Assembly: GCA_039193195.1 (NCBI GenBank) | Contig: JBCCWS010000001.1 | Span: 443,338-507,337 of the forward strand | Origin: Pseudomonadota bacterium | GTDB taxonomy: Bacteria > Pseudomonadota > Gammaproteobacteria > Steroidobacterales > JBCBZW01 | DNA length: 64,000 nt | Reading direction: 5' to 3' | Shown here: positions 1 to 64,000 of the stretch, piece after piece | Layout: every line of letters begins with the position of its first letter | Position numbering within the stretch: the first letter of the stretch is position 1 | Notes under the pieces: generated by a model | Databases searched by the model: none | What the model was told of the DNA's origin: nothing | Seen by the model: the letters and a program-made list of their open reading frames with translations, nothing else | Made by a program: the position numbers and the translations under genes

Positions 1-1119
1 GCAGATCGACTGCGGTCGGAGCTTGAGCTTCCCTTCGAGGTCGGTGGGCAGCGCATCTACCTGAGCGTGAGTGCGGGGGTGGCGCTGTATCCGTTGCACG
101 CGCAGGACACGGAGGGGCTCGTTCGTGCAAGCGAGGCCAGCCTCGGTGTCGCTGTACGTGCGGGAGGCGGGCGCTCGGTGGTGTTCGATGTGACTATCGA
201 GGAGCAGATACGCCAGCGTTGGGGGCGCGAAGCTGCCCTGCGCTCGGCGCTCGATGACGGACGGTTCCTCGTCTACTACCAGCCACGAATCGATCTTATG
301 GCTGGACGTGTCGCGGGGGCAGAGGCGCTCCTACGCATGCGCGCCGAAGACGGCAGCCTCGTGGCACCCTCTGAGTTCATCCCGTTGGCAGAGGAGCTCG
401 GCTTGATCGTTGAGCTCGGCCGCCTAGTGGTCGCCGAGGCGATTCGACAGCTTCGCCAGTGGCAGAGCCTAGGGTTGGTCGACCGGCGTTTCGTGATGTC
501 CGTCAACATCTCCCCGCGCCAGTTTCAGGACCCCCACCTGTTCGAGCACATTGAACTGGTGTTGCGCAACGAGCACGTCGCGCCTGCTTGCTTGGAGCTC
601 GAGATCACGGAGAATACCCTGCTCAGCGATCTCGAGCTGGCCTCGCGCTTGCTCGAAGCGCGGCGGCAGATCGGCGTTCGAGTGGCGATCGACGACTACG
701 GGACCGGCTATAGCTCACTGAGCTACCTGCGCGAGCTCCCGGTCGATACGCTTAAGATCGATCGCAGCTTCATCAGAGGCCTGGGAGTGAACCAGACCGA
801 CGAGGTGATCGTCCGCTTTACGGTGCAGTTAGCTCAGGCTTTGGGGTTGCGCGTTTGCGCAGAAGGTGTGGAGTCCGAAGAGCAGCTGTCGGTGCTGCGC
901 GCCCTTCGCTGTGAGGAGGTACAGGGATTCTTGTACGGCAAGCCGATGCCTGCAGACGATTTCACTACGGGGTTGATGCCCCACGGGGTGAGCCGGGAAG
1001 CGACTCACGGGGGCCTCGCGTTGGCCGATGGGCAAGCTGCTGACGATGTCATCGTGCTAGAGCCCGAGGAACCGCAGGCGGATCCGATTCCTCAGCAGTC
1101 TAGACCCCTGACGGGGTAA
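1..1119 (+). CDS. GGDEF/EAL protein, C-terminal part (5' end outside window)
   Basis: The reading frame is open from base 1, so the gene starts before the window. About 372 residues are visible. The first 60 or so are the tail of a GGDEF domain (SAGVALYP motif); where active cyclases have a conserved AD-x-ALY-x-AK stretch this protein has a divergent ASEASLGVAV, so the GGDEF half may be inactive. A complete EAL domain follows with all the residues expected for c-di-GMP hydrolysis: AEALLRM, NISPRQFQ, LELEITEN, DDYGTGYSSL, LKIDRSF, CAEGVES and VQGFLYG. The inferred role is a c-di-GMP phosphodiesterase acting in signalling. The 60-residue C-terminal tail is acidic and has no recognised domain. 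Whether sensor or membrane domains lie upstream cannot be seen. Confidence 0.9.
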   Translation, partial: ADRLRSELELPFEVGGQRIYLSVSAGVALYPLHAQDTEGLVRASEASLGVAVRAGGGRSVVFDVTIEEQIRQRWGREAALRSALDDGRFLVYYQPRIDLMAGRVAGAEALLRMRAEDGSLVAPSEFIPLAEELGLIVELGRLVVAEAIRQLRQWQSLGLVDRRFVMSVNISPRQFQDPHLFEHIELVLRNEHVAPACLELEITENTLLSDLELASRLLEARRQIGVRVAIDDYGTGYSSLSYLRELPVDTLKIDRSFIRGLGVNQTDEVIVRFTVQLAQALGLRVCAEGVESEEQLSVLRALRCEEVQGFLYGKPMPADDFTTGLMPHGVSREATHGGLALADGQAADDVIVLEPEEPQADPIPQQSRPLTG

Positions 1120-1139
1120 GCAGGCCGCGCGACGCCTGC

Positions 1140-1160
1140 GCCGACCCCCAGGAGGTCGGC
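1140..1160. terminator. Possible bidirectional terminator hairpin
   Basis: A perfect 7-bp inverted repeat, GCCGACC and GGTCGGC, with a 7-nt loop lies between the convergent EAL and RRM genes. On the plus strand it is followed by a short mixed T-rich stretch (ctacttaactcttt) rather than a clean T tract, so the call is tentative. Confidence 0.4.
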
Positions 1161-1201
1161 CTACTTAACTCTTTGTCGCCCGGCTCAGGGCCGAGCTTCG
1201 G

Positions 1202-1486
1202 TCAGCGGCGTTGCGGACCGGCGCCAGGCGGACGAGGCCGACGCTCACGCTCTTGCGCTTCGTTCACGCGCAGCGGGCGACCGCCGTAGTCTTTGCCATT
1301 CAGTTCCGAGATGGCATTGGCGGCGTCGCCGGACTCCATTTCAACGAAACCGAACCCTCGCGATCTGCCGGTTTCCCGGTCGGTGATCACCACCGCCGAA
1401 TGCACCTCACCGATGTTGGCGAACAGGTCGCGCAGATCTTCATCTGACGCGCGCCAGGGCAGATTTCCTACATAAAGCTTGGTCAT
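1202..1486 (-). CDS. Small RRM-domain RNA-binding protein
   Basis: A 94-residue protein made of one RNA recognition motif. RNP2 (LYVGNL) is near residues 4-9 and RNP1 (RGFGFVEM) is near residues 46-53, followed by a short basic, proline/arginine-rich tail. Such single-RRM proteins bind single-stranded RNA and are often cold- or stress-linked in bacteria; the target here is unknown. The start is the ATG at 1486, with a GGAG about 9 nt upstream. An in-frame start at 1522 would add 12 residues not seen in the family. The gene is monocistronic and convergent with the EAL gene. Confidence 0.9.
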   Translation of the reverse strand: MTKLYVGNLPWRASDEDLRDLFANIGEVHSAVVITDRETGRSRGFGFVEMESGDAANAISELNGKDYGGRPLRVNEAQERERRPRPPGAGPQRR

Positions 1487-1932
1487 TCCAGAACTCCGAG
1501 AGAGCCCCTCCAGGCACAGCACAACGCCCCGATCCCTATTGCGTGCGATGCCTTGATGGCGAAGTGGCTCGAGATTTACGCGCTGCGGTTATGCTGTGCT
1601 GTGATGGCGCCGGGGAAAAGGGAGGGAAATAGTCTATGCCCGCCTTGGGGTTCCGGCCTGAGCGGTCAGTATATGACCGGTAATTCCAACTTACTACGTC
1701 AACTTTTTGGCGCTCCAAGACAAGCAGATGACGGTTTGTAGGCCCACCCGTTGCCACTCAACGACGGGCGACGCTACCGGTTCATTGGGGTACTGTGGCA
1801 CCCTTAAGTTAGAGCACAAACTATCGACATACTTTACAGTCGCTGGGGGCAGCGGCCGGTCAGCGCGAAAATACGATCCAGAACCAGGCGTAGCTGACTG
1901 ATTCAGCAGGAGTTTTGCGGGCTGTCAGGGAA
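1487..1932. other. Non-coding stretch upstream of the PEP-CTERM gene
   Basis: About 450 bp with no convincing gene: the short open frames here have no recognisable domain and overlap one another. It looks less GC-rich than its surroundings by eye. It should hold the promoter of the minus-strand RRM gene and, given the sigma-54 promoter just downstream, possibly sites for a bacterial enhancer-binding protein. The only clear structure I see is the palindrome at 1663-1679. Confidence 0.6.
1663..1679. repeat. Palindrome CGGTCA-N5-TGACCG
   Basis: Perfect 6-bp arms separated by 5 nt (gtata), about 255-270 bp upstream of the sigma-54 promoter at 1933. This is within the usual range for an enhancer-binding protein site, but a second copy is not present: only a half-site CGGTCA occurs near 1858. 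The role as an activator site is inference. Confidence 0.35.
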
Positions 1933-1948
1933 TGGCACGCCACTTGCT
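1933..1948 (+). promoter_or_regulatory. Sigma-54 (RpoN) -24/-12 promoter
   Basis: TGGCACG-N4-TTGCT matches the RpoN consensus (TGGCACG-N4-TTGCW) at every defined position, with exactly 10 nt between the invariant GG and GC. Transcription would begin near 1959 and give a leader of about 80 nt before the ATG at 2040. Promoters of this type are established for PEP-CTERM genes controlled by the PrsK/PrsR pair, which fits the downstream gene. Confidence 0.8.
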
Positions 1949-2039
1949 ACCGCTGAGGGGGATGCCGCTCGTCACCCGGCGCAAAGAACCGGGACCACGA
2001 CGAGTCTTTTCGTACGGACACGATAAGGTAACTAGACCG

Positions 2040-2630
2040 ATGCACACGAACACCCGCCGGGCGGTTTTCGCCACCGCGCTGCTCACCTTCGCGGCGAGCG
2101 TCTCACACGCTGACGTGATCGACGGCATCATCATTAACGATGACCAAAACCTGTTCAGCTTCTACCAGCCTGACCAGATGGACATGCCGTTCTTCTTCGA
2201 AGACGATACGCCCTTTGAGTTCGATTTCGATGCTGCGGATGGCATCGTCAGCCTGACCAGCGAGCAGCGCTTTCTGCTGGAAAACGCTGATGGCGACTCG
2301 GGCCTCCTAGCGATCACGGGCATGAGCTTGAACATCAACGACACCGACGGCTTCCTCGGTGGCATGCTCATGGGCAGCTTCGACGACGAAGAGTTCACCA
2401 TCCTCTTCAACAACGAGAACATCGACGGAACGCCCTTCAACACCACCACCATCGAAAACGGCGTCTTCAGTGCGTTCCTCAGCGGGACCACCTTGGAGAT
2501 GGACGGTCGTCAGATGAACTTCGCGTTCACCGGTCGGGTGGGCGACGACATGATGGATGTGGCTGAGCCTAGCGTGCTCGCGCTCATCGCCTTCGGCGGC
2601 CTTGCCCTCGGGTTCTCACGCCGCAAATGA
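2040..2630 (+). CDS. Secreted PEP-CTERM sorting-domain protein
   Basis: A 196-residue exported protein. Residues 1-24 form a signal peptide (basic start, hydrophobic core, cleavage after SHA). The mature part is rich in Asp and Phe, with no known domain. The last 20 or so residues are a PEP-CTERM signal: an AEPS motif in place of the usual PEPS, a hydrophobic helix, then a terminal SRRK. Such tails are recognised by exosortase (EpsH/XrtA) in exopolysaccharide-making Gram-negatives; no exosortase is in the window. The start is the ATG at 2040, preceded by AAGG; an earlier in-frame ATG at 1932 lies inside the sigma-54 promoter and is excluded. The stop overlaps the next start by 4 nt. Confidence 0.85.
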   Translation: MHTNTRRAVFATALLTFAASVSHADVIDGIIINDDQNLFSFYQPDQMDMPFFFEDDTPFEFDFDAADGIVSLTSEQRFLLENADGDSGLLAITGMSLNINDTDGFLGGMLMGSFDDEEFTILFNNENIDGTPFNTTTIENGVFSAFLSGTTLEMDGRQMNFAFTGRVGDDMMDVAEPSVLALIAFGGLALGFSRRK

Positions 2631-3811
2631 CCTCCCCCGCGGCTGCCGGTTTCACTCCCGGTAGCCGCTTCTACCTCGCCTTGGGCGATACTCGCCGGGA
2701 ATTCGAGCACGCCCACACCCTCCCCGGCGCCTGCTTCCACGACTCGCAGATCTTCCGCCTTGAGCAGCTCGCGTTGTTCGAACGTGCCTGGCATCCCGTC
2801 GCGCGTAGCGAAGACCTTGCCAAGCCTGGGAGCTACCGTCGCGTGGAGCTGCTCGAGCAGCCCCTATTGCTGACCCGCGCCGCCGACGGCGAACTCCACG
2901 CACACTACAACGTTTGCCTGCATCGCGGCTCCCGCCTGATCGATGAAGCCCAGGGTGAAGTGCAGCAGATTCGCTGCCCCTATCACGCATGGTGCTACGC
3001 GCTGGACGGCCGACTCACGCACGTGCCTCGGCAGGCGGAGGTGCCGCAGCGCCGCTTGGCAGCGGTCGCAGTCGCCGAGTGGCAGGGTTACGTGCTGGTT
3101 AACCTAGACCCAAGCGCGGTGCCGTTAGCCCAGCAATGGCATGACTTGCCGGACCTGTCGCCCTACGCTCTGCCCAGCTTGCGTCTGGCGCACCGCGAAG
3201 TGTACGAGGTGCGCGCCAACTGGAAGCTCCTGTGCGAGAACTACAGTGAGTGCTATCACTGTCCGGGTTCGCACCCGCAGCTCGCCCGGATCAGCGACTA
3301 CGTGGGGGGAGGCGATCAGACCGCACCTGCCGAGACGCATTTCGGGGAGTCTTTCAACGGCGGGCCCATGGCGCTGCGAGAGAACGTAGGCACCATGTCG
3401 ATGACGGGCCGGTCGCGCTTGCCAAGCATCTCATCGGTGCCCGCGTCCGACCGTCACCTCGTGCATTACTACGTGATCTACCCCAATGTCCTGCTGAGCC
3501 TGCACCCGGACTACGTGCTCCTGCACGTGCTGACGCCAATGGCACCGAATCGCACGCGAGTGAGCTGCGATTGGTTAGTGTTACCAGAAGCATTAGCTTA
3601 TCGAGAGGCGATCGAAGATGCGGTGCAGTTCTGGGATCTGACCAACCGGCAGGATTGGCAGCTGTGCGAACGCAACCAGGACGGCGTGCGCGCCCGCGGC
3701 TACGCGCCAGGTCCTTACCATGCGAGTGAGGCGTGCGTACACGGTTTCGACGCGTGGTACGCGGGCTGGCTTCAGGGGGCTCTGCAGAGCGCCACTACCG
3801 TGCAAGGCTGA
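2627..3811 (+). CDS. Rieske non-heme iron oxygenase, alpha subunit
   Basis: A 394-residue ring-hydroxylating-type oxygenase. The Rieske [2Fe-2S] ligands are visible as CLHRG (C-x-H) and CPYHAWC (C-x2-H) in the first third. The mononuclear iron region NWKLLCENYSECYHC..H follows in the usual place. The overall form and the C-terminal GPYHASEACVHGFDAWY stretch resemble the GbcA/glycine betaine demethylase type more than aromatic-ring dioxygenases, but the substrate cannot be assigned. The start ATG overlaps the stop of the PEP-CTERM gene (ATGA), which suggests translational coupling. No beta subunit, ferredoxin or reductase gene is nearby, so the electron donor must be encoded elsewhere. Confidence 0.9.
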   Translation: MTSPAAAGFTPGSRFYLALGDTRREFEHAHTLPGACFHDSQIFRLEQLALFERAWHPVARSEDLAKPGSYRRVELLEQPLLLTRAADGELHAHYNVCLHRGSRLIDEAQGEVQQIRCPYHAWCYALDGRLTHVPRQAEVPQRRLAAVAVAEWQGYVLVNLDPSAVPLAQQWHDLPDLSPYALPSLRLAHREVYEVRANWKLLCENYSECYHCPGSHPQLARISDYVGGGDQTAPAETHFGESFNGGPMALRENVGTMSMTGRSRLPSISSVPASDRHLVHYYVIYPNVLLSLHPDYVLLHVLTPMAPNRTRVSCDWLVLPEALAYREAIEDAVQFWDLTNRQDWQLCERNQDGVRARGYAPGPYHASEACVHGFDAWYAGWLQGALQSATTVQG

Positions 3812-3970
3812 GTCGGTCAGGGTGCGGGTCTGGGCGCCCCTCGCAAAGATCGACCTCGAAGCTCCGTTGAGCCAGCAACACTGCCAGGTGGGGCGCCGCT
3901 AAGGCCTGCGCCAACGATGCTGACAGCGGCCGTTGGTGTCGTCGAGCCGGTCATGGCTTGGCAGCCTTGC

Positions 3971-5266
3971 TCAGTCCTTCAGCAGCGAATGAAGCACCTC
4001 GACGAAACGCCATACGTCTTCATAGCGGTTGTACAGCGGTGCGGCAGCAACGCGAATGACGTCTGGCTCGCGCCAGTCGCACACCACGTGAGCGGCTGCC
4101 AGGCGCGCGAACACGTCGCGCCGGTGCGCCGTCTCCCCGCGAAGGCGCAGGCTGAGCTGGCACCCATGGCGCAGCGGCTCCACGGGCGTGATGAGCTCGA
4201 CGAGGTCTCCTAGTCGGTTGCGTAGCAAGGCATGCATAAAAGACCACTGCCGCAGGGCCTTGTCGCGAAGTCGGGGCATGCCGGCCTCGTCAAAGATCTC
4301 CAGGGAAGCGAGCACGGGGGCCAAGGCGAGGACGGGAGGATTGCTCAGCTGCCAGCCATCTGCCCCAGCGGTGGCGTGAAACTCCGGCCCCATCTCGAAA
4401 CGGCGTTCGGCATCGTGGCCCCACCATCCCGCGAACCGCGGCAACGCCTGGTGTGCGTGGCGTTCGTGTACGAAGGCGCCCGCGACCGCGCCTGGGCCTG
4501 CGTTCAGATACTTGTAGCTGCACCAAACGGCGTAGTCTGCCTGCCACTCGTGGAGTGCCAAGGGGATGTTGCCGATCGCATGTGCTAGGTCGAAGCCTAC
4601 GGTGGCGCCGCAGCGGTGCGCGGTCTCGGCGATGCTCGCCATGTCGTACACCTCGCCGGTGTAGTACTGCACGCCGGGCAACATGACCGTGGCAAGGGTG
4701 TCGCCGAGGGCATCGAGTTCGGCGCAGATATCCTGCGTGCGCAGGCACCGCTCACCCTCGCGGGGGACCAGTTCTACCAGGTCTCGCTCGGGATCCATGC
4801 CGCGCACCTGCAGGTGCGAGTGCAGGGCGTAACGATCTGAGGGAAAGGCGCCGCGTTCGATCACCATCCGGCGGCGACGGCCCTTCGGTTGATAGAAGCT
4901 AGCCAGCATCAGATGTAGGTTTACGGTGAGCGAGTTCATCGCCACCACCTCGATCGGCTTGGCGCCCACGAGCCGTGCTAGGCCGTCGCGCGCGAACTCG
5001 TGATAGGGTGCGAAGGGTCGTGCTCCCTCGAAGTGCCCTTCGACGCCGCGCTGCGCCCAGCTCGCGAGGAGCTCATCAACGAAGGTGCGGGTGCTGCGTG
5101 GCTGCAGGCCCAAGGAGTTACCGCACAGATACAGTACTGGTTCCCCGGCGTTGAGCGGGAAATGGAACTGATCGCGGAAGCCGGCGAGTGGGTCCTGATC
5201 GTCTAAGCGTTGGGCGAGAGCCAAGTCCAGAGTTAGTTCATCGAACTCACCTGCCCGCTCGCTCAT
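3971..5266 (-). CDS. kynU: Kynureninase
   Basis: A 431-residue PLP enzyme that cleaves kynurenine or 3-hydroxykynurenine to anthranilate or 3-hydroxyanthranilate plus alanine. Diagnostic stretches are YLCGNSLGLQP near residue 47, FPSDRYA near 141, GFDLAHAIGN near 224 and WCSYKYLNAGPG, in which Lys252 is the PLP-binding lysine. The length is normal. The start at 5266 is fixed by the ATGA overlap with the upstream cyclase gene; an in-frame ATG at 5317 would lie within that gene. It is the last gene of the minus-strand block and is convergent with the Rieske gene. Its neighbours (3-hydroxyanthranilate dioxygenase and cyclase) suggest the 3-hydroxykynurenine branch leading to quinolinate. Confidence 0.93.
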   Translation of the reverse strand: MSERAGEFDELTLDLALAQRLDDQDPLAGFRDQFHFPLNAGEPVLYLCGNSLGLQPRSTRTFVDELLASWAQRGVEGHFEGARPFAPYHEFARDGLARLVGAKPIEVVAMNSLTVNLHLMLASFYQPKGRRRRMVIERGAFPSDRYALHSHLQVRGMDPERDLVELVPREGERCLRTQDICAELDALGDTLATVMLPGVQYYTGEVYDMASIAETAHRCGATVGFDLAHAIGNIPLALHEWQADYAVWCSYKYLNAGPGAVAGAFVHERHAHQALPRFAGWWGHDAERRFEMGPEFHATAGADGWQLSNPPVLALAPVLASLEIFDEAGMPRLRDKALRQWSFMHALLRNRLGDLVELITPVEPLRHGCQLSLRLRGETAHRRDVFARLAAAHVVCDWREPDVIRVAAAPLYNRYEDVWRFVEVLHSLLKD

Positions 5267-6114
5267 CGAGCCATTTCCAGCGGATAGACGAATACCCGCG
5301 AGGGGCTTGCGTCGCAATTGAATGGCGCGATTTGCAGATTCAGTAGGTAGAGGCCATCGGCGACGCTATCATTTGCGTAGATCATCTCCGTGATCGTGCA
5401 GTGCTCGCGGCCAGGCGCTGGTATGTGTTCACCCTCGCGCATGCCCCAGAAAGCGCGGTGAGCGCCGAGGTGGCCTTCGTCGTGAGCGCGGTCCAGGGAG
5501 GGTACGTCAACGAGGAGATGGCGTACGCCTCGGTCGCGAGCGAATGCGGCTGCCTCGAGGGTGAAGAAGGGTGCCGGCGAGGCACCTTCGTAGGTGCGAT
5601 GGCGCTTGTCCGGGTCGTTCGGCCAGGTGCGAACGATCAGCCCCGGTAGCGTGGGCACGCCGGCTAGGGCCTTAGCCAGGGCTTCGGCGGTAATCAGTCG
5701 ATCATCGTTCACAAGCGCGTGGCGGGCCCGTTCCTCGGACTCGGCGGGTGGGCACGGGGTAATGCTGATCACGGCGGCCGGGATCAGGGTTTCGAGGAGC
5801 AACTCATCCACACTACACCGTGCGTGCGTCAAGTGGCCGACGCTCTCCGTGTGAGTGCCATTGCAGTGGGGAGTGAGCTCCAGCGTAAGCGCGTTGCAAC
5901 TACCGCCAAGGCGCGTGTCTGCCGTGAAGCCATCGCCCTTCAAGGCTTTGGCGCGAGCGCGCGGTGCCTCGAAATGGTTCGGTTGTAGCGCCGGCTCGTG
6001 CTCATCGTCTGTCTGATCGAAATGCAGTGGAATGTGCAGTCGTGCCGGCTGATCCAAGCGCGCCAAGTAGCGGTTACCTTCCAGGCAAATCTCGCAGATC
6101 ACTACGCCGTGCAT
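5263..6114 (-). CDS. Cyclase-family hydrolase, probable kynurenine formamidase
   Basis: A 283-residue member of the metal-dependent cyclase/KynB superfamily. The metal-binding motif reads PHCNGTHTESVGH, the HxGTHxDxxxH-like signature with Glu in place of Asp. It is longer than classical KynB (about 210 residues) and belongs to a variant with an N-terminal extension containing NHFEAP. Given kynureninase downstream (ATGA overlap) and 3-hydroxyanthranilate dioxygenase upstream, the likely reaction is hydrolysis of N-formylkynurenine. The start is the ATG at 6114, with AGGAC 9 nt upstream; the frame stays open further upstream, but that segment overlaps the preceding gene and does not look conserved. 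The family assignment is firm; the substrate comes from context. Confidence 0.8.
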   Translation of the reverse strand: MHGVVICEICLEGNRYLARLDQPARLHIPLHFDQTDDEHEPALQPNHFEAPRARAKALKGDGFTADTRLGGSCNALTLELTPHCNGTHTESVGHLTHARCSVDELLLETLIPAAVISITPCPPAESEERARHALVNDDRLITAEALAKALAGVPTLPGLIVRTWPNDPDKRHRTYEGASPAPFFTLEAAAFARDRGVRHLLVDVPSLDRAHDEGHLGAHRAFWGMREGEHIPAPGREHCTITEMIYANDSVADGLYLLNLQIAPFNCDASPSRVFVYPLEMAR

Positions 6115-6238
6115 CGCGCTTATGTCCTGCCCGTTAGCGCAGCAAGGAAGGGGAACCTGCAGCGGTAGCGCTGGGTGAGGTAGGACCGCAGCCACTCCGA
6201 TGTGCCGTGGCCGATCTTCAGCATCGTGAGAGCGGTTC

Positions 6239-6775
6239 TCATGAGGGGTCTTGGACCGTGCCGCAGCGACGACACGTGCGAAGTGCCTCATTGGCGGCGA
6301 ACTTGGCAAACAGCGGTGCCAGCTGCGTTTCGATGTTCTCTAGGGCGAAGTACTCGCTGTGCAGTTGCGCACCGCAGTTCTCGCAGTACCAAAGGAAGCC
6401 GTCCCTTTCGCTGGGAAGTCGGGGGCGCTCGACGACCAGTCCGACGGTGTGCGCGAAGCGCTGGGGACTGTGCGGCACGTGGGCGGGGAGGAGGAACATC
6501 TCCCCCTCCCGTATGGGGATGTCGACGACCTCGCCGTGCTGGATGGTCTTCAGCAGCATATCGCCCTCCACCTGGTAGAAGAGCTCTTCGCCGGGGTCAT
6601 CGTGATAGTCCTTGCGGCTGTTCGGCCCGCCGACGACCATCACGATGAACTCGCCCATGGGGAAGACGCGTTTGTTGCACACGGGAGGCTTGAGGGCATC
6701 TCGGTTCTCATCGATCCACTGGAGAAAGTTGATCGGTGCAGGCAAGGGCGCACGACTTGGTGATGGATCGGCCAT
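6239..6775 (-). CDS. nbaC: 3-hydroxyanthranilate 3,4-dioxygenase
   Basis: A 178-residue cupin dioxygenase that opens 3-hydroxyanthranilate to 2-amino-3-carboxymuconate semialdehyde, the precursor of quinolinate. The cupin metal motif DYHDDPGEELFYQ and the second histidine in PAHVPHSPQRF are visible. The C terminus has the bacterial-type rubredoxin-like iron site, CENCG and CRRCG. The start is the ATG at 6775 with AGGGGA upstream, only 8 nt after apaH, so it is probably co-transcribed with apaGH. There is a 124-bp gap before the cyclase gene. Confidence 0.95.
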   Translation of the reverse strand: MADPSPSRAPLPAPINFLQWIDENRDALKPPVCNKRVFPMGEFIVMVVGGPNSRKDYHDDPGEELFYQVEGDMLLKTIQHGEVVDIPIREGEMFLLPAHVPHSPQRFAHTVGLVVERPRLPSERDGFLWYCENCGAQLHSEYFALENIETQLAPLFAKFAANEALRTCRRCGTVQDPS

Positions 6776-6783
6776 CGTTTCCC

Positions 6784-7629
6784 CTAAGAGTGCTCGTCCA
6801 CGGGCAGGCCGCCAGGGCAGTCGACCTCCACGAAGTCTACCGGATGCGGGGCCAGTCGCGCTGCCGTGAGGCAGCCGCCCCACACGCAACCGGTGTCGAG
6901 ACCGAGCACGTTGTAGGCGCGGTAGCGGCCGAGCGTCGACCAGTGACCAAAGACGATGGGCGTGTCTGCGGAGCGGCGTCCGGGCACGGCGAACCAGGGC
7001 AGCTGCCCTTCGGGCTGGCTGCCTGGGGCACCTTTTGCCTTGAACCTCAGCTGCCCCTGCAAGGTGCAGTAGCGCATGCGCGTGAGGCAGTTGACCGTGA
7101 ATCGTAGGCGTTCATCGCGCGCTAGGTCGTGGTGCCACTGATCGGGATCGTTGCCGTACATGCGCGAGAGCCAAGCCGTAGCTTCGCCGCTGTTTAGCAC
7201 GCCCTGCACCTCTGCCGCGTAGGTGAGCGCATCGTTGCGACTCCACTGCGGTGGTAGGCCTGCGTGTACCATTAGCCAGCCCACTTCGGCGTCGTAGTGG
7301 GCGAGCGGTTGGCGTGCCAGCCAGGCGAGCAGTTCGGCGCCGTCGTCGGCATTCAGGATCGGGCCTAGCGTGTCTCCCTTGTGCGGGCGGGCCGGGCGCA
7401 CGCCGGCGGCGACCGCCAGCAGGTGTAGATCGTGGTTGCCGAGCACGGCGATCGCCGCATCGCCGAGGGAGTGGACTAGGCGCAGGGCCCCGATCGAGTT
7501 CGGGCCGCGATTGACCAAGTCACCGCAAAACCACAGTCGATCAGCGGTTGGGTCGAAGCGAAGCCTGTCTAGGAGACGCTCGAGTGCTTCGGCGCAGCCC
7601 TGTAGGTCGCCGATCGCGTATACGGCCAC
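6784..7629 (-). CDS. apaH: Symmetrical bis(5'-nucleosyl)-tetraphosphatase (diadenosine tetraphosphatase)
   Basis: A 281-residue metallophosphatase that hydrolyses Ap4A to two ADP. The phosphoesterase signature is complete: GDLQG near residue 7, GDLVNRGP near 36, GNHDLH near 64 and MVHAGLPPQW near 119. Length matches E. coli ApaH. The start is GTG at 7629; its first base is the last base of the apaG stop codon, so the two are coupled. Apart from a start codon that is not ATG, nothing is unusual. Confidence 0.97.
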   Translation of the reverse strand: MAVYAIGDLQGCAEALERLLDRLRFDPTADRLWFCGDLVNRGPNSIGALRLVHSLGDAAIAVLGNHDLHLLAVAAGVRPARPHKGDTLGPILNADDGAELLAWLARQPLAHYDAEVGWLMVHAGLPPQWSRNDALTYAAEVQGVLNSGEATAWLSRMYGNDPDQWHHDLARDERLRFTVNCLTRMRYCTLQGQLRFKAKGAPGSQPEGQLPWFAVPGRRSADTPIVFGHWSTLGRYRAYNVLGLDTGCVWGGCLTAARLAPHPVDFVEVDCPGGLPVDEHS

Positions 7630-8021
7630 TAGTTGAGGGCGCGGGGGATGGCAAGAGTGAAAGGGTCGACCGGCGCACGAAAGCGCTCGCCATCGTCACC
7701 TATCCACTCGTAGTGCCCCTGCATCGCGCCGACGGGGGTCTCCAGGATGGCGCCGCTGGAGTAGCTGAAGTCTTCCCCAGGGCGAAGGTAGGGTTGCTTG
7801 CCGACAACGCCCTCGCCAATTACCTCCTGCACCTTGCCGTTTGCATCGGTAATCAGCCAATGGCGAGTGAGCAAGCGAGCCGGTTGATCGCCGTGATTGC
7901 GCATAGTGATCGTGTAGGCGAACACGTAGCGACTGCTGCTGGGATCTGACTGCTCGTCGAGAAACTGGGTTTGCACCTCCACCGCGATGGGGTGAGCGTC
8001 GTCTGCCGTGCCCTCGATCAT
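7629..8021 (-). CDS. apaG: ApaG family protein
   Basis: A 130-residue single ApaG (DUF525) beta-sandwich protein, with the typical RYVFAYTITMRNHG and GKQPYLRPGEDFSYSSG segments. The molecular role is not established; the fold resembles fibronectin type III. The ATG at 8021 has GGGAG upstream. It sits in its usual place before apaH, but a universal stress gene separates it from rsmA. Confidence 0.95.
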   Translation of the reverse strand: MIEGTADDAHPIAVEVQTQFLDEQSDPSSSRYVFAYTITMRNHGDQPARLLTRHWLITDANGKVQEVIGEGVVGKQPYLRPGEDFSYSSGAILETPVGAMQGHYEWIGDDGERFRAPVDPFTLAIPRALN

Positions 8022-8059
8022 GTGGCTCTCCCATCGTGATTCATGCTGCTCTCACGTCC

Positions 8060-8500
8060 TTAGCTTGCGGTGATTCGAACGGCCAGAACGTCGCAAGGTG
8101 CCGCGTGCAGCACCGTGTCCTCGGTCAGATTCAAGATGAGTGCGAGGCCGTGCCGTTCACGGTTGCCGAGTACGATTAGATCTACCGCTTGTTCGCCTGC
8201 CAGTGCGACGATCTCATCTCGTAGGCCACCGATCCGTATCACTTGCTGCACGTCGCCCAGGTGAAAGCGCTCGCTGAGGGCATCGAAGCGCTTGCGTGCG
8301 CTCGCTTCGAGCTCTTGCGTCAAGGGTGGTGGCGGTGTCGCTGCCTTGCTGCCGGCGTTAGTCGGCGTCATCTCGATCACGTGCAGTAAAATGAGGGCAG
8401 AAGCTTGCGCGCGGGCGAGAGCCATGGCCCGGGCCACTACCTGATGACTGTCGTCGGAAAGGTCGACGGCGGCCAGTATTGTGCGGTAGGGGTCGCTCAT
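8060..8500 (-). CDS. Universal stress protein, UspA family
   Basis: A 146-residue single Usp domain, from RTILAAVDLSDDS at the start to DLIVLGNRERHG and LHAAPCDVLAV at the end. The ATP-binding G-x2-G-x9-G(S/T) loop is not intact: the expected glycine-serine is replaced by NLTED, so it resembles the non-ATP-binding UspA type. The start is the ATG at 8500 with AGGA 10 nt upstream. It is inserted between rsmA and apaG, which normally adjoin, and is spaced 67 nt and 38 nt from them, on the same strand. Its cellular role is not known. Confidence 0.9.
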   Translation of the reverse strand: MSDPYRTILAAVDLSDDSHQVVARAMALARAQASALILLHVIEMTPTNAGSKAATPPPPLTQELEASARKRFDALSERFHLGDVQQVIRIGGLRDEIVALAGEQAVDLIVLGNRERHGLALILNLTEDTVLHAAPCDVLAVRITAS

Positions 8501-8567
8501 CTGCGGTGTTTCCTGATCGGGCGGATAAGGCGCCCCGGCGCCAGTATAGGCCACTGGCTCAGCCCCT

Positions 8568-9356
8568 TCAGGGGGTGGCGGCGGCTCGTGTGAGGGCGGC
8601 GTAGTCAGCCGCCGTCAGCGTTTCTGGTCTCGCACCTGGGTCGAGCCCGGCCGCTTCGATGGTGCTCGCATCCACCAGGCGCTTGAGGGCGTTGCGCAGG
8701 GTCTTGCGGCGCATCGAGAAAGCTTGGCGCACTAGACTGGCAAACAGGGCTGTGTCATCGACTTGCACTGGTGCTCGCCGTGGGATCCGAATGCGCACTA
8801 CGCTGGAATCCACCTTCGGCGGCGGGTTGAACGCGCCAGGTCCCACATGAAAGAGCATTTCCACCTCGCAGACGGCACCGAGCATCACCGACAGGCGGCC
8901 GTAGGTCTTGCTGCCGGGCGTCGCCGCCATTCGAAGGACCACTTCCTTTTGCAGCATGAAGTGCATGTCGATCACATGCCCTCTGAACCCGAGCAAGTGG
9001 AAAATTAGGGGCGTGGAGATGTTGTACGGCAGGTTTCCGCACAGGCGCAGCGGCCCACCGAGCGAATCTGCTAGGTAAGCGTAGTTGAGAGTCAGCGCGT
9101 CGCTCTGAAGGACCGAGAGCCGCTGTGCTGCCCCCGGCAGCTCAGCGAGGGCCGGCGCAAGGTCTCGATCTAGTTCGATCGCGGTGAGGGTCGCGCCGCG
9201 GGCGAGCAACGGCGCGGTCAGCGCACCCTGCCCGGGGCCTATCTCGACTAGACGATCGCTGGGCGCGGGGGCGATCGCATCGACAATTCGCCTCAGCACT
9301 TGCGGGTCGTGCAGGAAGTGTTGGCCGAAGCGTTTGCGCGGAATGTGTTCGCTCAC
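8568..9356 (-). CDS. rsmA: 16S rRNA (adenine1518-N6/adenine1519-N6)-dimethyltransferase
   Basis: A 262-residue KsgA/RsmA that dimethylates two adjacent adenines near the 3' end of 16S rRNA during late 30S assembly. It opens with RKRFGQHFLHD, has the SAM loop EIGPGQGALT at residues 38-47, the catalytic NLPY at residues 108-111 and a late FNPPPKVDSSVV. The start is GTG at 9356, overlapping the pdxA stop as GTGA. Normal length and context. Confidence 0.97.
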   Translation of the reverse strand: MSEHIPRKRFGQHFLHDPQVLRRIVDAIAPAPSDRLVEIGPGQGALTAPLLARGATLTAIELDRDLAPALAELPGAAQRLSVLQSDALTLNYAYLADSLGGPLRLCGNLPYNISTPLIFHLLGFRGHVIDMHFMLQKEVVLRMAATPGSKTYGRLSVMLGAVCEVEMLFHVGPGAFNPPPKVDSSVVRIRIPRRAPVQVDDTALFASLVRQAFSMRRKTLRNALKRLVDASTIEAAGLDPGARPETLTAADYAALTRAAATP

Positions 9357-10339
9357 CGCATGACCAGTTCGCTCGCCAGCAGCAGTGCGCTCAGCAGGCT
9401 GGCGTGCTCCGCGGCGCCCGTGCCGGCGATGTCGAGGGCCGTTCCGTGGTCGACGGAAGTGCGCACGAATGGCAGCCCCAAGGTCACGTTGACCGCCTCA
9501 CCGAAGCCGACGGCCTTGAGCGGGCCGAGGCCTTGGTCGTGGTACATCGCCAGTACCGCGTCGGCATCGGCCAGGGCTCTGGGCGTGAACGCTGTGTCGG
9601 CCGGGAGGGGGCCCACCAAACCGTCGACGCCGCTGTCGCGCAAGCGGGCCAAGGTGGGGGTGATGACGTCTATCTCCTCGCGACCGAGGTGACCGTCTTC
9701 GCCGGCGTGGGGGTTGAGTCCGCACACTAGGATGCGCGGGCGCTGCAGTCCAAAGCGTTCAACGAGGCCTTCGCGGAGCAAGGTAACCGTGCTGGTTAGG
9801 CTTTCCGGCGTCAGGGCATCACTCACCTCGGCGAGCGGGAGGTGGGTGGTGGCGAGCGCCACGCGTAAGCGTCCGGCGGCCAGCAGCATCACCGTGCGTG
9901 GCACTCCGGCGCGATCGGCGAGGAACTCCGTGTGGCCAGTGAACGGCACACCCGCATCGTTGATCACCCCCTTGTGTACCGGAGCAGTCACCAAGGCATG
10001 GCGATTGGGGGATGCACGGCACAAGTCGGTAGCAGCACCGAGCATCTCCAGCACGCTCGCGGCGTTGCCCGTGCTAAGCACGCCGGGCTCGACCCGATCG
10101 CGTACGGAGAAGTGCCAAACGGGCAGGTGCCCCGGGCGATGGGCACCCTCGACCTGTTGCGGCGACTCCACCCGCTCGAGGGTTAAGGTCAGACCGAGTC
10201 GACGGGCCCTCTCATCGAGTACCTCTGCATCGCCAAGGGCGATGAGCGCAGGGAGGCGAACGCTCGGATCTGCCGCTAAGGCTAGGGAAATGTCTGGGCC
10301 GATCCCCGCCGGCTCTCCGGTGCTGAGCAGCAGCGTCAA
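9353..10339 (-). CDS. pdxA: 4-hydroxythreonine-4-phosphate dehydrogenase
   Basis: A 328-residue enzyme of vitamin B6 synthesis that oxidises 4-phosphohydroxy-L-threonine with NAD. It opens with LLLSTGEPAGIGPD and carries the metal/substrate histidines in TGHTEFLAD, AMYHDQGLGPLK and SVDHGTALDIAG. No ATG lies near the homologous start. The best start is TTG at 10339, 16 nt after surA, preceded by GAGGGA; the frame extends upstream only by running into surA. The TTG start is inferred from position and the ribosome site. Confidence 0.93.
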   Translation of the reverse strand: MTLLLSTGEPAGIGPDISLALAADPSVRLPALIALGDAEVLDERARRLGLTLTLERVESPQQVEGAHRPGHLPVWHFSVRDRVEPGVLSTGNAASVLEMLGAATDLCRASPNRHALVTAPVHKGVINDAGVPFTGHTEFLADRAGVPRTVMLLAAGRLRVALATTHLPLAEVSDALTPESLTSTVTLLREGLVERFGLQRPRILVCGLNPHAGEDGHLGREEIDVITPTLARLRDSGVDGLVGPLPADTAFTPRALADADAVLAMYHDQGLGPLKAVGFGEAVNVTLGLPFVRTSVDHGTALDIAGTGAAEHASLLSALLLASELVMR

Positions 10340-10355
10340 GGTTGATCGTCCCTCG

Positions 10356-11678
10356 CTAGGACTCGAGGCGAGTTTCGACGTAGGCCTCGTCGCGCAGCTG
10401 GCGAATCCAGCGCTCGGTCTCCACCACTTGCTTGTCGCGGCGCAGAGCGCGGATTGCCTCCTGACGGGCCACCTCTTCGCTTCGATCGTATTCGCGGAAG
10501 CCGAGCACGCGGATGATGTGCCACCCAAACTGCGTGCGCACGGGCTCGCTCACTTGGCCGGGCTGCAGGCCGTACACCATCTTCTCGAAGTCCGGCACGA
10601 AGGAGCCGGGCGAGGTCCAGCCGAGGTCACCGCCGGCGTTGCCGCTGCCCGGATCCTCCGAGTACTGCTTCGCCATCAGTTCGAAGTCCTCGCCGCCGAC
10701 GATGCGGTCGCGCAGCTCCTGGATGCGGCGATACGCCTGGTTGTTGGTCACCACTTCGTTGGGTTTGATGAGGATGTGCTGGGCGTGGGCCTGCTGCACC
10801 ATCATCTTCGAAGCGCCTCGCGTTTCTTCCAGGCGAATCAGGTGGAATCCGCTACCGCTCGGAATCGGTTGGGACATCTCCCCCGGGGCTAGGCGAGTGA
10901 TCACGTTCACGAACAGGGTCGGCATCTGGGACACGTTCATCCAACCGAGGTCGCCGCCTTCGAGCGCGGTTTGACCTGAGGAGTAACTCACGGCCAGCTG
11001 ACCGAAATCCTCGCCCTCGCCGATGCGATTGCGCAGCTCGTTCGTGCGCTGTCTGGCTTCGGCGATCTCTTCGTTCGATGCGGCGTCCGGTGTCGACACC
11101 AGGATGTGGCTGATCAGGTACTCAATGCTCGTATCGCGGCCCGCCTGCTCGGCGAGGCGACGATCGATCTCGGTCTGCGTGATGTTGATGCGCGACATGA
11201 CATCACGCGCCCGAAGCTGCTCGATGATCATCTCCTGGCGCAGCTGGCGACGGTAGGCAACGTAGTCAATGTTCTGAGCGGCGAGGGCGCGCGGCAGATC
11301 GGCAAAGCTGATGCCGTTGCGCTCTGCAACGGCCGTGAGGGCGCGGTTCAGCTGGTTGTCGTCAATCTGCATGCCGTAGCGCTCCGCGCGCTGTAGCTGG
11401 ATTTGGCGTACTACCAAGCGTTCGAGGACTTGAGTTTCGAAGATGTCCCGCGGGGGGAGCATAGTGCCCTGTTCGCGCAGGCGCTGGCCGATCGTATCGA
11501 TCTCCTCATCTAACTCGCTTTGCAGGACAACCCCTTCGTTGACGATGGCAACGATTCGATCGAGGAGCATGCCTGCGCTCGGCAGCTCCTGAGCGTGGGT
11601 GCTGAGCAGCGAGGTGGCAAATAAGGTGAATAGGGTGATGGCGCCGCGGCGGCGGGTACCGGTGCGGTTGTGACGCAT
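10356..11678 (-). CDS. surA: Periplasmic peptidyl-prolyl isomerase and outer-membrane protein chaperone SurA
   Basis: A 440-residue periplasmic chaperone. A basic n-region and hydrophobic core (residues 1-29, cleavage after THA) are followed by the SurA N-terminal domain beginning LLDRIVAIVNEGVV. Two parvulin domains follow, at about residues 185-285 (ISHILVST, GGDLGW) and 295-395 (AQHILIKP, GGDLGW), and then the C-terminal helix. It carries outer-membrane proteins such as LptD, its neighbour, to the BAM complex. The start ATG at 11678 lies 25 nt after the lptD stop. Confidence 0.96.
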   Translation of the reverse strand: MRHNRTGTRRRGAITLFTLFATSLLSTHAQELPSAGMLLDRIVAIVNEGVVLQSELDEEIDTIGQRLREQGTMLPPRDIFETQVLERLVVRQIQLQRAERYGMQIDDNQLNRALTAVAERNGISFADLPRALAAQNIDYVAYRRQLRQEMIIEQLRARDVMSRINITQTEIDRRLAEQAGRDTSIEYLISHILVSTPDAASNEEIAEARQRTNELRNRIGEGEDFGQLAVSYSSGQTALEGGDLGWMNVSQMPTLFVNVITRLAPGEMSQPIPSGSGFHLIRLEETRGASKMMVQQAHAQHILIKPNEVVTNNQAYRRIQELRDRIVGGEDFELMAKQYSEDPGSGNAGGDLGWTSPGSFVPDFEKMVYGLQPGQVSEPVRTQFGWHIIRVLGFREYDRSEEVARQEAIRALRRDKQVVETERWIRQLRDEAYVETRLES

Positions 11679-11703
11679 GCTGGCTCCGTGACGTTGGGCA
11701 GGG

Positions 11704-13995
11704 CTAAAGGTCTGAATATCCTAGGATACCACGGTCAAGTAGGCGGCTTGTCGCCGACCCGATGCTGGTCAGGCCCTTCAGCGTGAATTGAACGTAAAAT
11801 TGGTTGTCTCGATCCCCGAGGCGGGTGGAGACGAAGTTTCGCTGCACCAGGCGCAGGGCCCAGCAGCAGCTCTCGTAGCCGACGCCGACGAAGCGCTCGA
11901 GGGTCTCCCGCTCATCGAGGGAGTAGTTCCAGCGCCCGACGAACTCCCACCGATTCCCAAGGGGAAAGGCGAAGGAGAGGTCGGTCTGCTCAAGATCATC
12001 ATCGCGAAATCGGTAGCCTACGTTTACAACGCTCCGTTTTCCCGGTCGAAACTGCACGCGAACGGCCGCCTTGTCCCAGCTGCGGGTGCCCGCATCGAAC
12101 TGCAAGCCCACGTCCGCATTCCAGCGGTCCGCCAGGCGCAGGCCCACCTCTGCCAACAGGTCCGAGAGATCGTCCACCTCGGGCCGACCCGCCGGGATGG
12201 TCACGTCCTCGTCAGCAAAGGAGATAATGCTGCCCACCGTGGCCGTGAGGAACTCCTTGCCGTTGTCCTGATCGATGAGTCGTCCGGTCACGCCGACGCT
12301 TACCTGGTTGGCGTCGCCGATGCGATCGGTGCCTGCGAAGCGGTTTGACCGAAACAGCTGAACGAGGTTCAGATCGGGCGCTCCCGTATCGAACACGGGC
12401 AGGTCATCCTGCTCGCGGAAGGGAATGTAGGTGTAGCGAATACGTGGTTCGAGCAGCTGGATCGGGCCACCCTTGCGCGGTTGACGCTCGAAGGTCGCAC
12501 GCGCATCGAGGCTTACGATCGGTAGGGTGCGCGAGGGGCTACTGTCGATGCCAGTCTCCTCTAGATCGGCGAGGGCGTAGCGTGTGTGGGAGACGGTCAC
12601 CGCCGGCAGAACGGTGATCCCGCGGCGGGTGAGCGGCACGGAGAAGGTGCTGGCGGTGTCGAGACGTACGCCCGTGACGCCGTCGGCGCGATCGAAGTTG
12701 ACGAGTTCACCGTCCAGGGCGAAGTCGATGCCCTTCCACAGGTTTGGCCAGCGCCCGCCGCCGACCAGCTGCGGCACCCGTTCGTAGGGTCGCGCTGAGC
12801 GCGGGATGCTGGCGTCCAGGGTTTGAAAGTCCTGCACGCGCGCCAGGAGGTTCCACCTTTCCTCACGCAGGGTCAGGTCCACACGGCGCTCGAGGTGGGT
12901 GATGCTCGCGCCGCTGAGCGAACCGCCGAAATCCTCCAGGTAGTTGCCGTCGGAGGCGCGTGCCAGGTCGGCAGTGAGCGTCAGAACGTCGCTGATGCGG
13001 GTCTGTTGGTAGAGCGTGCCGAAGCTTCGGTTGCGACCGGTTTGATCGTCGTTGCTCAAGAACTCGAAGCGCGCTTCGCCCTCGCTCTTGGGCAACAGGT
13101 AGCGAAAGTCCGTTCGCAGTTGGGTGCCTCGGTCGGTCAATAAGCGCGGCGTGAAAGTGGCATCGATGTTCGGCCGGATGTTCCAGTACCACGGGATGGC
13201 GATATCGGTACCGCTGCGTCTAGACGCGCCGAAGCTCGGCGTCAGCAATCCGCTCTTGCGCTTGTCGCTCAAGGGGAAGGTGAGCCAAGGCGCGTATAGG
13301 ATGGGTACGCCCTGAAAGGTAATGCGGACGTTTCGCGCGGTGCCTACGTCCTTCTCCCGATCCAAGCGAATGTAGGGGGCGCGTAGGCGCCAACCGGAGG
13401 TTTGCTCAGGACAGCCGGTGTAGGTGACATTCTCGAGCACGGCCACGTCGTCGTCGACGCGCCGAATTCGCTCGGCGCCGCCGCGTCCCGGCTGGTCGAG
13501 CAGCTTGAAGCTTGCATCGCTGAAGGACGAGCCGGCGGCGCTCTCGGGGGCGTAGTCCGCAGTTGTGCCATCAATGCGCAGTAGTGGGTCTAGCAAGCGC
13601 ACGTTACCGCTGGCGCGCATGCGCCGAGTTTGCGGGTCGTAGCGCACCTCATCGGCTCGCAGCTGACGGCCTTCGTAGGTCACGGTGACATCGCCGGTGA
13701 GCACCGATTCGCCACGGCTGCTCACCTGGGCCGAGTCCGCCTCTACCAGCACGCGAGTAAGGCTCTCCTCGGGCGCCGGTGGGGGAAGGTCGTCTGCGCC
13801 CGGTGGCGCGAAGCACTGCAAGGGCTCTGCCTGAGCGGCGGCTAGGGCTAGCGTCGAACCAAGCGAGGCGAGTGCCAGGCGAGTCGCCGAGTGCCAAGTG
13901 CTGTGCCCGCCCGCTAAGCTCCGTAGCGTGCGTACAATGGCGCGGTGGCGCGCGCGAGCGTTCGATCCTGGTGGTGGCAGTGCAAGACTCCTCAA
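11704..13995 (-). CDS. lptD: LPS-assembly outer-membrane protein LptD (start uncertain)
   Basis: The beta-barrel that inserts LPS in the outer leaflet. The order is signal peptide ending LAAAQA, mature start EPLQCF, an OstA/LptA-like N-domain (VTYEGRQLRADEVRYDP), then the barrel with APWLTFPLSDKRKSGLLTPSFG. The cysteines expected for the inter-domain disulfides are there: CF near the mature start, GCPEQ, and the adjacent pair in YESCCWALRL. The start is unclear: no ATG lies between the mature region and 14130, which is far inside the divergent amgK. TTG at 13995 is the nearest ordinary candidate and gives about 763 residues, but it still overlaps amgK by 16 nt. A rare ATT at 13938 would leave a compact signal peptide. 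Confidence 0.9.
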   Translation of the reverse strand: MRSLALPPPGSNARARHRAIVRTLRSLAGGHSTWHSATRLALASLGSTLALAAAQAEPLQCFAPPGADDLPPPAPEESLTRVLVEADSAQVSSRGESVLTGDVTVTYEGRQLRADEVRYDPQTRRMRASGNVRLLDPLLRIDGTTADYAPESAAGSSFSDASFKLLDQPGRGGAERIRRVDDDVAVLENVTYTGCPEQTSGWRLRAPYIRLDREKDVGTARNVRITFQGVPILYAPWLTFPLSDKRKSGLLTPSFGASRRSGTDIAIPWYWNIRPNIDATFTPRLLTDRGTQLRTDFRYLLPKSEGEARFEFLSNDDQTGRNRSFGTLYQQTRISDVLTLTADLARASDGNYLEDFGGSLSGASITHLERRVDLTLREERWNLLARVQDFQTLDASIPRSARPYERVPQLVGGGRWPNLWKGIDFALDGELVNFDRADGVTGVRLDTASTFSVPLTRRGITVLPAVTVSHTRYALADLEETGIDSSPSRTLPIVSLDARATFERQPRKGGPIQLLEPRIRYTYIPFREQDDLPVFDTGAPDLNLVQLFRSNRFAGTDRIGDANQVSVGVTGRLIDQDNGKEFLTATVGSIISFADEDVTIPAGRPEVDDLSDLLAEVGLRLADRWNADVGLQFDAGTRSWDKAAVRVQFRPGKRSVVNVGYRFRDDDLEQTDLSFAFPLGNRWEFVGRWNYSLDERETLERFVGVGYESCCWALRLVQRNFVSTRLGDRDNQFYVQFTLKGLTSIGSATSRLLDRGILGYSDL

Positions 13996-15083
13996 GACAG
14001 CGTCAGCTGCGCAACTGGCTGGCCCAATACTTGGGTGAGATTCCCCGGGACGGCTTGGTACCCGCCTCTTCGGATGCGAGTTTCCGGCGCTATTATCGCC
14101 TGACTCTGGGCGACGATGGAGTCTTGCCATCGGGGGGCTTACGTGGCACGGCGCCGTGGCGTGTGCAAGGCACACCCTCGAGCGTCATTCTGATGGATGC
14201 GCCACCACCCCAGGAAGACCTTGGACGTTTCGTCACCCTGGCGCGGCGCCTGCGAACGCTAGGGCTCCATGTGCCGCAGATCTACGCGGCCGATCTCACG
14301 CTTGGCTTCGCCATGGTGAGCGATCTGGGGCCTACCACGTACCTCGCGGCCCTCAAGAGTGATCCTAGAACGGTTGGACCTTTGTACGACGCTGCGATCG
14401 ACGCGCTGGTGAGCCTGCAGTGCGCACCCCCTGAGTTCACCGCCGCCCTTCCGGCTTACGATGAGGCATTGCTGCGGCGTGAGTTGTCTACCCTAGAAGA
14501 CTGGTATCTGCAACACCACCTTCGTTTGCCCGCCGCCTGCCACGCGCCGGTCCTGCACCCGGCAGGTGAGCAACTCGTGGCCTACGCCCTTGCGCAAGCA
14601 CCGGTTGCTGTCCATCGCGACTATCACTCGCGCAACCTCATGTGCAGCGAGCCTCTGCCCGGTGTGGTGGATTTTCAGGACATGGTGCGAGGCGCACCAG
14701 CCTACGATCTCGCCAGCCTTCTGCGCGATTGCTATCTCGAGCTGCCGATCGCGTTCCAGCAACGCTGCCTGCGGCGTTACCAAGAGGGGATCGACGCACA
14801 GGCGAGAGGCCGGGCATCTGTGCCATCCCTCGAGGCTTTGGGCGAGCAGGTCGATTGGGCAGCGATTCAGCGGCACCTGAAGGTGCTCGGGATCTTCGCT
14901 CGCTTGTACTACAGAGATGGTCGCGCCGAGTACTTGCAGTACTTGCCCCGGGTGCGAGCCTACCTGATCGATGCGTGCGCCCGTCACAGGGCCTTCAAGG
15001 CGCTTGGTGAGTTGATTGCGAATCTGGGTGCCGAGGACGATGCGGCGGTGGCCCGCGTGCGCCGCGAGGAGAGCGCTTCGTGA
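13980..15083 (+). CDS. amgK: N-acetylmuramate/N-acetylglucosamine anomeric kinase
   Basis: A phosphotransferase (APH-fold kinase) of about 367 residues that makes MurNAc 1-phosphate in cell-wall recycling. Visible motifs are SSDASFRRYYRL near the start, VAVHRDYHSRNLM (catalytic HxDxxxxN) and GVVDFQDMVRGAPAYDLASLLRD (metal-binding Asp). The assignment to AmgK rests on murU directly downstream (GTGA overlap) and divergent lptD, an arrangement known from Pseudomonas. No ATG is available: GTG codons at 13971, 13974 and 13980 are candidates, none with a clear ribosome site, and the first 100 nt face the uncertain lptD start. Confidence 0.88.
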   Translation: MQDSSRQRQLRNWLAQYLGEIPRDGLVPASSDASFRRYYRLTLGDDGVLPSGGLRGTAPWRVQGTPSSVILMDAPPPQEDLGRFVTLARRLRTLGLHVPQIYAADLTLGFAMVSDLGPTTYLAALKSDPRTVGPLYDAAIDALVSLQCAPPEFTAALPAYDEALLRRELSTLEDWYLQHHLRLPAACHAPVLHPAGEQLVAYALAQAPVAVHRDYHSRNLMCSEPLPGVVDFQDMVRGAPAYDLASLLRDCYLELPIAFQQRCLRRYQEGIDAQARGRASVPSLEALGEQVDWAAIQRHLKVLGIFARLYYRDGRAEYLQYLPRVRAYLIDACARHRAFKALGELIANLGAEDDAAVARVRREESAS

Positions 15084-15778
15084 GGGCAATGGTGTTGGCG
15101 GCGGGGCGAGGCGTGCGCATGCGCCCCCTAACTGACCGCACGCCGAAGCCCCTGCTACGGGTTGGCGGTGAGCCGCTTATCGTGCACCACCTGCGCAGTC
15201 TTCAGTCGATCGGCGTGCGCGACGTGTTGATCAACATCTGTTGGCTAGGTGATCAGATCCGTGAGGTGCTTGGTGACGGTAAACGCTTCGGGTTGCGCAT
15301 CGTGTACTCACCTGAGCCCGAGGGTGCCTTGGAGACCGGGGGAGGGATATTCCGCGCGCTGAGCTGGCTCGGTCAAGGGCCGTTCCTGGTGATCAATGGC
15401 GATGTGTGGGTGGAGGGTCTCGCATCCTGGTGGCAATCCCTCACCATGTGCGAGGGCGACGAGGGTGCTTTGATGCTGGTGCCTTCCCCTTCCTGGAAAG
15501 AGCGCCACGACTTCGCGCTGACCGAGGATGCTCGCGTACGTCGAATCGATCCGAAGTACACCTACGCTGGCGTTGCCTGCCTGTGCGCGGGGTTGTTCAG
15601 GCGGATCGATGTATGCGGCTTCAGTGGCCGCTCGCGCTTTCCTCTCGCTCCATTGCTATTCGACGCGGCTCGGGACGATCGCTTGAGCGGCGCGCTGCAT
15701 CGATATCCCTGGAGTGATGTTGGTACGCCCCAGCGACTCGCCGAGTTGGCACGCGAATTCGGCGAGCGCCAGCCTTGA
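15080..15778 (+). CDS. murU: N-acetylmuramate 1-phosphate uridylyltransferase
   Basis: A 232-residue nucleotidyltransferase converting MurNAc 1-phosphate to UDP-MurNAc, which bypasses de novo UDP-MurNAc synthesis. The N-terminal pyrophosphorylase signature LAAGRGVRMRPLT, PKPLLRVGGEPLI, and the metal-binding VINGDVWVE are intact. GTG start at 15080 overlaps the amgK stop (GTGA). The 23-bp gap to the convergent cheB leaves little room for a terminator, and I see none. Confidence 0.93.
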   Translation: MRAMVLAAGRGVRMRPLTDRTPKPLLRVGGEPLIVHHLRSLQSIGVRDVLINICWLGDQIREVLGDGKRFGLRIVYSPEPEGALETGGGIFRALSWLGQGPFLVINGDVWVEGLASWWQSLTMCEGDEGALMLVPSPSWKERHDFALTEDARVRRIDPKYTYAGVACLCAGLFRRIDVCGFSGRSRFPLAPLLFDAARDDRLSGALHRYPWSDVGTPQRLAELAREFGERQP

Positions 15779-15801
15779 TCTCGCCTATAGTATTCGATTG
15801 C

Positions 15802-16899
15802 TCAGTGGCGAGCTGCGGCGCGTCCGAAGGACTGGACAATTCGGGTGATGCCCTTGAGGTCTGTTTCCTTGGCGACCGCGCCCAGCTTGGCGGCTTCGGC
15901 GGGCATTCCATAGACGACACACGAGCGCTCGCTCTGACCCACTGTCAGTGCCCCAGTGCTACGAAGCTCAGCTAAACCACGGGCCCCGTCGTCTCCCATG
16001 CCCGTCATGATCACGCCGAGGGCGGCATCCCCGGCGGTCTGCGCGACGGAGCGGAATAGGACGTCCACGGACGGGCGGTGTCGCGAGACTAGGGGGCCGT
16101 CCACGATTTGGCAGCTGTAGCAATCGCCGCGCGGGCGCACGATCAGGTGATGACCGCCCGGGGCGATGAGCGCGAGGCCAGGTTCGACCTCATCCCCGCT
16201 TTGCGCTTCGCGCACCTCGAGCTTAGAGACGGCGTTCAAGCGACGGGCGAATGCCGCCGTGAAGTGTTCGGGCATGTGCTGCACGACGACGATGCCATGG
16301 GCCGTATCGTCGAGGTCTTCGAACACGGTCTCTAGCGCTTGCGTGCCTCCGGTAGAGGCGCCGATCGCGACCAAGGGGCTGCGCCGCTTGCTTGCGGAAA
16401 CCGCCAGGCGTTTGGCCGGGAGCACCACATCGGCCGTGTGCCTTTCCTGTCGTCCGATCGGCGGCGCTTGGCGCACCGTGCGCTTGCGTACTGGGGACAG
16501 CTGAACGCTCGCGGCTGCTCGCACCTTGTCCGTGATGATGATCTTGCCCTCTTCGATCGCCGCCGAGGAGCTGAGCTTGGGCTTGCTCATCACATCGACG
16601 GCACCCGCTCGCAGCGCTTCCACGCAGGTTGCGTTCTTGCCGTTGATCAAGGTGGAGCAGATCACTACGGGAATCGGTCGCTGGGACATGATTCGGCGCA
16701 AGAACGAGAGGCCGTCCATGCGCGGCATCTCGATGTCCAGCACGATCACATCCGGCACCCGCTGTTTGATCACGTCGACGGCCTGAAACGGATCGTGGGC
16801 GGTCGCCATGACACGCATGTCCGGTTGGCTATCGATCATCTCGCGCAGTGCCTCACGCACGGTGGCAGAGTCATCGACGATCAGGACCTCGATGCTCAT
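15802..16899 (-). CDS. cheB: Chemotaxis protein-glutamate methylesterase CheB
   Basis: A 365-residue CheB. Receiver domain (about residues 1-120): DD acidic pocket in LIVDDSATVRE, phospho-acceptor Asp in VLDIEMPRMDG, Lys in SKPKL. A linker rich in basic residues follows. The methylesterase domain (about 170-360) has the catalytic Ser in GASTGGTQ, His in VQHMPEHFT and Asp in MTGMGDDGARG. It removes methyl groups from chemoreceptor glutamates and deamidates glutamines. The start overlaps the cheR stop (ATGA). It is the last gene of the che operon. Confidence 0.96.
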   Translation of the reverse strand: MSIEVLIVDDSATVREALREMIDSQPDMRVMATAHDPFQAVDVIKQRVPDVIVLDIEMPRMDGLSFLRRIMSQRPIPVVICSTLINGKNATCVEALRAGAVDVMSKPKLSSSAAIEEGKIIITDKVRAAASVQLSPVRKRTVRQAPPIGRQERHTADVVLPAKRLAVSASKRRSPLVAIGASTGGTQALETVFEDLDDTAHGIVVVQHMPEHFTAAFARRLNAVSKLEVREAQSGDEVEPGLALIAPGGHHLIVRPRGDCYSCQIVDGPLVSRHRPSVDVLFRSVAQTAGDAALGVIMTGMGDDGARGLAELRSTGALTVGQSERSCVVYGMPAEAAKLGAVAKETDLKGITRIVQSFGRAAARH

Positions 16900-17807
16900 C
16901 GAGTACCTCCGCTACGACGCTGGTAGAGCGAAGGCCCGACCGCCTCCATGTCGAGGTCCTTCGCAGGAAAGTGTTCGGAATGTCCGGTGATCAACAGCCC
17001 CCCGGGCGCAAGTCGGTCCCGCAGAGCTCGAACCACCTTGAGCCTATTCGGACTATCGAAGTAGATAAGGCAGTTGCGGATCATGATGACGTCAAATCCG
17101 GTGGCGACTGAGTAGGGTGTCTCCACCAGATTCAGCTGCCGCGAGGTCACGCGGCGTCGCAGGTCGGGCGCTATGCGAACGTACCCGGTCAGCCGACCGT
17201 GGCCGCGCAGGAAGTAGCGCTCGCGCAAGGCTTGATCGAGCGTGTCCACGTCCTTCGCCGGATAGATGGCGTTTTGTACCTGGCGTAGCGCCTGCGCATT
17301 GATATCCGTGGCCAAGATCTCAAAGGCGGGTCCGCCCTGAAGTCGCTGGTATTCGGCCAGCGCGATCGCTAACGTGTACGCCTCCTGGCCGATAGAGGCG
17401 GCTGCACTCCACGTGCGCAGGAGTCGTCCTCCGCGCCGATGGGCGCCAAGAATCTGCGGAAGGTAAACCTGCGTGAGGTACTCAAAGTGGTGAGCCTCGC
17501 GCATGAAGCTGGTGGTCTGCGTGGTCACTGCTTCGCAGATCAGATCGCGCTCCCTACCGATACCCCCCTGCCTGAACAGGTACTCGCAGTAGGCTTCCAG
17601 CGAGTGCTTGCCGAGTTCGCGCATGCGACGCTGAAGGCGGGTCTGCAGCATGGACCGGTGGCGCTCGTCGATGACTAAGCCCCAGTGGTCGAAAATGTAG
17701 CGTGCGAGCATCGCAACGGGTCCCGCGGCGAACGCGCTTGCAGTGATCGGTTGTTGCACTGGTAATGGTCGACGACAAGTTGGATGTACCGGAGCTGAGC
17801 GGTGCAC
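16896..17807 (-). CDS. cheR: Chemotaxis protein methyltransferase CheR (start uncertain)
   Basis: A CheR of up to 303 residues that methylates receptor glutamates using SAM. An N-terminal helical domain (RSMLQTRLQRRMRELG) leads to the SAM-binding domain with LRTWSAAASIGQEAYTLAIAL, ILATDINAQAL and MIRNCLIYFD. The usual C-S/T-G-E loop reads ASIGQEAY, a variant seen in other CheR proteins. The longest frame begins at a GTG (17807) that lies inside a strong hairpin (17797-17831) without a ribosome site. The ATG at 17711 (MLARYIFDHWG) or GTG at 17759 may be the true start; the ATG has GGGA about 10 nt upstream. Overlaps cheB by 4 nt. Confidence 0.9.
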   Translation of the reverse strand: MHRSAPVHPTCRRPLPVQQPITASAFAAGPVAMLARYIFDHWGLVIDERHRSMLQTRLQRRMRELGKHSLEAYCEYLFRQGGIGRERDLICEAVTTQTTSFMREAHHFEYLTQVYLPQILGAHRRGGRLLRTWSAAASIGQEAYTLAIALAEYQRLQGGPAFEILATDINAQALRQVQNAIYPAKDVDTLDQALRERYFLRGHGRLTGYVRIAPDLRRRVTSRQLNLVETPYSVATGFDVIMIRNCLIYFDSPNRLKVVRALRDRLAPGGLLITGHSEHFPAKDLDMEAVGPSLYQRRSGGTR

Positions 17808-17831
17808 CAGCTAACTGCTGGTGCACCGTTC
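17797..17831. repeat. Strong inverted repeat/hairpin between MCP and cheR
   Basis: An 11-bp perfect inverted repeat (GGTGCACCAGC and GCTGGTGCACC) around a 5-nt loop, extended to 15 pairs with one G-U wobble. It starts 8 nt after the MCP stop on the minus strand. No T tract follows, so it is not a canonical Rho-independent terminator. It may set 3' end stability or stoichiometry between MCP and cheR mRNA; that is inference. Confidence 0.7.
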
Positions 17832-17839
17832 CAGAAGTC

Positions 17840-19903
17840 TTAGCCAGCGTCTCTATAAGGTTCGAAGTGCGTGTCGTCCACCTCTTCTCCGCCCAAAAGG
17901 TCGATGGCGAAGCCATCGTCATGGGCGGCAGGTGGTGGGGAGGGTCGGCGAGTCGCGGTGGACGTCGTCGAGCGCGTGGGTGCCGTTGCGCTGCTGGCGC
18001 CGAGCACGGGCGTGCCCTGGCGGACGTGGTCATCGAGCTTGAAGAACGCGAGCAGCGACTGTAGCTCCGAGGCCTGGCCGGCAAGCGCATCGGATACGCT
18101 CGAGACCTCTTCCGAAGCGCTCGCGTTCTGCTGCACGACGCCGTCCATCTGGCGCATCGCTTCGTTGATCTGCTCCGCGCCGATATTCTGCTCTCGACTC
18201 GCCGCTGAGATCTCTCGCACGAGCTCAGCAGTGCGCTCTATGTTCGGCACCAAGGCCTCTAGCTTCGCGCCAGCCTCCTTGGACAAGCCTAGGGTTTCGC
18301 TGCTCAGTTCGTTGATCTCCGCCGCAGCCTGTTGGCTGCGTTCGGCCAGCTTGCGCACTTCTGCAGCTACCACTGCGAAGCCCTTGCCATGTTGACCAGC
18401 ACGCGCGGCCTCCACCGCCGCGTTGAGGGCGAGAAGATCCGTTTGACGAGCGATCTCCTGCACGATGTTGATTTTCTCGGCGATCGTCTCGATGGAGGCC
18501 AGGGCCTTGTTGACCACCTCGCCGCTCGAGCGCGTATCGCCCGACGCGTTGTCGGCGATCGTCTCGGTGGTGGAGGCATTGTCCGCGGCGTGACGAATGT
18601 TGGCTGCCATCTCCTCCACCGCTGATGAGGCTTCCTGCGTGGCTGACGACTGCTCGGTGGCGCCGCGGGAGAGTTGTTCCGCAGAGGAGGCCAGCTTAGT
18701 GCTCCCGTGGGCGACCTGGTTGGCGGTGTGGGCCGCGTTACTCACCACGTCGCGAAGGCGTGTGAGCATCGTCGCGTTGGCATCGAGCAAGTCCTTGAAT
18801 TCATCGTTACCGCTCACGGTCTCCGACACGGTCAGATCGCCCTTGGCCACCGCCTGGGCCATCCGGACCGCCTTGTTGAGGGCCGTGGTGATCGTGCTGG
18901 AGATCCACAGGCCTGCAGCGCACCCCACGACGAGTACGGCCACCACCATCTGCAGCAGCGTATTTCGGGCCGACTTGTAGCTCTGATCGCTGATCTGCGT
19001 GTCTCGCTCCATGGCGGCGAGGTTGCTAGTGACGAGGTTGCGCAGTGCCTCGCGGGTGCGAGAGAGCGACTCATCGCCCTCGCCCGCGGAGCGCTCGAAG
19101 GCGCGCCGGTTGCCATTCTCCATGGAGGTCTCCATGGCGGCGGTGGCGTAGCGCTTGTAGCCTCCCCACCCCTCTGTCAGCTGCGACATCGCTTGCCCGC
19201 CGCTGCCGGCGAACAGAGTTCGCAGCACTTCGACCTTCTCATCGGCGGAGGCGTAACGGGCTTGTGCGTTGTCAAAGTGCTTGCTCATCTCGTCATCGTC
19301 GTTGGCGATGATCAGGTTCTTCTCAGAGCGTACGGACTGCACCATGTCTTCCTTCAGGCGCGCGATAGTCAGCAGGGCCTGATCCGCAATCTGCGGGATG
19401 CTAGCGGCGCGATCGAGAAGCGTGGTTATCGCCCGTTCGGCGGTGCCAATCGCCTCCCGCGCCTCGTTCGACGACAGCTCACGGGCGCGAGCGTTGGAGT
19501 TGAGCATGGACAGGCGGATCACCTGGGCGTTGTTCTCCACGTAGCCCGCCCAGGCAGCTTCGAATTCGGCCACGTCCGCGTTGCTGCCATCACCGATGAG
19601 CGCCTTCAGGGTGCTCAGCTTCTGCTCGATCTCTTGACGATTGCTGTCGATCAGGCGCTGATAGCGCTCCACGACTACCGGGTCCTCGGCGAGCACGATG
19701 TTCTTCTCGGAGCGGGCGATCTCCAAGGCGAGGCGCTGAATGTCCTGCGCCGTGGTCACTCGCATCGTCGACTCGGTGGCGAGCGTCTTGAGTCGAGCGT
19801 TCATGCCCCCGAGCTTGTCGATACCGATATAGCCAAGGCCGCCGGCGAACGCGAGTAGAAGCGTGAAGGCACCTGTGAGCTTGAGTTTGATGGTAAGTCG
19901 CAT
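17840..19903 (-). CDS. Methyl-accepting chemotaxis protein with bimodular helical sensor
   Basis: A 687-residue transmembrane chemoreceptor. TM1 is about residues 9-28 and TM2 about 316-336, enclosing a periplasmic region of about 287 residues. That region carries the same motif twice, RSEKNIVLA at 64-72 and RSEKNLIIA at 192-200, which points to two stacked four-helix bundles as in HBM-type sensors. HAMP follows (about 337-390), then the signalling domain with the conserved tip [18 protein letters not shown]. The C-terminal tail is Ser/Thr/Pro-rich and ends without the NWETF-type CheR tether. It would report an unknown small ligand to the CheW/CheA encoded upstream. Likely second last of the receptor-kinase genes, 11 nt after cheW. 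Confidence 0.96.
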
Positions 19904-19914
19904 TGGGCGATCTC

Positions 19915-20433
19915 CTACGCGATCAGCGGCTTGGTGGATTCGACGCTTGTGTCGAAGACATTTTCGAGGTTCAAGATGATCGTCAGTCGCTCACGGATCC
20001 GGGCGATGCCCGTGATGAGTTTTCCGTTCCATTTGCTGCCGCTCTCCGGCAGCTCTTCGATGGTCAGTTCTTGCACAGGTTCGACGTTGTAAACAGCGTC
20101 TACGGCCATCGCCACGCGCGTTGTCTCTCCCTCCACTCTCACTTCGAAGACCACCGTTCGGGTGCTTTTTCCCTGGTCCCTAGGCGGCATGCCAAAGCGG
20201 TAGCGTAGGTCGATCACGGGCACGACGTTGCCACGCACATTGATGACGCCAGGGGCGAACCTATTGGCGTGCGGCACGGGCGTCATAGAGACGATGTCGA
20301 GAATCTCCTGCACGCGCATCACGTTGATTGCGAACACCTCGCCACCGAGCTCGAAGGTGAGCAGGGTGTTGACGGTCTCTTCCTCAACGATGACGTCGGG
20401 CGGCGCTGTCGCCGGTGTGGCTGCGTCATTCAT
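19915..20433 (-). CDS. cheW: Chemotaxis coupling protein CheW
   Basis: A 172-residue CheW that links receptors to CheA at the inner membrane. The CheW fold starts after an Ala/Pro-rich 20-residue lead, with [22 protein letters not shown], then [20 protein letters not shown] and [21 protein letters not shown]. The start ATG overlaps the cheA stop (ATGA). Confidence 0.96.
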
Positions 20434-22484
20434 GCAGCACCTCGAGGTTTGCTTCTGCGGTCAGTGGAGCCAGTCTTGGCGATCGGGATCAGGGCGCCCA
20501 CATCGACGATCAGGGCGACGCGCCCGTCGCCGAGAATGGTGCCCCCCGCGATCCCTCTGCAGTGGCGGTGGAGGCGCGTCATGGGCTTGATCACCGTCTG
20601 GCGCTGTCCGATGATCTCGTCCACCACCAAGCCAAGGCGCTCACGCCCCACGCGGACGACGACCACGCGACGATCCTTCCCAGGCGTGTACGGGAAGTCG
20701 AACAGCTCATGCATGCGTGCGAAGGGTACGTACTCATCGCGGATCGTAATCATGCGCCGGCTCTCGCTGGCCAGATCTTCCTGCGCGCTGATGTCTACGC
20801 ACTCCTCGATAGCATCCAACGGTAGGACAAAGGCGCCTCCGTTCACGTTCACGTGGAACCCCTCAACGATGGCAAGCGTTAGGGGCAGGCGCAGGGTGAT
20901 GCGAGTGCCACGACCCTGCTCGGTCTCCACGAAGATGCTGCCGCGCTGGTCTTGGATCGTGCGTCGAACCACGTCCATGCCGACGCCGCGGCCGGACACG
21001 TTGGAGACCACGGTGGCGGTGGAGAAGCCGGGTTCGAAGATCATCATCTGCAGGGTGGTATCGGGAACTTCCTGGTCCTCCGTCAGTAGGCCGCGCTCGA
21101 TCGCGCGCTCGCGCACCTTGGATAGGTCGATGCCGGCCCCGTCGTCGGTGATGGTGATGTGAACCTCACCGCCCTCGTGTCGAGCGGCCAGCTGCAGGCG
21201 GCCCTTCTCCGGTTTACCAGCCGCGACGCGCGCTTGCGGGGACTCCAGGCCATGGTCCATCGAGTTGCGGATAAGATGGACCAAGGGGTCGTTCAGTAGC
21301 TCGATGAAGTACTTATCGATTTCCGTCTCCTCGCCGAGCACCTCGAAGGAGATGTTCTTGCCGAGCTCCTTGCTCAGGGTGCGCGTGATGCGGCGGAACT
21401 TCGAGAACAGGAGTCCGATGGGCACCATGCGAATGTCGAGGGTGTCGTCGCGCAGGTTCGTCACCAGGCGATCGATGTCTTCGGACACCGCGCGCAGGGC
21501 GGGGTCCGCGTAGCGATCTGAGATGTCAGCGAGGCGTGACTGAGCGATTACCAACTCACCTACCTGGTCCATCAGACTGTCGAGCTTCTCCGCCGATACG
21601 CGAAGACTCTCCGATCCCTTGCTAGCACCATTAGAGGTGCTGGGAGCGGCTGGTTTCTCCGCCTTGGCCGCGTTCTCTTTGGCGCCCTTCGCCTGCTGTT
21701 GACCATCGGGGGGCGGCGCAGCTGAAGGGGGTGAGCTATTGGCGGCTGCGTCTTCCCTGGCAGCCTCGAGCAGAGTGATCTCCAAGGTGGCGTTATCGGC
21801 CACAAACACGAACACATCTTCGACCCGCTCGCGTCCCGCATCGCTCTCGAGGGTTATCTCCCAGCCTAGGTGGCAGGCCGTTGGGTCGAGTTCGCTTAGA
21901 GGCCGTACACGGTCGCAGAGCAAAGACGCTTCGATGGCGCCCAATTCGCGCAGCTCCTCGAGCAGCAGCAGCGGGTTGGTGCCGTAGCGAAACGCGTTGT
22001 CTTCCGGGTAGAAGACAATGCGGTAGTTGCACATCTCGCCGCTGCCGTCGTTGCGCCCGCGTCCCTCGCCCGCGGGAGCCGCTGGTGCGCCACCTTCGCC
22101 GGGGGCTGTGGGTCCCATCGCGGCTTCCAAGCGGGCTGCGATCGGATCGCCGTCGGCGGGTTGCGCGCTGCCGTCGAGTAGGTGGGCGATGTGATCCCCG
22201 GCCTCGAGGGAAATCTCGATCAGCTCGGGGGTGAGCGCCACCTGACCGGTCCGCACCGTATCGAAGGCGGTTTCGAAGCGATGGGCGAAAGCGACGATGT
22301 CATCGAAGCCGAACATCCCGCCCGAGCCCTTGATTGTGTGTAGGGCACGAAACGCTTCGTTGATCAGTTCGGCATCTTCATTACCGTCCTGCATCGCCAG
22401 CAGGGCGGTCTCCAGACGCGTCAACAGCTCAGCGGCTTCCTCGCGATAGGTATCGCTTGGGTCGCGTCTGCTGGCGTCGCTCAT
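20430..22484 (-). CDS. cheA: Chemotaxis histidine kinase CheA
   Basis: A 684-residue CheA. The P1 HPt domain has its phospho-accepting histidine at residue 49 (FRALHTIKGSGGMFGFD). A P2-like alpha/beta module follows at about residues 150-245, then a flexible Ala/Pro/Lys-rich linker, the dimerisation helices, the ATPase domain (HLIRNSMDHGLES N-box, DDGAGID, FEPGFSTA, GRGVGMDVV) and the CheW-like regulatory domain at the end. All kinase boxes are intact. It phosphorylates the CheY and CheB encoded on either side. The start overlaps the cheY stop by 4 nt. Confidence 0.97.
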   Translation of the reverse strand: MSDASRRDPSDTYREEAAELLTRLETALLAMQDGNEDAELINEAFRALHTIKGSGGMFGFDDIVAFAHRFETAFDTVRTGQVALTPELIEISLEAGDHIAHLLDGSAQPADGDPIAARLEAAMGPTAPGEGGAPAAPAGEGRGRNDGSGEMCNYRIVFYPEDNAFRYGTNPLLLLEELRELGAIEASLLCDRVRPLSELDPTACHLGWEITLESDAGRERVEDVFVFVADNATLEITLLEAAREDAAANSSPPSAAPPPDGQQQAKGAKENAAKAEKPAAPSTSNGASKGSESLRVSAEKLDSLMDQVGELVIAQSRLADISDRYADPALRAVSEDIDRLVTNLRDDTLDIRMVPIGLLFSKFRRITRTLSKELGKNISFEVLGEETEIDKYFIELLNDPLVHLIRNSMDHGLESPQARVAAGKPEKGRLQLAARHEGGEVHITITDDGAGIDLSKVRERAIERGLLTEDQEVPDTTLQMMIFEPGFSTATVVSNVSGRGVGMDVVRRTIQDQRGSIFVETEQGRGTRITLRLPLTLAIVEGFHVNVNGGAFVLPLDAIEECVDISAQEDLASESRRMITIRDEYVPFARMHELFDFPYTPGKDRRVVVVRVGRERLGLVVDEIIGQRQTVIKPMTRLHRHCRGIAGGTILGDGRVALIVDVGALIPIAKTGSTDRRSKPRGAA

Positions 22485-22846
22485 GAGCCGACCAGCTTGC
22501 GCACGACAGCGACGAGCTGCTCGTTCTTAAAGGGCTTGACGATCCAACCGGTAGCGCCGGCTGCCTTGCCTTCGGCTTTGCGACTGTCCTGGCTTTCGGT
22601 GGTGAGCATTACGATGGGGCGCCCAGTGAAGCTGGCCTTCGCTCGCAGGCCCTTGATCAGCCCGATGCCATCGAGGTTGGGCATGTTGAGGTCTGTGATC
22701 ACCATGTCCACCGTGTCATCTGCTTTGTCGAGCCCATCTGCTCCGTCCACGGCGGTGACCACCTGATAGCCGGCAGTTTCGAGTGTTAGCTTTACCATGT
22801 CGCGGATAGACTCGCTGTCGTCCACCGCCAAGATGCGTTTACTCAC
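22481..22846 (-). CDS. cheY: Single-domain response regulator CheY
   Basis: A 121-residue receiver domain: acidic pair in ILAVDDSESIRD, phospho-acceptor Asp in MVITDLNMPNLDG, the Thr in MLTTESQ and the Lys in VKPFKNEQ. It closely resembles CheY-type regulators that bind the flagellar switch or act as a phosphate sink. The start is GTG at 22846 (VSKRILAVDD), with GGAG 8 nt upstream; it overlaps the STAS gene by 8 nt. A longer frame to 22975 would bury most of that gene and is rejected. Confidence 0.95.
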   Translation of the reverse strand: MSKRILAVDDSESIRDMVKLTLETAGYQVVTAVDGADGLDKADDTVDMVITDLNMPNLDGIGLIKGLRAKASFTGRPIVMLTTESQDSRKAEGKAAGATGWIVKPFKNEQLVAVVRKLVGS

Positions 22847-23126
22847 AGATCTGACTCCACAATGGGGCAAGGTCGGGTTGCTCGCTGCTGCTCTTGGCGA
22901 ATGCTCCACCCTCTTCGAGTAGATTTCTAACTGTATTAGCTGAGAGGCAACCACGGACTCGTTTCTCGAACTCATCGCGACCTTCTAGGTAGATTGCGAT
23001 GAGTAGTTGCAGGCCGGCGAAGTCGATCTGCTCCACCCGGTCGAGGTCCAGACCGTCCGACATTATTGTCGCGGAAAGCTCTTGAGATGAAGTGGCGCTC
23101 ATGGCTGAAATTGTCAGGCTTTTCAT
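22839..23126 (-). CDS. STAS-domain protein
   Basis: A 95-residue stand-alone STAS domain, first gene of the che operon. The central segment DLDRVEQIDFAGLQLLIAIYL corresponds to the DSSGLGVL stretch of anti-sigma-factor antagonists, but the phosphorylatable serine is replaced (DFAG), so kinase-controlled switching of the SpoIIAA type is unlikely. STAS proteins of this form occur in other gammaproteobacterial che operons; their function is not settled. The ATG at 23126 has a strong AAGGAG. Its stop lies within the beginning of cheY. Confidence 0.85.
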   Translation of the reverse strand: MKSLTISAMSATSSQELSATIMSDGLDLDRVEQIDFAGLQLLIAIYLEGRDEFEKRVRGCLSANTVRNLLEEGGAFAKSSSEQPDLAPLWSQICE

Positions 23127-23323
23127 GCTCGCTGCTCCTTACCAATTCGGACCTTACGAATGAGATTGCCAGCTAATAAAAATCAAAAACTCAGGGTGGT
23201 TCACGCTTTTCCTGACGGTACGGCAAGTACGATCAAAAACCGTGAATTCGCCGAGGTGGCACACTAGGTAGTGCCCCTTAGGATCGGTGTTCACGATTAC
23301 CACAGCGGGCGAAGCTAATTCCC
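23127..23323. promoter_or_regulatory. Divergent control region of the che locus
   Basis: 197 bp between the divergent STAS-che operon and the MCP-like gene. It is clearly more AT-rich than its surroundings. It holds the 9-mer ATCAAAAAC twice as direct repeats, at 23182-23190 and 23232-23240, exactly 50 bp apart, and a GGCAC-N8-GTGCC inverted repeat at 23258-23275. I could not find a convincing sigma-28 (FliA) or sigma-54 promoter here. Which promoter drives either side is unknown. Confidence 0.5.
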
Positions 23324-25261
23324 ATGCAGAGCAGTGCCAGCGTATTGACGGTCGCCGATTCCGAAGCGGAGTACGCCGGCTCAGCGATGACCCCTTCTTT
23401 GACGCTCGAAGACCTCGCCGGTGTCAACAAATCGTTGGGGGATGTGTCTGCTGCCGTTGAGAGGACTTTTCTCGGTGCAAGCAAGCGCACGATGCAAACT
23501 GCGCGTGACCTGCATCACGTGAGCCAATTGGTCGAGAAACTGGTTACGCCAGCCGAGCGCCCCATGGAAGAGCAGGTCGCCTCTCTCGCTGGGGATGCGT
23601 TTGCGGTGCAACCGAGCGTAGAAGACTCATCCTCCGAGTGGGCAGCTCTCCAGGAGATCGCGCGCAAGGCGGAGGCGATGTGTGCGGAGCTCGAGTCGCT
23701 CGACCGCTGCTATCAGATGTTTCCCGTGCTGCGCGTTCTCACGCAGATCCATGGCAGCTCGCTGAATGAGGAGAGCCGCGACCTCGACTGGTTCGCCGAC
23801 GCCATCGGTAGTGAGGCGGATCGCGGCGGACAGGTAGTGGGTAATCTGCTGGTTACGGTCAAACGGCAGGCTTCGAAGCTCCGCGGGTCCATCCGCCAAG
23901 CCTTCGAGGGTGAGCAGCAATTGCGCGACGCCTTGGCGGAGTCAGAGGTGGTCATGGCGCGCTCCGCCGAGCAAATCGGCGCGCATGAGCGTGCCCACGA
24001 GCGCGCGTTTCGTGCCGTCCACGATCGCCAGCGCGCGATCAGCTCCGCCACGAGTGAACTCGTGTCCTCCATGCAGTTTCAAGATGCCTTTCGCCAGCGC
24101 GTGGAGCACGTTCAGCATGCCCTCGAGCAGCTGGTGTCCTTGCGTGAGCGGCAGGTGCTTCCCGGCTTCGAAGCCGATCGGATGCTGGACGGCGCCGAAC
24201 TATCGGTCGCTCAAGCGGTGTTGGTCAGTATCGTAAGAGACCAGACCGAGTCTCTGGCGCAAGACTTGGCTCAAGAGCATCGGCAGCTTGAAAGTGCCTT
24301 GAGTCGACTCGTCGAGCAGGTAGATGCGCTCGGTTCGGACCTGGCCAATGCCCTTGGCGGTTCCGAGCGGCAGGTAGCCGAGCACACGCTCGACTCGACC
24401 CTGCGCAACTACGCGGTGCAGGTGGGAATGCTCGCGAGGGTGTTTCACGGACGCTCGGCGATCACCAGATCTTTGAGAGCGGCGCTGGCCGAAATGGACA
24501 CGGATCTTCTCGACTTGGAGCAGGTGGGAGAGGCGATCTTCCTCCTTGCCGTCAACGCGGTCGTGCTCGCGGCCCGCCTGGGCGCTGAGGGGCGAGCGAT
24601 CGAGCAGATCGCTCAGCAGGTGCGTAGCAACAGCACGGAGGCGGGCACGGCGATTCGCCTCGTGCGCAAACTAACCGATGAGCTCCGTGCCCTTTGCATG
24701 AACGCGACCCAGGACGAGCAAACCGTAGCCGCTAGATCTGACGCGCAACCGTCGGTCACAGACCAAGAGGTTGCCGACAACCCTAATGGGGAGGCCCTTG
24801 ACGAAGCGCCCGCGGCGGACGACCCTGCCGTCGCAGGGGGCGCCGACCTGCGCTCAGCTGGTGCTTTGCGCGCTCGCTCTGCAGCGCTCATGGCGGCGCT
24901 TGAGCAGCGTGGCGAGCAAAGCGATGAGGTGCTCGGATTTTGCCGGAACATCTACGCCGGGTTTGCCGCAACGCGCACGGAGTTCTCAAGGTTGGACGGC
25001 GCGGTGCGTAGCTTATCGGCAACGAGTGCCGCTTGGGCGGCCCGCGCGGGCGAACACTCGCTCGACCTTCACCTGCGGCCGGATCTGGTGCGTGCCCTGG
25101 CAGACTACTTCAACGCGCACTACACGATGCAGAGCGAGCGGATCACGCAGGGCCTTGCCCTAATGCTGGGCGATGATGCTCCGGCCGCGGACGCCGCGGA
25201 CGACAATGCCTCACCTGCCGTTGAGGAAAAGGAAGACGACTTGAGTGACATCCTATTTTAG
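23324..25261 (+). CDS. Soluble MCP-like coiled-coil protein with CheZ-like motifs
   Basis: A 645-residue, predicted cytoplasmic, mostly helical protein; no signal peptide, membrane segment or HAMP. Around residues 404-440 (IFLLAVNAVVLAAR...EQIAQQVR) it resembles the signalling hairpin tip of chemoreceptors, though degenerate at several conserved positions. A long helix contains MQFQDAFRQ, where Asp254 and Gln258 match the DxxxQ spacing and FQD context of the CheZ phosphatase active site. The chain ends EDDLSDILF, like the acidic-hydrophobic CheY-binding tail of CheZ (DDLLDSLGF). An Ala/Asp-rich linker covers about residues 460-500. It is divergent from the STAS-cheY-cheA operon, and no separate cheZ is present. 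Role as a CheY-P phosphatase or scaffold is inference. Ribosome site weak; ATG at 23387 is an alternative start. Confidence 0.8.
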   Translation: MQSSASVLTVADSEAEYAGSAMTPSLTLEDLAGVNKSLGDVSAAVERTFLGASKRTMQTARDLHHVSQLVEKLVTPAERPMEEQVASLAGDAFAVQPSVEDSSSEWAALQEIARKAEAMCAELESLDRCYQMFPVLRVLTQIHGSSLNEESRDLDWFADAIGSEADRGGQVVGNLLVTVKRQASKLRGSIRQAFEGEQQLRDALAESEVVMARSAEQIGAHERAHERAFRAVHDRQRAISSATSELVSSMQFQDAFRQRVEHVQHALEQLVSLRERQVLPGFEADRMLDGAELSVAQAVLVSIVRDQTESLAQDLAQEHRQLESALSRLVEQVDALGSDLANALGGSERQVAEHTLDSTLRNYAVQVGMLARVFHGRSAITRSLRAALAEMDTDLLDLEQVGEAIFLLAVNAVVLAARLGAEGRAIEQIAQQVRSNSTEAGTAIRLVRKLTDELRALCMNATQDEQTVAARSDAQPSVTDQEVADNPNGEALDEAPAADDPAVAGGADLRSAGALRARSAALMAALEQRGEQSDEVLGFCRNIYAGFAATRTEFSRLDGAVRSLSATSAAWAARAGEHSLDLHLRPDLVRALADYFNAHYTMQSERITQGLALMLGDDAPAADAADDNASPAVEEKEDDLSDILF

Positions 25262-25295
25262 AGGTTATCGTGGTCACCCACCCACCCGTTGGCGA

Positions 25296-25345
25296 GTGGT
25301 GTGCTGTCACACCTAGAGAGCCCGCCACACCACGGGCGTCGCCCG
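25296..25345 (+). other. Structured leader of the DUF2490 gene
   Basis: The segment GTGGTGTG (25296-25303) can pair with the adjacent CACACC (25308-25313) or, over 8 bp, with CACACCAC (25326-25333), so the two hairpins exclude each other. A third small hairpin CGGGC-gtc-GCCCG (25333-25345) lies 10 nt before the AAGGGG ribosome site. A 7-bp inverted pair GGTTATC/GATAACC (25263 and 25347) encloses the whole. No T tract follows. It may be a leader regulator or only a chance feature of GC-rich DNA. Confidence 0.3.
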
Positions 25346-25367
25346 GGATAACCGAAGGGGATCTGCG

Positions 25368-26075
25368 ATGAAGCCGGCTTGTTTGACGGCCGTGTTGATG
25401 AGTGCCGCGCTGGTGATGCCGGCTCTCGTATCCGCGCAAGCGGTGGACGAGGATCAACTCGGCGCCTGGTACATGTACTTTTACGATGTTCGTTTCGAGG
25501 ACTCACGCTTTGGCTTGCAAGGCGATGGCCAGTGGCGTAACTGGGATCTCGGCGGCGATCTCGAGCAGCTGCTATTGCGCAGCGGCGCCACCTTCACTCC
25601 GGAGGACAGCAACACTACCTTCACCTTCGGGTATGCGAGTATCACCTCCGGGTCCTTCGGGCCTAGCGATGCGAGTCAGCACGAGCATCGCATCTACCAA
25701 GAGGCCCTGATCCGCCAACGAGTGGGGTCGAGAGTGCGCCTACGTCATCGCCTGCGCACGGAGCAGCGCTTCGTGGAGGACCAGGACTTCCGCACCCGTT
25801 TCCGCTACGCGCTGTTCGTCGACATCCCCCTCAATCGGCGCGAGATGAACCCCGGGGCGTACTACCTGGCCCTGTACGACGAGGTGTTCATCAATTTGGA
25901 ACGTAACATCGGCGATGGCCGTCGTGTCGATCGCGTCGACCGTAACCGCCTCTACGGCGCCCTCGGCTATGTCGTCACGAGCACGCTGAAGGTGCAAGGG
26001 GGCGTGATGCTACAGTCGAGCGGCAGCATCGATAAGCCGCAGCTTCAGCTGAGCCTGCACCAGGCATTCCGCTGA
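25368..26075 (+). CDS. DUF2490 family outer-membrane-associated protein
   Basis: A 235-residue exported protein with a clear signal peptide (residues 1-24, cleavage after VSA). The mature part looks like an outer-membrane beta-barrel: alternating polar/hydrophobic strands, many aromatic residues, and the DUF2490 pattern (GAWYMYFYD, RLRHRLRTEQRF, FRYALFVDIPLN, LALYDEVFINL, NRLYGALGY). It ends with a phenylalanine-arginine after LSLHQAF. The function of the family is unknown. The ATG at 25368 has AAGGGGA upstream. The gene is alone, convergent with lipA. Confidence 0.85.
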   Translation: MKPACLTAVLMSAALVMPALVSAQAVDEDQLGAWYMYFYDVRFEDSRFGLQGDGQWRNWDLGGDLEQLLLRSGATFTPEDSNTTFTFGYASITSGSFGPSDASQHEHRIYQEALIRQRVGSRVRLRHRLRTEQRFVEDQDFRTRFRYALFVDIPLNRREMNPGAYYLALYDEVFINLERNIGDGRRVDRVDRNRLYGALGYVVTSTLKVQGGVMLQSSGSIDKPQLQLSLHQAFR

Positions 26076-26109
26076 TCCCGGGCCCTGGCGGCGAGGCCGC
26101 CCGTGCAGC

Positions 26110-27120
26110 TCACGTTGTGGGGTGGCCCTCACGCCCCGCGAGCACCTGGTCCGCCTGCACATCCGCATGGTACGAGGATCTCACCAGCGGGCCGCTGGCC
26201 ACGTGGGTGAAGCCCATCGCGTAGCCTTCGCGTTCGTACTCGGCGAACTCGTCTGGGTGCACGAAACGCTCCACGGGAAGATGGTGTCGCGTCGGCTGCA
26301 GATACTGGCCGATCGTCAGCATCTCGCAGTCGTGGGCGCGCAAATCGCGCATCACTTCGAAAATCTCCTCGCGCTGCTCGCCTAGACCCACCATCAGGCC
26401 CGATTTCGTCGGCACCGTGGGATGAGAGGCGTGAAACTCGCGAATGAGCTTCAGTGAATGCTGGTAGTCAGAGCCCGGGCGCGCCTGGCGGTATAGGCGA
26501 GGCACGGTCTCGAGGTTGTGGTTGAACACGTCCGGCGGTGCCCGGTGCATGATCTCCAGCGCACGGTCCATGCGTCCGCGGAAGTCCGGTACCAGCACCT
26601 CCACCTTGGTGTTCGGGCTGCGCTCGCGAACGGCCTGAATGCAGTCCACGAAGTGGCCGGCACCCCCGTCGCGCAAATCGTCGCGATCCACCGAGGTGAT
26701 GACCACGTAGCGCAGTGCCATGTCGCGGATCGTGTTGGCGAGGTTGACCGGCTCGTCAGCGTCCAGCGCCTTCGGTCGTCCGTGTGCGACATCGCAGAAA
26801 GGGCAGCGGCGGGTACAGATGTCCCCCATGATCATGAACGTGGCCGTGCCCTTGCCGAAGCACTCCGCGATGTTGGGGCAGGACGCCTCCTCACATACGG
26901 TGTGCAGGGCGCTATCGCGCAGGATCTTCTTCAGATCGCTGACAGCGGTGGTGGCGGGCGACTTCACGCGAATCCAGCTTGGCTTGCGCACGCGCTCGGT
27001 GGTCGGCTCCACCTTGATAGGAATCCGCGCCATCTTCTCCTCGGCGCTCATCTTGCGGCCGGGTTCGAGACGTCGCGCCCGAGCCGGCGGCGGCGCGGGT
27101 GGGGTTTGGGTGTCGCTCAT
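26110..27120 (-). CDS. lipA: Lipoyl synthase
   Basis: A 336-residue radical-SAM enzyme that inserts two sulfurs into the octanoyl group on lipoyl domains. The auxiliary 4Fe-4S cluster cysteines are in [12 protein letters not shown], the radical-SAM triad in CTRRCPFC, and the C-terminal serine ligand in RSSYHAD. The N-terminal 40 residues are Pro/Arg/Lys-rich and variable. The start overlaps the lipB stop (ATGA). Confidence 0.98.
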
Positions 27121-27839
27121 GCGGGGTGTTCCTCGTGGGCACGGGGTGCGCAGGTCGGAGCGCGCTCGACGTAGCGCAGCGATTGCCCCGTATTGTACGC
27201 GAGGCGGCGCAACAGTTCGGCGCTCACCAGATCGCCCATCCGCGCGACCGTGAGATCGCGGGGGGCACCCTCGTCGATCATCCGAGTCACCTCGAGTCCC
27301 TGGTACCCGCAGGGGTTGATGCGGCCGAAGGGGCTCAGATCTGCATTTACGTTCAGGGCGATGCCGTGGTAGCTGCAGCCGCGCCGGATGCGCAGGCCAA
27401 TGCTGGCGATCTTGCGTCCCTGCACGTAGACGCCTGGCGCTGATGGATCCGCCGCTGCTTCGATGCCAAATGGGGCGAGCGAGCTGACTACGCTCTGTTC
27501 GAGCACGCTCACGAGCGAGCGTGCCCCGAGGCCGTAGCGGCGCAAGGCCAGCAGGGGGTAAAGCACCAGCTGACCCGGCCCGTGGTAGGTCACTTGGCCG
27601 CCGCGATCGGTCTGCACCACGGGGATGTCCTCGCGCGCCACCCGCACGTGATCATGGGATGCGTTCAAGCCGAGCGTGAAGACCGGCGGATGCTCCACCA
27701 GCCACACCTCATCCGGTGAGACGCCGCCGCGCTCACCGGTGTACCGCGCCATCGCGTCCCGGGCATGCGAGTAGGCGATTGGGCCCACGCGACACAGATG
27801 CAACGCAGCGAGGGGAGGCTCGCCGGCGGCGACGCTCAC
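27117..27839 (-). CDS. lipB: Octanoyl-[ACP]:protein N-octanoyltransferase
   Basis: A 240-residue LipB that transfers octanoyl from ACP to the lipoyl domain lysine, feeding LipA. It shows [27 protein letters not shown], the catalytic Lys in [11 protein letters not shown] and the catalytic Cys in [11 protein letters not shown]. The start is GTG at 27839, overlapping the stop of the DUF493 gene (GTGA); a longer frame to 27998 only runs in another frame across that gene. Confidence 0.96.
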
Positions 27840-28171
27840 AGGGCCCACAGCACCTCGTCGTTGGCCGTTAGGGCCGCGTAGGCAGCGTCTAGCTGATCCT
27901 TGCTCTCGGCGCGCACGGTGGCGGTGATCGAGGTGTACTTGCCGCCGCGGCTGGGGCGCTCGGCGATCCCGTCGCGCTCGACGGCGGCGAAGTGGCAATC
28001 GAGGATACCGATCACCACGTCGCGAAAGGGCCTAGCGCTTTCGCTATCGCGGCCGATGACTTTAATCGGGAAGTTGACGGGAAACTCCAGGGGCGTCTCC
28101 TCCAGCGCCTTCAGGCGATTGGCCTGAGACAGCACGCGCGGCGGCGTGTCGTTGCCGTTTTGGTTGGTCAT
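27836..28171 (-). CDS. ybeD: YbeD/DUF493 family protein
   Basis: A 111-residue protein with the DUF493 ferredoxin-like core (LEFPVNFPIKVIG, ending VLWAL), which has an ACT-like fold. A role in lipoate metabolism is suggested only by its constant place before lipB. A 25-residue polar lead precedes the core. The ATG at 28171 has AGGAG upstream (ggaggagcgtt). Confidence 0.92.
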   Translation of the reverse strand: MTNQNGNDTPPRVLSQANRLKALEETPLEFPVNFPIKVIGRDSESARPFRDVVIGILDCHFAAVERDGIAERPSRGGKYTSITATVRAESKDQLDAAYAALTANDEVLWAL

Positions 28172-28214
28172 AACGCTCCTCCTTTCGTCGAATACTCATC
28201 TAGGCGACTTGGTC

Positions 28215-29099
28215 TCAGTCGCGATCCTCTGGCCCCCCTGCGGCGACTGATGCTCGGTAGCGGTCCCACGCGTCGCGCCAGTGACGACCGGGCCGGCCGT
28301 CGCCGATCGAATGCTCATCCAAACGCGTCACGGGCAGCACTTCGCGCGTTGTGCTGGTGATCCAGACCTCCTCTGCTTCGCGCAGAGCCTGCAGGGCAAT
28401 CGGCCGTCTCTCGCAGCGTACGCCAGCCTGGGCTGCCTGCTCCAGCACCCAGTCGCGGCTGACACCCGGCAGGATATCGGGGCCGTCGGGCGGGGAGACA
28501 AGGGTGTCATCGATCCAGGCCAGCACGTTGCTCGTAGAGCCTTCGTTCACCAGGCCGTCGCGGTGTAGGAGTGCTTCGGCGGCACCGGCCGCTCGGGCCT
28601 GCTCGCGTGCCAGCACGTTGCCGAGCAAGGAGGTGGTCTTGATATGGCAGGCGCGCCAGCGCAGGTCATCCAGGGTTACTGCGTGCAATCCCGCCTCGCG
28701 TGCTGCAGCGGGAGGTGGGGGGCTATCCATCAGCATTACCAGGGTGCGCGGCTCGGCGGTGGCGGGGAATGTGTGCGCGCGCTTTGGGCTGTCTCCCCGA
28801 GTCACCTGCACGTACAGGGCAGCCCGAGGAGGCACGAGCTGTGCATTGGCCGACAGCACGTCGTGTAGCAAGGCAGCCCAGTCCTCAGCCGCGAAGGGGT
28901 TCGCACAGGCGATGAACGCTAGGCTGCGTGCCAGCCGCGCCAGGTGGCGGTCGGTGAGAAACGGCAGCCCGTCGTAGGCAGCGATGACTTCGTAGACAGC
29001 ATCACCGAACAGAAACCCTCGGTCGAGTACGGGAATGCGCGCCTCCTCCACGGGCAGGAGCTCGCCATCGAGGTAAGCCATACCGAGTACATTGGCCAT
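28215..29099 (-). CDS. dat: Class IV aminotransferase, probable D-amino acid transaminase
   Basis: A 294-residue fold-type IV PLP enzyme. The early VLDRGFLFGDAVYEVIAAYDG, the PLP-binding Lys154 (CHIKTTSLLGNVLA) and EGSTSNVLAWIDD are diagnostic. RGDSPKRAHTFP resembles D-amino acid transaminase, which supplies D-alanine and D-glutamate for peptidoglycan; its position 19 nt after dacA fits. A 4-amino-4-deoxychorismate lyase or branched-chain enzyme cannot be ruled out from sequence alone. Confidence 0.85.
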   Translation of the reverse strand: MANVLGMAYLDGELLPVEEARIPVLDRGFLFGDAVYEVIAAYDGLPFLTDRHLARLARSLAFIACANPFAAEDWAALLHDVLSANAQLVPPRAALYVQVTRGDSPKRAHTFPATAEPRTLVMLMDSPPPPAAAREAGLHAVTLDDLRWRACHIKTTSLLGNVLAREQARAAGAAEALLHRDGLVNEGSTSNVLAWIDDTLVSPPDGPDILPGVSRDWVLEQAAQAGVRCERRPIALQALREAEEVWITSTTREVLPVTRLDEHSIGDGRPGRHWRDAWDRYRASVAAGGPEDRD

Positions 29100-29118
29100 C
29101 GTCAGTGCCCCCAGCGCC

Positions 29119-30276
29119 CTAGTTGAACCACATTATCACCTGGTCCCAGGTGCGCTTGACGAAGCTGCCAGGGATCACCGGTGTCAAGGTGGTCAGGGGC
29201 GTATCGACCACCGTCTCGCCGTCCAGCGTCACCTGCAGGCGGCCGAGCGTCTGTCCACCGTCTACGGGCGCGACGGCACGCTCACTGACCGTGGTGCTCG
29301 CCTGGAGACGATCGTAGCTACCGCGCGGGATGGTAATCCACAGGTCTTGCTCGATACCGAGTGGCACCTGTTCCACATCGCCCTTCCACACCCTCACGCT
29401 GGCGATCGTGTCGCCTGCGCCGTAGAGACGATGGGTGGCGTAGTAGCGAAATCCGTAATTCAGCAAGGCGCGGCTAGCGCTGGCGCGTGCCCGCGCCGAT
29501 TTGGTCCCCATCACCACGGAGATCAGGCGCTGGCCGTCGCGTTCGGCGGAGGCTGCCAAGCAGTAGCCGGCGGCCGCCGTGTAGCCGGTCTTCAGACCGT
29601 CAGCACCCTCGAAGTTCCCGAGCAGGGGGTTACGGTTGCGCTGGGGTTTCTCGATCGGGCCGAACTTGAACTCGCGCTCGGAGTAGAGCGGGTAGTACTG
29701 GGGGAAGTCGGCGATCAGTCGTCTCGACATGGCGGCCACATCGCGAGCCGTGACTCGGTGGCGCTCGGCGGGCATTCCCGTGGCGTTGCGAAACTGGCTG
29801 TTCACGAGTCCCATGGCCAGGGCCTGCTGTTCCATGCGCAGGGCGAAGGCGTCCTCCGTGCCCGCGATGTGCTCGGCCAGGGCCACGCTGGCGTCGTTGC
29901 CGGACTGCACGATGACCCCGCGAATGAGGTCTTCTACGCGCACCCGATCGCCCACCTCGATGAACATCTTCGAGCCGCCCATGCGCCAGGCACGCTCGCT
30001 CACAAGCACCTCTTCATCGAGCGTGAGGCGGCCATCGCGCAGCTCGGTGAACACTAGGTAGGCTGTCATTATTTTCGTTAGGCTGGCGGGATCGACAACA
30101 AGATCCGCCTCCCGTTCGGCCAGCACCTTGCCCGTTTGGAAGTCGATGAGGATGTAGCTGCGGGCGTCGACCTGTGGGGCGGCGGGGACGGGTAGCGAGG
30201 GCAGCTGCGCCGTCACGCTACCAGCAGCGATCGACAGTAGGCAGGAAAACACCAATCGGGAGCACATCGAATGCAT
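29119..30276 (-). CDS. dacA: D-alanyl-D-alanine carboxypeptidase (PBP5/6 family)
   Basis: A 385-residue low-molecular-mass penicillin-binding protein that trims the terminal D-Ala from pentapeptides. After a signal peptide (cleavage after VTA, about residue 23), the active-site motifs are SLTK (Ser65, Lys68), SGN in VQSGNDAS, and KTG in GLKTGYTAAAGYC. The PBP5 C-terminal domain follows, ending in a short amphipathic helix (KRTWDQVIMWFN) that anchors to the outer face of the inner membrane. The ATG at 30276 has AAGG 6 nt upstream. Confidence 0.96.
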   Translation of the reverse strand: MHSMCSRLVFSCLLSIAAGSVTAQLPSLPVPAAPQVDARSYILIDFQTGKVLAEREADLVVDPASLTKIMTAYLVFTELRDGRLTLDEEVLVSERAWRMGGSKMFIEVGDRVRVEDLIRGVIVQSGNDASVALAEHIAGTEDAFALRMEQQALAMGLVNSQFRNATGMPAERHRVTARDVAAMSRRLIADFPQYYPLYSEREFKFGPIEKPQRNRNPLLGNFEGADGLKTGYTAAAGYCLAASAERDGQRLISVVMGTKSARARASASRALLNYGFRYYATHRLYGAGDTIASVRVWKGDVEQVPLGIEQDLWITIPRGSYDRLQASTTVSERAVAPVDGGQTLGRLQVTLDGETVVDTPLTTLTPVIPGSFVKRTWDQVIMWFN

Positions 30277-30349
30277 GCGTAACCTTGGGCCTCTCGGCGG
30301 TTAGATCTTGACCGGGGCGCTGCGAGGTCGCCGCAGCAGCCTGCACTTG

Positions 30350-31201
30350 CTAGTAGCCGGTCAGGAATGTATCGGTAATGTTCGCGAGTCGCATCCGCTC
30401 GACGAGCTCGTCGTAGGCGCGGACGTCTGAGAAGGGTCCGACCCGAACGCGGAAGGCAGGTTCCGGTGGTTGCGCTCGATGGATCACGACGTTCGCAAAG
30501 CCGAGCGCCTGCAGGCGCGTGCGCAGGCGCTCGGCGTTAGCGGCGTCGGAGAACGCCCCGACCTGTACGAAGAACTCGGCGAAGCCCCCGGACGGCGCCC
30601 CCTGCGTTGGGATAACTTCCGGCGGCGGCGCAGCGTACGTCGCTGGGGTGGCGAGCAGCGTATCGGCGCGGGGGGCGGGCGCAGCGGGCGCCGAAACCAC
30701 CTGTACCTCCACCAGACCCGTGCCCGGGCCGATCAGCTCCAAGCGGCGAGCGGCTTCGTAGCTCAGGTCGATCAAGCGATTCTTGACGAAGGGGCCGCGG
30801 TCGTTGACGCGCACCACGATAGCGCGGCCGTTGGCGAGGTTGCGCACGCGCACGTAGGTCGGGATCGGCAGGGTCTTGTGCGCCGCGCTCAGCGCGTACA
30901 TGTCGTAGATCTCGCCGCTCGCCGTCGGCCGACCGTGGAACTTTGCGCCGTACCAGGAGGCGACGCCGCGCTCGCGGTAGTCGGCCGCCTGCATCATCAC
31001 GTAGTAGCGCTGTCCCATCACTTCGTAGAAGGGAGCGTTGCCAGCGCGATTCACGCGGGCGCTCGAGTGCGAGGCCTTGCTGGAGCTACTGCTGCTATCT
31101 GCGCCACCTGAGCTGGCGCAGCCGGCGATCGCCATGGCCAGCGCGACGATGATGATGGTGCCCAGCCAAGATCGCCGGCGATGTGCGCCGGTGCTGCTCA
31201 C
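30350..31201 (-). CDS. rlpA: Septal-ring lytic transglycosylase/lipoprotein RlpA
   Basis: A 283-residue lipoprotein. The signal peptide ends in the lipobox LAMAIAGC, followed by a serine-rich spacer. The double-psi beta-barrel domain (GVASWYGAKFHGRPTASGE, RVNDRGPFVKNRLIDLSYEAA) includes the catalytic-type Glu and Asp. A SPOR domain ends the protein (FFVQVGAFSDAANAERLR), which targets denuded septal glycan. The start is GTG at 31201, overlapping the mltB stop (GTGA). Confidence 0.95.
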   Translation of the reverse strand: MSSTGAHRRRSWLGTIIIVALAMAIAGCASSGGADSSSSSSKASHSSARVNRAGNAPFYEVMGQRYYVMMQAADYRERGVASWYGAKFHGRPTASGEIYDMYALSAAHKTLPIPTYVRVRNLANGRAIVVRVNDRGPFVKNRLIDLSYEAARRLELIGPGTGLVEVQVVSAPAAPAPRADTLLATPATYAAPPPEVIPTQGAPSGGFAEFFVQVGAFSDAANAERLRTRLQALGFANVVIHRAQPPEPAFRVRVGPFSDVRAYDELVERMRLANITDTFLTGY

Positions 31202-32193
31202 CGGGCGGCTTGCTCCAGCTTGTCAGCCACCGACCTGCCCAACGTCACGACGGCCATGGCGTAGAGCACGCTATGGTTGTAACGGGTGATGACGTAGAAG
31301 TTGCGCAGCCCGACCCAGTATTCGGGTCCGTCGTCACCATCGAGGCGCATGAAGACCGCCTTCGCGTCATCCGCTAGCGCCTCATCGATGCGCAGGCCCG
31401 CGGCACGCAGGCTGCCCACCGTGTGCGAGAGGGCCAGTTTGGTCGCCGGCAATGAGGCGGGATCGGTGCCCGCCGTTAGCGTGGCTGGCACGACGATAGG
31501 CTCACCCGGTCGCCAGCCATGCTCGTCGAGGTAATTACCGATGCTGGCGATGATGTCTGGCCAGTTCTGCCACAGATCTCGGCTGCCGTCCTCGTTGGCA
31601 TCGACCGCGTAGGCCATGTACGAGCTCGGCATGAACTGGGGTGCTCCCATCGCGCCAGCGTAGGACCCCATGGCAGTGTGCGGATCGAGATCACCCGCGT
31701 GGGCAAGCTCGAGGAAGCGGGTGAGCTCACTTCGGAAGAACTTGGCGCGCGGTGGGTAGGCGAAAGCTAGGGTGCTGAGAGCGTCGATGACCCGATAGCC
31801 GCCCTGGGTGGTGCCGTAGTTGGTTTCGATGCCGAGGATGGCCACGAACACGCGTGGTGGGATCCCGTAGCGCTCGGAGGTGGCGTCGAGAGCCTCGCGC
31901 TGGCTGGCCCAGAAGCGCGCACCGGCACTGATGCGCGGTTCGCGGACGAACAGATCGCGGTAGTCATGCCAGGGCTTGGTGCGCTCGGCAGGCCGGCTAA
32001 TGGCCTTCACTATCGACGATTTTACTTGCGCGTCGGCGAGTAATTCCGTTAGCCACGCGCTGTCGATAGAACGCTCGCGGGCGGTGGTCTCGATGAATGC
32101 GGCGACGTCGGCATCGGCCACATCCAGGGCGTGGGCCACGTTGGCGACGGCGACCAGCGCCAGCCAAGCGGCGCAGGAGAGTCCTTTGCTCAC
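31198..32193 (-). CDS. mltB: Membrane-bound lytic murein transglycosylase B
   Basis: A 331-residue MltB/SLT family 3 enzyme that cleaves glycan strands and forms 1,6-anhydromuramic ends. It has the catalytic Glu in AILGIETNYG and GAMGAPQFMPSSYMAYAVD. The N terminus looks like a signal peptide cleaved after AHA, without a lipobox cysteine, so a soluble periplasmic form is likely. The start is GTG at 32193, overlapping the rodA stop (GTGA). A longer open frame to 32886 lies across rodA and is rejected. Confidence 0.95.
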   Translation of the reverse strand: MSKGLSCAAWLALVAVANVAHALDVADADVAAFIETTARERSIDSAWLTELLADAQVKSSIVKAISRPAERTKPWHDYRDLFVREPRISAGARFWASQREALDATSERYGIPPRVFVAILGIETNYGTTQGGYRVIDALSTLAFAYPPRAKFFRSELTRFLELAHAGDLDPHTAMGSYAGAMGAPQFMPSSYMAYAVDANEDGSRDLWQNWPDIIASIGNYLDEHGWRPGEPIVVPATLTAGTDPASLPATKLALSHTVGSLRAAGLRIDEALADDAKAVFMRLDGDDGPEYWVGLRNFYVITRYNHSVLYAMAVVTLGRSVADKLEQAAR

Positions 32194-33338
32194 CTCGAGA
32201 GCAGCCTCCGGTGTGTCTGCACGGACATGAGGATACCGAAACCGGCCATGATGGTCACCATGGAGGTGCCGCCGTAGCTCACCAGAGGCATGGGCACGCC
32301 GACCACCGGCAGCAGGCCACTCACCATGCCCGTGTTGACGATCAGATACACGAAGAACGTGAAGCTGAGGCTGCCGCTGAGTAGGCGCGAATAGGTGTCT
32401 TGCGCTTGTACCGCGATCATCAAGCCACGACCGATCACGAGCGCGTAAGCGGCGAGCATCGTGAGCACGCCCATCAGCCCGAATTCCTCGCCGAGCACAG
32501 CAAAGATGAAGTCCGTGTACGGCTCTGGCAGAAAGTCCAGGCTGGCCTGACTGCCGTTGGTCCAGCCCTTGCCGAACACCCCCCCTGAGCCGATTGCAAT
32601 CTTCGACTGGATGATGTGGTAACCGCTGCCGAGAGGGTCGCTCTCCGGGTTGAGGAAGGTGAGCACGCGTTCTTTCTGATAATCGTGCAGGTAGACAAAC
32701 CACAGGGCAGGTGCGGCGGCGGTTGCGGTCAGGCCGCCGACCGTGATCAGGCGCCAACTCAGACCGCCGAGAAAGAGCACGATGAGGCCGCTGACGGCGA
32801 TCAGCAGGGCCGTTCCAAGATCCGGTTGAAGTGCGATCAGTGCGGTCGGAACCAGCACCATCGCCAAGGCGAGAAACATGATCCATAGGGAAGGCGGGAG
32901 GGGCCGTGGATGCAGCAGCCAGGCGACCGCCATCGGGACCGCCAGCTTCATGATCTCCGAGGGTTGGAAGCGCATGAAGCCAAGGTCGAGCCAGCGTTGG
33001 GCACCACCGCCTTCGTCGCCGAGAAAGAGCACGGCCACCAGCAGCCCAGTTCCACCCAGAAACGCCCAGGGTGACCAGATGCGCAGGTAGTTGGGCGGGA
33101 TCTGAGCGATCACCAGCATGGCGATAAAGGCGAGGCCGAGGCGAACGGCTTGGCGAATTAGCAGGTACTCGCTCTGTCCGCTCGCGCTGTAGAGCACAAC
33201 CAGGCCCAAGGCGCAGAGGGCAAAGAGGGCTAGCAGCAGAGGCAGATCGAGATGGAAGATACGGAACAGTGCGCCCGCACGGCTCGGGTTGGCGGAGCCG
33301 TCGGCATAGCCGGTGGACAGGGGATTGGCGCTGCTCAT
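32190..33338 (-). CDS. rodA: SEDS peptidoglycan glycosyltransferase RodA
   Basis: A 382-residue integral membrane protein with about 10 hydrophobic segments. SEDS motifs are visible: GGAQRWLDLGFMRFQPSE, LQPDLGTALL (catalytic Asp), and VSGLLPVVGVPMPLVSYGGTSM. It polymerises glycan strands in the elongasome together with the PBP2 encoded 6 nt upstream. Confidence 0.97.
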   Translation of the reverse strand: MSSANPLSTGYADGSANPSRAGALFRIFHLDLPLLLALFALCALGLVVLYSASGQSEYLLIRQAVRLGLAFIAMLVIAQIPPNYLRIWSPWAFLGGTGLLVAVLFLGDEGGGAQRWLDLGFMRFQPSEIMKLAVPMAVAWLLHPRPLPPSLWIMFLALAMVLVPTALIALQPDLGTALLIAVSGLIVLFLGGLSWRLITVGGLTATAAAPALWFVYLHDYQKERVLTFLNPESDPLGSGYHIIQSKIAIGSGGVFGKGWTNGSQASLDFLPEPYTDFIFAVLGEEFGLMGVLTMLAAYALVIGRGLMIAVQAQDTYSRLLSGSLSFTFFVYLIVNTGMVSGLLPVVGVPMPLVSYGGTSMVTIMAGFGILMSVQTHRRLLSR

Positions 33339-33344
33339 GGAGCG

Positions 33345-35234
33345 CTAGTTCCCCGCTACCGTGCCGGCGGCTGGCGTGGCCGGCAGTAGGTAAGCGTCCA
33401 TCACCGTACGCGCGATGGGCGCTGCCACGCGGCTGCCGCTACCGCCATTCTCCACGATCACGGCCACGGCGATCTGTGGGTATTCAAAGGGGGCGAAGGC
33501 CACGAACCACGCGTGGTCGCGCAGGGCCTCGGCGATCTCCTCCTCGTTGTATTCGTCATCCTGGGCCACGGTGAACACCTGTGCGGTGCCAGACTTACCT
33601 GCCATCAAGTACGGGCTGGACCGGCCGACCGCGCGGGCCGAGCCTCGCGTACCGTGCACCACGCCCTGCATCGCCTGGAGCACCTCCTGCCAAGCCTCCG
33701 CAGTCGCCTCCAGAGGAGCCAGCTTCTGCGTGGGCTGCGTTTGCATGCGGCCATCTTCTTCCCCGCGCACCGCCTCGACGATGCGAGGAGCGTAGCGCTC
33801 GCCGCGGGCGCCGAGGATCGCCGTGGCACGAGCGAGCTGCAGCGGGGTGCTGAGCATATAGCCCTGGCCGATGCCCGCGATTACGGTCTCTCCCGGGAAC
33901 CACACCTGGTCCGCTCGCCGACGGAACGCCGTACGTTTCCATTCGGTGGAGGGCACTAAGCCGGCGTGCTCGCTGCCGATGTTCAGGCCGCTGCGTGAGC
34001 CGAGGCCGAAGCTCGTGAGGAAGTCGTGCATCACGTCCACCCCTAAGCGTGTTGCAAGCTCGTAAAAGTACACGTCGCAGGATTGCTCAATCGCGCCGTG
34101 CAGATCCACGTGCCCATGGCCCTGAGGCTTCCAGTCGCGGTAGCGATGTGAATCGCCGGGAAGTTGGAAGTAGCCAGGACACCAATGAGTCTCCGTGCCG
34201 TCGATGGCTTGCAGGGTCAGTCCCGCTAAACCGAGGATCGGCTTGATCGTGGATCCCGGCGGGTACGCGCCCTGTAAGGCGCGATTGAATAGGGGCTTGT
34301 CGTCGCTGCGCACGAGCAGGTCGTACTGAGCCTGCGAGAGTCCTGTGCCGAATAAGTTGGGATCGAAGGATGGGCTGGAGTAGAGGGCGATGACCGAGCC
34401 GTCGCGCGGGGAGACGGCGGCAATCGCGCCACGGCGTCCTTGCAGCGCTGCCGCGGCCGCTCGCTGCACGCGCACGTCGAGCGTCAGCATGATATCCCGG
34501 CCCGCCTGCGGCGGGTCGTTCTTAAGAGTCTTCAGTGAACGGCCTTGGGCGTTGACCAGAATCTGGCGATAGCCAGGCCTGCCCTGGAGCGTGTCTTCCA
34601 ACGCGCGCTCGATGCCCGTGCGCCCCGTGTGCGTGGTGCCTGCGTAGCGTGCCGACTCCAACCGTTCCAGATCGCGTTGGCTGAGGCTGGCGACGTAGCC
34701 CACCGTGTGAGCGGCTATGCTGCCGAGTGGGTAGCGCCGCGCCAGGCGCGCGCGCACGTCGGCGCCCGCGAAGAACTGGCGCTGGACGGCGAATTGCGCA
34801 ACTTCGTCATCCGTTAGCTGATACTTCAGGGGTACCGGCTCGAAGCGCCGATGGCGCTTGTAGTCCCTTCGGAAGCGCTCCAGGTCACCGTCGGAGAGGG
34901 TGATCACGTGGCCCAGGCGAGCGAGGGTCTCGTTGAGGTCATCAACGTCTTCCGGGGTGATCTCCAGCTGGAAGGACGGCAGGTTGTCGGCGATGCGGAT
35001 GCCGTTGCGGTCGCTGATCAAGCCGCGGGTCGGCGGAATCGGCTCGATCTTCACCCGATTCCCCGTTGAGAGCGCCTGGTAGTGCTCGTGGTTGAGGACC
35101 TGCAGGAAGGTAAGGCGACCGATCAAGGCGAGGACGGCGACCAGCGAGAGCACGGCGGCGACGGCCATGCGCGTCGCGTACAGACGCACCTCCCGATCCG
35201 TGTCCTTTATGTTGCGTCTGTCTTGGGCACTCAT
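33345..35234 (-). CDS. mrdA: Penicillin-binding protein 2, peptidoglycan transpeptidase
   Basis: A 629-residue class B PBP. One N-terminal membrane helix (about residues 22-45) is followed by the pedestal domain (PTRGLISDRNGIRIADN) and the transpeptidase domain with SxxK in PPGSTIKPI, SxN-type SCDVYFYELA, and KSGT in AGKSGTAQVF. It cross-links side-wall peptidoglycan with RodA. The C-terminal 20 residues are Ala/Pro-rich. Confidence 0.97.
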   Translation of the reverse strand: MSAQDRRNIKDTDREVRLYATRMAVAAVLSLVAVLALIGRLTFLQVLNHEHYQALSTGNRVKIEPIPPTRGLISDRNGIRIADNLPSFQLEITPEDVDDLNETLARLGHVITLSDGDLERFRRDYKRHRRFEPVPLKYQLTDDEVAQFAVQRQFFAGADVRARLARRYPLGSIAAHTVGYVASLSQRDLERLESARYAGTTHTGRTGIERALEDTLQGRPGYRQILVNAQGRSLKTLKNDPPQAGRDIMLTLDVRVQRAAAAALQGRRGAIAAVSPRDGSVIALYSSPSFDPNLFGTGLSQAQYDLLVRSDDKPLFNRALQGAYPPGSTIKPILGLAGLTLQAIDGTETHWCPGYFQLPGDSHRYRDWKPQGHGHVDLHGAIEQSCDVYFYELATRLGVDVMHDFLTSFGLGSRSGLNIGSEHAGLVPSTEWKRTAFRRRADQVWFPGETVIAGIGQGYMLSTPLQLARATAILGARGERYAPRIVEAVRGEEDGRMQTQPTQKLAPLEATAEAWQEVLQAMQGVVHGTRGSARAVGRSSPYLMAGKSGTAQVFTVAQDDEYNEEEIAEALRDHAWFVAFAPFEYPQIAVAVIVENGGSGSRVAAPIARTVMDAYLLPATPAAGTVAGN

Positions 35235-35259
35235 GGGTGCGGGTGGCGCCGCCAGGCGC

Positions 35260-35754
35260 TCAGCTGTCGGTGGCGGTGGTGGCGACGCGCGTACTGCTCA
35301 CCAGCGCAAGTAGGGGCCACAAAGCCAACACGGTCGCGGCGCTCGTGAAGCGGGCGAAGCCACCGGTAGGTTGCCCTGCCACGCCGTCCACCCACATGAG
35401 CAAAAACTCGTAGAGCGCGGCCAGCAGCGCCACGCTTGCGGTCTGGTGGCTGATTGGTGAGACCCGCATACGTAGGCGGAAACGTTGTGCGAGGGCAGCC
35501 ACGATGATCAGGGCTAGGGCATGCTGACCGAGGAAGGTGCCTTGAAGTGCATCGAGCAGAACGCCGCACACCCAGGCAGCAATCAGGCCGAAACTCTCCG
35601 GACGGCGCAGCACCCAATAGACTGTGAGCATCGGTAGCCAGGGCGGGCGTGCCAATTCGATCTCGGGGGGGAGTGGCATCACGCTCAGGGCAAGGGCGAG
35701 GATTACCGAGACGACGATGATCCCGGTGGCGGTCTTGCTGACGCCGCCGGTCAT
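35260..35754 (-). CDS. mreD: Rod-shape-determining protein MreD
   Basis: A 164-residue membrane protein with 5 or so hydrophobic helices (IIVVSVILALALSVMPLP at the start), the family segment PPWLPMLTVYWVLRRPESFG and the LDALQGTFLGQHAL helix. The ATG at 35754 overlaps the mreC stop (ATGA), which excludes the longer frame. Part of the elongasome membrane complex. Confidence 0.95.
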   Translation of the reverse strand: MTGGVSKTATGIIVVSVILALALSVMPLPPEIELARPPWLPMLTVYWVLRRPESFGLIAAWVCGVLLDALQGTFLGQHALALIIVAALAQRFRLRMRVSPISHQTASVALLAALYEFLLMWVDGVAGQPTGGFARFTSAATVLALWPLLALVSSTRVATTATDS

Positions 35755-36716
35755 CGCTCCAGAGTGCTGGCGGTAAGTGCGCTGCTTGCGCTCTTGGCGT
35801 CGGCGTCGTCCTTCGTCGACGAACTCGCACTCGCATCGGCCGTGAGGGTGGCTGGGTTGCCGCTGGTGCCCGCACCCTCCTGCGACCACACGAGCAGGAG
35901 CTCGCGAGTTTGGTTTAGGCGTGCGGCGGGCTCTGCCTCGACAGTGGCGAAGGACTCGTCACCGTGGTGATCGATGGACGAGACCCTAGCCACCGGGTAG
36001 TTAGCCGGGAAGCTGCCACCAAGGCCGGAGGTAACGAGCAGGTCGCCCTCCCGAATGTCTGCTGACTTGGGTACGAAGGGAAGGTTCAGGCGCCCCGTGT
36101 CGCCCGTTCCATAGGCGATCGTCAGCAGCCCCGTGCGGTTGACGGCCACCGGGATGGCGTGGCTGGGGTCGCTGATCAAGATCGCCTCTGAGGTCATGTC
36201 GTCGGCACGCAGCACCTGGCCTACGATCCCCTCTGCGTTGACCAGCGCTTGGCCGGGGAATGCTCCCGCATGCAGCCCGCGGTCGATGACAACGCGGTGG
36301 CGAAAGCGGTCGTCGATGTCCACGGCCATGATTTCGCCGTGGAGCACACGATCGCTGATGCGCGCAGTCGAGTCCATCAATGCTCGAAGGCGTGCGTTCT
36401 CGGCTTCCAGCGCCGACAGGCGTAGCAAACCGACGCCGAGTTCTTGCTGGCGTTGGCGCAGGGCAGCGTTCTCGCGCCTAAGGCTGCGCTGGTCTCGAAA
36501 GTTGTCGCCCACCCACGCGACCATGGACGCTGGCGCATCCACCACGAGTTGTACGGGGTAGACGACGGCCGACAGAACCCGGCGAATCTGATCGAGGTGG
36601 TGGAAGCGCGCATCAGCCCACATGAGGCAGATGGACATCGCGCCGAGGAGCACCAGCCTCAGGCCCAGATTGCCGCGTTGAAAGCGAGGGTTTGGCTGAT
36701 GATCGTCGTACGTCAC
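35751..36716 (-). CDS. mreC: Rod-shape-determining protein MreC
   Basis: A 321-residue bitopic membrane protein: short cytoplasmic N terminus, one membrane helix (about residues 18-34), a coiled coil (about 70-115) and the MreC beta domain (VVIDRGLHAGAFPGQALVN, GLLTIAYGTGDTGRL, GDLLVTSGLGGSFPANYPV). The Ser/Ala-rich C-terminal 40 residues are unlike the family core. It starts with GTG and lacks a strong ribosome site. It is separated from mreB by 206 bp of AT-rich DNA that probably carries its own promoter. Confidence 0.95.
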   Translation of the reverse strand: MTYDDHQPNPRFQRGNLGLRLVLLGAMSICLMWADARFHHLDQIRRVLSAVVYPVQLVVDAPASMVAWVGDNFRDQRSLRRENAALRQRQQELGVGLLRLSALEAENARLRALMDSTARISDRVLHGEIMAVDIDDRFRHRVVIDRGLHAGAFPGQALVNAEGIVGQVLRADDMTSEAILISDPSHAIPVAVNRTGLLTIAYGTGDTGRLNLPFVPKSADIREGDLLVTSGLGGSFPANYPVARVSSIDHHGDESFATVEAEPAARLNQTRELLLVWSQEGAGTSGNPATLTADASASSSTKDDADAKSASSALTASTLER

Positions 36717-36922
36717 AGCTCGGTGGTGCTCGGCAGCCTGCGTTGCAAGAATTACTCCACAATTCTCGCCGTTTTACAGGGCAATGCAAACAGTTACAAG
36801 TGTTAGATCAACAAATTGCGCCTGACAACGACGTTATGTGTCCAATCCGCGGGCACGCGATGGCAGATTCGTGCGCCAGTTCAAAAACCCGTGCGCGTGG
36901 GAGTCGGCCGTCGGCGTCTGAT

Positions 36923-37966
<1,044 letters not shown>

Positions 37967-38078
37967 TCACGCATGGCAATGGTGAAGCCCGCCACGATAG
38001 CAATGGGTGTCACCATGAGCAAGGCGCGTGTATCATCCTGCGCGTCTTCGGATCCCTTTTTTTCGAGGAAACTGCGCC

Positions 38079-38366
38079 ATGTCCCTGACCCCCGATGAGG
38101 TCAAAAAGATTGCTCACCTGGCACGCCTATCCATAGGCGAGAAGCAGGTACCGGACTTCGTCGACAACCTCTCGCGGATCATCGATTTCGTCCAGCAACT
38201 GGAGTCTGCTGACACCGCCGGCGTACAGCCGATGGCGCATCCCGTGCCGAGTACCCAGCGCCTGCGCGCGGACGAGGTGAGCGAGACCGATCATCGCGAA
38301 CGCTATCAGCGCAATGCCAGCAGCGTGCAGGAGGGCCTCTACCTGGTCCCCCGTGTCATTGAGTGA
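38079..38366 (+). CDS. gatC: Asp-tRNA(Asn)/Glu-tRNA(Gln) amidotransferase subunit C
   Basis: A 95-residue GatC that wraps GatA and GatB. Family segments are VKKIAHLARLSI and VQQLESADTAGVQPM...RLRADEV. The ATG at 38079 has GAGGAA upstream; the frame is open further 5' without support. A run of seven T residues (38057-38063) lies just before the ribosome site. First gene of gatCAB. Confidence 0.95.
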   Translation: MSLTPDEVKKIAHLARLSIGEKQVPDFVDNLSRIIDFVQQLESADTAGVQPMAHPVPSTQRLRADEVSETDHRERYQRNASSVQEGLYLVPRVIE

Positions 38367-38435
38367 TGGCCCGTAAGCGCTCGCACGTGGCGCCCTGGGT
38401 CACCGTCTTGTCCTGCTGCTGTCCGAGACGCCCTC

Positions 38436-39902
38436 ATGCATGATCGATCCCTGTCCGAGCTGGCTGCCGCCCTGCGCACTCGGGAGGTGAGTGCCGTGGA
38501 GCTGGCGCGCCATTTCCTTGAGCGAATCGCGACCCACAACCCGCGCCTGAACGCGTTCATTACCGTGACCGAGGCGCAGGCGGTGGCTCAGGCCGAGGCG
38601 GCCGACGCGCGCATCGCCGCTGGCGAAGGTGGCCCGCTCACGGGCATTCCGATCGCTCATAAAGACCTCTTCTGTACGCGGGATGTGCGCACCACCTGCG
38701 CCTCGCGCATGTTGGAGCACTTCATCGCCCCCTACGACGCGAGCGTCGTCGAACGGCTCGGCGCCGCCGGTTGCGTGATGCTCGGCAAGACCAATATGGA
38801 CGAGTTCGCGATGGGCTCGTCTAACGAGAACAGCTACTTCGGGCCCGTGCTTAATCCCTGGGACGAGGCGCGAGTGCCTGGCGGGAGCTCGGGGGGCTCG
38901 GCCGCCGCGGTGGCCGCGCGCCTGGTCCCCGTCGCCACGGGCACGGACACGGGAGGATCGATCCGCCAGCCCGCAGCGCTCACGGGCATCACCGGCGTCA
39001 AACCCACCTACGGCGCGGTGCCTCGCTACGGCATGATCGCGTTCGCGTCCAGCCTCGATCAGGGCGGCACGCTCACACATAGCGCCGCCGATGCAGCCCT
39101 GATGCTCGAGGCGATGTGCGGCTTCGATCCGCGCGACAGCACGAGTGTCGATCGGCCGATGGGCGGCTACGCAGATGCGATCGCCAACGCCGAGCGCCTG
39201 GACGGCCTCAAGGTTGGGCTGCCCTTGGAGTTCTTTGGGGATCAGCTCGACAGCGCGATGCGCGCGCCCCTCGACGCGGCCGTCGCCACCCTGCGTGAAC
39301 TCGGTGCCGCGGTGGTGGACGGGGTGAGCCTCGAGCACGTCGATCTCTCGGTGCCGGCCTACTACGTGGTGGCGCCCGCCGAGTGTTCCTCCAACCTGTC
39401 GCGTTTCGACGGCGTTCGCTACGGCTACCGCTGCGAAGACCCCAAGGACCTGCTCGACCTCTACACGCGCAGCCGAGGCGAGGGCTTCGGCGAGGAGGTC
39501 AAGCGGCGCATCATGACCGGCACCTACGCGCTCTCCGCCGGCTACTATGATGCGTACTACTTGAAGGCTCAGCAGGTGCGTCAGCTGATAAGCGGCGACT
39601 TCGCCAAGGCCTTCGAGCAGGTGGACGTTTTGCTCGCGCCCACTTCGCCGACGCCTGCCTTTCCCCTCGGCGAGAAGACTGACGATCCGATCACCATGTA
39701 CCTGAACGACATCTACACCATCGGCGTCAGCCTCGCCGGCCTGCCCGGCATGTCCGTGCCCTGCGGTGCGGTCGAGGGGTTGCCCGTGGGGATGCAGATC
39801 ATCTGTCCTCACTTCGAGGAGGCGCGCATGCTGCGAGTCGCTCACGCCTACCAGCAGGCCACGGATCATCACAAGCTTGCCCCTGAGGGGGTGGTCTCAT
39901 GA
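38436..39902 (+). CDS. gatA: Asp-tRNA(Asn)/Glu-tRNA(Gln) amidotransferase subunit A
   Basis: A 488-residue amidase that releases ammonia from glutamine. The Ser-cisSer-Lys catalytic set is present: Lys76 (IPIAHKDLF), Ser151 ([12 protein letters not shown]) and Ser175 ([10 protein letters not shown]). Length is normal. It is preceded by a 69-bp gap after gatC and overlaps gatB by 4 nt. Confidence 0.97.
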
Positions 39903-41347
39903 GCTGGGAAGTGGTGATCGGCCTCGAGGTTCACGCGCAGCTGCTTACGAATAGCAAGATATTTTCTGGGTCCCCAACGGCCTACGGCGCGGATCCTAAT
40001 ACGCAGGCTAGCCTCATCGATCTGGGCTATCCCGGTGTCTTGCCAGTGCTGAATGCGAAGGCGGTAGAGATGGCGGTGCGTCTGGGCTTGGCGATCGACG
40101 CCGAAGTAGCCTATCGGTCCGTATTCGCGCGCAAGAACTATTTCTATCCCGATCTACCAAAGGGCTATCAAATCTCTCAGTACGAGCTCCCGATCGTTGG
40201 GAGCGGGCATCTGGATATCGTCCTCGACGACGGCAGCGCCAAGCGCGTAGGGATTACCCGTGCGCATCTCGAAGAAGATGCGGGTAAGTCCTTGCACGAG
40301 GATTTCGATGGTCAGTCTGGGATTGACCTCAACCGCGCCGGCACGCCGCTGTTGGAGATTGTCTCCGAGCCAGACCTGCGCAGCGCGAAGGAAGCGACGG
40401 CCTACCTGCGAAAGCTGCGCACGCTCGTGCAGTATCTGGATATCTGCGACGGCAACATGCAGGAAGGCTCTTTGCGCTGTGATGCGAACGTCTCCATTCG
40501 CCCTCGCGGCGAGCGTACGCTGGGCACTCGGGCAGAGCTGAAGAACCTGAATTCAATTCGCTTTCTCGAGCGCGCCATCAACTACGAGGTGGAGCGGCAG
40601 ATCGATGTGATCGACGGCGGCGGGCAAGTGGTGCAGGAGACTCGTCTCTACGACGAGGGCAAGGACGAGACGCGCGCAATGCGCAGCAAGGAAGAGGCGA
40701 ACGACTACCGCTACTTCCCGGACCCGGATCTGCTGCCGGTGGAAATCGACGACGCTTACATCCGTGAAGTGCGGGCGAGCCTGCCGGAGCTTCCCGACGT
40801 CAAGCTCGCTCGCTTCGAGCAGGACTACGGCCTCGGCCCCGTTGATGCGCAAGTGCTCACCGCCAGCCGAGCGGTTGCGGATTACTTCGAGACCGTGGTG
40901 GAGAAGGTTGGCCAAAACAACGCCAAGCTCGCCGCCAACTGGGTGATGGGGGATCTCTCCGGGGCGTTGAACAAGGAAGCTCTGGAGATCGACGAGAGTC
41001 GCGTGGCGGCCGATCATCTGGCAGGCCTGTTGAGTCGGGTCATCGACAAGACGGTCTCCGGCAAGCTCGCCAAGCAGATCTTCGAGGCGATGTGGGCTGG
41101 CGAGGGCGATGCCGATGCGATCATCGAGGCGAAGGGTCTGAAGCAGATCACTGACAGCGGCGCGATCGAAGCGATGGTGGATGAGGCGATCGCCAACAAC
41201 CCTAAGCAGCTCGAGCAGTACAGGGCGGGTAAGGAAGCTCTGCTGGGGTATTTCGTAGGTCAGGTGATGAAGGCGAGCAAGGGTAAGGCAAATCCCGCTC
41301 AGGTGAACGAATTGCTCGAGGCCAAGCTCAATGCCAGTGACGGGTGA
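39899..41347 (+). CDS. gatB: Asp-tRNA(Asn)/Glu-tRNA(Gln) amidotransferase subunit B
   Basis: A 482-residue GatB, the kinase/tRNA-binding subunit that activates mischarged Glu-tRNA(Gln) or Asp-tRNA(Asn). It starts [13 protein letters not shown], and contains [19 protein letters not shown], the Mg-site region [14 protein letters not shown] and DCNAS-type RCDANVSIR, plus a C-terminal YqeY-like domain. ATGA overlap with gatA. The presence of gatCAB implies indirect charging of at least one of tRNA(Gln) and tRNA(Asn). Confidence 0.97.
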
Positions 41348-42308
41348 ACCGCCAGCGCCTCCGCGAGACGATCCGGCGGATGAGGATGCGCAGCGCATCG
41401 AGCGCCATCCTGACAAGGTGCGGCGCTTCGTGTTCGAAGACACGCCCGTGCGCGGACAGCTCGTCGATCTAACGTCGAGTTGGAAGACTGCCCTGGCCTC
41501 TCGTCCGTACAGCATTCCCGTGCGTGAGGTGCTCGGTCAGGCGATGGGCGCTGTCGCCCTGCTCGCCTCCTCGCTCAAATTCGATGGCCGCATGACGCTG
41601 CAGGTGACTGGCGAAGGCCCCTTGCGCATGCTGGTGGTCCAGTGTCGAAGTGATTTGACCATGCGCGCAATGGCGCAGGCAGAGGACAGGGCACGCGAGG
41701 TGAGCTGCTTTCGCGATCTCGTGGGTGAAGGACGTCTCGTGCTTAGCATAGAGGCCACCGACGGCCAGCGATACCAAGGCATCGTCGCGCTGGACCAGCC
41801 GACGTTCGTCACCTGCCTAGAGGATTACTTCGCAAACTCGGAGCAGCTTCCAACACGCTTATGGCTGTCGGCGCAGCGCCAGCGGGTGGTAGGCTTGTTG
41901 CTACAGAAGATGCCCCTTGAAGAGAACGCGCCTGAGGCGAGCGTGTTGGAGGCGGGTAACCACTGGAACCGCTTGCAGGGTTTGGTCGACGTGATGCCGC
42001 CCGACGTCCTGACCCGCCATGGCGATGGGGCGCTTCTGCGCTATCTGTTCCCGCGCGACGATGTGCGCTTGTTTGATCCCACACCCGTGAAGTTCCGCTG
42101 TCCGTGCTCGCGGGAGCGTATCGAGCGCGTCCTGCGCATGATGGGGCGTGAGGAGGTAGAGGCAGAAATCGTCGAGAGTGGGTCCCTGAGCGTGTCCTGC
42201 GAGTTCTGTGGTAGCGCCTACGCGTTCGACGGGGAAGATGTACTCGAGGTGTTCTCCCGCGTTGACGACCGACCCGCAGGCGGCACGGGCGACGTCATTC
42301 TGCACTGA
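41331..42308 (+). CDS. hslO: Redox-regulated chaperone Hsp33
   Basis: A 325-residue holdase activated by oxidation. The four zinc cysteines are present: CxC in RCPCSRER and CxxC in CEFCGSAY near the C terminus. The fold core starts at [16 protein letters not shown]. The N-terminal 30 residues are Pro/Asp-rich. The ATG at 41331 lies inside gatB (17-nt overlap); no better downstream start exists before the conserved part. Confidence 0.95.
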
Positions 42309-42329
42309 ACCGCTTCAAGGGTAGGCACT

Positions 42330-43259
42330 ATGAGCAGCAATAGGGGCACGCACGAATATGTCGACGATCCGCGCAATGCGCAGATCCTGATCAACGTCAG
42401 CGGCGAACTCGTGCCACGCGCCCAAGCCACCGTTTCTGTGTTCGACTCGGGGTTCATCTTAGGCGACGGCGTATGGGAGGGCTTGCGGGTGCACGATGGC
42501 GGCATCGCCTTCCTCGATCAGCATCTCGATCGTCTGTTCCAGGGGGCGAAGGCCATCGACATGGACATCGGCCTGTCGCGCGAGCAGCTCACCGCGCGTC
42601 TGTTCCAGACCCTAGCGGCGAACGAGATGCACGACGGGGTACATATCCGCCTGATGGTGACCCGGGGAATCAAGGCTACGCCTTACCAGGACCCACGTGT
42701 CACTATCGGCCAGGCCACCGTGGTGATTATCGCCGAGCATAAGAATCCCCTGCCGAGCACGGTGGAGCAGGGTATCCGCCTCGCCACCGTGCACGTGCGG
42801 CGCGGCTACCCCGATGTGCAGGATCCGGCGCTCAACTCCCACAGCAAGCTCAATTGCATCACCGCCTGCATTCAAGCGGCCAAGGCCGGCGCCGATGAAG
42901 CCCTGATGCTCGATCCACACGGCTTCGTCGCCACCTGCAACAGCACCCATTTCTTCATCGTGCAGCCGAACGGGGAGCTGTGGACTTCGAGTGGAGACTA
43001 CTGCTTGGGTGGCATCACGCGGGCGAATGTCATCGCCCTAGCGCGAGAGCAGGGCATGACCGTGCGCGAGCGCAACTTCACGCTGACTGACGTGTACTCG
43101 GCGGCCGAGGCTTTCGTGACGGGCACCTTTGCCGGTCTTGTGCCTGTGACGGAAGTCGACGGGCGATCGCTGACACCGAGGCGCGGGCCGGTGGTCGAGC
43201 GGCTCCAGCAGGCCTACCAGGCCTGGCTCGTTCAGCACCTGGTGCGAAAGCGCGCCTGA
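42330..43259 (+). CDS. Class IV aminotransferase (branched-chain/D-amino acid type)
   Basis: A 309-residue fold-type IV PLP enzyme. Characteristic features are VFDSGFILGDGVWEGLRVHDG near residue 37, PLP-binding Lys173 (NSHSKLNCITAC), and GGITRANVIALAREQG. It is different from the dat-like gene at 28215. The family includes branched-chain aminotransferase (IlvE), D-alanine transaminase and (R)-selective amine transaminases. Which substrate applies is not decidable here. It is 21 nt after hslO, on the same strand. Confidence 0.85.
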   Translation: MSSNRGTHEYVDDPRNAQILINVSGELVPRAQATVSVFDSGFILGDGVWEGLRVHDGGIAFLDQHLDRLFQGAKAIDMDIGLSREQLTARLFQTLAANEMHDGVHIRLMVTRGIKATPYQDPRVTIGQATVVIIAEHKNPLPSTVEQGIRLATVHVRRGYPDVQDPALNSHSKLNCITACIQAAKAGADEALMLDPHGFVATCNSTHFFIVQPNGELWTSSGDYCLGGITRANVIALAREQGMTVRERNFTLTDVYSAAEAFVTGTFAGLVPVTEVDGRSLTPRRGPVVERLQQAYQAWLVQHLVRKRA

Positions 43260-43375
43260 GGGCATGGGAGCCGCGTCCGGCGCGCCCTCGAGTCCCGAAC
43301 CTCCCTGTTGCTTCCCGCCATCGCCGAAGGCAAGGCGTCCTGGCGCTGATCAGGCTCCGCCGTGACGCCGGTCAT

Positions 43376-43411
43376 TTGCAAAGTATAAAGATATCTGCAT
43401 ACTCGTATGCA
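43376..43411 (+). promoter_or_regulatory. Promoter and palindromic operator of the sahR-like gene
   Basis: A 16-bp palindrome TGCATAC-TC-GTATGCA (43396-43411) abuts and includes the A of the start ATG. A -35-like TTGCAA (43376-43381) is followed 16 nt later by CATACT (43398-43403), which would put the transcription start at about the ATG. TATAAA (43384-43389) is an alternative -10. Any ArsR-type regulator bound at the palindrome would block the promoter, so autoregulation is likely. Confidence 0.65.
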
Positions 43412-44391
43412 TGGGTGAAGCGCTGGCGCACACAATCGAGAGCTTGAAGGCGGTCGCCGAGGAGAGTCGGCTGCGCCTACTTGCCGTTTGTAGCCAAGGT
43501 GAGCTAAGCGTCACCGAATTGACGCGCATCTTGGGGCAGAGTCAGCCGCGGGTGTCCAGGCACCTGAAGGTGTTGCAGCACGCGGGGCTGCTGCTGCGCT
43601 TTCGGGAGCGTCATTCGGTGCTTTATCGCGCTGTCACCCGCGGCCTCGGCGCTGAGCTGGTGCGCCAAGCCTTGGCCATGGTCGCGGACGACGACCCGCA
43701 GCTGCTTCGAGATCGCGAGCGCCTCGCGGAGATTCGCGCCGAGCGCGCGAGCGCAGCTGCCAGCTACCTGCGTTTTCACGCGGAGGATTGGCACCGTCTG
43801 CTAGACGCGAGCATTGGCACTGCCGAATTCGCCAGGGCCGTATTGAACGCACTCGATGGGATGCGCGATGGCCACCTGGGGGAGCTGCTCGATATCGGCA
43901 CCGGAACTGGGCGGATCCTGAAGCTGCTCGGGCGCCACGCGGAGAGCGCCGTTGGCATCGATCTGGATCCGGAAATGCTGAAGGTGGCGAGGGCCGCGCT
44001 GCACGAGTCGGGCTTGGATCGGCAGGCGATGGTGCGCCAGGCAGATATGTACAACCTGCCCTTCGCCGCGGCGAGCTTCGACACGGTCACGATGGATCAG
44101 ATCCTGTTCGAAGCGCAGCGGCCGGCGGAGGTGGTGGCCGAAGCCTCGCGGGTGCTACGGGCAAACGGTTGCCTGCTAGTGGTCGATTTCGCCAGCAGTG
44201 CAGACGCCGCCAAGGCGCTCGATGGCGAGGGCCTCGCGCAGCAATTCGGCGTTAGAGAGTCCGACGTCGAGGAGTGGCTACGACGCGCCGGCCTCACCCA
44301 TCAGCGCACCACGCGACTCGCCAGCGAATCGTTAACGGTGATGCTCACCGTTGCCCAGCGTGCCCCAGCCCAGCAGGTCGTGGCCGCATGA
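43411..44391 (+). CDS. sahR: ArsR-family regulator with SAM-methyltransferase-like domain, SahR-like
   Basis: A 326-residue protein: winged helix-turn-helix of ArsR type (about residues 1-90; ELTRILGQSQPRVSRHLKVLQHAGLL), a helical linker, then a class I methyltransferase fold (LLDIGTGTGRILKLL motif I, IDLDPEMLKVAR, LPFAAASFDTVTM). SahR regulators of Proteobacteria have this architecture: the methyltransferase-like domain senses S-adenosylhomocysteine and releases operators of SAM-cycle genes. Here metF and metH follow on the same strand, matching that regulon. The arsenic-responsive cysteines of ArsR are absent. No Shine-Dalgarno precedes the ATG, so a leaderless transcript is possible. Confidence 0.75.
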   Translation: MGEALAHTIESLKAVAEESRLRLLAVCSQGELSVTELTRILGQSQPRVSRHLKVLQHAGLLLRFRERHSVLYRAVTRGLGAELVRQALAMVADDDPQLLRDRERLAEIRAERASAAASYLRFHAEDWHRLLDASIGTAEFARAVLNALDGMRDGHLGELLDIGTGTGRILKLLGRHAESAVGIDLDPEMLKVARAALHESGLDRQAMVRQADMYNLPFAAASFDTVTMDQILFEAQRPAEVVAEASRVLRANGCLLVVDFASSADAAKALDGEGLAQQFGVRESDVEEWLRRAGLTHQRTTRLASESLTVMLTVAQRAPAQQVVAA

Positions 44392-44430
44392 ATACAACAA
44401 CAGTACGAGTCCGCGCCTGCGGGCCCCTGA

Positions 44431-45339
<909 letters not shown>

Positions 45340-45447
45340 TCGGCAGGCACTAGCGAGCACGGCCAACGCCGCACGCCGGCCGCCCACGGAGCGACCGGCG
45401 CGACGTCGTCTCCAACGCATCCCAACTCTCCCCTAGGAATCTCCACC

Positions 45448-48400
45448 ATGGCTTCAGCATCCGAAACGCGCATCGCCGCCCTGCACGCCCTTCTCGAGGA
45501 ACGCATCCTCGTGCTCGATGGCGCCATGGGGACCATGATTCAGCGCTACAAGCTGGATGAGGCCGCCTACCGCGGTGAGCAGTTCAAGGACTGGCACCTC
45601 GATGTGAAAGGCAACAACGACATGTTGGTGCTGACCCAGCCGCAGATTGTGAAGGAGATCCACCGCGCTTACCTCGAGGCAGGGGCGGATATCGTTGAGA
45701 CCAACACCTTCTCGGCTAACCACCCTGCGCTCGCGGACTACGACATGCAGGATTACGTGCGCGAGGTGAACCTCGCCGGCGCACGCCTGGCGCGCGAGGT
45801 GGCTGACGAGGTGACCGCTGAGACGGGCCATCAGCGCTTCGTCGCTGGCGTTCTCGGCCCGACCAACCGAACCGCATCCCTATCGCCGGACGTCAACGAT
45901 CCGGGGAAGCGCAACATCACCTTCGACCAGCTCGCCGACACCTATGCCGACGGTGCACGCGCGCTTATCGAGGGCGGCGCAGATATGATGCTGGTTGAGA
46001 CGATCTTCGACACCTTGAATGCCAAGGCAGCCCTATTCGGTATCCGTCGCGTGTACACCGAGCTCGGTATCGAGCTACCGATCTTCATCTCGGGCACGAT
46101 TACGGACGCCTCCGGTCGCACGCTCTCTGGCCAGACCGGCGAGGCCTTCTGGAACTCCGTACGCCACTCCAACCCGCTGCTCATCGGCCTCAACTGTGCG
46201 CTGGGTGCCGAGGAGCTACGCCCCTACCTGGAAGAGCTCTCGAACATCGCTGACACGAACGTGAGCGCGCACCCGAACGCGGGTTTACCCAACGAGTTCG
46301 GTGAGTACGATCAAACGCCGCAGGAGATGGCGGCGATCATTCGCGAGTTCGCGCAGTCAGGGTTCCTCAATGTGGTCGGCGGCTGCTGCGGCACGACGCC
46401 CGATCACATTCGCGCCATCGCTGAGACCGTGCGTGATATGCCCCGTCGGCAGATCCCCGACGTGCCGCGCAAGATGCGCCTTAGTGGCCTCGAGCCGCTG
46501 AACATTGGTGCAGACAGCCTGTTCCTCAACGTGGGGGAGCGCACCAACGTCACCGGTTCGGCAAAGTTCCGTAAGCTGATCGAGGCCGACGACTACAACG
46601 CCGCCCTCGACGTGGCTCGCCAGCAGGTGGAGAGCGGAGCCCAGGTGATCGATATCAACATGGACGAGGGCATGCTCGACTCCGAGGCTGCAATGGAGCG
46701 GTTCATGAACCTGATCGCTGGCGAGCCGGATATCGCTCGCGTGCCGGTGATGATCGATTCCTCCAAATGGAGCGTGATCGAGGCGGGCCTTAAGTGCACC
46801 CAGGGCAAGGCCATCGTCAACTCCATCAGCATGAAGGAAGGCATCGAGCCCTTCCTCGAACAGGCGCGCATGGTGCGCGACTACGGCGCAGCCGTGGTGG
46901 TCATGGCTTTCGATGAAAAGGGTCAGGCAGACACGATCGAGCGCAAGCACGAGATCTGCAAACGCTCCTATGAGCTGCTCACGCAGGAGCTCGATTTTCC
47001 GCCCGAGGACATCATCTTCGACCCGAACATCTTCGCGGTAGCGACGGGTATCGAGGAGCACAACAACTACGGCGTAGACTTCATCGAGGCCACGCGCCTG
47101 ATCAAGGAGAACCTCCCTCATGCGGCAGTGAGCGGCGGCCTCTCCAACGTGTCCTTCTCCTTCCGCGGCAACAACCCCGTGCGCGAGGCGATGCATAGCG
47201 TGTTCCTCTACCATGCGATCCGCGCGGGCATGGACATGGCCATCGTCAACGCTGGCCAGCTGGCGATTTACGACGACATTCCCGACGAGCTTCGCGAGCA
47301 CGTGGAGGACGTAATCCTCAACCGTCGCGACGACGCCACGGAGCGTCTCCTGGACATCGCCGCCAAGTACAAGGGCGACGGGTCGGCAGCGAAGAAGGTC
47401 GATAACAAGGCATGGCGCGAGCTGCCGGTGGAGAAGCGCCTGGAGCATGCCCTTGTCAAGGGCATCGACGAGTTCGTGATCGAGGACACGGAGGAGGCTC
47501 GCCAGGGCGCGGAGCGTCCCCTGCACGTGATCGAGGGGCCGCTGATGGACGGTATGAACGTGGTCGGCGATCTCTTCGGTGCCGGCAAGATGTTCTTGCC
47601 CCAGGTAGTGAAATCGGCTCGCGTAATGAAGAAGGCTGTGGCCCATCTCGTGCCGTTCATCGAGAAGGAGCAAGAGGAGAGTGGCGGTGGTGCCCGTAAG
47701 TCGAACGGCAAGATCCTGCTCGCCACGGTGAAGGGCGACGTGCATGACATCGGCAAGAACATCGTCGGCGTCGTGCTCCAATGCAACAACTTCGACGTGC
47801 TCGACATGGGTGTGATGGTTCCAGCGGAGAAGATCCTCGATAGGGCCCGCGAGGAGAACGTCGACATCATCGGATTGTCCGGTCTTATCACCCCGTCCCT
47901 GGACGAGATGGTGCACGTGGGATCAGAGATGCAGCGCCTGGGTATGGATATCCCGTTGTTGATCGGTGGCGCGACCACCTCACCAGCGCACACGGCCGTG
48001 AAGATCGATCCGCAGTACGAAGGCCCTGTGGTGTACGTGAAGGACGCCTCGCGCGCCGTGGGCGTGGCCCAAGCCCTGGTGGGCGAGGACTCCCGCGTCA
48101 CCTTCATGCAGAAGGTGAGCTCGGACTACGAGAAGCGTCGAAAGCAGCACGCCGGTCGCCATCGCAAGACGCCGAGCCTGACGCTCGAAGAGGCCCGCGC
48201 CAACCGCCTGCAGCCGGACTGGTCTAGCTACACCCCGCCCCGCCCCCTGAAGTCGGGCATTCACACCTTCGAGGATTATTCGCTCGAGGAGCTGATGCCG
48301 TACTTCGATTGGAAGCCGTTCTTCAACGCCTGGCAGCTGGCCGGTAAGTTCCCCCAGCTCCTGGAGGATCCGGTGGTCGGCGAGGAGGCGACCAAGCTCT

Positions 48401-49197
48401 ACGTCGATGCGAAAGCAATGCTGAAGCAGATGGTGGACGAGCGCTGGCTGCAAGCTAAGGCAGTAGTTGGGTTCTTCCCCGCCAACACGGTCAATCAGGA
48501 TGACGTAGAGATCTATGCGGACGAGTCGCGCAGAGAAGTGCTGCAGACCTTGCGCAACCTTCGCCAGCAGAAGACCAAGCCCGATGGCCACTCGCACCTG
48601 TGCCTCTCGGACTTCGTGGCGCCGCGCGAGAGCGGTGTCATCGACTGGGTGGGCGGCTTCGCCGTGACCGCCGGCATCGGGATCGAGGAACACGTGGAGC
48701 GCTTCGAGGCGGCCCACGATGACTACAGCGCGATTATGCTCAAAGCCCTCGCAGATCGTTTCGCCGAAGCCTTCGCTGAGGCCATGCACGAGAGAGTGCG
48801 CAAGGAATTTTGGGGCTATCAGCCCGAGGAGTCACTCAGCAACGATGAGCTCATCGACGAGCGCTACCAGGGGATCCGCCCAGCCCCCGGCTACCCCGCG
48901 TGTCCCGATCACACCGAGAAACAGACCCTGTGGCGCTGGCTCGACGTGGAGGCGCGCACGGGAATTCGCCTGACCGAGTCCCTGGCGATGTATCCAGCCT
49001 CATCTGTAAGCGGTATGTACTACTCCCATCCCCAGTCTCAGTACTTCGTGCTCGGCACGATCGCTCGCGATCAGGTGGAGGACTACGCCGTGCGCAAGGG
49101 TATGAGCGTGGAGGAAGCCGAGCGCTGGCTGGCTCCCAATCTTGGTTACGACCCGCGGCAGGAGACCGCCGAGTCCGCCCGCGAGTCAGCTGCCTGA
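45448..49197 (+). CDS. metH: Cobalamin-dependent methionine synthase
   Basis: A 1,249-residue, four-module MetH. The homocysteine domain has zinc ligands at Cys in [10 protein letters not shown] and the pair Cys313-Cys314 in GGCCGTTP. The methyltetrahydrofolate domain (about 350-640) has [14 protein letters not shown]. The cap and B12 domains (about 650-900) contain DVHDIGKN with cobalt-ligating His766. The activation domain (about 910-1,240) ends with SAM-binding [12 protein letters not shown]. It regenerates methionine from homocysteine using MetF product. AGGA lies 9 nt before the ATG. The 108-bp leader has no recognisable cobalamin riboswitch. Confidence 0.98.
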
Positions 49198-49221
49198 GCC
49201 GTGCAGGCGGCGTGCATTAAT

Positions 49222-49265
49222 GGGAATGACTCTCATTTGCGTTTAGCTTTGGGGTAGACTATCGT
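49222..49265 (+). promoter_or_regulatory. Fur-box-overlapped promoter
   Basis: The 19-mer at 49222-49240 matches the Fur consensus at 12 of 19 positions, with the inverted core AATGA-ctc-TCATT intact. It overlaps a -35-like TTGCGT (49237-49242), followed by a 17-nt spacer and a -10-like TATCGT (49260-49265). Iron-bound Fur would repress the small gene downstream. No binding data are available. Confidence 0.6.
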
Positions 49266-49305
49266 GACACGGGAACGATAGACGCCACTGAACGACGGAG
49301 TGCCG

Positions 49306-49776
49306 ATGACCGCCATCCCCGTTACGCGAATGAGTGAGCTGAGCACGGGCGCTCAGCTAATTCTCTGGGCGGCACGCCACCTGGTGGGCGCCGCCATCCG
49401 CGACAAGGGAACCCCCTGGTGTGTGCCGCGCAGCTTCGAGATCGCGGGCGCGGCCAGCGCCCTGGAGAGCCTCAAGGATCTGGTGGTGGCCGTCGCCCAG
49501 CAAACGCCGCGTCAGTTGGTGGTCGCCAATCCCTCAGCGGGGCAGCTCACGCGCGATGAGGTCACCTTCGCGGCCGCCCTGACGGGCGATCGGGACGCTG
49601 CCAGCGTAGTGGAAAGCACCGGTGAGGAGATCCCTGAGTACCTGAGTCGGCTGCGTGAAGTCATGGCCTCGGCGGGCCTACCGCTCACGCGCTTGGGCAC
49701 CCCTGACCGAGGACTACTGCGCAGCGGGCGTGCTCCGGCAATGTATGCCAACCCGGGCCTGGCCGACCTGCACTGA
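49306..49776 (+). CDS. Small protein of unknown function behind a Fur box
   Basis: A 156-residue, probably cytoplasmic protein; I do not recognise the family with confidence. The N-terminal half has an aliphatic helix (AQLILWAARHLVGAAI) and a cysteine-containing CVPRSF segment. The C-terminal half has VTFAAALTGDRDAASVV and LSRLREVMASAGLPL, suggesting an all-helical fold. No signal peptide or membrane segment. The ATG at 49306 has ACGGAG 5 nt upstream; an in-frame GTG at 49300 overlaps that site. A role in iron stress is suggested only by the promoter. Convergent with moeB. Confidence 0.7.
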   Translation: MTAIPVTRMSELSTGAQLILWAARHLVGAAIRDKGTPWCVPRSFEIAGAASALESLKDLVVAVAQQTPRQLVVANPSAGQLTRDEVTFAAALTGDRDAASVVESTGEEIPEYLSRLREVMASAGLPLTRLGTPDRGLLRSGRAPAMYANPGLADLH

Positions 49777-49785
49777 GCCTTCCCG

Positions 49786-50556
49786 TCAGGCGCACACCGG
49801 GCACGCGGGGTCGCGTGCGAAGCGCAAAGAACGCCACTGCATAGTCAGGGCGTCGTAGGTCATCAATCGCCCGGCGCTGTCTTCACCTAATCCTAGAATA
49901 AGCTTAAGCGCCTCCGTTGCCATCATTGCCCCTACGGTGCCAACCAGGGGGGCAAACACGCCGTTGCCCTGACAGTTCTCGCTCGCCTCATCGCTCTCGG
50001 CGAACAGGCAGCGGTAGCAAGGTGTCTCCTCACCATGCAGGCGACGACGGTCGTGCCTGAACACCGCCAGCTGCCCTTCGAAGCGGATGGCTGCGCCGGA
50101 AATGAGGGGTGTACCGACCTCGGCGCAGGCGGCGTTCACGGCGAAGCGGGTGGCGAAGTTGTCGCTGCCATCCAGTACCACGTCGACCGCGGCGACAGCG
50201 TCCCTCAGGCCCTCTTCGTCCAATCGCCTGTCGAGTGGATGCAGTGTCACCTGATCGTTGACATCACGCAGGGCGCTAGCCGCGGCCGCCGCCTTCCGCT
50301 CGCCCACATTGCGGGTCCTGTAGAGCACCTGACGCTGCAGGTTCGTCGCGTCCACGCGGTCGAAGTCGTTCAACCACAGGGCCCCGAGGCCGGCCGCCGC
50401 GAGGTAGAGGCTGGCCGGTGAGCCAAGCCCGCCCAGACCCACGATCAACGCGCGCCCCGCGCCAATCCTCCCCTGCCCGGCCTCGCCCACCTGGGACAGG
50501 GCTATGTGTCGGGCGAAGCGCAGGCGTTCGGCGTCGCTCAAGGTGGGGCTCGTCAC
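49786..50556 (-). CDS. moeB: MoeB/ThiF-type adenylyltransferase
   Basis: A 256-residue E1-like enzyme that adenylates the C terminus of a small sulfur carrier such as MoaD or ThiS. It has RFARHIALSQVGEAGQ, the ATP loop LIVGLGGLGSPASLYLA, NLQRQVLYR, DGSDNFATRF and a zinc site of two CxxC (CYRCLF and CPVCA). It could serve molybdopterin or thiamine synthesis; MoeB is favoured by length and lack of a rhodanese domain. GTG start at 50556 overlaps prmC (GTGA). Confidence 0.9.
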   Translation of the reverse strand: MTSPTLSDAERLRFARHIALSQVGEAGQGRIGAGRALIVGLGGLGSPASLYLAAAGLGALWLNDFDRVDATNLQRQVLYRTRNVGERKAAAAASALRDVNDQVTLHPLDRRLDEEGLRDAVAAVDVVLDGSDNFATRFAVNAACAEVGTPLISGAAIRFEGQLAVFRHDRRRLHGEETPCYRCLFAESDEASENCQGNGVFAPLVGTVGAMMATEALKLILGLGEDSAGRLMTYDALTMQWRSLRFARDPACPVCA

Positions 50557-51434
50557 TGCTGTAGCCCCGGCGGCGGGCGCAGGCCCGGGCTACGGCCTTG
50601 GGTGACGCGTTCGTGACCGCTCAAGTCCAACCCCGTGTCGATCTCTGCGTAGCCGGCGGCCGTGAACAGTTCGCGCACGACTGGGCCCTGCTGATAGCCA
50701 TGTTCGACGATCAACCAGCCCCCTTCACGCAGGTGGGAGCGGGCGCCGCGAACGATCTCTCGCATGGCATCCAGCCCGTCCTCCCCGCTGATCAGAGCGA
50801 CGCGCGGCTCGAAGCGCAGGTCCCCCTCGCGCAGGTGTGGATCGTCCCGCGTCAGATAGGGGGGATTGGAGGCGATGAGTTGGAATCGCTCATCGGACTC
50901 AAGCGCCTGCCACCAGTGGCCGTGGCGCAATCGCAAACTGAGTCCGAGACGCTCGGCGTTGACCCGGGCTAGGCGTAGGGTGTCGTGATTGATGTCGGTC
51001 GCCGTGAGCTGCCAGTGGGGGGACTCGCTGGCGAGCGCCAGGGCGATCGCGCCGCTGCCCGTACCCAGGTCGAGGACGCGGGCGGCGGGCACGGCCCAGC
51101 GGTCGATCGCATCGCGCAAGCTCAGCGCACGCTGCACGAGGGTCTCCGTATCGGGGCGCGGGATCAGCGTGCGCTCGTCCACGCGCAGGGGCAGGGACCA
51201 AAACTCCCGTTCGCCGAGAATGTAGGCGATCGGTTCACCCTCGGCGCGGCGGCTGATGAGGGCGTCGCACGCGTCAAACTCCGCCCGCGTGCACGGATGC
51301 TCGGCCCAGGCCCTGAGCCAGCTCCGCGGGCGGCCGAGCGCTCGCGCCACGAGCACTTCTGCATCGAGGGGGGCGAGGCCGCGCTCGCGGGCGTGGCTGA
51401 GCACCTGAGCGATCGACAACTCCTGGCCAGTCAT
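50553..51434 (-). CDS. prmC: Peptide chain release factor N5-glutamine methyltransferase
   Basis: A 293-residue methyltransferase that modifies the GGQ glutamine of RF1 and RF2. It shows the N-terminal helical domain with GEPIAYILGEREFW, SAM loop LDLGTGSGAIALALA and the substrate motif NPPYLTRDD. The C-terminal 15 residues are Pro/Gly-rich. Its gene usually follows prfA; here prfA is 11 kb away and prmC is paired with moeB instead. Confidence 0.95.
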   Translation of the reverse strand: MTGQELSIAQVLSHARERGLAPLDAEVLVARALGRPRSWLRAWAEHPCTRAEFDACDALISRRAEGEPIAYILGEREFWSLPLRVDERTLIPRPDTETLVQRALSLRDAIDRWAVPAARVLDLGTGSGAIALALASESPHWQLTATDINHDTLRLARVNAERLGLSLRLRHGHWWQALESDERFQLIASNPPYLTRDDPHLREGDLRFEPRVALISGEDGLDAMREIVRGARSHLREGGWLIVEHGYQQGPVVRELFTAAGYAEIDTGLDLSGHERVTQGRSPGLRPPPGLQQ

Positions 51435-51557
51435 GGACGCGATGGTAGCCGAATCGCGGCTCTGGCGGTCAGGCGAGCGCTTCGTGATCGCGGGCTCCCT
51501 TGATGCGGTGCGATTAGGATTAGAATTCCGCCGAGATCGCAGGAGGCCGAGACGCAG

Positions 51558-53003
51558 ATGATCTACTCCAACGTGCTCGAGATGGTCGGCAACACGCCGC
51601 TGCTCGAAGTTCAGCGCCTAGACACGGGACCGTGCCAGCTGTTTCTGAAGCTTGAGCTGCTCAATCCGGGCGGGTCGATCAAGGATCGCATCGGGGTTGC
51701 GATGATCGACGCTGCCGAAGCGCGCGGTGATATCAAGCCCGGCGATACGATCGTGGAGGCCACCGCCGGCAACACGGGGATCGGCCTGGCGCTCGCCGCT
51801 TCCCAGCGCGGCTACCGTCTGGTGCTGGTGATCCCGGACAAGATGAGCCAGGAGAAGATATTCAACTTGCGCGCCATGGGCGCGGAGATACTCCTCACCC
51901 GCTCCGATGTGGGGCGCGGCCACCCGGAGTACTACCAAGACCTGGCCAAGTCCTACGCCGAGGAACACGGCGCCTACTACATCAATCAATTTGCTAACCC
52001 GGACAATCCGACCGCCCACGAGGAACACACAGCGCCGGAGATTTGGGAGCAGATGGCGCATGATCTCGACGCGGTGGTGGTCGGCGTTGGCACCTCCGGC
52101 ACGATCAGCGGCATGACCCGCTTTTTCAAGCGCGTGGCGCCACACGTGAAGATGGTGCTGGCCGACCCGCGCGGCTCGATCCTCGCGGACTACATCGCCA
52201 CCGGCGAGATCGGCGAGAAGGGCTCCTGGCTGGTGGAGGGGATCGGCGAGGACTTCATTCCTGACATCGCCGATCTGAGCGGCATCGGCAGCGCCTACAG
52301 CATCAGCGACGATGAGTCCTTCGCTGCCGCGCGCCAGCTGCTGCGCGAGGAGGGCCTGCTCGCAGGGTCGTCTTCGGGTACGCTGCTCGCCGCGGCCTTG
52401 AAGTACTGTCGGGAGCAGACCGAACCGAAGCGCGTGGTCGCTTTCGCCTGCGACACGGGCAATAAATACCTCTCCAAGCTGTACAACGACTTTTGGATGG
52501 AGGATCAGGGCTTCATCGAACGCCAGACCCACGGCGACCTGCGCGACCTTATCGGTCGCCCCCACGGTCAGCGTGCCACGGTGACCGTGGGCCCAGACGA
52601 TGTGCTCACCACGGCTCACAACCGCTTGCGCAACGCCGGCTTCTCCCAGCTTCCGGTGATCGAGGACGCCACGCTGGTCGGCGTACTCACGGAAGAGGAC
52701 ATCATGCGCTATGTCTTTGGCCACCCCGGGCGCTTGCGACACCCGGTGCGCAGCGCGATGCGCACGGCTTTCGCCAAGGTGGAGAAGGACTTCTCCATGA
52801 ACAATACGGTCTCTCTGCTCACGGGGGTGCCCTACGTGGCGGTCACCGACCACGACCAGTTCCTAGGCCTGATCACCCGTGCCGATATGCTCAACTACAT
52901 GCGCAAGCAGATGAACATGCCGGAGGGCACGGAGCTCGCGCCCAATGTCGACGCTGACGCCGCGGCTGCCGCGCTCCTTTCACCGTCCGGTGCCGGCGAC
53001 TGA
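51558..53003 (+). CDS. cbs: Cystathionine beta-synthase with CBS domain pair
   Basis: A 481-residue PLP enzyme that joins homocysteine and serine. The PLP lysine is Lys42 (GGSIKDRIG); ATAGNTGIGLA and the SSSGT phosphate loop are typical. Two CBS repeats at about residues 340-455 (LPVIEDATLVGVLTEEDIM, VAVTDHDQFLGLITRADML) are probably a regulatory module that binds an adenosyl ligand. Strong AGGAGG 12 nt before the ATG. It forms a two-gene unit with the next gene, 25 nt apart. Confidence 0.92.
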   Translation: MIYSNVLEMVGNTPLLEVQRLDTGPCQLFLKLELLNPGGSIKDRIGVAMIDAAEARGDIKPGDTIVEATAGNTGIGLALAASQRGYRLVLVIPDKMSQEKIFNLRAMGAEILLTRSDVGRGHPEYYQDLAKSYAEEHGAYYINQFANPDNPTAHEEHTAPEIWEQMAHDLDAVVVGVGTSGTISGMTRFFKRVAPHVKMVLADPRGSILADYIATGEIGEKGSWLVEGIGEDFIPDIADLSGIGSAYSISDDESFAAARQLLREEGLLAGSSSGTLLAAALKYCREQTEPKRVVAFACDTGNKYLSKLYNDFWMEDQGFIERQTHGDLRDLIGRPHGQRATVTVGPDDVLTTAHNRLRNAGFSQLPVIEDATLVGVLTEEDIMRYVFGHPGRLRHPVRSAMRTAFAKVEKDFSMNNTVSLLTGVPYVAVTDHDQFLGLITRADMLNYMRKQMNMPEGTELAPNVDADAAAAALLSPSGAGD

Positions 53004-53028
53004 ACAGATTCGATAATCGAGGAACTTC

Positions 53029-54201
53029 ATGAGCGATCAGTCTTCCCACGGCGCCGACCAGCACCTGGCGACCCGAGTCATCCACGCCGGCCAGCACCCG
53101 GACCCTGTGACCGGTGCCGTCATGCCGCCGATCTCCCTGAGTTCCACCTACGCTCAGGAAAGCCCCGGCGTGCACAAGGGCTACGAGTACTCACGTTCGG
53201 AAAACCCCACGCGCATGGCGTGGGAGCGTTGTATCGCGGACCTCGAGAGCGGTGTGCGCGGCTGTGCCTTCGCGTCCGGGCTCGCGGCGATCGCGACCAT
53301 CCTCGAACTGCTCCCTGCTGGCAGTCACCTGGTGGCCAGCGATGATCTCTACGGAGGCACCTACCGCCTGTTCGATCGCGTGCGGGCGAACAGCGCTGGC
53401 CTGCAGGTCACCTTCGTCGACACTGGCGATGTCGATGCCGTGCGCGCGGCGATCACACCGGAGACGCGCATGCTCTGGGTGGAGACACCGAGCAACCCGA
53501 TGATGCGGCTCACAGATCTAGCCGCGCTCGGTGCACTGGCGGGAGATCACGACTTGATCGCCGTGGCCGACAACACCTTTGCGACGCCGCTGATCCAGCG
53601 TCCCCTGGAGCTCGGCTTCGACATAGTGATGCACTCGACCACCAAGTATCTCAACGGCCACTCGGACATCATTGGGGGCGTGGCCGTGACCCGCGAACAA
53701 GAGCTCGGCGAACAGCTCGGCTTCCTGCAATTCGCCGTCGGCGCCGTAGCCAGCCCCTTCGATAGCTTTCTAGCCCTGCGCGGCGTGAAGACTCTCGCCG
53801 TGCGCATGCGCGCCCACAACGAGAACGCGGCCAAGCTGGCGGACTGGCTGTGCCGGCATCCTCAGGTGCTGCAGGTGTTCTATCCCGGTTTGGAAGGTCA
53901 TCCGCAGTTTCAGCTGGCGCAGCGCCAGATGGATGGCTTTGGCGGCATGATCAGCCTGCGCGTGGCGGGCGGCCTTGATGGGGCCAAACGGATGCTTGAG
54001 CGGCTCGGCGTATTCACCCTGGCGGAGAGTTTGGGTGGCGTGGAGAGTTTGGCCAACCACCCTGCCATCATGACCCATGCTTCCGTGCCTGCCCAGCGGC
54101 GCGCCGTGCTCGGTATCGGCGATGACCTGGTGCGCTTGTCCGTCGGCATAGAGGGTGTGGAAGATCTAATGGCTGATCTGGAGCAGGCCCTCGACGGCTG
54201 A
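53029..54201 (+). CDS. Cystathionine gamma-lyase/gamma-synthase family enzyme
   Basis: A 390-residue Cys/Met metabolism PLP enzyme. The PLP lysine is Lys206 (MHSTTKYLNGHSD); YEYSRSENPTR, FASGLAAIAT and SLGGVESLANHPA are family hallmarks. With cbs directly upstream, the likely role is cystathionine gamma-lyase, finishing the reverse transsulfuration from homocysteine to cysteine. Sequence alone does not separate this cleanly from cystathionine gamma-synthase or O-acetylhomoserine enzymes. Confidence 0.9.
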   Translation: MSDQSSHGADQHLATRVIHAGQHPDPVTGAVMPPISLSSTYAQESPGVHKGYEYSRSENPTRMAWERCIADLESGVRGCAFASGLAAIATILELLPAGSHLVASDDLYGGTYRLFDRVRANSAGLQVTFVDTGDVDAVRAAITPETRMLWVETPSNPMMRLTDLAALGALAGDHDLIAVADNTFATPLIQRPLELGFDIVMHSTTKYLNGHSDIIGGVAVTREQELGEQLGFLQFAVGAVASPFDSFLALRGVKTLAVRMRAHNENAAKLADWLCRHPQVLQVFYPGLEGHPQFQLAQRQMDGFGGMISLRVAGGLDGAKRMLERLGVFTLAESLGGVESLANHPAIMTHASVPAQRRAVLGIGDDLVRLSVGIEGVEDLMADLEQALDG

Positions 54202-54218
54202 TCGCGGCCTCGATCCCA

Positions 54219-55214
54219 CTAGGCACCGTCTGGGTCCACCACTAACACCACCTTGCCGCGTGTCTCGTTGCGGGCGAGAAGGTCGTGAGCCTCTTCCACC
54301 TTGGTCCAGGGGAGGATGCGATCTATCACAGGTCTTAGGCGTCTTTCAGCAAATGCTGGAGTTAGGTGCGTCTCGAAGTCTCGGGCCAGCTGAGTCTTGT
54401 GCTCCAACGGGCGGTTGCGAAGGGTGGATGCCTGAAGCTTAAGCCGCTTGCGAAAGAACAGGCCCAGGTTGACCCGTTCGGCCGCCGCGCCCCCCATGAG
54501 CGCCAAGGTGACGATACGCCCGTCCTGGGCGGCTGCGCGAATGTTGGCATCGAGATAGGACGCGCCCATGAAGTCGACGATCACGTTGGCCCCGCGCCCG
54601 CCGCTGAGTTCGCCTACTCGCTCAGCGAAAGACTCCGCTCGGTAATCGATGGCTGCGCAAGCACCTAGGGATAAGCATAGCTCATGCTTGCTCGTGCTCG
54701 CGGTGACCAGCACCCGGGCCTCTAGCAAGTTCTTGGCGATTTGGATGGCGGCGGTGCCCACACCGCTCGCGCCCGCGTGCACTAGGGCGGTTTCTCCGGC
54801 CTGCAGTTGCGCCTGCCAGACAAGGGTTTGCCAGGCGGTCATGAAGACTTCCGGAAGGGCCGCCGCCTCGATGGTGTCGAGGCCCGCCGGCACCGCCATC
54901 GCGAGCACCTCGGGAATGATGACGTACTGTGCAAAGCCGCCGCCCGCAAGCAGGCTGCACACGACATCGCCAACGTCGAATCGCTGACACGCCTTGCCCG
55001 TAGCCACGACCTCGCCCGCCATCTCCAAGCCCAAGATCTCGCTTTCGCCTGGCGGTGCAGGGTAGTGGCCAGTGCGTTGCATGAGATCCGCGCGGTTGGC
55101 GGCCGTAGCCACTACGCGCACGAGCAGCTCATCGTGGGCCGGCGCCGGGTCGGGCCGGTCGACGAATACGAGTCGGCTATTCGGCCCCATGTCTTGGATG
55201 GCCACGGCGCGCAT
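54219..55214 (-). CDS. NADPH:quinone oxidoreductase, PIG3-like zinc-less MDR family
   Basis: A 331-residue medium-chain reductase with the QOR order: N-terminal GroES-like domain (AANRADLMQRTGHYPAPPG, LGLEMAGEVV), then Rossmann domain with VHAGASGVGTAAIQIAKN and DFMGASYLDAN. No catalytic zinc ligands, as expected. The RTGHYPAPPG segment and overall length match TP53I3/PIG3-type quinone oxidoreductases. The quinone acceptor is not defined. Convergent with the gamma-lyase gene. Confidence 0.9.
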   Translation of the reverse strand: MRAVAIQDMGPNSRLVFVDRPDPAPAHDELLVRVVATAANRADLMQRTGHYPAPPGESEILGLEMAGEVVATGKACQRFDVGDVVCSLLAGGGFAQYVIIPEVLAMAVPAGLDTIEAAALPEVFMTAWQTLVWQAQLQAGETALVHAGASGVGTAAIQIAKNLLEARVLVTASTSKHELCLSLGACAAIDYRAESFAERVGELSGGRGANVIVDFMGASYLDANIRAAAQDGRIVTLALMGGAAAERVNLGLFFRKRLKLQASTLRNRPLEHKTQLARDFETHLTPAFAERRLRPVIDRILPWTKVEEAHDLLARNETRGKVVLVVDPDGA

Positions 55215-55530
55215 ACTGGTCTCCCGGCTGAAGCTCCCCCGAACGTGGTGCTGGCGAGCTTTTAGTGCCTCGCCCTATCCTTGGCTCGTCTTGCTCTGCC
55301 CGTGCGGATATCACGATCGTACGTGATGCTTCGCATGCGCAGCGCGTCCGCCTAGGATCCCTAGCCTGGACTATTCATGAGTCTTCTGCAGCGACCGGCG
55401 ATACAAAGGAAACACACGGCGCGTTCAGTTATGGCGCTCGCCGCATGGCGGAGTACGCCTGCGCGCCATCCCGTGCTCTCCTGCGTCTCGCCACCCTTGC
55501 GACGAAGACTGATGAATCATCCAAGCTAGT
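55215..55530. other. Non-coding gap before the MATE gene
   Basis: 316 bp without a gene I can support; the 92-codon open frame inside has no domain and no ribosome site. It holds an inverted repeat ATCACG-N6-CGTGAT (55310-55327), possibly a regulator site for either flanking divergent gene. I see no clear promoter elements. Confidence 0.45.
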
Positions 55531-56910
55531 GTGCCCGTCATGATGCCTGCATCCGCCGCCGCTGCCACGCCGACGCGTGGCGAGGTCTTGCGAATCGCCA
55601 CGCCGCTGATCCTCTCGAACCTCTCCGTGCCGCTGCTCGGCATGGTGGACACAGCGGTCGTTGGGCACATGGGGGAAGTGCACTACTTGGGCGCCGTCGC
55701 CGTAGGCGCCAGCGTGTTCAGCCTGCTCTTCTTTGGTCTGAACTTCCTGCGCATGGCGACGACCGGGTTGGTGTCCCAGGCCGCGGGAGCGGGCGAGGGC
55801 GACACTCTGCGAGTCACCTTGATGCAGGGCGTATTGGTCGCGCTTGTGTGTGCCACGCTGCTGCTGCTGCTGCAGCATCCAATGCGCGAACTGGCCATGT
55901 CGTTGCTCGGCGTGACCGCGGCGGTCGGGCAAGCAGCGCGCGCCTACTTCGATGTACGGGTCTGGAGTGCGCCGCTAGTGTTGGTCAACTTCGTGCTCGT
56001 GGGGTGGCTGGTGGGGCTGGCGCGCACGCGCGCCGTGCTAGCGGTTACCTTGACCATCAACCTTGCCAACATCTTGCTCGACCTGCTGTTCGTATATGGC
56101 CTTGGCTCAGGAATTCGTGGCGTTGCCGCGGCTACCGTTCTGGCCGAGTTGCTCGGCATGCTCACGGCGGTCATGGCGGCGCGCGGTGCCCTATTGGATT
56201 ACCCTGCACGGCATCTCCAGCAATGGTCGCGAAGCACCTTCAGCGCGGCCATTGCTTGGCGGGGCTTATCGCGTCTGTTCGCATTGAACGGCAACCTGCT
56301 GGTGCGGACCTTGGCCCTTCAACTGGCGTTTCTCGCGCTGACCGGGCGCGGAGCACGCCTGGGCGAGACGATCCTGGCCGTCAATGCGGTCCTGCTGACC
56401 TTCCAGCACGTGATTTCCTACGGCTTAGATGGCTTCGCTCAGGCGGTGGAGGCATTGGTCGGCCGAGGGCTCGGCGCTCGGCGACAGCTCGCGGTCGAGC
56501 ACGCCGTGCGCTACGGCTTTGAATGCGCGGTCGCCGTGGCCGCGTGCGGCGCGCTCGTGCTCGCCTTGGGAGGTGGCGCACTGGCCGATATGCTGACCGA
56601 CCAAAGCGCCGTGCGCGAGGGCGTGCGGCGCTACCTACCTTGGCTCGTGGTGTCACCCCTGATCAGCCTGTGGAGCTTCATTTTCGACGGCGCTTTCATC
56701 GGCGCCACCGCCGCTCGTGAGATGCGAAACGCCATGGTGCTTTCCACCTTCGTCGTCTACTTGCCCGCGCTGTGGCTGCTCGCCGATTGGGGCAATCACG
56801 GGCTGTGGGCTGCCTTTTCCTTATTCATGCTTGCCCGCGCAATCACTATGGCCGTGGCCTTTCCGGGCGCGGTCCTGGCGCGTGCCGTAGCGACCGACGC
56901 GAAAGTGTGA
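55531..56910 (+). CDS. MATE family multidrug/metabolite efflux protein (DinF subgroup)
   Basis: A 456-459-residue inner-membrane transporter with 12 predicted helices. MATE features are LRIATPLILSNLSVPLLGMVDTAVVGHMG at the N terminus (helix 1 and the conserved DTAVVGH), a matching half-way repeat with LDGFAQAVEALVGRGLGA, and DGAFIGATAAREMRNAM. The DinF/NorM group uses sodium or proton gradients; substrate unknown. Starts possible at GTG 55531 or ATG 55540/55543; no clear ribosome site for any. Confidence 0.92.
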   Translation: MPVMMPASAAAATPTRGEVLRIATPLILSNLSVPLLGMVDTAVVGHMGEVHYLGAVAVGASVFSLLFFGLNFLRMATTGLVSQAAGAGEGDTLRVTLMQGVLVALVCATLLLLLQHPMRELAMSLLGVTAAVGQAARAYFDVRVWSAPLVLVNFVLVGWLVGLARTRAVLAVTLTINLANILLDLLFVYGLGSGIRGVAAATVLAELLGMLTAVMAARGALLDYPARHLQQWSRSTFSAAIAWRGLSRLFALNGNLLVRTLALQLAFLALTGRGARLGETILAVNAVLLTFQHVISYGLDGFAQAVEALVGRGLGARRQLAVEHAVRYGFECAVAVAACGALVLALGGGALADMLTDQSAVREGVRRYLPWLVVSPLISLWSFIFDGAFIGATAAREMRNAMVLSTFVVYLPALWLLADWGNHGLWAAFSLFMLARAITMAVAFPGAVLARAVATDAKV

Positions 56911-56924
56911 ACCCAGTTGTCCGG

Positions 56925-56942
56925 CGATGGGATGTCCCATCG
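56925..56942. repeat. Palindrome CGATGGGA-TG-TCCCATCG
   Basis: A perfect 8-bp inverted repeat with a 2-nt centre, 15 nt after the MATE stop and about 100 nt before the GGDEF-EAL start. No T tract follows. It could be a terminator stem or an operator. A wider inverted pair TGTCCGG/CCGGACA (56918 and 56992) flanks it. Confidence 0.5.
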
Positions 56943-57039
56943 GAAGCTGCGGAGAACTGTGAAGTGGACGCTGTGGTGATTGTCAGGTGTACCGGACACT
57001 CACGGGTCAGACCGTGACCTCCGCGCAGTGCCGCCCGGG

Positions 57040-58665
57040 ATGCCTGTGACCTCGCCCACGCCCACAGCTCAACGACCCTCGTCCTCCCCCTCTGCCGACG
57101 CCCAGGGCGTTCCCCCGCAGGCCCTCCACCTGTGGGAGCTAGTCTCTACGGCGAGCACACCCCTAGGGGTGGTGGATGAGGCCGGTGCGGTGGTTCACAG
57201 CAACGCGGCCTTGGACGACCTTCTCGCGCAAGCGACCTTCCTCGCCGAGTGGCTGCGCGACGTCGAGGCGACGCAAGCTAAGCGCACTTCCGTCTCGGTG
57301 CCTGGCCAGTCGCCGGTGGAGCTCTACCTCGAAGCCCTGCGAGACGGTCATCGATTGCTCTTCGCTTGGCGCGAAGATGCGACCGAGCCGGGCGCCGATC
57401 GAGACCCCCTGACTGGGCTTGGCAGTCGTGCTCGCTTCGAACGTCTCTTGAAGAGCGAGCGCTACGACACGCTCCTGCTGCTAGATCTGGATCGTTTCAA
57501 GGCGATCAACGATACGCTTGGCCACGACGCCGGGGATCAGCTCCTCAAGCTCGCCGCCAAGCGCCTCCTCAAGGCGATTCGCAACGATGACCCAATCGTG
57601 CGGCTAGGCGGTGATGAGTTCGCGATCTTCCACTGCGTAGGCGAGGGCGGCGTCGCGACGGCGGTCAGGATTGCCGAGCGGATCATCAAGCTCCTCGGCG
57701 GGCCGTTTCTGGTTGATTCGCAGACCGTACACGTAGGCGCAAGCGTCGGCGTTGCGTCCCTGCGCGCAGGGGACACCTCCCGGGAAGAGCTGTACCGCCA
57801 CGCAGACCTTGCCCTCTACGCAGCCAAAGCGAACGGTCGAAACAGGTACTGGTGTTTCGAGGAGGCGCTCGAGGCGCAGGCCAATGACCGGCGCGAGATG
57901 GAGGCGCAGCTGCGCCAGGCCTTGATGTTGGGGCAACTCCGACTCTACTACCAACCCCAGGTGGACACGACGGATCGACATGTATGCGGCGTCGAGGCCT
58001 TGCTGCGTTGGGATCACCCCCATCGCGGTGAGTTGACTCCGGAACACTTCGTGCCGATGGCGGAGGAAATCGGCGAGATTCGTCCTATCGGTGAGTGGGT
58101 GTTGCGCCATGCCTGTGCCCACGCAAGCGAGTGGCCGAACGAGCTGTCGGTGGCGGTCAATGTTTCCGCCGGGCAGATCATAGACCCGCGCTTCATCGAC
58201 ACGGTCCGAGCGGCCCTGGACGCTGCCAAGCTCGCGCCCGCGCGCCTGGAGTTGGAGGTCACCGAGGGGGTGTTGATGTCCAACTTCCCCCTGATCCTCG
58301 AGCGCCTGAGTGCGGCCAAGGCGCTCGGAGTGTCCGTGACCTTGGATGAGTTCGGTACGGGTTACTCCTCCCTGAACTACCTCAACCGCTTTCCCTTCAG
58401 TCGGATCAAGATCGCGCGTTCCTTCGTGCGCGGCCAGCAGGATGATCCACGCGCGCGAAACCTCGTGAAGTGCGTGCTGGCATTGGGCGATAGCTTGGGG
58501 ATCAGCACCTTGGCATCGGGCATTGAGACGCAAGCGCAGTGCGACGCCCTCATCGCCATTGGCTGTCGTGAAGGGCAGGGGTGGCTATTCGGCGCGCCAC
58601 TGAATCACGAGGACTTGGGCGCCTACTTGCGCGAACACGAATTGTCCCCACTCGATACACCATAG
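57040..58665 (+). CDS. PAS-like/GGDEF/EAL protein with degenerate EAL
   Basis: A 541-residue soluble signalling protein. After a Pro/Ser-rich lead, a PAS-like fold covers about residues 30-115. The GGDEF domain (about 122-275) is intact: GGDEF at 190-194, RLGG-type active loop, and an inhibitory-site RxxD (Arg181, Asp184). The EAL domain (about 285-530) keeps Glu319, Asn374, Glu406, Asp436, Lys457 and Gln513, but the second Asp of DDFGTG is Glu437, the KID Asp is Ala459 and the AEGVE glutamate is Ser493. Likely a diguanylate cyclase with a non-hydrolytic EAL. The start is the ATG at 57040; an open frame to 56980 needs a TTG. BLUF gene follows after 8 nt. Confidence 0.9.
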   Translation: MPVTSPTPTAQRPSSSPSADAQGVPPQALHLWELVSTASTPLGVVDEAGAVVHSNAALDDLLAQATFLAEWLRDVEATQAKRTSVSVPGQSPVELYLEALRDGHRLLFAWREDATEPGADRDPLTGLGSRARFERLLKSERYDTLLLLDLDRFKAINDTLGHDAGDQLLKLAAKRLLKAIRNDDPIVRLGGDEFAIFHCVGEGGVATAVRIAERIIKLLGGPFLVDSQTVHVGASVGVASLRAGDTSREELYRHADLALYAAKANGRNRYWCFEEALEAQANDRREMEAQLRQALMLGQLRLYYQPQVDTTDRHVCGVEALLRWDHPHRGELTPEHFVPMAEEIGEIRPIGEWVLRHACAHASEWPNELSVAVNVSAGQIIDPRFIDTVRAALDAAKLAPARLELEVTEGVLMSNFPLILERLSAAKALGVSVTLDEFGTGYSSLNYLNRFPFSRIKIARSFVRGQQDDPRARNLVKCVLALGDSLGISTLASGIETQAQCDALIAIGCREGQGWLFGAPLNHEDLGAYLREHELSPLDTP

Positions 58666-58673
58666 GAGTCCCC

Positions 58674-59102
58674 ATGGCGACAGACATCTATCAGCTCGTG
58701 TACGTGAGTCGCTGCGTCATCGAAGGCGATGAGAAGGAGTACCGCGCGCAGATCGACGCGATCCTCAAGGCCTCACGCGAGAACAACCAACGCGACGAGA
58801 TCACTGGCGCACTCCTTTGCAACCGGCGCTACTTCGCCCAGGTGCTCGAGGGCGGGCAGGACGTGGTGCAAGACGCCTACGAGCGGATCCAATGCGATGA
58901 GCGCCACGAGCAGACCACGGTGCTACGCTTTCGGTCGGTACCGCGCCGTGACTTTGGCGAGTGGACCATGGCGTACGAAGGACACGACAGCGAGGCGCTG
59001 GAGTCCTTCGATCGTTTGACGCAGGAATCGCGCCTGAAGCTCGAAGAGCTGGACGGCCTCGATCTAGTTTCGTTGCTGCAAGCGCATCTGCAGGTTGCCT
59101 AG
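58674..59102 (+). CDS. Stand-alone BLUF-domain blue-light sensor
   Basis: A 142-residue protein that is essentially one BLUF domain binding FAD. Key residues line up with AppA: Tyr10 (LVYVS), Asn38 and ITGALL, Gln56 in YFAQVLEG, Trp97 and Met99 in EWTMAYEG, with the AppA spacing Asn-18-Gln and Gln-41-Trp. A C-terminal helix of about 35 residues may bind a partner. TAGGAG precedes the ATG at 58674, just 8 nt after the GGDEF-EAL stop, so both are probably one transcript and light may control c-di-GMP output; that link is inference. Confidence 0.93.
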   Translation: MATDIYQLVYVSRCVIEGDEKEYRAQIDAILKASRENNQRDEITGALLCNRRYFAQVLEGGQDVVQDAYERIQCDERHEQTTVLRFRSVPRRDFGEWTMAYEGHDSEALESFDRLTQESRLKLEELDGLDLVSLLQAHLQVA

Positions 59103-59111
59103 GCTACTCAT

Positions 59112-61367
59112 TCATTTCGGGGCGGGCGAACCAAGGCCCACGACGCCGATCAGAAACGCGTACTCGAGGGCGTAGTCGCGTAGGCGCTGATAGCGCGCCG
59201 CAGACCCTCGGTGACCGGCCTCCATGTCCGTGTACAGCAGCAGTGGATGCGTGTCCGTCTTCGTCGTCCGTAGGCGGGCCACCCATTTGGCCGGCTCCCA
59301 GTACTGCACCGCCGGATCCTGCAGGCCGGAGGTCACCAGCATCGCGGGGTACGCCTGATCGCTCACGCGATCGTAGGGCGAGTACTGGCGCATGTACGCG
59401 TAATCCCCCGGTTCGTTCGGGTTCCCCCACTCGTCGTACTCGAAGGTGGTGAGCGGGATCGACTCATCCAACATGGTCGTGAGTACATCAACGAACGGCA
59501 CGCCGGCGATAAGCGCGCGAAAGCGCTTGGGCGCCATGTTGGCCACCGCCCCTATCAGCAACCCGCCGGCGCTTCGCCCGCTGCCGACGAGCCCGTCTGG
59601 CGCCGACCAGCCCTGCTCGACCAGCGCCTGCGCGACGTCGATAAAGTCGGTGAAGGTGTTCAGTTTGTGCTGCATTCGGCCATGTTCGTACCACGCGCGC
59701 CCCAGCTCCTGACCGCCGCGGATGTGGGCGATGGCAAAGACGAAGCCACGGTCGACCAAAGGCAGCATGCGCAGGGCGAAGTCAGGCTCCGAATCGATGC
59801 CGTAGGCGCCGTAACCGGTGAGGTACAGGGGCTGGCTGCCGTCGGGCTCCATGTCGCGACGGCGTAGGAGCGTGACCGGTACCTGAGCGTCGTCGCGTGC
59901 GGTGACCGTGAAGCGCTCCACCGCGTAGCGCTCGCGATCGAAGGTGGGGCCCGCGTAGTCTTGCTTGAGCACGCGCCTCTCGCCGCTCAGTAAATCGAGT
60001 TCGAAGATCGTCTCAGGTGTTGCGAGGGAGGAGTAGCTGTAGCGCAAGGAGGAGCTCGATGGATCTGGGTTGTCGTCGATGCTCGCCACGTAGGCGGGTT
60101 CGCTAGCGGCGATGAGGTATCCGGTGTCGAGGCGAGGTACATCGTCCTCGCCGCGTGGCAGTACCCGCAGGCGACCGATACCGGACTCGGTCTCCCCTAG
60201 CACGACGGCGTGGTCGAATACGGCGAAGTCGGTCAGCAAGACCTCCTCGCGCTCTGGGACCAGCAGCTCCCAGTTCTGGCGCTTATCGGCGTTCACTACG
60301 TCCGTGCGATACAAGCGGAAGTTGGGGGCGTCCCCGTTGGAGAGCAGGTACACGGCATCGCCCGCGGTCTCCACGACGTATTCATGGCCGGCTTGGCGCG
60401 GCAACAAGGGAACGGGCGTGCCGTCGGGGGTATGGGCGTCGAGCAGACGTACCTCGGTGGTCAGGGTGCTCGTGAGGTCAATCTGCAGGTAGCGCTCGTC
60501 GCGCGTGCGCCCGATCGTGAGATAAAAGGTGCTATCGGGCTCCTCGTACACCAGAGCGGGTGGTGTAACAGGCTGGTCTAGGCGAATCCTGAAAACCCGA
60601 TGGGGGCGTAGGGTCTCCTCCTCTCGGCGCACGAAGAACAGGGTTTGGTTGTCCGCCGCCCACGCCAGGTCCGCTTCTAGTTGCTCAATGCGCGGCACGA
60701 GCACCGATTTTCCGGTGGCGATCTCGCGCACGTGCAGGTCGTACTCGCCGCGGGCGCGCGTGTCCTGGGTGTACGCTAGGAGGCGGCCATTATCGCTGAC
60801 GGCAATGGCGCCTACCTCATAGAATTCATGGCTGGCCGCTTCCACGTTTTCATCGAGCAGGATCTCCTCTCGCGCCTCCAGGGTCCCCTTGCGGCGCGCG
60901 TGGACGGCGTACTCCCTGCCCGCTTCGTAGCGAGCGTAGTACCAGTAGCCTGAGTCGAAAACGGGGACGGTGGCATCATCGGGCTTCAAGCGGGAGAACA
61001 GATCCTGGTAGAGCGCCTCGCGCAGGGCCGCGTGGGGTGCCAGGCTAGCCTCGGTGTAGGCGTTTTCAGCACGCAGGTAGTCGAGCACTTGAGGGTTGGA
61101 CCGCGCGTCGTCGCGCAGCCAGTAGTAGGGATCGACGCGCGTCTCCCCGTGAGCAAACAGCTCGTAGGGCTGTGCAGGCGCGATCGGTGGCTTGGGCGTC
61201 GGCTTCGCGTCATGGGACATCGGGGCGGTGGTCTCCTGGAGCGTTGGCGCGGATTCGGTTATGGCGGCGTCGTGGACGGTGGCGCCGAGCACTAGCCACC
61301 AAAGGGCGGCTCGTGCGGCGCCTGTCATCGCTCGCGCGCGAGAAGTGAACGGGTGCGGTTGTTCCAA
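59112..61367 (-). CDS. ptrB: Exported oligopeptidase B-like prolyl oligopeptidase
   Basis: A 751-residue S9A serine peptidase: seven-bladed propeller followed by alpha/beta hydrolase. The catalytic Ser is in GSGRSAGGLLIGA (usual GGSAGG-type), Asp in SGLQDPAVQYWEPAKW and His in EAGHRGSAARY. Oligopeptidase B hydrolyses short peptides after Arg or Lys. An extra N-terminal segment with a hydrophobic stretch (ARAALWWLVLGATVHDAA) suggests export; ATG at 61328 is a plausible alternative start at the beginning of that segment. Convergent with the BLUF gene. Confidence 0.93.
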   Translation of the reverse strand: MEQPHPFTSRARAMTGAARAALWWLVLGATVHDAAITESAPTLQETTAPMSHDAKPTPKPPIAPAQPYELFAHGETRVDPYYWLRDDARSNPQVLDYLRAENAYTEASLAPHAALREALYQDLFSRLKPDDATVPVFDSGYWYYARYEAGREYAVHARRKGTLEAREEILLDENVEAASHEFYEVGAIAVSDNGRLLAYTQDTRARGEYDLHVREIATGKSVLVPRIEQLEADLAWAADNQTLFFVRREEETLRPHRVFRIRLDQPVTPPALVYEEPDSTFYLTIGRTRDERYLQIDLTSTLTTEVRLLDAHTPDGTPVPLLPRQAGHEYVVETAGDAVYLLSNGDAPNFRLYRTDVVNADKRQNWELLVPEREEVLLTDFAVFDHAVVLGETESGIGRLRVLPRGEDDVPRLDTGYLIAASEPAYVASIDDNPDPSSSSLRYSYSSLATPETIFELDLLSGERRVLKQDYAGPTFDRERYAVERFTVTARDDAQVPVTLLRRRDMEPDGSQPLYLTGYGAYGIDSEPDFALRMLPLVDRGFVFAIAHIRGGQELGRAWYEHGRMQHKLNTFTDFIDVAQALVEQGWSAPDGLVGSGRSAGGLLIGAVANMAPKRFRALIAGVPFVDVLTTMLDESIPLTTFEYDEWGNPNEPGDYAYMRQYSPYDRVSDQAYPAMLVTSGLQDPAVQYWEPAKWVARLRTTKTDTHPLLLYTDMEAGHRGSAARYQRLRDYALEYAFLIGVVGLGSPAPK

Positions 61368-61687
61368 CGCAACCCGCTCGTACGGCTCGGTGCGGGCGCG
61401 TGAACCGTGAGACTGAGCAGCGCGGCGGAGCGCACGCCGTGGTAGTTCTCGGCGGGAGCGAGGCCGCGGTGGGTCATTCTCGCGCCGTCGATGATGAGGG
61501 TGCTCATGTCGCTGCGCACGAGCAGCACGTCGGCACCAGCCCCTGAGCGCAGCGGCTGTGATCCTTGGGTTGTCTCACCTGTCAGACGCCCGAACATGGC
61601 CACGGCGCTGAGCAGTAGGCTTAGGGAATCGATGGCGAACAGGCGTGATGCCAACGTGGCCTCAGGGGCGGTGGTAAGGCGCGGCAT
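61325..61687 (-). CDS. Hypothetical protein (low confidence)
   Basis: A 120-residue open frame filling the otherwise empty 358 bp between the oligopeptidase and cysteine synthase genes. Third codon positions are mostly G or C, as in real genes here. It has one short hydrophobic stretch (LFAIDSLSLLLSAVAMF) and a basic C terminus, and no domain I recognise. It overlaps the oligopeptidase start by up to 43 nt and lacks a clear ribosome site. The frame remains open upstream into the cysteine synthase gene. It may be spurious. Confidence 0.4.
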   Translation of the reverse strand: MPRLTTAPEATLASRLFAIDSLSLLLSAVAMFGRLTGETTQGSQPLRSGAGADVLLVRSDMSTLIIDGARMTHRGLAPAENYHGVRSAALLSLTVHAPAPSRTSGLRWNNRTRSLLARER

Positions 61688-61725
61688 GGGGGCATTCTCG
61701 GCGGTGAGTGATTCGAGGTCTTGGC

Positions 61726-62763
61726 TTACGCGGAGGGCGTGATGGTCTCGGCCTGTCGCAAGAGCCAGTCGGGCACGGCAAAGCCGCGGTCCCGTAGCCA
61801 GTCGGGATTGTACAAACGCTTCATGTAGCGCAGCCCCGTATCGCACAGAATGGTCACGATCGTCTTGCCAGGTCCCAAGGCCTGGCCGAGGCGAATGGCG
61901 CCGGCCACGTTCACGCCGCTGGACGAGCCGAGCAGCAACCCCTCCTCGCGCATCAGGTCGAACACCAGAGGAACGGACTCCTCATCCCCGATGCGGTAGG
62001 CCACGTCCACCCTCACGTCCTCGAGGTTGGCGGTGATGCGGCTGTTTCCGATGCCCTCGCTAATGGAGCTACCCTCCACCTTCAGTTCGCCATGGCGGTA
62101 GTGGTTGAACAGCGCGGAGCCGGTCGGGTCGGCGAGGCCGATCTTCACCTTCGGGTTGCGAGCACGCAGGGCCATGGCCACGCCGCCGAGGGTGCCGCCG
62201 GTGCCTGCGGCGCATATGAATCCGTCCACAGTGCCGGCGGTCTGATCGAAGATCTCGGGGCCTGTAGTCGCGGCGTGCATCTCGCGGTTCGCCGTGTTGT
62301 CGAACTGGTTTGCCCAGAAGGCGCCGCGCGGGTCGCTCTGCGCCAGCGTCTCGGCTTCTCGCTTGGACACGTGCACGAAGTGGTTCGGGTCTTTGAATGG
62401 GACAGCGGGGATTAACTTCACTTCCGCTCCGTAGGCTTGAAGGGTCTGCACCTTCTCCACGCTCTGCGTGTTTGGCATGACTATGCGAACCCGATAGCCG
62501 AGGGCGTTGGCCACCACCGCGAGGCCGATGCCCGTGTTGCCTGCTGTGCCCTCGACGATGGTGCCGCCCGCCTCGAGCATGCCGCGCGCTTCGGCGTCGC
62601 GCACGATGCCCAGTGCGGCGCGATCCTTCACTGAAGCGCCGGGGTTCATCCACTCGGCCTTGCCGTAGATCTGGCAGCCGGTGAGCTCGCTAGCGCGCTG
62701 CAGGCGGATCAGCGGAGTGTTGCCGATCGCCTCGCAGACGTCGCGATAGGGTGCGCGTGCCAT
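61726..62763 (-). CDS. Cysteine synthase (O-acetylserine sulfhydrylase)-type PLP enzyme
   Basis: A 345-residue fold-type II PLP enzyme. PLP lysine Lys46 (PGASVKDRAA), EGTAGNTGIGLAV, AAGTGGTLGG and SSSGVNVAGA are present. It is longer than E. coli CysK (323) and belongs to the extended bacterial cysteine synthase A group. The C-terminal regulatory CBS domains of the cbs gene at 51558 are missing. The start is 1 nt after the prfA stop, so the two are likely co-transcribed, an uncommon pairing. Confidence 0.9.
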   Translation of the reverse strand: MARAPYRDVCEAIGNTPLIRLQRASELTGCQIYGKAEWMNPGASVKDRAALGIVRDAEARGMLEAGGTIVEGTAGNTGIGLAVVANALGYRVRIVMPNTQSVEKVQTLQAYGAEVKLIPAVPFKDPNHFVHVSKREAETLAQSDPRGAFWANQFDNTANREMHAATTGPEIFDQTAGTVDGFICAAGTGGTLGGVAMALRARNPKVKIGLADPTGSALFNHYRHGELKVEGSSISEGIGNSRITANLEDVRVDVAYRIGDEESVPLVFDLMREEGLLLGSSSGVNVAGAIRLGQALGPGKTIVTILCDTGLRYMKRLYNPDWLRDRGFAVPDWLLRQAETITPSA

Positions 62764-62764
62764 G

Positions 62765-63856
62765 TTAGTTAGATTCCTTGGCTAACCTTGCCATGAGGTC
62801 TGCCTGATGTTGACTGACGAGGGGCTCCACCACGAGATCGAGCGCACCGCCGACGACTTCTTCTAAGCGGTAAAGGGTCAGGTTGATGCGATGGTCGGTG
62901 ACGCGGCCCTGGGGGTAGTTGTACGTGCGGATTCGCTCGGAACGGTCGCCGGAGCCCACCTGTAGCCGCCGGTCTTGCGCTATAGCGCTGGTTCGCTTTT
63001 CCTGCTCCGCATCCTGCAGGCGAGCCTGTAGCAGGCTCATGGCCCGAGCCTTGTTCTTGTGTTGGGAACGTTCGTCCTGACACTCGACGACGGTACCCGT
63101 CGGCAGGTGGGTGATGCGCACGGCTGAGTCCGTCTTGTTGACGTGCTGGCCGCCGGCGCCTGAGGCGCGGTAGGTGTCAATGCGAAGCTCGTCCGAGCTG
63201 ATCGTGATCTCGCCGAGGTCGTCCGCCTCGGGTAGGATCGCTACGGTACAGGCAGAGGTGTGGATGCGCCCCTGCGTCTCCGTGGCAGGCACGCGCTGTA
63301 CGCGGTGGGTGCCGGATTCGAACTTCAGCTTCGAAAACGCACCCTGACCTTCCACGCGGGTAATGATCTCCCTGTAGCCGCCGTGCTCGCCCGGCGCCTC
63401 GCTGAGTATCTCCACACTGAAGCGGTGCTTTTCCGCGTAGCGCTGATACATGCGGAAGAGGTCGCCAGCGAAGATCGCGGCCTCATCGCCGCCAGTGCCC
63501 GCGCGGATTTCGAGGAAGATGTTCTTGTCATCGTTTGGGTCGCTCGGCAGCAGGTGCGTGCGCAGGGCGAGCTCGAGTCGCTCGATGTCGTCCTTCGCCT
63601 GGGCGATCTCCTCGTTGGCGAGCTCGCGCATCTCTGGGTCAGAGTCTTTGGCGAGCTCCTGTGCCGAGGTCATCGCATCCTGTGCCTCGCGCCAAGACGA
63701 GAAATCACGCGTCACCGGCTCCAGCTTGCCGTGTTCGCGCATGAGCTTTTGGAAGCGGGGTTGGTCGGCGATCACTTCCGCCTCGCCCAACAGGGCGCCC
63801 ACCTCTTCAAAGCGTTCACATAATGCTTCTAACTGATTGAGGATGCCCTGCTGCAT
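62765..63856 (-). CDS. prfA: Peptide chain release factor 1
   Basis: A 363-residue RF1 that reads UAA and UAG. The tripeptide codon reader PAT is in [12 protein letters not shown], and the catalytic GGQ is in [15 protein letters not shown]. Length is normal. It lies 51 bp downstream of hemA, as in many gammaproteobacteria, but prmC is not next to it. Confidence 0.98.
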
Positions 63857-63907
63857 AGGCCCTTGGTTTGAGTGAATAGATTGGGTAGCCGCCGGTAGGC
63901 GGCTGAG

Positions 63908-64000
63908 CTACTGCGGCTTGGTGACGCCGAACAGCTCACGCGAGGTGGCGAGGAGGGTCTCGTCACCGTCTTCGCCCGCCACGCGCATGCGGGTGGTCGG
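63908..64000 (-). CDS. hemA: Glutamyl-tRNA reductase, C-terminal end (rest outside window)
   Basis: The last 30 codons of a minus-strand gene that runs past the window end; stop TAG at 63908-63910. The peptide (PTTRMRVAGE near its start, then ETLLATSRELFG) fits the C-terminal dimerisation helices of HemA, which begins tetrapyrrole synthesis. hemA-prfA is a common gene order, which supports the call. Too short for certainty. Confidence 0.75.
   Translation of the reverse strand, partial: PTTRMRVAGEDGDETLLATSRELFGVTKPQ

Follow-up and report, generated by a model that had tools for sequence, protein, structure and literature searches.

How the CheY signal is ended in a che cluster without cheZ is the question raised by the chemotaxis locus of a 64,000-nucleotide stretch of a gammaproteobacterial genome (the window; the genome is called G000 here), in which a gene for a 645-residue protein (23324..25261, forward strand) adjoins the che genes. 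As the preliminary description had it, the open frame contains Asp254-x3-Gln258 within MQFQDAFRQ (M250-Q-F-Q-D254-A-F-R-Q258) and its last residues are EDDLSDILF. Here we report the origin of this protein from two receptor hairpins in tandem, the conservation of Asp254, Gln258 and the C-terminal tail, the synteny of the gene with che genes, the absence of CheZ from its genome, and the association of the DxxxQ module with cheY. We consider it probable (roughly 60%) that this receptor-derived protein acts, in the manner of CheZ, as the CheY~P phosphatase of its own che cluster.

Results

The che genes of the window are encoded on the reverse strand and comprise genes for a STAS-domain protein that is CheS-like by position (22839..23126; Pfam STAS_2 E 0.0016, below the cut-off), cheY, the presumed substrate (22481..22846; Response_reg E 2.5e-24), cheA (20430..22484; Hpt, H-kinase_dim, HATPase_c and CheW domains), cheW (19915..20433; CheW E 1.5e-34), a methyl-accepting chemotaxis protein (MCP; 17840..19903; MCPsignal, HAMP and 4HB_MCP_1), cheR (16896..17807; CheR E 2e-46) and cheB (15802..16899; CheB_methylest and Response_reg). 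The next gene after that of the 645-residue protein in both G000 and its sister genome G001 encodes a DUF2490 outer-membrane-type protein (25368-26075), for which we know of no link to chemotaxis. The C-terminal end (20 residues) of the window MCP resembles a displaced CheR-binding pentapeptide, such as has been reported for the sole 34H receptor of P. syringae (PMC11253619).

The earlier observation that this che locus lacks cheZ was confirmed and extends to the whole genome (6.7 Mb, 98.7% complete). The CheZ profile PF04344 matched neither the 645-residue protein nor anything else in G000 at E 0.001 (an E. coli control was positive), and it had no match in G001 or in 24 carrier genomes; the same profile matched 153 of 369 gammaproteobacterial genomes. 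CheZ absence in rhizobia is general and not confined to genomes that carry homologues of the 645-residue protein. The CheC profile PF04509 had no match across G000. The genome contains FliM and a flagellar operon as well as three CheA genes, one in the window cluster, one in another cluster on contig 28 and one for a long ChpA-like protein. FliM of G000 starts with MNDLLTEQETEALLEGIED, which can be recognised as a CheY-binding N-terminus, so the motor of this organism probably still takes its signal from CheY. The flagellar operon on contig 13 (L025, L026) ends with a fliA-like and a methyltransferase-type gene, and neither cheY nor cheZ follows.

Searches of Pfam and NCBIfam gave no match above cut-off for the 645-residue protein, whose family is unnamed in these databases, and no CheC-like domain was found in it with Pfam. 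The closest approach was that of MCPsignal (PF00015), which reached 11.4 bits against a cut-off of 34.6 (E 0.28, residues 399-467); the homologue from Azospirillum barely passes the same cut-off with 35.2 bits. Annotated homologue records bear the names 'chemotaxis protein', 'hypothetical protein' or 'type VII secretion target', and each of them lies beside che genes. The last label, found on some Shinella homologues (L035:8971-10695, plasmid hits H6 and H9), was rejected and most likely stems from a match of a coiled coil to PF10824 that stays below threshold (23.3 versus 23.5 bits). A text search of the literature for the motif returned no paper.

Both halves of the protein derive from chemoreceptors. 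Hairpin 1 (residues 28-345; 23405..24358, forward strand) aligned by hhalign to single-hairpin receptors with a DxxxQ motif (about 400 residues long, from gammaproteobacteria; called DxxxQ receptors below) over 237 columns with E 1e-14, degenerate tip on tip and DxxxQ on DxxxQ. Hairpin 2 (residues 346-615), which together with a disordered linker up to residue 636 occupies 24359..25231 (forward strand), aligned to the same receptors over 182 columns with E 1.5e-18, tip on tip and YTM..ER on Y[TR]M..[EQ]R. The family profile matched the chemoreceptor cytoplasmic domain 2ch7 with E 3e-18 over positions 319-534. AlphaFold predicted a helical protein with long helical hairpins; the model of the N-terminal half had a mean pLDDT of 83 and matched chemoreceptor hairpins in Foldseek with probability 1.00, the linker had a pLDDT below 50, and the tail after it was modelled as a short helix of low confidence. 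A direct comparison of the two halves showed a weak likeness (E 1e-3). Because each half aligns to the same kind of receptor and the profile and Foldseek matches are to chemoreceptor hairpins, the protein consists of two receptor hairpins in tandem, with the parts divided between them. Judging from the alignments, copy one retained the DxxxQ motif, and copy two a degenerate tip and the tail; the position of the DxxxQ motif in the second half now reads LDF.AELGD in rhizobial members.

The two tips differ in how much of a receptor can still be seen. Tip 1 (about residues 127-165; 23702..23818, forward strand) was placed on the receptor tip by hhalign; it is unrecognisable in the 645-residue protein itself and clearer in homologues (LNAKIEAAR in Methylosinus, VNARIESA in L182). 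The degenerate receptor-like tip that had been proposed for residues 404-440 (tip 2; 24533..24643, forward strand) is real: it reads LAVNAVVLAARLGAEGRA, compared with LALNAAIEAARAGE.GRG in canonical receptors, and has lost several canonical residues but retains a GAEGRA turn, with Asn411, Gly420 and Gly423 invariant in the family. A conserved CheW/CheA-binding receptor tip was not found in the protein.

Homologues were identified by several searches. The ortholog in G001 is 78% identical and lies in the same place in an identical gene order. Searching a plasmid collection with tblastn yielded 15 records from Shinella, Rhizobium, Agrobacterium, Novosphingobium, Sphingomonas, Azospirillum and Methylosinus, and the arrangement around a Shinella homologue was identical to that of the window; when the proteins from Methylosinus and Azospirillum served as queries in turn, the same records came back, plus one match to an Aeromonas receptor. 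An earlier scan of genome contigs, built on two close sequences, gave no matches; a genome scan with the family alignment found 80 loci, mostly in Rhizobiaceae and including Rhizobium johnstonii 3841, with cheY, cheA and MCP genes alongside (neighbour counts at these loci are minimum values, since some genes escape the simple ORF picker). The profile of the N-terminal half found matches in seven of 385 alphaproteobacterial genomes, with D...Q kept in all matches read. No full-length relative from gammaproteobacteria beyond the own genus was present among 59 relatives, and in the sample of 369 gammaproteobacterial genomes G000 itself was the only full-length match.

The homologues adjoin cheY-cheA-cheW-MCP-cheR-cheB clusters in Rhizobiaceae, Sphingomonadaceae, Azospirillum and Methylosinus. 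The gene is divergent from STAS-cheY-cheA in the window and in most rhizobial loci, and next to cheB in others. The che2 cluster of strain 3841 has been described as class F8 with 34H receptors (PMC7617929), and by its gene content the homologue-bearing cluster of Rhizobium leguminosarum appears to be this class F8 che2 cluster.

Asp254 (24083-24085) and Gln258 (24095-24097) lie in the peptide MQFQDAFRQRVEH (residues 250-262; 24071..24109, forward strand), in which Gln251, Asp254, Gln258, Arg259 and His262 are invariant in ten of ten homologues. The C-terminal tail is EDDLSDILF (residues 637-645; 25232..25258, forward strand). Conservation of the Asp/Gln pair and of the tail, proposed earlier as a check, was found in all ten homologues (plasmid BLAST hits and two gammaproteobacterial genomes), in which Asp254, Gln258 and the D and F of the tail are kept at 17-25% identity. 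The window pair is 16-21% identical to the alphaproteobacterial sequences in the all-family alignment and 25% in a three-way alignment. The ten-sequence alignment has 16 invariant columns, which include Asp254, Gln258, Arg259, His262, Asn411, two glycines of the tip, the D and F of the tail, and Y, T, E and R of YTMQSER (residues 600-606; 25121..25141, forward strand), a motif in common with DxxxQ receptors and a 168-residue protein described below.

A chance occurrence of DxxxQ was ruled out: the protein contains three such motifs (at residues 127, 166 and 254), of which that of 254/258 is kept in 10/10 homologues and the other two in 2-4 of 10. Members L182-L188, which were found with a whole-domain profile instead of the motif, likewise retain D...Q. 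The 80 loci of the genome scan are uninformative on the pair because the DNA search pattern contained D..RQ; the tail lay outside this pattern and ends in LF in 79 of them. Between G000 and G001 the linker before the tail has diverged, yet DDLSDILF and ELVSSMQFQDAFRQRVEHVQHALEQL are identical. The reading frame is open in all members read except one rhizobial locus.

The DxxxQ receptors show that the combination of receptor tip, DxxxQ motif and hydrophobic C-terminal tail, previously thought to be undescribed, is common in single-hairpin receptors. In these, as in the 645-residue protein with respect to tip 1, the motif lies about 115 residues beyond the tip, and the tails include IELF, VELF, ITFF and VVFF. 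A cheY gene is a close neighbour in 10 of 19 DxxxQ-receptor loci versus 0 of 27 loci of receptors without the motif (Fisher p 2e-5, with related genomes that are not independent); several others of the 19 adjoin another core che gene, and one (L008) is probably a chance motif. Gene orders in longer stretches are DxxxQ-receptor, cheY, STAS, cheA, cheW and MCPs, or cheB, DxxxQ-receptor, cheY and cheD.

It is the McpA-like receptors of F7 clusters (McpA/CttP PA0180, VCA1088, SO_2117) that the DxxxQ receptors resemble, both in their gene order and in their tails. As described by Ortega et al. (PMC7184735), these clusters contain an McpA-like receptor and a cheY without cheZ, the C-terminus of the receptor is conserved, lacks a CheR pentapeptide and has an 'unclear biological role', and cheZ is carried solely by the F6 systems of those organisms. 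The DxxxQ receptors are homologous to both halves of the 645-residue protein and share with it DxxxQ, the tail and, in some cases, YTM..ER. Receptors of the McpA-like kind differ from it in having one hairpin, an intact tip, a membrane anchor and a place in F7 clusters, whereas the 645-residue protein is soluble, with two hairpins in tandem and degenerate tips, and is encoded in an F8-type cluster.

The second che cluster of G000 encodes, between a STAS gene and cheD, a protein of 168 residues (L024:6874-7377, contig 28) with QFADNQSQRLEHL (DxxxQ), DYTMARE and the tail SSIELF. By these motifs it is a minimal form of the same module without a tip. No Pfam or NCBIfam family matched it, and tblastn against the plasmids gave no match. 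The tails of CheD proteins match that of the DxxxQ protein of their own cluster (DIELF and SSIELF, CheD at L024:7440-8069; DITFF and EEITFF, CheD at L191:9906-10535), and this shared tail type suggests a common partner. CheY would be a sensible one, given that in Bacillus the effect of CheY~P on CheD runs through CheC; the array or CheB would serve equally.

The CheZ-like tail that had been claimed for the protein resembles CheZ tails above chance. In a comparison of 1,348 ORF C-termini with a CheZ-tail matrix (30 CheZ proteins, one gap allowed), the 645-residue protein and its sister came first and the next 26 were all family members, so that the best 28 consist entirely of the family. The profile of the DxxxQ receptors aligned to CheZ in hhalign with E 7e-4 and a probability of 27%, D on D and Q on Q, and none of 150 heptad-block shuffles of CheZ reached its score; the same was true of a joint profile of both families. 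The 645-residue family alone gave no significant alignment to CheZ, with 57 of 150 shuffles scoring equally high. The surroundings of the motif read SMQFQDAFRQRVEHV, versus MAQDFQDLTGQIIRRV in CheZ, for which the motifs AXXFQ and DXXXQ have been described (PMC7750401). The alignment suggests either common descent or convergence of a local helix and falls short of proving homology; the tail test is the stronger evidence of CheZ-likeness. In the structural searches, CheZ, whose fold is a four-helix bundle made by a dimer of hairpins, was not among the matches listed, which were mainly receptor hairpins and generic coiled coils and are uninformative either way.

The 645-residue protein shares with CheZ (PF04344) the Asp/Gln spacing in FQDxxxQ on a long helix, a flexible linker and an acidic-hydrophobic tail D[DE]L...LF. 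It differs from CheZ, a protein of about 215-230 residues and of the F6 class, in belonging to F8, in falling outside the CheZ model, in carrying its DxxxQ helix in a receptor-type hairpin, and in having a second receptor hairpin between the active pair and the tail. The preliminary description had proposed a fused or convergent CheY-P phosphatase. Its three parts are real and conserved, and phosphatase activity appears to be the best-supported function; a CheZ domain fused to a receptor tip was rejected, as PF04344 had no match and the DxxxQ helix belongs to a receptor-type hairpin.

Discussion

As a phosphatase, the protein would be a soluble pseudo-chemoreceptor of two tandem receptor-type helical hairpins, the first of which has lost its tip but, at the end distant from it, still bears Asp254 and Gln258, separated by one helical turn. 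The division of labour would be that of CheZ, with Gln258 placing the attacking water and Asp254 touching the active site of CheY. The tail on its flexible linker would dock on CheY like the C-terminal helix of CheZ and bring CheY~P to hairpin 1, and the degenerate tip of hairpin 2 may tether the protein to the receptor array, or may be a remnant. Catalysis, CheY docking and array placement are steps that we infer from sequence.

Two published systems would serve as precedents. CheT of Sinorhizobium meliloti, which according to a review dephosphorylates one CheY and binds CheR (PMC12654446, citing Agbekudzi et al. 2024), would be a precedent for a CheY phosphatase with DXXXQ that is not CheZ, and is likewise encoded in a che cluster without cheZ. 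CheT differs in its size (about 128 residues), in having no receptor parts and in binding CheR; the Ensifer copy ends in DFEAF, and the likeness is one of motif and context. CheT is small and encoded next to cheD; the 645-residue protein is neither, its cluster having no cheD, and the 168-residue protein fits by position. TlpC of Rhodobacter sphaeroides lacks the glycine-turn motif of the tip and interacts with CheW4 and the phosphatase CheA3 (PMC6829392). By its published description it is a soluble receptor-like protein tied to a CheY phosphatase, and as such a precedent for linking proteins of this kind with dephosphorylation; it differs in that the phosphatase is a domain of CheA3.

The main rival reading is that of a non-catalytic array adaptor, whose degenerate tip joins the array and whose tail holds CheY (or CheB or CheW) near CheA, with DxxxQ serving for packing or for the binding of a partner at the end of the helix. 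The receptor ancestry of both halves would suit such an adaptor, as would the binding of the tip-less TlpC to CheW4 and CheA3 (PMC6829392). Since Arg259, His262 and YT..ER are as conserved as the Asp/Gln pair, with the residues of RQR.EH and YTM..ER around and beyond it kept equally well, the DxxxQ region may have another role; and since CheD proteins of related clusters carry the same type of tail without DxxxQ, the tail may bind a partner other than CheY. An adaptor would, however, leave unexplained why the catalytic pair of CheZ occurs at CheZ spacing beside a CheZ-type tail, why the tip-less 168-residue form retains both DxxxQ and tail, and why CheZ is absent from the clusters with the module, and we regard this reading as unlikely.

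A role in adaptation or assembly, in which the module would act on receptor modification by binding, for example, CheR, CheB or CheD in the manner of the CheT-CheR pair of S. meliloti, seems less probable still. The frequent position of DxxxQ genes next to cheB, cheR or cheD, the tail that CheD carries and the binding of CheR by CheT in addition to its action on CheY (PMC12654446) are in keeping with it, but the F8 clusters seen here have no cheD and yet keep the tail, the nearest gene of the DxxxQ receptors is often cheY, and a double role as in CheT would be compatible with phosphatase activity. A decayed receptor duplicate with no present function, which would account for the two degenerate tips and the lost second DxxxQ, is very improbable given a frame open in every member read but one rhizobial locus, synteny and the same residues kept across classes at about 20% identity, and purifying selection on D, Q, H, YT..ER and the tail.

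If the 645-residue protein is a CheY~P phosphatase, a receptor-shaped protein would be an enzyme that acts on the output of the pathway, and it would show how a CheZ-like active site fits on a receptor helix; on sequence evidence, it would join the known DxxxQ CheY phosphatases. More tentatively, and perhaps somewhat against the odds, a single module found in McpA-like receptors of F7, in the tandem pseudo-receptor of F8 and in the 168-residue form could represent widespread, undescribed CheY~P phosphatases of chemoreceptor origin that terminate CheY signalling in che systems lacking CheZ. Receptors that have so far gone unexplained may then, as an entire class, be off-switches for this signalling, with sensing and signal termination within one receptor molecule. 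The F7 (stages 1 and 2) and F8 clusters discussed here have CheY and lack CheZ, and a phosphatase module would give one testable answer both to how their signal is ended and to the role of the McpA-like C-terminus. In Shewanella, overproduction of McpA raised swimming, with other MCPs as controls (PMC9855816); this would fit a phosphatase, and other explanations exist. An alphaproteobacterial genome encodes a DxxxQ receptor with the tail DDIELF (L187:928-2549) that is followed by genes for a STAS protein and an ATP-binding kinase of the anti-sigma type, an arrangement which suggests that some modules feed a partner-switching system.
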